From IMG/VR virus record IMGVR_UViG_3300030085_002240, positions 1 through 26,518 of that record: a stretch of DNA of 26,518 nt; one strand, written 5' to 3'. Below the pieces are notes generated by a model that saw only the letters and a program-made list of their open reading frames with translations, made no database searches and had not been told where the DNA came from. Origin of the DNA: a virus. Shown here piece after piece: positions 1 through 26,518 of this stretch. Both the position numbers and the translations under genes were made by a program. Numbering within the stretch: position 1 is the stretch's first letter; each line of letters starts with the position of its first letter.

Positions 1-870
1 ACCGATTTATTAGATTTTTTTACTGGTGAAGTAGGAAAAAAACTAATAAAGGCTGGATTAATTGAATCTGAGGAAGACCTTCAATATAGAAAAACCTTAT
101 CTGAAAGATTCGGTAATAAAGAAATATTAGAAGGTTTTACTGTTTCTAATTTAACTGATAGTTTTATTCGTGGAAAATTATTTGGTGCTGAACGTGTTGC
201 TGATTCTGAGAAAGAAGTCGAAGAAGGTGAATTAAGAAATGCTATTTTAAATAATAATTTAAAAGAGACATATCCTGATATAAAACACCCAAATAACCCA
301 TTAAAAATGGAAAGGGAAATGAATACAAAATATCCTGTTGAATATTCACAAACTGCTGACGAAGAAGATAAACGGCTACCAACAAAAAGTATTACAACAA
401 AAATTTTTGATACCCATGAACAGATAACAGAATTATATGATAAGGCAAAAATAGGTTATACAGTAGAAAAAGAAACGAGTGAAACTTCTCAAAGGGCTTT
501 ATTCTCTAAAACTGCTTCATTTGTAGAAGGCAGTAATAAAAATCCCGGTTCAATGTTAGATAAAATATATAAATCACCTATAAATGCTACTCACATTGCT
601 GCTAATTATGATGATAATGGAAGGTTAATATATGATACTTTTAGAACTTTTAGATTAGAAATAGGTGAAAATACTAAAACAGAAAAAGTAACTTTACAAG
701 TAATAAACTATACTATTACTCCTAACATTGGAAGAACTAGAGTTAAAGTTACACCAAAAGAAATTAGAGTTAGACAAGGTTCTGGTGAAATTCAAAAAGA
801 TTTACAAGAAGTATTAAATGTTATATCTAGAAACTATTCAACCCTTGAAAACGAAGTGAGGCGAATATGA
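1..870 (+). CDS. Unidentified head-region protein, 3' part (5' end outside window)
   Basis: The frame is open from the first base to the TGA at 868-870, so this is the C-terminal 289 residues of a gene that starts upstream. The methionine codon at 307 is internal and is not a convincing start. The first 100 or so residues are charged and probably helical. The last 100 alternate charged and beta-type segments and end in a predicted helix. I do not recognise the family. It directly precedes a head-tail adaptor, where tailed viruses usually keep capsid, portal or head-maturation genes, so a virion role is likely but the exact one is open. The stop overlaps the next start as ATGA, consistent with translational coupling. 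Confidence 0.7.
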   Translation, partial: TDLLDFFTGEVGKKLIKAGLIESEEDLQYRKTLSERFGNKEILEGFTVSNLTDSFIRGKLFGAERVADSEKEVEEGELRNAILNNNLKETYPDIKHPNNPLKMEREMNTKYPVEYSQTADEEDKRLPTKSITTKIFDTHEQITELYDKAKIGYTVEKETSETSQRALFSKTASFVEGSNKNPGSMLDKIYKSPINATHIAANYDDNGRLIYDTFRTFRLEIGENTKTEKVTLQVINYTITPNIGRTRVKVTPKEIRVRQGSGEIQKDLQEVLNVISRNYSTLENEVRRI

Positions 871-1964
871 CTACTTTTTCTTCCCCAAGCGATTACACCG
901 CTATTGATGTAAATTATACTGCGGGAAGAGGTTATTATACAACTGCTTCTGATGTAGCAAGCCTATTACAAATAGCAGATTTTGATGCTAATACTACTCC
1001 AACTCTAGCAGAGGTTGGAAAAATAATTAAAAGAGTAGAAGGTAAAATTGATGATTCTACAAAAACATCTTTTCGCCCAGTAATTTATAATGATGAATAT
1101 CACGATTTTGAATTTAGTAGATTACCTTATGAACCAATGGCGTATTATATTGATTATGTTGGTTTCGTTCAATTAGACCATTCTAACGTTAGAAAGATAT
1201 TAAGATTAGAAGTTTGGCAGGGTAATAATTATCTTGATTTAGCATCTGCTACTGCAACAGTTACCTTAAGTGATACATTAACTAGTTTAACTAGTATTAC
1301 ACTAACTGTTGGGCCACATAGTTTTGTAATTCGTTCAGCAGCATCAGGTGGAGCGTCTACTAGATTTAATCGTTCTTATGGTCCTAAAACTACTGCACAA
1401 GAATTAGTAGCATGTATTAATGAAATATTCCCATATAAAACTGCTGAATTTACTGGTGCTACTTCTGCTAAAAGTATAGAAGAAGAAGGTGGTGATTCTT
1501 TTACTGTATCAGATTTCTTTTATGCTACAACAGATTCAGAAGATAGCACTAAAGTAATTATTTCTTCTAAATTACCGGGCGATGATGGAACTAATTGTGG
1601 TATTACTGTTCAAGGTTCAGGAGCAACTGTAACTGCTTTTACAGATAATCAAACTATGAAAAGATTAGGAGATTATTGGACTATTAATAGTGAAGGAAAA
1701 ATATTCTTTTTGAAAAACTATCCTTATCTTAAGAAACATTCTGTTAGAGTAACTTATGTTGCTGGTTCTAAAAGAGTTAATTCTGCTATTCATGACGCTG
1801 CTACAAAATTAGTAGCAGCAGAAGTTATTAGACATGATGATAATTCTATCTTAATTGCAGATACTCAATCAGGAATTTCATTAAAAGAAAAACATGATAT
1901 TCTAATTGAAGAAGCAAATAAGATTATTGATGGTAAGAAAAATATTGTATTCTTAATTGAGTGA
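867..1964 (+). CDS. Head-tail adaptor (connector) protein with a beta-rich insertion
   Basis: The protein has 365 residues. Residues about 28-65 have the pattern of head-tail connector proteins (HK97 gp6 / SPP1 gp15 type): a helix beginning SDVASLLQI, a Pro-rich turn, then a helix with VEGKIDDSTKTSF. The C-terminal third (about 305-365) is helical again. Between them, about residues 115-260, lies a Thr/Ser/Val-rich segment that reads as an extra beta domain, making the protein several times longer than the usual 100-150 residue adaptor. The family role is to bind under the portal and dock the tail. Position between a head-region gene and the tail genes supports this. The ATG overlaps the preceding stop, and GTGAGG lies just upstream. 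The adaptor assignment rests on the motif pattern and synteny. Confidence 0.6.
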   Translation: MTTFSSPSDYTAIDVNYTAGRGYYTTASDVASLLQIADFDANTTPTLAEVGKIIKRVEGKIDDSTKTSFRPVIYNDEYHDFEFSRLPYEPMAYYIDYVGFVQLDHSNVRKILRLEVWQGNNYLDLASATATVTLSDTLTSLTSITLTVGPHSFVIRSAASGGASTRFNRSYGPKTTAQELVACINEIFPYKTAEFTGATSAKSIEEEGGDSFTVSDFFYATTDSEDSTKVIISSKLPGDDGTNCGITVQGSGATVTAFTDNQTMKRLGDYWTINSEGKIFFLKNYPYLKKHSVRVTYVAGSKRVNSAIHDAATKLVAAEVIRHDDNSILIADTQSGISLKEKHDILIEEANKIIDGKKNIVFLIE

Positions 1965-2182
1965 TGTTAATGTCTAGGACTAAGTTAATCTCAGATTTTA
2001 GAAGATTAATTGAAATAGAAAAAGAAAGAAATGAAGCATTGAAAGAAGTTTCTAAAATGATAGGATTTGATATTAGTTTTTCTGATGAACAAATAATTAA
2101 AAATGCTCAAGATATATTAGAACAAAAAATAGTAAAAAGCATACAGGAGGATATGTCTAAATGGATGAAATCACTTTCGTAA
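1964..2182 (+). CDS. Small charged coiled-coil protein in the head-tail region
   Basis: The protein has 72 residues from the ATG at 1964, whose A is the last base of the previous stop (TGATG). An in-frame GTG at 1961 would add one residue, and a further ATG lies at 1970. Residues about 8-40 are almost all Lys, Glu, Arg, Ile and Leu with heptad-like spacing, suggesting a coiled coil, followed by a second amphipathic helix. No enzymatic motif is visible. Its 3' end overlaps the following gene by 22 bases and contains the strong AGGAGG ribosome-binding site of that gene. Small proteins here in tailed viruses are often head completion factors, but no family can be assigned. Confidence 0.65.
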   Translation: MLMSRTKLISDFRRLIEIEKERNEALKEVSKMIGFDISFSDEQIIKNAQDILEQKIVKSIQEDMSKWMKSLS

Positions 2183-2688
2183 TTAGATTGATTTCTGATA
2201 ATTGGTCATCTGCTTCATCTGCATTACTATCTAGAGGCGATATATCTTCTAGTAATACTAATACTCCTTTATTTATTGATATACGTTCTATTGAACCAAA
2301 TAGAGGCAATAGAGTAGATGTAGACCAAAAAGCAGTTATTGTTTTCTTTGAAGATTCAGCAAGTTTAGAATACCCAACAATAGACCATGTAGCAAGAAAT
2401 GAAACTTATGGGCTTACTTTACATCTTAGGGTATTACAAAGAAGAAACGATGATTCCACAGGTCTAACATTTGCTCGCGACAGGCTTAAAGACCTATACC
2501 GCGTGGTTCGCTACATCTTAGAATCTAAGTCATTACTTCCCAAAGTTACAGATAATAGTGATAATGTAGAAGGAAAAGCAAGTATGATTAAATTAACAGG
2601 AAGAAGTGAGGCTAACGATAGAGGTAAAAGATTGTTAGGTTATAAAATGTCGGTAGAATTGAAAAGATTCGCTGAATGTGCAGATTAG
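2161..2688 (+). CDS. Probable tail completion / tail terminator protein
   Basis: The protein has 175 residues. The start ATG at 2161 is preceded by AGGAGG at 2145-2150, at a spacing of 10 bases, which supports this start although it lies inside the previous gene. The sequence mixes a helical N-terminus, a central beta region (residues about 55-95) and a helix at about 105-125, the general make-up of small tail-terminator and neck proteins. The position just before the tail-tube gene matches the terminator (lambda gpU-like) in many tailed viruses. The assignment is mainly by gene order. A neck protein or minor head protein is the alternative. Confidence 0.5.
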   Translation: MDEITFVIRLISDNWSSASSALLSRGDISSSNTNTPLFIDIRSIEPNRGNRVDVDQKAVIVFFEDSASLEYPTIDHVARNETYGLTLHLRVLQRRNDDSTGLTFARDRLKDLYRVVRYILESKSLLPKVTDNSDNVEGKASMIKLTGRSEANDRGKRLLGYKMSVELKRFAECAD

Positions 2689-2698
2689 GTGAAATAAA

Positions 2699-4543
2699 AT
2701 GAGTAATGAAGTATTTATCGGAGCAGGTGCATCTGTAAGTTTAATTCCAGAAACTTATATTGCAGTAGGAATGGGAACAGTGGCTAATCCTGCGATGGAA
2801 ACTAGAACATTTAGAGATGGTGTAAGTAGAACTCATTTAGTTCGTATTAATATTGGTGCAGATACTAGAGATTATTTTAAATTAATTCCAGATTTATACA
2901 CTGGTTGTATGGCTAAAATCGAAGGTGATAGCACAGTATTTGCTAGAATTGCATATAACACTACTGATTCTTTATTATTTAGTGGTGTTGCTGATGATTT
3001 TCCAGATTCTATTACTGATTTAGAAATTCAACCTTTTGGCGCACCTTGTCCTGCACCATTTACAGTTACTACTTATGGGACTGGAACTCTTAGTAGCACT
3101 ACTGTTACATTAGCAGGAACAGGCCATACTACTGCATTATATAATGTTGGAGATAAACTATATAGTTCAGGAACTACCTTTACTGGTAGTCAATTACTTG
3201 GAACTGTAACTGCTGTTAATGATGCTAATTTAACAGTTGATAGAACAGGGGCATCAGGAACATTAAGTAGTGCTGCATTATATGTTGATGAAGGAAGAGT
3301 ATTAAATTCAGATAATTGGTTAGGACTTGTAAATTCATTTAGTCCACCTTCTATTGATGCAGAAATGAAACAATTAAACTTAGCCTTTGGTGCATCAAGA
3401 GATTTTGGCTTCCAATACAAAGGAGCAGAAACAGTTAGTGGTGCATCATTAGATGTATCATTAAATAATATGTCTTGGTTATACTACGCATTAGGAAGTA
3501 TGACTTCAATTACAATAGATAGTGGTGCATTAGGAACCGCAGTAAATAGTGAAGGTCAAACAACACAAGGAGCGCATGAACATGGTGATATAGTGTTTAA
3601 TGGTAATACTGGTGTTGATGATGTTGGTGGGCCATTTTTCCATAAATTAATTCAAAACAAAAAAATTACTGGTGGGCCTGTAATTATACCACCATTAAGA
3701 GAAGGAACTACATTAGGCAATGTTAAAGAATATACATTAGCAACAACAAGTAATTTTTCAACTAATAAAATTGCATATGTGTTTGGTGCTGCTAATTCAG
3801 AACGATTACCTTCTTTTGGATTAGAAGTTACATATAAAAAAGAATCAGATGCTACTAATCAAGTAGATTCAAATACTAATAATCAAAATATTTATGGTAG
3901 AATTTTAACAGGTAATCAGGTAAATACTTTAACTCTTAATTTTGAAGAAGGTCAAGAAGTTAAAGCATCCGTTGATATTGCTACACGACGAATATTTGAT
4001 GTTCCTACTAAATATATTGTTCAAAGGTCAATGGATAGTAGTGCCGATATTGTTCTCACTGATAAAGAGGTAAGTAGTTTAACTAACTTTTCTTCACAAA
4101 GAGATTTTAATTTACCTTTCCAATACTTTGAAGGCGCATTGAGAATATTTGGGTCTAACTTTGCTAGAGTTAAAACTGCAAGTGTTACTATTAATAATAA
4201 TCTTACACAACAAAGATATGTTGGTGAATATAATAGGCAAATTATGTCTGAACATATTCCAGCACAACGAACTTATGAAATTCAGGCTACATGTTTAATT
4301 ACAGATACTAAGATTTGGGATGAATTACGTTCTCAAACTGAAAATGCTAGTGATAGTTTATTAGAATTTAATTTCCAAAAAGATACTGGAGAAACTTTCA
4401 ATCTTAAATTTCAAGATTATATGATTACTGGTGCAGATGTTCCACTTCCTGATGATAAGGGGCCAGTTGAAGTTTCAGTTACTATCATGGCTAGAAAATT
4501 AAATGAAGCCAAATACACTGGTAGTTGGATTATTCACGGATGA
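2699..4543 (+). CDS. Major tail (tube) protein, large, with inserted beta domain
   Basis: The protein has 614 residues; GGTGA precedes the ATG. Tube-like signatures recur: residues about 205-260 include FSPPSIDAEM and a LNNMSWLYYALGS segment, and about 360-425 include LPSFGLEVTYKK followed by a GNQVNTLTLNFEEGQEVKAS pattern typical of tail-tube proteins, which stack as hexameric rings. Residues about 120-200 (Thr/Ser/Gly-rich, with GTGHTT and TVTAVND) look like an inserted beta domain that could project outward. A second beta-rich half ends in PLPDDKGPVEVSVTIMARK. Tube proteins are commonly 150-300 residues, so this one is large. A sheath protein was considered, but there is only one such gene between the terminator candidate and the chaperones, and its patterns fit a tube. 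Confidence 0.7.
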   Translation: MSNEVFIGAGASVSLIPETYIAVGMGTVANPAMETRTFRDGVSRTHLVRINIGADTRDYFKLIPDLYTGCMAKIEGDSTVFARIAYNTTDSLLFSGVADDFPDSITDLEIQPFGAPCPAPFTVTTYGTGTLSSTTVTLAGTGHTTALYNVGDKLYSSGTTFTGSQLLGTVTAVNDANLTVDRTGASGTLSSAALYVDEGRVLNSDNWLGLVNSFSPPSIDAEMKQLNLAFGASRDFGFQYKGAETVSGASLDVSLNNMSWLYYALGSMTSITIDSGALGTAVNSEGQTTQGAHEHGDIVFNGNTGVDDVGGPFFHKLIQNKKITGGPVIIPPLREGTTLGNVKEYTLATTSNFSTNKIAYVFGAANSERLPSFGLEVTYKKESDATNQVDSNTNNQNIYGRILTGNQVNTLTLNFEEGQEVKASVDIATRRIFDVPTKYIVQRSMDSSADIVLTDKEVSSLTNFSSQRDFNLPFQYFEGALRIFGSNFARVKTASVTINNNLTQQRYVGEYNRQIMSEHIPAQRTYEIQATCLITDTKIWDELRSQTENASDSLLEFNFQKDTGETFNLKFQDYMITGADVPLPDDKGPVEVSVTIMARKLNEAKYTGSWIIHG

Positions 4544-4552
4544 TGATGTATT

Positions 4553-4711
4553 ATGCCTATTTACAATAAAAAAGCCCGAATAGTGGCTGAGAAAAAGGCA
4601 AAAAAATCGGCCCCTAAACCTAAAACTCCCCCTGTTGAGGCTACTAAGCCCGTCAAAACTGCTCCCAAAGGAGCGACTAAAAAGGTGCAAAAAACTACAA
4701 AGAAAAAGTAA
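4553..4711 (+). CDS. Small lysine/alanine/proline-rich basic protein
   Basis: ATG at 4553 to TAA at 4709-4711 encodes 52 residues, beginning MPIYNKKARIVAEKK and ending KKVQKTTKKK. Lysine is by far the commonest residue, with Ala, Pro and Thr making up most of the rest, like a histone H1 tail; there is no hydrophobic core, so it is probably disordered and able to bind nucleic acid or an acidic partner. It fills the gap between the tail-tube gene and the chaperones. Codons such as CCC, GCC and CGA are more frequent than in its neighbours. The start lies 7 bases after the tube-gene stop and has only a weak upstream ribosome-binding sequence. No family is recognised. A virion-packaged basic protein is one possible role. 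Confidence 0.55.
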   Translation: MPIYNKKARIVAEKKAKKSAPKPKTPPVEATKPVKTAPKGATKKVQKTTKKK

Positions 4712-4722
4712 TAGATTAAATT

Positions 4723-4756
4723 CCACCAACTGTTTGTTTGTTGGTTTATGAGGTGG
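4723..4756 (+). promoter_or_regulatory. Stem-loop able to mask the chaperone ribosome-binding site
   Basis: ACCAAC (4725-4730) pairs perfectly with GTTGGT (4740-4745) around a 9-base loop. Alternatively CCACC (4723-4727) pairs with GGTGG (4752-4756), which is the core of the ribosome-binding site GAGGTGG in front of the ATG at 4762. The two pairings exclude each other, so this leader could switch access to the start of the tail-assembly chaperone. It lies in the longest non-coding gap of the rightward module (4712-4761). A regulatory role is inference. Confidence 0.35.
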
Positions 4757-4761
4757 AAAAA

Positions 4762-5142
4762 ATGGAAAAGAAAGTAGTATCAGATAAGAACAAATTGTTT
4801 GCAGCAGTAAACACAGAATGCCATCACTTGAAGGTATCTCCTGATAGTGAAGAACACTTGAAAGTTTGGGTTAAACAACCTACATGGCTTCAAGTAGAAA
4901 CTGCGCTATCAAGCGTATTAAATATAGATTCAAAAACACAGAATTTTGATTTGGATTTAAATAAGATGTATAGATATATGGTTGAAAACTTTGTTGAAAA
5001 AACAGAACCACAATTATCAACCATTGATATGTTACGACTCAATCCCTATATTGGGAATCAATTAAAAGAAATACTCCCTAATCCTTTTGGTGACTTACTG
5101 GGGGATGATGAGGGAAAGGAAGAAAGTTCCGCGCTGTTTTGA
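4762..5142 (+). CDS. Tail assembly chaperone, short form (lambda gpG-like)
   Basis: The protein has 126 residues from ATG 4762, chosen because GAGGTGG lies five bases upstream; an in-frame TTG at 4738 has no such site. It sits between the tail-tube gene and the tape measure, where siphoviruses keep their tail-assembly chaperones, which coat the tape measure during tube polymerisation. The predicted fold is largely helical with a conserved-looking WVKQPTWLQVETALS segment (about residues 35-50) and a very acidic tail. The GGGAAAG heptamer at 5112-5118, in the X XXY YYZ phase of this frame, allows a -1 shift into the next frame. Without it, translation stops at the TGA 5140-5142. The role is well supported by gene order and the frameshift layout. 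Confidence 0.75.
   Translation: MEKKVVSDKNKLFAAVNTECHHLKVSPDSEEHLKVWVKQPTWLQVETALSSVLNIDSKTQNFDLDLNKMYRYMVENFVEKTEPQLSTIDMLRLNPYIGNQLKEILPNPFGDLLGDDEGKEESSALF
5112..5118 (+). promoter_or_regulatory. -1 programmed frameshift slippery heptamer GGGAAAG
   Basis: In the phase of the upstream gene the heptamer reads G GGA AAG, a canonical X XXY YYZ slippery site and the same as that of phage lambda G/GT. The -1 frame has a TGA at 5109-5111 and is open from 5112 on, so the shift can occur only between here and the zero-frame stop at 5142. This brackets the heptamer closely. Confidence 0.75.
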
Positions 5143-5333
5143 AAGGAGGGTCTAATGACCCTATAACAGCGTCAAAAGTAATGGTATATACATTAGCGCA
5201 AGCATTTAGTATTAACCCAATGGAAGTATATAACATGCCAATGGATTTAGCAATGGAAATGCTTACAATACATAAAGAATTTAAAACAATTGAAATGGAA
5301 GAAATTCAAAAAGCCCAACGGAGTATGAAGTAA
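5112..5333 (+). CDS. Tail assembly chaperone C-terminal extension (lambda gpT-like), made by -1 frameshift
   Basis: This frame has no good initiation site of its own: the first possible starts are a TTG at 5139 and an ATG at 5181, the latter without a ribosome-binding sequence. It is open from the slippery heptamer, so a -1 shift gives a fusion of 119 upstream residues plus 71 from here, 190 in all. The extension contains VYTLAQAFSINPMEVYNMP followed by an amphipathic helix, the type of helical segment seen in the second half of tail-assembly chaperones that contact the tape measure. The stop overlaps the tape-measure start (TAATG). Internal initiation at 5181 is the alternative. Confidence 0.7.
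   Translation, partial: GKGRKFRAVLKGGSNDPITASKVMVYTLAQAFSINPMEVYNMPMDLAMEMLTIHKEFKTIEMEEIQKAQRSMK
5131..5172 (+). promoter_or_regulatory. Nested stem-loop downstream of the slippery site
   Basis: CGCTGTT (5132-5138) pairs perfectly with AACAGCG (5165-5171), extended by a G-U pair (5131/5172). It encloses a second perfect hairpin, GGGTC (5148-5152) / TAAT loop / GACCC (5157-5161). The stem starts 12 bases after the heptamer, somewhat further than the usual 5-9 bases but in range for a stimulatory element. The stem spans the zero-frame stop codon. Confidence 0.6.
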
Positions 5334-6946
5334 TGGCGATAGATGATGATTTATATAACATAGCAAACGCTATGGATATAGTCAGTGAATCTAATGATGG
5401 ATTAGTTCGTAGTTTCGCTAATCTTAGCGAAAGCGGTAAAGGTTGGACAGTATTTAGTAGATTAGTTTCAGGTAGTGGTCTTTGGAGATTACAAAACAAA
5501 GTTAGGGCTATTTCTGATATTTTGTTCATATTTTATAGAAGGCAAGATGAAGGCTTAAAAAGTGCTATTGAACAAGCAAGAAAACTTTCTACTCTCTCTA
5601 AAGAATATGAGAAATTAAGTGAAATAGTAGACACTAAAAGTTTTGATAGAACAGAAGAATTTCAAACATATAAACTGGCTTTTGAACAAATTCTAGAACC
5701 AGCAGAAGCACATAAACAAGCATTATTATTAACAGAAAGAGCATATCAATCTACATATGATAAAATGGGAAAAATAGTTAAGAAATTTGGTAATAATTTA
5801 GTTAAAGGTTTAACAGACCCTAAAATATTAGCGGCCCAAGAGGAAATAAATTTAGCACAGAAAGCATTAACAGGTGAATCAGAAAGTGAAAAGGCTGTCG
5901 TTTCTGCAAGAAGAAGAACAATAAGTAGTTCTGGAAGAAGATTTATTGCTGGCAAATTTGCGGAAAGAAGATTAAGAAGAACAAAAAATCCTTTGGAAGA
6001 AAAGACCTTAAAGGAAATGACTAAACTTAAAGAAATAAATGCTAAACAATTTGAAAGATTCAAAAAAGGTATTGGCGAAGAAATAAAATTAAGAAAAAAT
6101 TTACTTAAGGCTAAAGTAGGTAAAAAAATAACACAAATTGGAGTAGGTATCAGAAAGATTGCTATGGTTGCTGCTAAATTATTACTTGTTTTTACAGTTG
6201 TTAGTATAGCAGCATTTTTTATATTCCAATTCTTTAGGAAAAATGGCCCATCAATACTAGAAAGATTTAAAAATTTAGGTTCTTTACTATCAAAAGGATT
6301 TGAAAGTATAAAAACAAGTTTTCAAAGTTTAGTCGAAAATGCCACTGATTTATATAGAGCCTTAGTTGATGGTGATTTTTTACAATTTTTAATTTCTTTG
6401 GGTAAGGTATTTTTAGATATACTTTTAATTGTAGGAAAGGTATTATTAACAGGACTTGTAGCAGTATTAGGTAGTTTAGTTGCGGTGGCTATGGGAACTT
6501 TTGATAAAGCATTCGCTGAAACCGAAAATTTCCTTGAGGCACTTGTTTCTACATTCCTTCAAATAGGGGCATTAATAGGAGCAATATTATTAATTATTGG
6601 TATTATTGCTAGTTTTTCATGGGTTCCAATGTTAGCAATTGCCATTGGAACTGCTATTATGGGTGCTTTGGGTTTTGCATCTACCGGTGGAACTGTAACT
6701 ACACCATTAACAGTTGTTGGTGAAAGAGGCCCTGAAATAGTTTCTTTACCAAAAGGTTCTCAAGTTACTTCTAATGCACAATCTAAAAACATGAGAAGTG
6801 GTGTAACTAATAATATAACAGTTCAGGTTCAAGGAAGAATTGGTGCATCTGACCAAGAAATTAGAGATATTGCTAAGAAAGTAGGTGAACACATTAATCG
6901 TGAAATAAATAGACATACATCATCGGGGGTAAGAAGATATGGTTAG
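5333..6946 (+). CDS. Tail tape measure protein
   Basis: The protein has 537 residues. The first 270 are mainly helical and highly charged, consistent with the coiled coil that fills the tail tube. Three hydrophobic stretches follow at about 276-301, 349-386 and 406-446, likely the membrane-active part used in DNA entry. Residues about 451-480 carry GGTVTTPLTVVGERGPEIV and then LPKGSQV, a hallmark found near the end of many tape measures. The C-terminus is a short amphipathic helix. Family knowledge relates tape-measure length to tail length at roughly 0.15 nm per residue, giving a tail near 80 nm if unprocessed. It follows the chaperones with a TAATG overlap, the canonical order. Confidence 0.9.
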   Translation: MAIDDDLYNIANAMDIVSESNDGLVRSFANLSESGKGWTVFSRLVSGSGLWRLQNKVRAISDILFIFYRRQDEGLKSAIEQARKLSTLSKEYEKLSEIVDTKSFDRTEEFQTYKLAFEQILEPAEAHKQALLLTERAYQSTYDKMGKIVKKFGNNLVKGLTDPKILAAQEEINLAQKALTGESESEKAVVSARRRTISSSGRRFIAGKFAERRLRRTKNPLEEKTLKEMTKLKEINAKQFERFKKGIGEEIKLRKNLLKAKVGKKITQIGVGIRKIAMVAAKLLLVFTVVSIAAFFIFQFFRKNGPSILERFKNLGSLLSKGFESIKTSFQSLVENATDLYRALVDGDFLQFLISLGKVFLDILLIVGKVLLTGLVAVLGSLVAVAMGTFDKAFAETENFLEALVSTFLQIGALIGAILLIIGIIASFSWVPMLAIAIGTAIMGALGFASTGGTVTTPLTVVGERGPEIVSLPKGSQVTSNAQSKNMRSGVTNNITVQVQGRIGASDQEIRDIAKKVGEHINREINRHTSSGVRRYG

Positions 6947-7628
6947 TTATAGTGATGGGTATAGAGTATTGTTAAATTTACAATCTAGAAAAGATGGTGA
7001 CGGTTACGTAACTAACAGAATACCATTATTATGTAATGATGTTAGTATTCAAACGGGTAAAACAGTTATGTCTTTTCCTGTTCCTTTTAGTGGTTTAGTT
7101 ACTGGAGAATCTTCAATTGCTTCTTTGGATTTAGGTATGGCGGATAAAACTATCACTTTAGCAGGAACAATAGTTGAAATGAATATTGTTAAAAAATATA
7201 ATGATAATGATGGTGAAATAACAAAATCATTTACTGCATTTGAAATAGCGCAATTGATTCATTCATATGTTGATTCTTCTTTCTTACAACCTAATCAAAA
7301 TTTAAATGAGTTAATTTTACTTTTACCATCAAGAGTAGATAAAACATTTAATTATCACACTGGGATAGATGAAACCACTGATATTTCTAATCTACCTACA
7401 ATACCTTTTACTTATAAAGTAAGAGATGATGATAATGTTGGGGCATTAAGTGGATATTCCGAAGTTTTAGATTCCACATTAACAGGTAGTTTTCCTGCTC
7501 CAAGTAGTGATGGAGTAGAAGTTAGTGGCTTGAAGGGTTTTATTAGAAACTTTAGCACATCTATTACTGGTGATAGTGGGACAATAGATTTTAATATGGA
7601 TTTTCAAGTAGCAACTATGTCTTTGTAG
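6939..7628 (+). CDS. Distal tail / baseplate protein candidate
   Basis: The protein has 229 residues and starts inside the end of the tape measure. It is beta-rich. Residues about 40-80 (SFPVPFSGLVTGESS, then ASLDLGMADKTITLAGTI) resemble the N-terminal part of distal-tail or baseplate-wedge proteins, where an idLG...itltG pattern forms the ring that closes the tube. The position right after the tape measure is where distal-tail proteins lie. The C-terminal half (about 150-229) is beta-type with a GDSGTIDFNMDFQV ending. No catalytic motif is seen. The role is by gene order plus a weak motif. Confidence 0.5.
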   Translation: MVSYSDGYRVLLNLQSRKDGDGYVTNRIPLLCNDVSIQTGKTVMSFPVPFSGLVTGESSIASLDLGMADKTITLAGTIVEMNIVKKYNDNDGEITKSFTAFEIAQLIHSYVDSSFLQPNQNLNELILLLPSRVDKTFNYHTGIDETTDISNLPTIPFTYKVRDDDNVGALSGYSEVLDSTLTGSFPAPSSDGVEVSGLKGFIRNFSTSITGDSGTIDFNMDFQVATMSL

Positions 7629-7636
7629 GTAATAAC

Positions 7637-8437
7637 ATGTATTCAACATATATAGGGCAAAATAAAAGCCTAGTTTTTCCTGTTATGTGTAGTGGGTATG
7701 TTACATTAGATTATAGCGATAATGTTGTTGATGATGCTGGAACTGATAATGTTTATGGTATTTGGGATGATTATGATAGTTTTACATTTGAAGCAATTAT
7801 AACTCCTTATGATGTAGTTGGTAATGCTACTCACCCTAATAATATATCTACAAAAACAATGCCTTCAAGAAGCACTGGTCAGGGTTATAGTTATTTATCG
7901 TCTAGTAATAGGCTTAGTTATAAAATGTGTTTATACAGTTGTTCCGCTTTTGAAGTTAGATTAGCAAATACTCAGAGTAGTAGTGCTTCTGCCCCTGCTG
8001 AATATAGAATTGAATCAACTATTTTATTAGGTAGCACAGAATATACATGTAATTCTAGCACTTGCATTGTTTCTACTGCTGGAAAAAAATTAACCACAGA
8101 AAAAGAAAATGTGTATTCACATACACCATTTCATGTATTGGTTACTTACAATAACAATTCTAAAAATATTATGATTTTTGTTAATGGTATAAATGTAGGA
8201 GAACAAACTTTTGATACTAACGATGATTTTGTTATGGGTGCAGAAGATGTATTTATTGGTGTAGACCATTCACAATTTTCTAATACGGATGCAAATACTA
8301 GAAAACAATTTATGGGAGAAATACATGAATTATCAATTTCTAATATTAATGTTGAAAGAACTCCAAGAAGGTTTACTTTACATCCACAATTACATAATAA
8401 TCTCTTGTATCTAAGATTTGAGGAGGCAGATGAATGA
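7637..8437 (+). CDS. LamG / concanavalin A-like lectin-fold tail protein
   Basis: The protein has 266 residues. It has the jelly-roll pattern of the LamG/ConA-like family: about residue 53 FTFEAIITP, residues about 165-188 with HVLVTYNNN followed by IMIFVNGINVG, and about 226-237 FMGEIHELSISN, the classic last strands of this fold. Such domains bind glycans or proteins. Within a tail operon, between the distal-tail candidate and the hub, it most likely forms part of the tail tip and contacts the host surface layer. It has several cysteines (about residues 95-150), which could form disulphides outside the cell. The start is 8 bases after the previous stop, with TAGGTAAT upstream; the end overlaps the hub start as ATGA. 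Confidence 0.7.
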   Translation: MYSTYIGQNKSLVFPVMCSGYVTLDYSDNVVDDAGTDNVYGIWDDYDSFTFEAIITPYDVVGNATHPNNISTKTMPSRSTGQGYSYLSSSNRLSYKMCLYSCSAFEVRLANTQSSSASAPAEYRIESTILLGSTEYTCNSSTCIVSTAGKKLTTEKENVYSHTPFHVLVTYNNNSKNIMIFVNGINVGEQTFDTNDDFVMGAEDVFIGVDHSQFSNTDANTRKQFMGEIHELSISNINVERTPRRFTLHPQLHNNLLYLRFEEADE

Positions 8438-11400
8438 CTAATATTTATTCTGATTTAGTGGTTATGCAACGGGGTGGTTTAACTACTTCTAATCCTCCTA
8501 CTAATTCAGGAGTAGAAGTTCCAACAAATCCATTAATTAGGTTTTATAATCCTGATGATGCTTCAACAGGTGGAGAATGGCCAGCAAATGTAAGTAATCC
8601 TACTAATACTACCGCTATTACAGCAACAGGTATTGTTTGTTATGAAGTAGTTAAAAATAAATCAACAGGAGATACTGTTGCTACAAATGGAGTAAGTCAT
8701 ACAAATGGTAATCCAGTTCAATTGAATAGAATTTTTCCTACTGCGGCTGATGTTACAACATATGCTGAAAATTTTGCTAATACGCCCGGATATAGGATAA
8801 CTACCGACCCCACAACTTCTACATTACAAACTCCTTCAAACAATCATACTTCTGTTATTACAAATAATAGTTATGACCATTTTGTTTTACTCTTTGCAGA
8901 TGATGAAAATAAACACCATTTTGCTAAAATTACTGAATATATAAAAGATGATGATGGTAATAGAACATCATTTGAATTTACTCCTAGTTATGGAAAAGAA
9001 ATACCTAAAGGAACTAAATTTACTATTTTTAAGGGTCCACAATTTAAAGATGGTTCTGGCAATTTAGTAAATACAGATGTTATAGCGGTGGCATACGGAT
9101 TAAGAATGGCCGGTAGTGGTAATAAACATGCAAATCATACGTTTTTATCAAGACCTAACTTTTACTTTTATGAAGATAGGGTAAATAACCCAAGCGAGTT
9201 AGACCATAACACAAAATATACTTTATACTCATCTAGGTCTGATGGTTCATCAGTTTCTCATATTAAAACCGTATTTTCAACAGTTCAAGATTTTGGTGAA
9301 AGAATTATTGATAATAGTTTATTTTCATATAACATTAAATTAGTTGATAATCTTAGAAATATAGATGAATCTGCGACTAATGATTATGTTGATTGGGACA
9401 CGGCTATTGCTAATATTCAAAGAAGATTATCTGATAATACGAGCAATTCATACACTGGGCCAACTAGATATTTACATTATACTTCTTCTCCAGAAGAATG
9501 TTCTTTACATACAAATGTAATGGATTTTGAAATAAATAAAAATATTTCAGTTAGTGGTGATTATTGTGAAATAAAATTAACAGATACTCAAAGAATTTTA
9601 TCTCATAAAATAAAAGAAAATGACCCATTAACTATAAGAAAAAATTTAACTAATAATAGTATGAGTGAAGAATATGATGCACAATTAATAGGAACTTTCA
9701 CTGGAACATCTGGTTCAACATCATTAACAGCAACTTTAGAAAATGGTCAAGATTTAACTAATTTATTGAAGAGTGGTGCTAATTATCAAGATATAAAATT
9801 AGGTAATCATTATTATAGTATTAGTGCTATTAGTGCAGTTAGTTCTAATACCCAAACCCTAACAATTAGTCATTTTGGTAGTAGTATTAGTGGTAGAAGT
9901 AGCGGAGGATTACAAGAGAGTTATTCAAGTCAAAATGCTTTTAGGCCAAGATGGTCTACAATTACTCAAAATTTGATAGTTGATTTTGAATTAGATAGCA
10001 GAATTTCTGATTTAGAAATTTTCTTAACTCAAGGAACTTTAGCGGGAACGAGATTGCCTTTTGCCACAGTAGATACTAATAATAAATTTACAACAATAAC
10101 ATACGAGACAGGTAGATTTAACTCAGTAGTTAGTAGTCAGCATATTTTAGATTTTTATGTTGGTAGTTATATTATAGATAAAAAAGTTTTTGAAGGTGTT
10201 GTAGAAGTAATTATAGAAGAATCAATACAAGGCATTCCATCATTTAAAGTAATAGGAAGAAATAAAGTTAGAGAATTACTCGGACCAATAATTAATAGAA
10301 ATTATACTCATTCAGAAGATATGATTTATTCTACTTATGGACCGTTAGCATTTTCTAATGCAGTTGTTAATGCTTCACTAACTACAATACAATCAACTGG
10401 AGCAGTAGCGATTAATGCTACTACTATTACAGTTAATCATCATAGTGATACTTTAGGTAATCAAGCAATTTATGTTGGTCAATTAATTTTTAACTCTGAT
10501 AAGCATTTTGTCGGTGAAGTAGCAGCATTTGATAATGACGCATCTTCTGGAACATATAGACAAATTACATTAAAAGATGGTGCTATGACTTCTCTTGCTT
10601 CAAGTGAAGTTCTACATCTTACTTCATTTCCACTATTTTCTTTTTCTAAAGCGATACAATCTAATCACCATAAAACCAATTCTGTAACGTCATTAGATAG
10701 TAGTGCAAATAAAGGATTAATTTTTACTTCAGGAAAGGATTTAAATACTAATATTACTTTAATTGGTTCTTCTTTAAATACAGATAAAAATGCTAGAGGC
10801 TTTAATATCTCTAGTCCAGATAATATAGATAAAGATAATAATTTTTATTGTGCATTAACTGGTTTAGAACACGCAGAATATTACAAAAAATATGCTGAAT
10901 CTAAAATTGTTAATTCTGTAATGAGTTATGATGTAATTGATATTGAACAAAAGGATAATAAAAGTATTATTGAATTAGCACCACTTTGTCCTGCTATTCT
11001 AGCAAGAGAAAATTTGAATAGAGAAAATGTTGCATTAGAAACTTTAATAGATACTGGTTGGACTTTTTCTGCTAACGTATCTAATGCTTCTAATTTTACT
11101 CTTACAATAGGTTCTTCAAATTGGGGTAATTTACCATTTGATTTTGCTACACATCAACCTGAATATATTTATGAAGAAGATGGAACAGTGATTGGTAAAG
11201 TTCTTTGGAAAAGAGCAAAACAAACCCATAACGGAAGTTCAGGACAAACAATTTCATACAATATATCTTTAGATAGATTTTATACTTCGGTTGCTGGAAC
11301 TAAGATTTATAGAATTGATTCATATAAAAATTCACAATTATCATTTTTAAATAAACAAGGTATTGATGTAGGTGGGGTAGTTCAACTAGTCAATCCACAA

Positions 11401-14400
11401 TATTCTGTAAATAATAGACCTATTGGTTTTCGTGATATTACTTCTGAAACGTTTCACGGACAAAATTTGTATAGGTATTTAGATACACACTCCTCTGATT
11501 CAGCATCAATTACAGGAAAAAATGTTATCACTGTTGATATGGATGCAATACAAAATATTATGGCTACAACTAGTAATTTAAGAACTATTTCTTCTTCGTA
11601 TAAATTTTATCCGGGTTCTGGCTTTAATTCTTCTATTGTAAGTGATGGTAATTTAGGAGCAGTAGATAGAGTATTAAATCATGCTAAAACAGAAAATAAA
11701 CCTGTTGTTGGTTCTAACTTTGCTGATGCTAAAAATTATAGTGCAGCCACATCTACATTTGCACCACATAATTTTAAATTAAATACCAATTATAGTAAAA
11801 TGGACTCATTACCAAAAGCAACAATTGATACCTCTCTTGATTGGGGAAGAGGTAATTTAGGTCGTCAAAGTTCTTTTAGAGAAGAAGACCAAGGAAGATT
11901 AAATGCAATAAATAGAGCAAGAGAATACTTAGAACATATTCATAAAAGTGCAGAAAAATATTTTATATTCTCTGTTGCTGATATATACCCGGATTCAAAA
12001 CAAAGGGAAACAAATATTTTAAATGGTAGTAAATTATTTACTGATTACAATATTATGTTATATGGTGAACCAACAAAAGAAGAGAGTAGTATAACATATG
12101 AAGATTTAATTGGTAGTGCAAGTAGAGAAAATAATACAGATGAAAATTTTGAAACATTAACTATTTCTGAATCATCAATAAACCCCTCGGAAATTAAAAG
12201 ATTTGGTGTAATGCGTTTAACCGAATTATGTTTTGATTGGCACTTTAATGTCGTAGACCCTGAAAATATTGTAGAACATAAAACCACTATACCTAATTTT
12301 ATATATAGCGCACAAAATATAATTGATAGAAGTAGTCATGGAACTGTTACTGGTGCAGTTGATTATAATGCTAGTTCTAATACTACTATCGAAATACCTG
12401 CCTCTAGTCATGGTTTAGGACATAGTGGTGGTGAATTAATATTTTACGAAGATGGTAATATGGTAGGTAAACTTCATAGTTCATCTACCGCAAATACATT
12501 AATATTCTTAAACAGTGAAAACCCTAATGGTATTGGTTCAAATAAAAATGGAGAATTTCCTGTTCATACTGGAACTGCAACTAAATTATATAAAATTAAA
12601 TCTGCATTTTTCTCAGGTGAAGAGTTAGTAGATACATTAGTGATGGGACAAGGTAAAGAAGATACTTTACTTAACATTAAAGGTTTTACTACTGATTCCC
12701 ATGTAGCAGATTTAAGTAATTTTCCAACTAATAGAAATGAAGGATTTGGTATGTATAGGGGTGCAGTATTTAAAAAGGATGATACTGCCGCAAACCACAA
12801 ATTTGACCATGTTAATTTTGAATCTATACAATTGAATGACCAAAACATACAACTACCATTAATGTTACAACAAAGAACTAGTGGTAGTTATGTTAATAAT
12901 AACTCACTAATCGTTCAAAGTGATTCATGGACAGAAGCAGAAATTACTTCAGGTCAAATAATAAGTAATGCATCAAATGTTAGAACAGTTGGAACATTAA
13001 CTGGAATTACTTGCACAGATGTTGCTACTACTGGAAGCACTTCAAATGATTTAGAAGTTACAGTAATTACAGAACAAATAGGTGGTGGCGGATATAACTT
13101 TGCTACTAGTAAAGTATTCATTACAAATAATCCTAGTGGTTCTTATGTTGATGGAGATACAGTTAAAATATTAAAAGCAGATATAGGGACTTCTGGTGGA
13201 ACTGATATTGAATTTACAGTTCGTAGAGGAACAGGTTCTAGCGGTAATGGTGTATTAGATAGAATTCATCCTTCTAGAGTTATTGAAGCATTACAAGTTA
13301 ATTCACAGGGAAATAATACAGGAGCAAGCAATTTTATAGTTAATAAAGATACAATATTAACTCACAATATTTATTATCCTTCTAGAATAGTTTTATTCGA
13401 CAAATATAATTTAGATAGAGGAACATCCGGTAGTTCTAATTCACCAAATAATCTAAATATACCAAATTTTGACGGTATGTGTTTAGCGGTTGGAGAAGGA
13501 GCAGTAAATGTTAAAATAGATGCTAAAACAGGTGGAGCAAGATTTAGTTCATTATTTTTACCATTGTATGAAAATTTTGCAGTTGGAGCAGATGTTAAAG
13601 CAGGTGATTATATTGGTATGGGTGCTGAATATTTCTTTAAACCTATACTTAAATTAAAAGTTCAAAGTAGCACAAGTAGTGGAGTTCCTGCTTTAGAAAC
13701 TACTACAAAAAATGGGACTACTCATACTACAATTCACATAAATAATTATAGCGACTATATATCTTCTGATGGCGCAGGTAATGACCATCCTAATAATTAT
13801 TGGTTAGATTTTGGGCCTAATTTAACAGGATATTATTTAGCAGATATGAATGGTTATATGACTGATATTGATGATGTAAGTAGCACAAGATATAGTGGTT
13901 TTGAGATGGAACTTGGTTCTTCTTACTCTGTTCAACCAGAAAAATTATTGTATGTTGTTTCACATACAATCATAGGTGATTCAAATGGTATAACACACAA
14001 AATTGTTTTAGATGGAGATATAAGCACCGCAGTTACGCCCTTTTTAAGATATTATAGGATATTTAAACCATCAGAAGTTTGTTTCCATGAAAATACACCA
14101 AACAAATTAGAATTTTATACTATGAACTCTGAATACACAAAAATGCCAAGAAGCGATAAAATGTATGGAGATGTTGCAGACACTAATACATTTCAAAATT
14201 CTATTGTTGGTTTACAAGGTAGTAACGCAGTAATTCAAGGAGAATCAGTTAGTCCTCCAAGAAAGGTATCAATTGGGTATAAAGACGCAGTATTATCTAT
14301 GTATGTTATAATAGATTCTGATAGATTAGGTTCAGGAGATAATTATGTTGTTCGTGACCCAACAAATTTCTTTGGTGAAGATAAAGCATTAGGTAAAGGA

Positions 14401-15555
14401 AATTATACTTTTTATACTAGTGATGGAATTACTAAAAGAAAACAAAGTTTTGGTTTAGAAACATTTTCAATAACAGGTATCAGAGGAAGTTCTTTTGGTA
14501 GAACTATTACAGTTCCTACATTAACATTTGCAGATAAATTTGAAAAACAACTAGGAATAGTTTCCTTTTCAACACCTTTTACTGTTACAAGCCCAAGACC
14601 AACAAAATTAAGAAGGGCTTCAAATGCTAAAATAGGTTGTTCAGTTAGTATTGCATTAGAAGCAGAAGATATAATTAATGATATTTTAGAAAGAAATAAT
14701 ATACAATTTGATAATACAACTCCTGAATTTGAGTATTTTATAGGACCAAACTTTCAAGGAGCAGATGCTTATTCAGCAATTAATTTCTTAGCAAGATTAA
14801 AAAATAAAAGATTAGATTTTGATGGTAATAACATTTCATTAACTAAAATATTAGATAGTTCTAATTTTACTAAAGCATTTATAACAGATGAAAATCCAGA
14901 TTATAAAATTACAAGCGTAACTAGAGAAAATTCTTTATTTGATTATTATAACGACATTAATGTTTACGGAAGAGGAGTTAAATCTAAAGTGCGTGATATA
15001 CGGGGAATCAAAAAATTTGGAACAAAAACTTTAGAAGTTACTGATGAATCCTTGACTACACAAGAAGAAGTAGATACAGAAGCAAGAAGATTACTTAAAC
15101 AACACACAGAAAATAGTAAAAGAGTTACGGTAACTTTAGGAACTGATAAATTAAAATATTTAAGAGTTGGTGATGTAGTAGATTTTGAATCTAAATATAA
15201 TGGAATAGTTAGAGGCGAATATTTGGTTTTGGGTATAAAATATGAAATTGGGCCTATGCAATTAGAATTAGGTGTTTTTAATGCCGGTTTACAGGCTAAA
15301 CTTGCAGAGATATTGATTGATAATAAAAAGTCAAGAGCATTCATTAGAGGTCAAACTTTTAAAGAAAATGAAGAAACTGCTATCAATCTTGAACAATATA
15401 GAGTAAAACCAATCAAATTAATAATTACTAAAACTACTTCTGCGGGTTCATTCTTGTTAGGTTTCAGTCAAACATTAAATATAGGGACCGCCACATTAGG
15501 ATTCACCGGAGGAACTAGTTCTACTACTACTACATTAAAGGAGATAAATCTATGA
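8434..15555 (+). CDS. Giant tail hub / central baseplate protein
   Basis: The protein has 2373 residues, the largest in the window; AGGAGG lies upstream of its ATG. The C-terminal part carries the tail-hub pattern: NDINVYGRGVKSK (about 2174), EEVDTEARRLLKQHTE (about 2212) and LRVGDVVDFESKYNGIV then GEYLVLGI (about 2243-2275), as in baseplate hubs related to T4 gp27 / SPP1 gp21. An earlier segment (about 583-623) has KVFEGVVEVIIEE and GRNKVRELLGPIINRNY, also hub-like, so hub subdomains may be separated by long insertions. The middle is Ser/Thr/Asn-rich beta sequence with recurring modules of the form E-DG-xxxGKV...YKI (about 675, 912 and 1338). The C-terminal 60 residues are Thr/Gly-rich. It probably forms the tail-tip trimer and holds the fibre. 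Confidence 0.75.
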   Translation: MTNIYSDLVVMQRGGLTTSNPPTNSGVEVPTNPLIRFYNPDDASTGGEWPANVSNPTNTTAITATGIVCYEVVKNKSTGDTVATNGVSHTNGNPVQLNRIFPTAADVTTYAENFANTPGYRITTDPTTSTLQTPSNNHTSVITNNSYDHFVLLFADDENKHHFAKITEYIKDDDGNRTSFEFTPSYGKEIPKGTKFTIFKGPQFKDGSGNLVNTDVIAVAYGLRMAGSGNKHANHTFLSRPNFYFYEDRVNNPSELDHNTKYTLYSSRSDGSSVSHIKTVFSTVQDFGERIIDNSLFSYNIKLVDNLRNIDESATNDYVDWDTAIANIQRRLSDNTSNSYTGPTRYLHYTSSPEECSLHTNVMDFEINKNISVSGDYCEIKLTDTQRILSHKIKENDPLTIRKNLTNNSMSEEYDAQLIGTFTGTSGSTSLTATLENGQDLTNLLKSGANYQDIKLGNHYYSISAISAVSSNTQTLTISHFGSSISGRSSGGLQESYSSQNAFRPRWSTITQNLIVDFELDSRISDLEIFLTQGTLAGTRLPFATVDTNNKFTTITYETGRFNSVVSSQHILDFYVGSYIIDKKVFEGVVEVIIEESIQGIPSFKVIGRNKVRELLGPIINRNYTHSEDMIYSTYGPLAFSNAVVNASLTTIQSTGAVAINATTITVNHHSDTLGNQAIYVGQLIFNSDKHFVGEVAAFDNDASSGTYRQITLKDGAMTSLASSEVLHLTSFPLFSFSKAIQSNHHKTNSVTSLDSSANKGLIFTSGKDLNTNITLIGSSLNTDKNARGFNISSPDNIDKDNNFYCALTGLEHAEYYKKYAESKIVNSVMSYDVIDIEQKDNKSIIELAPLCPAILARENLNRENVALETLIDTGWTFSANVSNASNFTLTIGSSNWGNLPFDFATHQPEYIYEEDGTVIGKVLWKRAKQTHNGSSGQTISYNISLDRFYTSVAGTKIYRIDSYKNSQLSFLNKQGIDVGGVVQLVNPQYSVNNRPIGFRDITSETFHGQNLYRYLDTHSSDSASITGKNVITVDMDAIQNIMATTSNLRTISSSYKFYPGSGFNSSIVSDGNLGAVDRVLNHAKTENKPVVGSNFADAKNYSAATSTFAPHNFKLNTNYSKMDSLPKATIDTSLDWGRGNLGRQSSFREEDQGRLNAINRAREYLEHIHKSAEKYFIFSVADIYPDSKQRETNILNGSKLFTDYNIMLYGEPTKEESSITYEDLIGSASRENNTDENFETLTISESSINPSEIKRFGVMRLTELCFDWHFNVVDPENIVEHKTTIPNFIYSAQNIIDRSSHGTVTGAVDYNASSNTTIEIPASSHGLGHSGGELIFYEDGNMVGKLHSSSTANTLIFLNSENPNGIGSNKNGEFPVHTGTATKLYKIKSAFFSGEELVDTLVMGQGKEDTLLNIKGFTTDSHVADLSNFPTNRNEGFGMYRGAVFKKDDTAANHKFDHVNFESIQLNDQNIQLPLMLQQRTSGSYVNNNSLIVQSDSWTEAEITSGQIISNASNVRTVGTLTGITCTDVATTGSTSNDLEVTVITEQIGGGGYNFATSKVFITNNPSGSYVDGDTVKILKADIGTSGGTDIEFTVRRGTGSSGNGVLDRIHPSRVIEALQVNSQGNNTGASNFIVNKDTILTHNIYYPSRIVLFDKYNLDRGTSGSSNSPNNLNIPNFDGMCLAVGEGAVNVKIDAKTGGARFSSLFLPLYENFAVGADVKAGDYIGMGAEYFFKPILKLKVQSSTSSGVPALETTTKNGTTHTTIHINNYSDYISSDGAGNDHPNNYWLDFGPNLTGYYLADMNGYMTDIDDVSSTRYSGFEMELGSSYSVQPEKLLYVVSHTIIGDSNGITHKIVLDGDISTAVTPFLRYYRIFKPSEVCFHENTPNKLEFYTMNSEYTKMPRSDKMYGDVADTNTFQNSIVGLQGSNAVIQGESVSPPRKVSIGYKDAVLSMYVIIDSDRLGSGDNYVVRDPTNFFGEDKALGKGNYTFYTSDGITKRKQSFGLETFSITGIRGSSFGRTITVPTLTFADKFEKQLGIVSFSTPFTVTSPRPTKLRRASNAKIGCSVSIALEAEDIINDILERNNIQFDNTTPEFEYFIGPNFQGADAYSAINFLARLKNKRLDFDGNNISLTKILDSSNFTKAFITDENPDYKITSVTRENSLFDYYNDINVYGRGVKSKVRDIRGIKKFGTKTLEVTDESLTTQEEVDTEARRLLKQHTENSKRVTVTLGTDKLKYLRVGDVVDFESKYNGIVRGEYLVLGIKYEIGPMQLELGVFNAGLQAKLAEILIDNKKSRAFIRGQTFKENEETAINLEQYRVKPIKLIITKTTSAGSFLLGFSQTLNIGTATLGFTGGTSSTTTTLKEINL

Positions 15556-15971
15556 TAACCGAAGAAACAAAACGAAGAATGGCGATGTTTTTAAAAACAT
15601 TTACTACAACCGCGAAAGTAGGTAATGGTGGTGATAGCACTAACCCATCTAGTAATGATTTAGATTCGGTTGTTGCATCTTCATCATCATTTTCGTCAGT
15701 ATTATCCGATGAAAATGTAGTTGATTTCAATGCTACTTTTAATTCGCTAAATGGTGAAACAATAAGGGAGTTTGGTATATTTGCTACATTACCCTCAAAT
15801 GAGGTTCATTTTAATACTCTAAAAACAAATATGGCTTTATCAGTATCAGATACTATTTCTACGGCAGTTACAACAGATACAGTTATGGTTGCTAGATTCA
15901 ACTTTGATGCGTTAGGGCCTTTTACTGCATCAGATACAATAGATATTACTTTAGTGGCGGAGGTCGAATAA
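15552..15971 (+). CDS. Small tail-tip / fibre-attachment protein
   Basis: The protein has 139 residues; AAGGAG precedes the ATG. Residues about 20-45 (KVGNGGDSTNPSSNDLD) and about 65-90 (FNSLNGETIREFGIFA) follow a pattern seen in small tail proteins next to fibres, where GxGGT..P..D..L is followed by an E.G.F segment and a beta C-terminus. It lies between the hub and the fibre, so it probably links the two. The family is not named with certainty. The ATGA overlap with the hub gene suggests coordinated synthesis. Confidence 0.5.
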   Translation: MITEETKRRMAMFLKTFTTTAKVGNGGDSTNPSSNDLDSVVASSSSFSSVLSDENVVDFNATFNSLNGETIREFGIFATLPSNEVHFNTLKTNMALSVSDTISTAVTTDTVMVARFNFDALGPFTASDTIDITLVAEVE

Positions 15972-15972
15972 T

Positions 15973-17997
15973 ATGGTAAGTAACCCTAATCAATACAGTA
16001 AAAGTGCAACATCACCAACTGCTCAAATAGAGGATGGTGTTGATTTTCCACATACAGGAATTATTAAAGCACTTTCTGATGGTTTAGGTCAAAACTATGC
16101 AATAAGTGGATTTGATATTACAATTGATAGTGCAACACAAATTGACGTAGGAGCAGGTGTTATTTTTAGAGATGGTAATAAAGTTTCAATTAGTGCAGTA
16201 AATAATATGGCTTTAAGTTCTACTTATACTAATGGTTATCATTTATTAGTAGCAGATAGTTCAAATGTTCTTAGAATTAGGAATCCTACTGCTGTAAATA
16301 AAGTTCCAGAATATACAGCAGGAGATACTATTATTGCTGTTGTTACACACAATGGAACAGCAAATGTTGGTCTTCAATATCTTACTGTAAATAAAACTGA
16401 AAATAGTTTAAGTATAGGTTATAATAATTCTGGTTATACAGAAATGAGTAAAATAACTGCTGCTTCTGGTGGAACTACCGTAGAAGTTCCTACTGCTGGT
16501 GGAGATTTTGTTATTGATAATACAGACGCAGATAAAAAAATTGTAGCAAGATTAGGTAGTGATGATGCTAATACTGCTTTTGAGGTTAGAAATAATTCTG
16601 ATGCTGCTAAATTAAGTATAACTGGAGCAGGAGCAACAACAGTTACAGGAGATTTATCTGTTACTGGGCAAATTACTGGAACAACAACTGGAACAACAGA
16701 TGCAGGATTAACACTAATAAATACAAATGCGGGAACTGGAACTGCACCAGATTTAGTATTTTTTAGAAACTCTTCATCACCCGCAGATAATGATTTTACA
16801 ATGAGAATAGATGCTAGAGGAAAAAATGATGCTGGTTCACCTGAAAATATTGACTATACAAGTATATTTGCTAGAATTTTAGATAAAACAGATGGAACAG
16901 AAGATGGAACTTTATTGATTGGTTCTATTGTTGATGGAGATACAGTTGATGCTTTTAACACTCAATTAATGGTTGAAGGGTCAGGTATTCGTGTAAGAGG
17001 ATTAACAGGAACAGGAACCGCACCTGCGGGTGAAATATCAATTGAAACAAGAGAAACTACTGTTGTTGCTAATGATGAATTAGGTAGAATTAATTTTTCT
17101 GCGCCAGTAGAAGGTAGTGGTTCAGATGCAACAGAAGTTTCTGCTTCTATTAAAGCAATAGCACAAGATACATTTAGTAGTAGTGTTAATGCAACAGATT
17201 TAATTTTATCTACTGGTTCGTCTGGTGCTGCTACTGAAAAATTAAGAGTTACTTCCGATGGTAAAGTAGGAATAAATACAAATAATCCTGATAATGCATT
17301 ACAAGTAGTAAATAGCGATTCAACAACTAATGCAGTTGTATTTCCATTAAAAATTACAGAAGAAACATCAGGGACTCCCGCTACTGGTTTAGGTGTTGGA
17401 ATACAATTTGAAGTAGAAACATCAGCAGGAAATAATGAAATTGGTGCTACAATAGAAACTGCAATTACTGATACAACAGGAGGTTCAGAAGATTTTTCTT
17501 TAACATTAAAAACAATGTCCGGTGGTGCTGCTGCGGCTGAAAGATTAAAATTCGATAATTCAGGTTCAATGATTACTCCAATGACTGATGGCCGCGCTCA
17601 TACATATATGACTCCGGGTGGGGGAATGTTAGTTTCTGGCCCAACAGGAACTAAAGGACAATTAATGCATGGTTATATACAAATACCTGATGTTAGAAAC
17701 TCTGCAAATAACTTTTTTGAATTACCAGCAACAAGTAGTTCTACTGTAAATACAGGACAAATAATTATAATTAAAAATGTTACATCTGCTTCTGCTATTA
17801 TTTCTCCGGCAAGTGGTGATGAAATTGATTTTGCTCAAACTACTCATGGAATGATTGGAACTTCTAATGTTTTGACTTTGCCTAGTATGGGTTGTGTTAC
17901 GTTATGTGCTTATATTAGTTATGATAAAAATAATTTAACTGATGCTAATGGTTTAGGTAACTTACAGAACGGTTGGTTCATAGTGAGTTCTACATGA
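15973..17997 (+). CDS. Tail fibre protein
   Basis: The protein has 674 residues; GGAGGT lies upstream. The N-terminal 170 residues are a compact beta-type anchor. The centre has fibre-shaft sequence with VTGDLSVTGQITGTTTG (about 225) and a KVGINTNNPDNALQV element (about 430-443), the vGI.T..P...L.V motif common in fibre and spike proteins. The last 80-90 residues (GQIIIIKNVTSASAIISP ... NGWFIVSS) resemble a trimeric fibre tip with an ending typical of receptor-binding domains. It likely binds the archaeal surface. It is the last large gene of the rightward operon. Confidence 0.75.
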   Translation: MVSNPNQYSKSATSPTAQIEDGVDFPHTGIIKALSDGLGQNYAISGFDITIDSATQIDVGAGVIFRDGNKVSISAVNNMALSSTYTNGYHLLVADSSNVLRIRNPTAVNKVPEYTAGDTIIAVVTHNGTANVGLQYLTVNKTENSLSIGYNNSGYTEMSKITAASGGTTVEVPTAGGDFVIDNTDADKKIVARLGSDDANTAFEVRNNSDAAKLSITGAGATTVTGDLSVTGQITGTTTGTTDAGLTLINTNAGTGTAPDLVFFRNSSSPADNDFTMRIDARGKNDAGSPENIDYTSIFARILDKTDGTEDGTLLIGSIVDGDTVDAFNTQLMVEGSGIRVRGLTGTGTAPAGEISIETRETTVVANDELGRINFSAPVEGSGSDATEVSASIKAIAQDTFSSSVNATDLILSTGSSGAATEKLRVTSDGKVGINTNNPDNALQVVNSDSTTNAVVFPLKITEETSGTPATGLGVGIQFEVETSAGNNEIGATIETAITDTTGGSEDFSLTLKTMSGGAAAAERLKFDNSGSMITPMTDGRAHTYMTPGGGMLVSGPTGTKGQLMHGYIQIPDVRNSANNFFELPATSSSTVNTGQIIIIKNVTSASAIISPASGDEIDFAQTTHGMIGTSNVLTLPSMGCVTLCAYISYDKNNLTDANGLGNLQNGWFIVSST

Positions 17998-18086
17998 AAA
18001 CTAAAACTAAGGTTGTTTATATAACAATAAATTTGCTTCTTTTTCTAGTTGCAGCATTTATTTTATTTGCATCTTATGGTGATTAA
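17994..18086 (+). CDS. 30-residue single-span membrane microprotein
   Basis: ATG at 17994 overlaps the fibre stop (ATGA) and the frame ends with TAA at 18084-18086. The product starts MKTKTKVVYITINLLL and has one hydrophobic stretch (about residues 7-27) after a Lys-rich N-terminus, giving a predicted N-in membrane helix, and ends SYGD. The coupling to the fibre gene and the clean hydrophobic segment argue that it is real. Its place at the end of the virion module would suit a pinholin-like or other exit function, but no family can be named. Confidence 0.55.
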   Translation: MKTKTKVVYITINLLLFLVAAFILFASYGD

Positions 18087-18116
18087 AATACAAGCCTCTG
18101 AGGGGGTCTGAGAAGC

Positions 18117-18175
18117 CGTCGAATGCTCAAGGGGGGCCGGACCCCCACCCATTTCAAGGGGTGTCTTGAGCGACG
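18117..18175 (+). ncRNA. GC-rich three-way-junction RNA element / rightward terminator candidate
   Basis: The bases fold with no mispairs in the core. P1 is CGTC (18117-18120) with GACG (18172-18175) plus GCTCAAG (18125-18131) with CTTGAGC (18165-18171), with a GAAT bulge between. P2 is GGGGG (18132-18136) with CCCCC (18142-18146) and a CCGGA loop. P3 is ACCC (18147-18150) with GGGT (18159-18162) and an 8-base loop. Only two bases are unpaired at the junction. TTTT (18176-18179) follows directly, so it may end the rightward transcript; a stable RNA or protein-bound DNA structure are alternatives. The GC content stands far above the flanking sequence. Confidence 0.5.
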
Positions 18176-18301
18176 TTTTAGGGCATCCTATGAAGCGATT
18201 TCTCTATCTTTGAGATTGATATTTTTGAAATAAATTGCCGATTTAAATACCCTCGCCGTCGGCTAATAGAAATGAAATAATAACCCCTAATTATTCTGAA
18301 A

Positions 18302-18327
18302 TTAGTATTTCTATATAGAAATACTAA
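18302..18327. repeat. 26-bp perfect palindrome
   Basis: TTAGTATTTC at 18302-18311 is followed by TATATA and then GAAATACTAA at 18318-18327, perfectly symmetric with no spacer. It could be a binding site for a dimeric regulator or processing protein, or part of a bidirectional terminator, since the T-tracts of the leftward operon abut it. Confidence 0.6.
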
Positions 18328-18352
18328 AAAATGTCTGTAAAAAATTCAAAAA
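18326..18352 (-). terminator. T-tract terminator of the leftward operon
   Basis: Read on the minus strand, the sequence just after the last stop (18356) has runs of 5, 6 and 6 T (18348-18352, 18339-18344, 18326-18331). Oligo-T tracts after the stop are the usual intrinsic termination signal of archaeal RNA polymerase. The adjacent palindrome could add a weak hairpin. Confidence 0.5.
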
Positions 18353-18355
18353 TTT

Positions 18356-18514
18356 TTAAACGGGCATTCCGAGAGGATTCTTTTCTGACCAAACAAAAAA
18401 GCACTCTCGACATTCCCATAATTTTATCGTTTCTGTCGAACCAACATAAATGCCTTGTATTCTCTTAGGTATTGTAGTAAGACCACAATACTTACAATCA
18501 CATTTTAAGGACAT
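18356..18514 (-). CDS. Zinc-ribbon microprotein, last gene of the leftward operon
   Basis: ATG at 18514 overlaps the previous stop (TAATG); the product has 52 residues. C5, C7 and C10 near the start (CDCKYC) and C35/C38 (CREC) form two knuckles 25 residues apart, a zinc-ribbon arrangement, with aromatic residues (W33, W42) packing around it. It might bind nucleic acid or a replication protein. No family name can be given. The coupled start and cysteine pairs support it as a real gene despite its size. Confidence 0.6.
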   Translation of the reverse strand: MSLKCDCKYCGLTTIPKRIQGIYVGSTETIKLWECRECFFVWSEKNPLGMPV

Positions 18515-18660
18515 TATCTATTACCGGACTCTCTAATCAATTTATCCATATATTCGTCAATGCTATCTTCGGACATATTTGATGTTCCAAAGGCCGCAAA
18601 GAAAAATACTGCCATAAGCATTATGTATAATAGTAAGCCTAACCAACTCCATGCACTCAT
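18514..18660 (-). CDS. 48-residue single-span membrane protein
   Basis: ATG at 18660 overlaps the exonuclease stop (ATGA). Residues about 3-25 (WSWLGLLLYIMLMAVFF and on) form a strong membrane helix without a leading positive cluster, followed by an acidic then mixed-charge tail of about 20 residues. It is unusual as a membrane protein at the end of a replication operon, and faces a second membrane microprotein across the convergence zone. Candidate roles are anchoring replication at the membrane, lysis or superinfection control; none is shown by the sequence. Confidence 0.6.
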   Translation of the reverse strand: MSAWSWLGLLLYIMLMAVFFFAAFGTSNMSEDSIDEYMDKLIRESGNR

Positions 18661-19253
18661 TTCCATTTCACCTCATATTGTTTTTTAATCTCTTCATCTA
18701 TATCATATGCAGATACATAGCCATTCTTTTGACCAAATCTCCATAAGTCATAGACGAGTTGTGTATCTTTAAGACAGTATTCTGTAACTGTATTAAAATC
18801 TCCTTGTTTCCATAAAAAGGGAGCATCTGCACTATCCATTGTTTTTGAATCCCCCAATGAATGTTTTACTAAATTGTTTAATCTAATTCTTTTGCCGTGT
18901 CCTGAAACTAATGAAGAACTTGTATCAATATATGCTTTCTTTTGCATATACTTTCTGATACAATATATGTCCATTGAATCTCTTAGAACAGGTAAATCAA
19001 ATGAAACAATATTATGACCTAAAAGACGACCACCATTTTCATAATGTTCATCTAAATCATATTTAAGAACTGATAGAGGTTTTACTTCTATTCCAGTTTT
19101 AGCAAAACAATCAACGGGTTCATCAACATAAACAACGCCTTTATTTCCATCCCAAGTAGCAACAGTAGATACTTGAAACATATGAGTATTATTCCAGCCA
19201 CCGATTTCATGAGACATATTCTTTGTCTCTATATCAATGGCTAAAACACTCAT
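18657..19253 (-). CDS. DEDDy-type 3'-5' exonuclease (RNase H fold)
   Basis: The protein has 198 residues. Exo I is AIDIET with D7 and E9; Exo II is GHNIVSFDLPVL with N81 and D86; Exo III is EYCLKD with Y159 and D163 (YxxxD). All four metal-binding acids and the tyrosine of the DEDDy class are present, so it should remove nucleotides from DNA 3' ends with two metal ions. It has no polymerase domain and is close to the size of a stand-alone exonuclease. The polymerase in the same operon has its own exonuclease segment, so this enzyme is an additional one for proofreading, repair or host DNA breakdown. It overlaps its upstream neighbour by four bases. Confidence 0.85.
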   Translation of the reverse strand: MSVLAIDIETKNMSHEIGGWNNTHMFQVSTVATWDGNKGVVYVDEPVDCFAKTGIEVKPLSVLKYDLDEHYENGGRLLGHNIVSFDLPVLRDSMDIYCIRKYMQKKAYIDTSSSLVSGHGKRIRLNNLVKHSLGDSKTMDSADAPFLWKQGDFNTVTEYCLKDTQLVYDLWRFGQKNGYVSAYDIDEEIKKQYEVKWK

Positions 19254-19474
19254 TTATCATTACCCCATACCTTTGCTAATTTTTCTGCTTTATCATCAAT
19301 TTTTTCTTCAACAATATCATGCCTACGTTTAAGGAATGCTACAATCTTTTCACCTGCTACTGTAATCATTGTTGCTAATTCCCAACCTTCATCCCCAAAA
19401 GTATCTAAACTTTCTTGAATAACTTTAGGTCCATCTATTGCGTCAAATACAATATATTTATTTTCCCACTTCAT
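19250..19474 (-). CDS. DUF4177-like small protein
   Basis: The protein has 74 residues. The pattern WENKYIVFDA, then LDTFGDEGWELATM and AFLKRR matches the DUF4177 layout (W-Y-hh at the start, a short helix, GxEGWEL, a beta hairpin ending in Phe/Lys/Arg). The family is a small alpha/beta domain common in phages and bacteria with no established function. After it comes a charged helix of about 25 residues. It sits between the AAA+ ATPase and the exonuclease with four-base overlaps on both sides, so it may assist one of them. Confidence 0.65.
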   Translation of the reverse strand: MKWENKYIVFDAIDGPKVIQESLDTFGDEGWELATMITVAGEKIVAFLKRRHDIVEEKIDDKAEKLAKVWGNDK

Positions 19475-20916
19475 TCTGTCACTTCCAATCTAACATAAGC
19501 AGTTTTACCTATTTTCTTTTCTTCAAAGTATTTTGATGCTTCCTCATTCCACCAACGATAAACAGTCGCTATACCTTTTCCTGATTGTTCTCTAAAATTG
19601 GCTAAAAGAAGTTTCTTTGGAACAAATTCATCTTCATCTTTATTCATAGAGTGATAAATGGTTTTAAATCTACCAACTTGCTTTTGTTCAACAACTGACT
19701 TATGTTCCTGCTTAAGTGCTTCGTCTAGCCATGATACAAGCGACATATAACTCTGTCGCACAATTCTTGCTGCTTGAAGCGCATTTCGTGGTTTAACAAT
19801 CCATTTTGCTTTTTCATCACTTATACTGGGTGCTTCTGCAATACAATTTAGAGCAGATAATCTAAACATCATAACCAATAATCTAGAAATAAAACTCTTA
19901 GCAGCGTGTTTAACTTCTGGTCTAGCATTATGAATAAACTCTTCCATCTGATAATATTGTTGCATTATAACTTCTCTTACTTCATTCGGATATTCTAAAG
20001 TTTGTAAGGGGTCTTCATTTACTTCATTAAATCTTTCTAACACTTCTGTATAAATAGAATTAAATGCTAAAGCATATTTTTCAACAGGCGTTGCTCTATC
20101 ACTAATAATACCCATTGACCTAATAACCATTTCACGCATTTCTCTAATTTCTTTTTCATCCACTTCTCTAACAAATATTAACATTCTTTGTAATACTCCC
20201 TTTTCTGCAATTAGAGTAGAAAGATTGTGTGGAATATAAGAAGTAGCATAAGAACTTCTTCTACACTCACAAACTAAAGTATTTTCTGAATGAGTAAGTT
20301 TCTTTTTAATTTGCCAATTTTGTCCATGCAAACTATTCATAAAAGTATTCAAATAAACAATTACATTTTGCTTATGTTGTGATTGACTAAATACTCCAGA
20401 ATATTCAAACTCATCCCAATAAGCCAAACCTTGACCATGTAATGCTCCATTAACTTGTTCCATTCTCTTTTCTCTACGAATGTTACCTTCATCATCTGTT
20501 TCTTCTATTTCTACTGGTTTGAAAGAACCAATAAGTGTTCCATCTGTATAGTCATCCAAATCGAATATATCATATCTTTTGCCTTGAGTTTCTTCCATAA
20601 TCTCATAAAGCCTTCTAACTACTGGACCCACAAAGTTATACATTTCTGATTTACCGGAACCTGAAGTTTGAAGCCAAAGAACATGTATTCTACAATCTTC
20701 AATACTTCTACCGACTGGTAATGCTACCATATCTTTTACTATATCACCTAGAATATTATAGAATAACATTGTTGCAGGAACAGGATTTTTCTTAGAAACC
20801 TCTGTTGCTGATTTAACCCAATCTTCTACAATTGCAGGTAATTTACTTTCTATTGTTGGTGTATCTTCATAAACCTCTTCATAATAATAAATATCGTCAT
20901 CGTTTTCTTCACTCAT
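19471..20916 (-). CDS. AAA+ ATPase, MCM / DUF3987-like replicative helicase candidate
   Basis: The protein has 481 residues. Walker A is QTSGSGKS with K89; Walker B is LAYWDEFE with D168 and E169, similar to the DEFD of MCM helicases. A GVLQRMLIFVRE segment (240-251) carries an Arg where related ATPases have a sensor or finger residue. The last 65 residues (FKTIYHSMNKDEDEF ... ATVYRWWNEEASKYF) look like a winged helix, as at the end of MCM proteins. The N-terminus is very acidic. No OB-fold or zinc domain precedes the ATPase, so it is shorter than a cellular MCM. Within this operon a helicase that works with the primase and polymerase is the best reading; a different DNA-processing ATPase is possible. 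Confidence 0.65.
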   Translation of the reverse strand: MSEENDDDIYYYEEVYEDTPTIESKLPAIVEDWVKSATEVSKKNPVPATMLFYNILGDIVKDMVALPVGRSIEDCRIHVLWLQTSGSGKSEMYNFVGPVVRRLYEIMEETQGKRYDIFDLDDYTDGTLIGSFKPVEIEETDDEGNIRREKRMEQVNGALHGQGLAYWDEFEYSGVFSQSQHKQNVIVYLNTFMNSLHGQNWQIKKKLTHSENTLVCECRRSSYATSYIPHNLSTLIAEKGVLQRMLIFVREVDEKEIREMREMVIRSMGIISDRATPVEKYALAFNSIYTEVLERFNEVNEDPLQTLEYPNEVREVIMQQYYQMEEFIHNARPEVKHAAKSFISRLLVMMFRLSALNCIAEAPSISDEKAKWIVKPRNALQAARIVRQSYMSLVSWLDEALKQEHKSVVEQKQVGRFKTIYHSMNKDEDEFVPKKLLLANFREQSGKGIATVYRWWNEEASKYFEEKKIGKTAYVRLEVTE

Positions 20917-21599
20917 ATTCTCACCTTCTCTTCTGTATTTAATGCGTTAATTATTCTTTCTGCTACTGTATTACCAAACTTAGGTAAACTAGCAATTTCT
21001 TCTGTTGTTGCTTCACCAATTTCCATTATAGAACCAAAAGTTTCTAACAATAGTTTTGCCTTTGCAGGACTTACTCCCTTAATAGTTGAGAGTATATCTA
21101 TTCTCATATCAGTAGATGTTAGAGTTTTAATTATTTTTGGTGATTTAATTACTCTTTCTACTTTACTCATTTTACAAATACTAGTTATTATTCTCGCGGC
21201 TTCTTCTACGTTAGGAACCCAAAACGGTTTTACATCATAATCTAAAACCATAGCACCCATAGCACCATAAAATTTAGTTCTTAACATAATTTGCCTATTT
21301 CTTTCTGGCATCTTACTGAATGAATGTTGAGTATAAGTCAAAGCATCCTTCATTTCACCATAAATAATAACTACATTATTTTGATAATTTCTATCCATAT
21401 TATCTATTTGATTCCATATTCTTCCACTAATTGCAGAAGCCAAGAAATCATGTGTTGATTTTGCTTCAAAACAACACTCACCATGAACATAATCTCCTAC
21501 CTTTAATCGCTCTATTTTATAGGGCATATTTAATCTAGTAGCCTCAGAAATAACATATTCCTTTAATGCTGATTTTTCACGGTCATCAATAGTAATCAT
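20913..21599 (-). CDS. XPF/ERCC4-family structure-specific nuclease with tandem HhH
   Basis: The protein has 228 residues. The nuclease fold starts ITIDDRE (D5, D6, R7, E8), then VGDY (G35, D36), FEAKSTHD (E45, K47, D51) and an SGR at 58-60, matching the GDX(n)ERKX3D core of XPF/Mus81/Hef nucleases with Ala in place of the Arg. The C-terminal 60 residues contain two helix-hairpin-helix units (IKGVSPAKAKLLL and LPKFGNTVAERII) that bind branched DNA. There is no helicase domain, so it resembles the short crenarchaeal XPF rather than Hef. No PIP motif is seen at its C-terminus. The role would be cutting forks, flaps or recombination intermediates during viral replication. Confidence 0.85.
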   Translation of the reverse strand: MITIDDREKSALKEYVISEATRLNMPYKIERLKVGDYVHGECCFEAKSTHDFLASAISGRIWNQIDNMDRNYQNNVVIIYGEMKDALTYTQHSFSKMPERNRQIMLRTKFYGAMGAMVLDYDVKPFWVPNVEEAARIITSICKMSKVERVIKSPKIIKTLTSTDMRIDILSTIKGVSPAKAKLLLETFGSIMEIGEATTEEIASLPKFGNTVAERIINALNTEEKVRI

Positions 21600-21853
21600 T
21601 TAATTCCTCTCCGTTTTGCACAAGTCGGACAATAGGTTAAATTAGTCATTGGTTCTATTATTCTAGTATATGGAGAAACTCTTTTTCCACACATAATACA
21701 AGTTCCTTTAGGTGTTCCCTTATGTCTTGAACCAAAATTCTTTTTATGTTTGCGATTGAATTTTTTAGCAAATTCACCCCTAGCACGTTTTTTATCTAAC
21801 TCATCCATTACGTCTTTCCAATCCTTTTTCTTATCATTATTTTCATCAGTCAT
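21596..21853 (-). CDS. Small zinc-finger protein with basic N-terminal half
   Basis: The protein has 85 residues from ATG 21853. An in-frame GTG at 21862 lies inside AGGAAGTGAT, a one-mismatch match to the archaeal ribosome-binding consensus, so the ATG four bases further on is the better start. The N-terminal half is Lys/Arg-rich (RKHKKNFGSRHKGTPKG). Two CxxC knuckles follow: CIMCGK, and CPTC about 20 residues later, near the C-terminus. It may bind nucleic acid. It overlaps the nuclease start by four bases, so it may serve as partner of the ERCC4 enzyme. No family is assigned. Confidence 0.65.
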   Translation of the reverse strand: MTDENNDKKKDWKDVMDELDKKRARGEFAKKFNRKHKKNFGSRHKGTPKGTCIMCGKRVSPYTRIIEPMTNLTYCPTCAKRRGIK

Positions 21854-21866
21854 TTTAATCACTTCC

Positions 21867-21950
21867 TTATTCTATTATAAATCCAAATTCTTCTAATGTT
21901 CTTTGTCTAATTATTCTAAATCCAAATTCTGTTAATTTTGTTTGTCTCAT
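21867..21950 (-). CDS. 27-residue microprotein with two tandem PIP-box-like motifs
   Basis: ATG at 21950 overlaps the primase stop as ATGA, the coupling used throughout this operon; the frame ends at TAA 21867-21869. The product consists of M plus two 13-residue units, Q3TKLTEFGF and Q16RTLEEFGF, each matching QxxLxxF of PCNA-interacting (PIP) motifs. The second aromatic is shifted by one place (FGF rather than FF), so they are near-PIP rather than canonical. The two DNA units (21909-21947 and 21870-21908) match at 31 of 39 positions by my count. It could bind two protomers of a PCNA ring, compete for them or link clamp clients. That it is a gene rests on the coupled start and the conserved repeat. 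Confidence 0.55.
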   Translation of the reverse strand: MRQTKLTEFGFRIIRQRTLEEFGFIIE

Positions 21951-23008
21951 TCTGCATACCTCCAACATTTTCCAATACAATATCCTTGTGGAATTAATTT
22001 CGTTTTACAACCGGGAGCATTGTAACCACCGTTCACTATTCCTCTTACATATTTAAGAGTAGTGTATTTATCCCAATCTAACCAAACATTATCTTGTTCA
22101 GCGATTGATTCTATTTCACCCATAATAATTTGGGTAATTTCTTTCTGTTTTTCAAATGGTATAATACGTTCACCCATCGTTAATATATCTCTATACCATT
22201 GAATAAGATATACTCGCGCCTCATGACTAGGATTTTCTACCATAATAGCGTTATGAATACAAGGTAATAAAGGAATCTTTCCTACTGATTCAGGTATTTC
22301 TACTTCTACATCTGCTGCTTCTACCGTAGTGACTACTGGCCATTTAACTAAAGTATTTCCAATATTATTTTTAATTCCTCTAGGGGATAATGCATCATAT
22401 AAAATAGCACCTAAATCTCTAATCATATCAGACATAACCAAAGGAATACAATAAAATGGAACAGGATTTTGTTCATCTCCTAATTTAGAATCACTACTTA
22501 GATTCATTGTATTAGGAATCCTTCTTAACCTATTAGTTTGTATTCCACTACTATCTAAAGTAGGTCGTTCGTCATGATTATTATTCTTTCTAAATTCAAT
22601 TAAGTGATTAACTAATTGCTGATAAAAGGATTGAATCTGCCTAATATCATTTGCTACTTCACCGTAAACAAACATATGAAAACCCTTACCACTAAAATAC
22701 ATTTTAAATACATAATCATTTTCATAAAAATATCTAGCAGTTTCTTTAACATCTAAAAACGATTCTTCTAACGGCCTATCGTGTGAATCAAAATCTAAAA
22801 ATGCTCTATCTAAAATAACAGAACTATCTACTTTAGAATTAATATGAAACTTATCAAAATCATAAACACTAGTATAGCAATTCATTCTAGTGTTATACAT
22901 CTTGACCCAATTAACATATTCATCCTTTGAACGCACAATTAATCTTTTAAATTGTGGTGCATTTTTAATATGACTACCAGCCCATACTTCTCTCGGAAAC
23001 TTCATCAT
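21947..23008 (-). CDS. Archaeo-eukaryotic primase, PriS-like catalytic domain plus PriL-like Fe-S domain
   Basis: The protein has 353 residues. The primase (AEP) motifs are FLDFDSHD with D72 and D74, FSGKGFHMFV with S106, G107 and H111, and LDSSGIQTNRLRRIPNTMN with D152. The C-terminal part has PCI (C250), then an H-R helix (SHEARVYLIQWYRD) and GYNAPGCKTKL, QGYC, CWR (C334, C344, C348), the layout of the PriL C-terminal domain that binds a [4Fe-4S] cluster. A single chain therefore carries the parts normally divided between the small and large subunits. Its role is to make RNA or DNA primers for the viral polymerase. It is coupled to the next gene by ATGA. Confidence 0.8.
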   Translation of the reverse strand: MMKFPREVWAGSHIKNAPQFKRLIVRSKDEYVNWVKMYNTRMNCYTSVYDFDKFHINSKVDSSVILDRAFLDFDSHDRPLEESFLDVKETARYFYENDYVFKMYFSGKGFHMFVYGEVANDIRQIQSFYQQLVNHLIEFRKNNNHDERPTLDSSGIQTNRLRRIPNTMNLSSDSKLGDEQNPVPFYCIPLVMSDMIRDLGAILYDALSPRGIKNNIGNTLVKWPVVTTVEAADVEVEIPESVGKIPLLPCIHNAIMVENPSHEARVYLIQWYRDILTMGERIIPFEKQKEITQIIMGEIESIAEQDNVWLDWDKYTTLKYVRGIVNGGYNAPGCKTKLIPQGYCIGKCWRYAE

Positions 23009-23037
23009 TATCCCAACTATTCATACTTGAATTAATA

Positions 23038-23361
23038 TCACTTATTCTGCTTAGGTTTTTCATCAGTATCACCCTCCTTCGGGAATGTGATTACTGCATT
23101 CTGTAAATGGTTCTTAATACCTTCGGCTACTATTGCCTTAATTTGGTATTTTACCTGCTTTATGAAAATCCTACTAAACTCTTCACCATCTGCATTATTT
23201 ACTATGGTGTCCCAAACTAAATCTAACTTGTCTTTTGGTTTCATTGTTTCATATATTGAATCAGAAATGTTAGTTACAGTTCTTTCAATATCTTGAATCT
23301 CTGCAAAAGTCCAAGTTTTCTCTGTTAAATATTCATTTATTTTATTGTCTATTAAAGCCAA
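23038..23361 (-). CDS. Unidentified helical protein between nuclease and primase
   Basis: The protein has 107 residues, starting inside the 3' end of the Cas4-like nuclease gene (10-base overlap). It is predicted mostly helical: an N-terminal helix pair (residues about 1-40), a middle helix around DKLDLVWDTIV, and a longer helix at about 62-88. The last 15 residues are charged and disordered. No cysteine, nucleotide-binding or catalytic motif is visible. A 29-base gap separates it from the primase, one of the few spacers in this operon. It may be a replication accessory factor, judged by location only. Confidence 0.6.
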   Translation of the reverse strand: MALIDNKINEYLTEKTWTFAEIQDIERTVTNISDSIYETMKPKDKLDLVWDTIVNNADGEEFSRIFIKQVKYQIKAIVAEGIKNHLQNAVITFPKEGDTDEKPKQNK

Positions 23362-24218
23362 TTATCAGTCACCCCCTCACATATACCAAAATATGAACAA
23401 TACTGCCCACATGTAGGTGCATAAAATTTAGTAGCAAATAAACCACTTTCGTATGCATTAATTAATTTAGCAATAGAATCCCATACTGCTGTTGTGCTAC
23501 GCTTTTTACAAGGTTCAACAGTCAAGTGATTAGAAGCCGGATAATACCATGCCCAGTATTTGAAATCAATATCAGGGTCTAATCCCTTAGAAATCAATTC
23601 CTCATCAGTAGCGGATTCATATAACAATTTGTAATACGCCATTTCTTTACGCATATCAGTTCTTTTACTATCTTTCCATCCACCGGTCTTTAATTCCATA
23701 GGCATATAAAAAGAACCCTCTTTGAATACCCTATCAATAATACCTTGTAAATGAACTGTATAATCTCGCAATAATGGATATTTCTTAGATACATTTCTAG
23801 GAACTACAATTTCAGCATCTAATGTTACTTCATTACCAACAGGTAAGAAATCATCTAATGTGTCTTGTTCCTTAGATTCTAAAAATCTTTGAGTTTCAAA
23901 TGCAGCCATTACTTCATACATATCGTGATATTCATCAATAGGATGAAGAGTAGTGCTATACATCAATAATTCATCAGGAGTCATTTCTTTCGCTTCCTCT
24001 ACATCGAACTTATTAAAGAACTCTTCACGACTATTGTGAATAATATTACCTTTAATCATAACTTCTGTTTGGTCTTGTGGTAATTTCTGAATATAATTAT
24101 ATTCATATTTCTTAGGACACCAATTAAATGTTCCTAATGATGATTTAGTAATCTTAAGTATTGGTTTAGATTCATCATCTGCCCAATCACTATTCCATTG
24201 ATATGTGTATTCTTTCAT
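23352..24218 (-). CDS. Cas4/RecB-like PD-(D/E)XK nuclease with Fe-S cluster cysteines
   Basis: The protein has 288 residues. It has the layout of Cas4/AddB-type nucleases: C34 in FNWCPKKYEY, H61 in KGNIIHNSREEFF, D162 in LQGIIDRVF, E175-L-K177 in MPMELKTGG, an aromatic helix EMAYYKLLYES, and three C-terminal cysteines C270, C274 and C280. The four cysteines fit a [4Fe-4S] cluster that ties the ends of the domain. Expected activity is DNA end resection. Viral homologues can serve recombination-dependent replication. Its start overlaps the stop of the preceding 28-residue zinc gene. Confidence 0.85.
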   Translation of the reverse strand: MKEYTYQWNSDWADDESKPILKITKSSLGTFNWCPKKYEYNYIQKLPQDQTEVMIKGNIIHNSREEFFNKFDVEEAKEMTPDELLMYSTTLHPIDEYHDMYEVMAAFETQRFLESKEQDTLDDFLPVGNEVTLDAEIVVPRNVSKKYPLLRDYTVHLQGIIDRVFKEGSFYMPMELKTGGWKDSKRTDMRKEMAYYKLLYESATDEELISKGLDPDIDFKYWAWYYPASNHLTVEPCKKRSTTAVWDSIAKLINAYESGLFATKFYAPTCGQYCSYFGICEGVTDNWL

Positions 24219-24301
24219 TCTTCTCTCTCCCTACATTCAGGACACAAATAATACATTGTGTTGTGTTCATTCGCACATTGTTTGTATATACATTTTCTCA
24301 T
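24215..24301 (-). CDS. 28-residue zinc-knuckle microprotein
   Basis: ATG 24301 overlaps the end of the coiled-coil gene, and the TGA (24215-24217) overlaps the nuclease start, both in the ATGA manner. C4, C9, C20 and C23 (KCIYKQC ... CPEC) can bind one zinc ion; the tail is charged (RERE). An in-frame TAG rules out fusion to the nuclease. Coupling on both sides and four well-placed cysteines support a real gene. It is one of the smallest zinc proteins that could fold. Function is unknown. Confidence 0.55.
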   Translation of the reverse strand: MRKCIYKQCANEHNTMYYLCPECREREE

Positions 24302-24444
24302 TTCATCGCCTCTTTTAATTTATTTATGAATTGTTCCATGTGCATAATTCTAGCATGTAGTTTATTAACTCTTTCCTTAAGTTCTTTTATTTCTTCGGAT
24401 TCTTTTGGTTTTTCTTTACTTGTAAATTTTTCATACCATTTCAT
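24298..24444 (-). CDS. 48-residue coiled-coil microprotein
   Basis: ATG 24444 overlaps the PolB C-part stop (TAATG). The product starts MKWYEKF and then has a charged helix from about residue 16 to the end (EEIKELKERVNKLHARI and on) with Ile, Leu, Val and Met at heptad positions, suggesting a short coiled-coil dimer. It lies directly behind the polymerase C-part. It might help join the two polymerase parts or tether another factor, but nothing in the sequence shows this. Confidence 0.6.
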   Translation of the reverse strand: MKWYEKFTSKEKPKESEEIKELKERVNKLHARIMHMEQFINKLKEAMK

Positions 24445-25385
24445 TAAAACCACTCATCCAAACTTCTTTGTTTATTATCTAATTTTATTTCTGTAATATC
24501 CCATTCCATTGCTCTGAATATTGGTTCAGATTTCTTAACTACTGATTCAGCATAATGCGCCCAATCAGGTTCATATTTTGGTAATTCATCTACTGTCTTA
24601 AATGCAATATATTTTGCTTCTCTAGGTAAACCATTTAAAGGATTGGTAAATACAATATTTGAATTCCTTATTTTGATATAAAGAAATGAGTCAGTAATCT
24701 TATTATTAGGGTTAATAATATCATGTATTACAGCACCTTCTGTTGCACTTCCTAATGAAAGCCTTTTACCTTCCAATGTAGTCCAATAACTACCATCACA
24801 ATCAGGGCATCTTAATGTTGCACCATTATTTTGTAAATCAGATAATTTGATTGCTTCATCGTAAGTAATAGTTTTTTTACATTTCTTAGTATTCCAACCA
24901 TTAGCAATATTACCATTACATTTCATCGTAAATCTTTCTGGTCTATATCTAGTTCTCATAGTAATATCGCTAAGTTCAATATCACCCTTTAGAACATCAT
25001 TATAAATAGAACGACAATAAGATACTATTTCTGATTTAGGTTTATTTTCCACCCACATTCTTAATACATCTAGTTGTGTTCTTTTTGCTAATGGAGTAAT
25101 AGATACTCTTTTAGCAGTAAATCCAGTCATGATAAACTCTGGTTCTTCTAACCAATTACCATCCTTCCAAGAAATTAATCCAGCATTTCTATTCTTAGTA
25201 GTGCCAACACCTAATGTTTGATAATACTTTTCAAACTCTAAAGATACTGGGTGTTCCTCTAAACCTAAAACATTTGGAAATTTAGTTTTAACATGTTCAT
25301 TAATTTCTTCAACAACTTCTTGTGCTTGTTCAACGGAATCAATTTTTACATAAATAGAATCAGTATGTCCGTAAACTACATCCAT
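24444..25385 (-). CDS. polB: Family B DNA polymerase, C-terminal part (motif C, thumb, PIP tail)
   Basis: The protein has 313 residues. Motif C is within the first ten residues: VVYGHTDSI, with D9 as metal ligand and His in place of the usual first Asp. TKNRNAGL (about 63-70) corresponds to the KKRY region. A thumb follows, interrupted by a zinc ribbon (C156, C169, C193, C196). The C-terminus KQRSLDEWF is a canonical PIP box (Q306, L309, W312, F313) for PCNA binding. GAGGA lies about ten bases before the ATG, so it is translated as a separate chain that must associate with the N-part to give an active polymerase. Confidence 0.85.
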   Translation of the reverse strand: MDVVYGHTDSIYVKIDSVEQAQEVVEEINEHVKTKFPNVLGLEEHPVSLEFEKYYQTLGVGTTKNRNAGLISWKDGNWLEEPEFIMTGFTAKRVSITPLAKRTQLDVLRMWVENKPKSEIVSYCRSIYNDVLKGDIELSDITMRTRYRPERFTMKCNGNIANGWNTKKCKKTITYDEAIKLSDLQNNGATLRCPDCDGSYWTTLEGKRLSLGSATEGAVIHDIINPNNKITDSFLYIKIRNSNIVFTNPLNGLPREAKYIAFKTVDELPKYEPDWAHYAESVVKKSEPIFRAMEWDITEIKLDNKQRSLDEWF

Positions 25386-25387
25386 AT

Positions 25388-25675
25388 TTATTCCTCTTCT
25401 TTAACTTCTAACATCTGTAATGATTCGACAAACATCTTTACCTTTTCTATACTTTCATCTGAATTTATATAATCTTCAAATGCGGTAATAAAAGGTGAAT
25501 TGATAGGTATTATCGCACTATTGAAAATAAATGCGCCAAAGGCATATCTAATTTCAGTATGACCACATTCCGAGCAAAATGCTCTTTCATCATATGGTGG
25601 TTGAGTATTCGATTCAAGTATCATTGTTTCATTATCACATCTCATGCATTTAGTATATTGTGTTATTCTTTCCAT
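25388..25675 (-). CDS. Zinc-ribbon protein lying between the two polymerase parts
   Basis: The protein has 95 residues. Two CxxC knuckles, C10/C13 (KCMRC) and C34/C37 (FCSEC), make a zinc ribbon; residues about 44-60 are hydrophobic (AFGAFIFNSAIIPI) and the C-terminal 25 are acidic and helical. AAAGGAG lies upstream of the ATG, one base after the PolB N-part stop; two bases separate its stop from the PolB C-part start. It has no intein motifs. It could be a subunit that sits at the polymerase split, or an independent gene that landed there. Confidence 0.75.
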   Translation of the reverse strand: MERITQYTKCMRCDNETMILESNTQPPYDERAFCSECGHTEIRYAFGAFIFNSAIIPINSPFITAFEDYINSDESIEKVKMFVESLQMLEVKEEE

Positions 25676-25676
25676 T

Positions 25677-26518
25677 TTATTCCATCTCCTTTGCTTTAAA
25701 TGCTGCTTCTCTTATTGCTTCTCTAGCACTAGCAGTTATTGATGCAGCAATATCAACATCTGCCCAACCAAATCCTTGAAAAGCAGTAACTCCATAAAAT
25801 GAAGCCATTAATCTTTTCACCGCCATTTGATTGTTATTCCATTTAGCGTATTCTGCTTTGTCTTCTTTAACATAAGCCTCTTTCATTCTACGCTTATAGT
25901 CATTCCGTAATTCTTTCAATTCTAGAACTGCGGAAGGTAATAATCCTAATTTATCTGTTTTGTAATATAACATAGATTTATGCTTACATTCTGAGAAATC
26001 TCTAGGTGTAAGTATATTAACAGCAAATTCAGTAGGATTTACACTCTTTGTTTCCCAACTAATATTTCTTGCTACCATCATAGAAGGATATAGACCTGCA
26101 AAATCAAAAGCAGCCACATTAAAATGTAATCCGTTAGTTCCTTCAGAAAGTGGGTCATAAATCATAGCCCCTTCATATTCAACACGATTTTCTACCTTTT
26201 TTCCAGTTGGTGCTTTCCATGTAGCATTTCTCATAAAATAAATACTTCCCATATTACTAGCATAAAAACATGCATCAAAAGGTGCTTTTAGTAATCGTTG
26301 TAATGATAAAATTGCTTCGGAAGTGTAATTTTCTTCATCAATCCTTACCATCAATTCAACATCTTTCTTTGCATAATCTAGATAAGTTTCTGTATCTTCT
26401 AACCAAGCCTTCAAGAAAAACTCATTTTTATCAGGAAACTTTTCAGACACTAACTTCTTTTCACCTAAAACTTCTGTTGAAATATAATCTAATGAAAGAG
26501 AAGGTAGTGTTCCTCTTT
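25677..26518 (-). CDS. polB: Family B DNA polymerase, N-terminal part (exonuclease end, motifs A and B), cut by window edge
   Basis: The frame is open to the window edge, so the GTG at 26450 is internal. In reading order it has LPSLSLDYIS and LGEKK, then YLDYAKKD, the Exo III YxxxD of the proofreading domain; motif A AFDFAGLYPSMM with the catalytic Asp; motif B NNQMAVKRLMASFYGV; then the ASITASAREAI helix. It stops at KAKEME, exactly where other family B enzymes run into motif C. The missing part is encoded 292 bases further on, after a zinc-ribbon gene. It is archaeal/eukaryotic B-type rather than protein-primed: no TPR1-like insertion is visible between motifs A and B. Confidence 0.88.
   Translation of the reverse strand, partial: RGTLPSLSLDYISTEVLGEKKLVSEKFPDKNEFFLKAWLEDTETYLDYAKKDVELMVRIDEENYTSEAILSLQRLLKAPFDACFYASNMGSIYFMRNATWKAPTGKKVENRVEYEGAMIYDPLSEGTNGLHFNVAAFDFAGLYPSMMVARNISWETKSVNPTEFAVNILTPRDFSECKHKSMLYYKTDKLGLLPSAVLELKELRNDYKRRMKEAYVKEDKAEYAKWNNNQMAVKRLMASFYGVTAFQGFGWADVDIAASITASAREAIREAAFKAKEME

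Follow-up and report, generated by a model that had tools for sequence, protein, structure and literature searches.

A minus-strand open reading frame in the viral DNA analyzed here (positions 21950–21867 of the whole 26,518-nucleotide stretch, hereafter the window; the TAA stop is included) encodes a 27-residue microprotein, MRQTKLTEFGFRIIRQRTLEEFGFIIE, which belongs to a previously unrecognized family of tiny viral proteins consisting almost entirely of one or two motifs of the PCNA-binding (PIP) type. Binding to a clamp through its PIP pocket is the best reading of the motif grammar, the selection and the genomic context taken together, and we regard such binding as highly probable.

The microprotein gene and its neighbors

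The microprotein is built of two 13-residue units, which agree at 31 of 39 bases (11 of 13, 8 of 13 and 12 of 13 at codon positions 1, 2 and 3, respectively); when the window was simulated 20 times with a first-order Markov model, no adjacent pair of 39-mers as good as this one arose. Each unit holds a PIP-like motif, QTKLTEFGF at residues 3–11 (21918–21944, minus strand) and QRTLEEFGF at residues 16–24 (21879–21905, minus strand). The ATG of the microprotein (21950–21948) overlaps the TGA of the primase gene (21949–21947) in an ATGA coupling, and a Shine-Dalgarno-like site, GGAGGT, can be read directly in the 3′ end of the primase gene (21958–21963, minus strand), 7 nucleotides before this ATG. 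Both the repeat in a 27-residue frame and the coupling of its start to the primase stop, which the sequence-only reading had described, were thus borne out, all on the minus strand. An alternative in-frame ATG at 21968 would yield a microprotein of 33 residues. The window contains two short ATG-initiated frames in which the pattern Q..[LIMV]..[FWY] occurs twice, compared to an expectation of 0.045 for a Markov window; the one other than the microprotein frame (13520–13657) lies out of frame within a long gene, and its double motif looks like a chance occurrence. The microprotein frame itself is predicted to be a genuine translated gene, co-translated with the primase.

The plus strand of the window carries the structural genes and the minus strand carries a replication block, comprising an exonuclease, a 481-residue protein, an ERCC4 nuclease, the primase, a PD-(D/E)XK (Cas4-like) nuclease and a split PolB. 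The primase (21947–23008, minus strand) is of the archaeo-eukaryotic type: its homologues give weak Pfam matches to PriS and PriL, its AF2 model matches primases and PrimPols (e.g., S. solfataricus PriS, E 9e-5), and its DFD and FSGxGFH motifs are invariant. The weak matches of the homologues to both PriS and PriL suggest a compact fused primase. Four invariant cysteines are located in the C-terminal half of this protein. An ERCC4/XPF-type nuclease with an HHH domain (20913–21599, minus strand; Pfam ERCC4, 1.7e-16) is the right-hand neighbor of the slot in relatives; in the window, an 88-residue treble-clef-like ORF (21596–21862, minus strand), with related sequence in the closest relatives, lies between it and the microprotein. 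The N-terminal part of PolB (25677–26450, minus strand) runs off the window end, and in relatives the gene of a PCNA-fold clamp lies directly upstream of it. The C-terminal half (24444–25385, minus strand; Pfam DNA_pol_B) ends in NKQRSLDEWF, a canonical C-terminal PIP box, and a PIP-like tail is found clade-wide. Between the two halves is a 95-residue ORF (25388–25675) that had no Pfam or PHROG match.

Recurrence of the double motif in related viruses

The evidence that the microprotein is a real gene is comparative, in that divergent viruses carry the double motif in the corresponding gene slot. Four primase-anchored scans of viral contigs yielded a set of 152 viral loci, in which some contigs are represented twice; the double motif was also scanned for directly, and a relaxed pattern allowing any spacing was then applied to the 152 loci. 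In the first primase-anchored scan, near-identical viruses were found to carry the same ORF, and L057 and L058, with a primase identity of only 48%, carry MRQTTLIEFGLKVNRQMTLIEFGLDVDN in the same slot. Overall, the double motif occurs outside known genes in 42 of the 152 loci, either in the primase–ERCC4 or in the PolB–Cas4 interval; small frames after primase genes in related viral genomes, where the earlier reading had suggested looking, indeed hold the same double motif. The distance from Q to Q is 13 residues in every member of these two slots, and two other, unrelated double-motif matches, downstream of the module, are chance-like. Identity of the window microprotein to those of L057, L144, L163, L169 and L302 is 56–67%, as opposed to only 30% to that of L178.

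The presence of the microprotein is all-or-none by clade (3/3, 2/2, 11/11, 13/13 and 11/13, and 0 in the remaining clades), both missing contigs in the 11/13 clade being without the PolB end. Since many related viruses showed no detectable copy (13 of 26 and 20 of 26 contigs in two overlapping sets that are mostly fragments), the function of the microprotein would be dispensable or replaced in them. Decayed copies were sought in the slot of the clades that lack the ORF and none was seen, the slot holding unrelated ORFs or having no gap. Clades that lack the ORF at this position often have the microprotein at another one.

Motif grammar and purifying selection

The recovered sequences comprise 28 distinct amino-acid cores, all of which display the PIP-box sequence motif (Q, an aliphatic residue at +3, an aromatic residue at +6) in both of their motifs. 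In particular, Q occupies position 0 in both, +6 is F, W or Y, and +3 is L in 26 of the 28 cores in one motif and in all 28 in the other, the remaining two having I. Position +5, which was outside the search pattern, is E or D except for three cases of N or S; the columns of the first motif are Q, L/I, mostly E/D and F/W/Y, and those of the second motif are invariant Q, L and D/E, followed by F/Y. Position +7 is mostly G, with some I, M, L, V, Y, D or N, so that a second aromatic residue is usually absent, although the PIP-box formula, Q-x-x-h-x-x-a-a, has a hydrophobic or aromatic residue at this position. On the sequence evidence, this grammar reads as the archaeal PIP consensus.

The motif residues are under strong purifying selection, with pN/pS of 0.06–0.15 at the Q, L/I, E/D and F/W/Y columns compared to 0.35–0.79 elsewhere. 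It is to be noted that the search pattern itself specified Q and the kinds of residue allowed at +3 and +6, but left the spacing, the acidic +5 and the T/K at +2 free; because of this pre-setting, the weight lies on the columns that were not fixed in advance, on the unvarying spacing and on the large number of synonymous changes. The sequence-only reading had named relatives without the frame, or neutral drift at the Q, L and F positions, as grounds for giving up its proposal. What was found at these positions is the constraint just given rather than drift, and on the side of the relatives, sister clades possess the canonical QTKLNEFF, and clades lacking the slot copy often have one in another place.

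The same reading had considered the match imperfect in having FGF in place of FF. The difference is real, but it is no obstacle, since Fen1 tails from one archaeal phylum, which end in QTTLGRWG, QTTLGKWG or QKSILSWG, also combine a single aromatic residue with G at +7. Archaeal PIPs without the second aromatic residue have been described in A. fulgidus RNase HII and H. volcanii polymerases (PMC3504372), and a close relative, L003, has FIF in its second motif. Together, these three observations argue that position +7 is permissive.

Wider family of forms

Other forms were found with the A1 profile and subsequently by scans at spacings of 14 and 15. Two of these, MRQTRLPEFGFTGFGHRQSKLTEFGFSFE (spacing 15) and MENSRQTTLEEFGFTFGERQTTLEEFGFVFQ (spacing 14), adjoin a small lipoprotein gene. 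Single-motif forms also exist, e.g., MRVTLTLENSRQTTLEEFGFVFE, one of them near a viral RFC, and in L126, L022 and L027, one or two motifs are fused to a lipobox N-terminus. Fusions to a Zn-knuckle, 72–83 residues in length, are encoded just after polB, and the canonical QTKLNEFF is among them; this and QTTLEEFL are sister versions that are textbook PIPs. The standalone and the Zn-knuckle forms reside inside the replication module, in the primase–ERCC4 or the PolB–Cas4 interval. As a separate observation, proteins that combine a Zn-knuckle (CxxC) with tandem PIPs in L273, L289, L324, L357, L367 and L406 share a conserved C-terminal tail, ESIG...RG. In L265:2179–2607, L263:1658–2164 and L264:1611–2075, one or two PIP motifs are situated in the n-region of a predicted lipoprotein (...RQTRLTEFGIVLLFLCSSLAGC...), which may represent a clamp motif fused to a signal or anchor segment.

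A search for cellular homologues by a GTDB-wide scan for the double motif returned only chance or repetitive frames, and the phage collection and the PDB chains gave no match and no meaningful match to the microprotein, respectively. No earlier description of a PIP microprotein family was found in the literature searched, which included the descriptions of magroviruses.

A clamp gene upstream of polB

Pfam PCNA_N and PCNA_C searches of the relatives found nothing. Reliance of these viruses on host PCNA, which that result had suggested, was overturned by the genes located upstream of polB and by the fold of one of them. The gene directly upstream of polB has profile matches to the beta clamp (2e-6) and to PHROG 947, 'DNA polymerase processivity factor' (1e-11). 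Its AF2 model (pLDDT 89.7) has a clamp fold, with T. kodakarensis PCNA1 as the best Foldseek match (E 5e-13, TM 0.70/0.72) and H. volcanii and A. fulgidus PCNA as further top matches (E about 1e-12); among viral models, it matched an unnamed protein and a protein of Haloarcula vallismortis tailed virus 1. Judging from the model, the polB-upstream gene is a predicted divergent PCNA-fold clamp. Such a clamp gene is found directly upstream of polB in L417 (13858–14625, minus strand) and, in the window's own virus, at L078:176–937 (plus strand), just beyond the window end at 26518; AF2 and Foldseek place the clamp with archaeal PCNA, and it is missed by the Pfam PCNA models and mostly by beta-clamp models.

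The clamp gene was present in 21 of 29 genomes tested, and the other eight were of clade B/Zn. Absence of a clamp from clade B/Zn was rejected, as a syntenic clamp-like gene was found there (hhalign probability 96%, E 2.9e-9), which in the genomes examined is a very divergent relative. An RFC-type clamp loader is encoded in the same genomes. The tails of PolB differ as well, clade A having, with few exceptions, a PIP-like box, xxx[LF]x[ED]W[FW], and clade B/Zn ending in PKAYGWW, PKKYGW or similar, without a PIP.

Target and mode of action

In the mechanism that we favor, both PIP-like motifs (Q-x-x-L-x-E/D-F, continued by G-F/L and a short hydrophobic strand) would dock in the pocket where a PCNA-type clamp receives its clients, and the unattached peptide would compete with the PIP-box proteins that this clamp normally binds; since it has no other domain, its effect on clamp clients could mainly be to compete with them or to mark them. 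The two motifs would raise the apparent affinity by avidity or rebinding, not by bridging neighboring protomers. The most likely target would be host PCNA, since the virus itself supplies the clamp, the clamp loader and the PolB for its replication. As a decoy against host PCNA, the microprotein could bring replication and repair in the host to a halt, or make host factors available, and the viral replisome would be spared. We consider this explanation in its entirety, i.e., docking in the PIP pocket, host PCNA as the target and competition as the mode, to be evenly poised between right and wrong.

It should be recognized that PIP boxes are short linear motifs, the sequence of which alone cannot prove the partner, and that a second candidate target, the viral clamp, is present on an equal footing, which counts against host PCNA. 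The virus's own PCNA-fold clamp could be bound by the microprotein to tune the viral replisome, a reading that we hold to be rather unlikely; its possible forms, viewed with the same doubt, are that the peptide stops unloaded clamps from sticking, blocks the access of PolB or nucleases in a stage-wise manner, or serves as a PIP adaptor acting in trans. It fits with the clamp or clamp-like gene found right upstream of polB in the microprotein genomes checked, with the primase-coupled or post-PolB position that puts the microprotein in supply with the replisome, and with clade B/Zn, where the tandem-PIP gene comes directly after a PolB devoid of a C-terminal PIP. However, the motif does not co-diverge with either the viral clamp or the PolB tail, the PolB of clade A already has its own PIP in a different dialect (EWF/EWW), and many relatives with the same clamp have no microprotein. 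A role as a mere substitute for a missing PolB PIP was also considered and fails for clade A, in which PolB keeps its PIP.

The balance appears to tip toward host PCNA as the target, since the viral clamps and the PolB tails (EWF versus KAYGWW) diverge and the motif remains almost unchanged; indeed, the viral clamps across these clades are too divergent for BLAST and are linked only by profile–profile alignment. This preference is based on missing co-divergence and may prove mistaken if the canonical pocket is common to the two clamps. The earlier proposal of a PCNA-binding-like microprotein holds with regard to the two PIP-like motifs and a conserved, real gene, whereas the viral clamp leaves the choice of target two-way.

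The repeats could alternatively be a short linear motif for another receptor, their PIP likeness being coincidental or secondary, given that short motifs are easily mimicked, that +7 is usually G and not aromatic, and that the lipoprotein-fused forms of L022, L027 and L126 hint at a membrane context. We deem this improbable, since the conserved columns are exactly those of a PIP box, canonical FF and FL versions occur in the family, and the genomic context is one of clamp, loader, PolB and primase. Bridging of two protomers of one ring or stapling of two rings, which the sequence-only reading had put forward, is very improbable. The exact 13-residue spacing in all members of the two slots does suggest a geometric constraint, but forms with spacings of 14 and 15 and with a single motif exist, so that a strict geometry is not needed family-wide. 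Neighboring PIP pockets on the PCNA trimer are roughly 45–50 Å apart, whereas only four residues separate the nine-residue motif cores, allowing a maximal Q-to-Q reach of an estimated 35 Å or so; for the protomers of a single ring, this linker is too short, and that part of the earlier proposal is not supported. Lastly, an ORF that arose by chance or that serves as a translational spacer separating the primase from the next gene, which would suit the very short frame and the many relatives with a slot empty of it, has a negligible likelihood and is refuted by the comparative data, namely the recurrence of the double motif among divergent viruses and in three different slots, the motif codons under strong purifying selection amid many synonymous changes, and the fused forms that show the segment to be coding.

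Relation to known systems and significance

A close analogy to the proposed decoy is TIP, the Thermococcales inhibitor of PCNA from T. kodakarensis, a protein of 64 amino acids that in vitro blocks the stimulation of PolB and Fen1 by PCNA (PMC4929162); its inhibition of PCNA indicates that competition works on an archaeal clamp. TIP is a small archaeal protein that binds PCNA, as is predicted for the microprotein, and has a putative N-terminal PIP motif. TIP, however, is cellular, restricted to Thermococcales and has one PIP together with a putative PH-like domain, a combination of length, domains and origin not found in the 27-residue viral microprotein; the viral forms have about 27–45 residues and one or two PIPs, with no further domain when standalone, and sequence homology is not claimed. 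That archaeal viruses contact host PCNA is seen from Gp1 of the rudivirus SIRV2, which is reported to bind host PCNA3 (PMC5537682), although Gp1 of this rod-shaped virus is a larger, DNA-binding protein and not composed of PIPs only. The QxxL/IxxF grammar is shared with PIP peptides of the p21 type and with the C-terminal PIP boxes of archaeal Fen1 and RNase HII, but those are tails of large proteins; in the microprotein, the motif is essentially the whole product and is usually duplicated, and the fixed 13-residue period is a feature of the window's group.

The Magrovirales, tailed viruses of marine Poseidoniales such as Aobingvirus yangshanense, have in the ICTV description a PolB split into NTD and CTD, an AEP primase, a clamp and RFC-S, and their replication module is transcribed in the direction opposite to that of the structural module (PMC10768690). 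The virus of the window resembles them in gene content and layout, and its host would by analogy belong to the order Poseidoniales, on the strength of this resemblance to magroviruses.

As a broader proposal, advanced tentatively and as somewhat short of an even prospect, tandem-PIP peptides of 27–45 residues may act in a widespread group of marine archaeal viruses, equipped with a clamp and a clamp loader of their own, as decoys that shut off or reprogram host PCNA, in the form of a module that has moved among three slots and has in places been joined to a Zn-knuckle or to a lipoprotein. The microprotein would be a natural minimal clamp-binding gene of marine archaeal viruses, made essentially of PIP motifs only, usually doubled, and offers a ready peptide for probing archaeal PCNA. 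Two motif dialects coexist in one genome, EFGF in the microprotein and EWF in the PolB tail; two clamps, and with them two PIP dialects, are to be expected in an infected cell, which would provide a clean system in which to study how clamp specificity is encoded. These findings suggest that archaeal viruses have evolved short peptides as a means of taking over the clamp, and if this is true, the decoy would be one of the smallest genes dedicated to host takeover.
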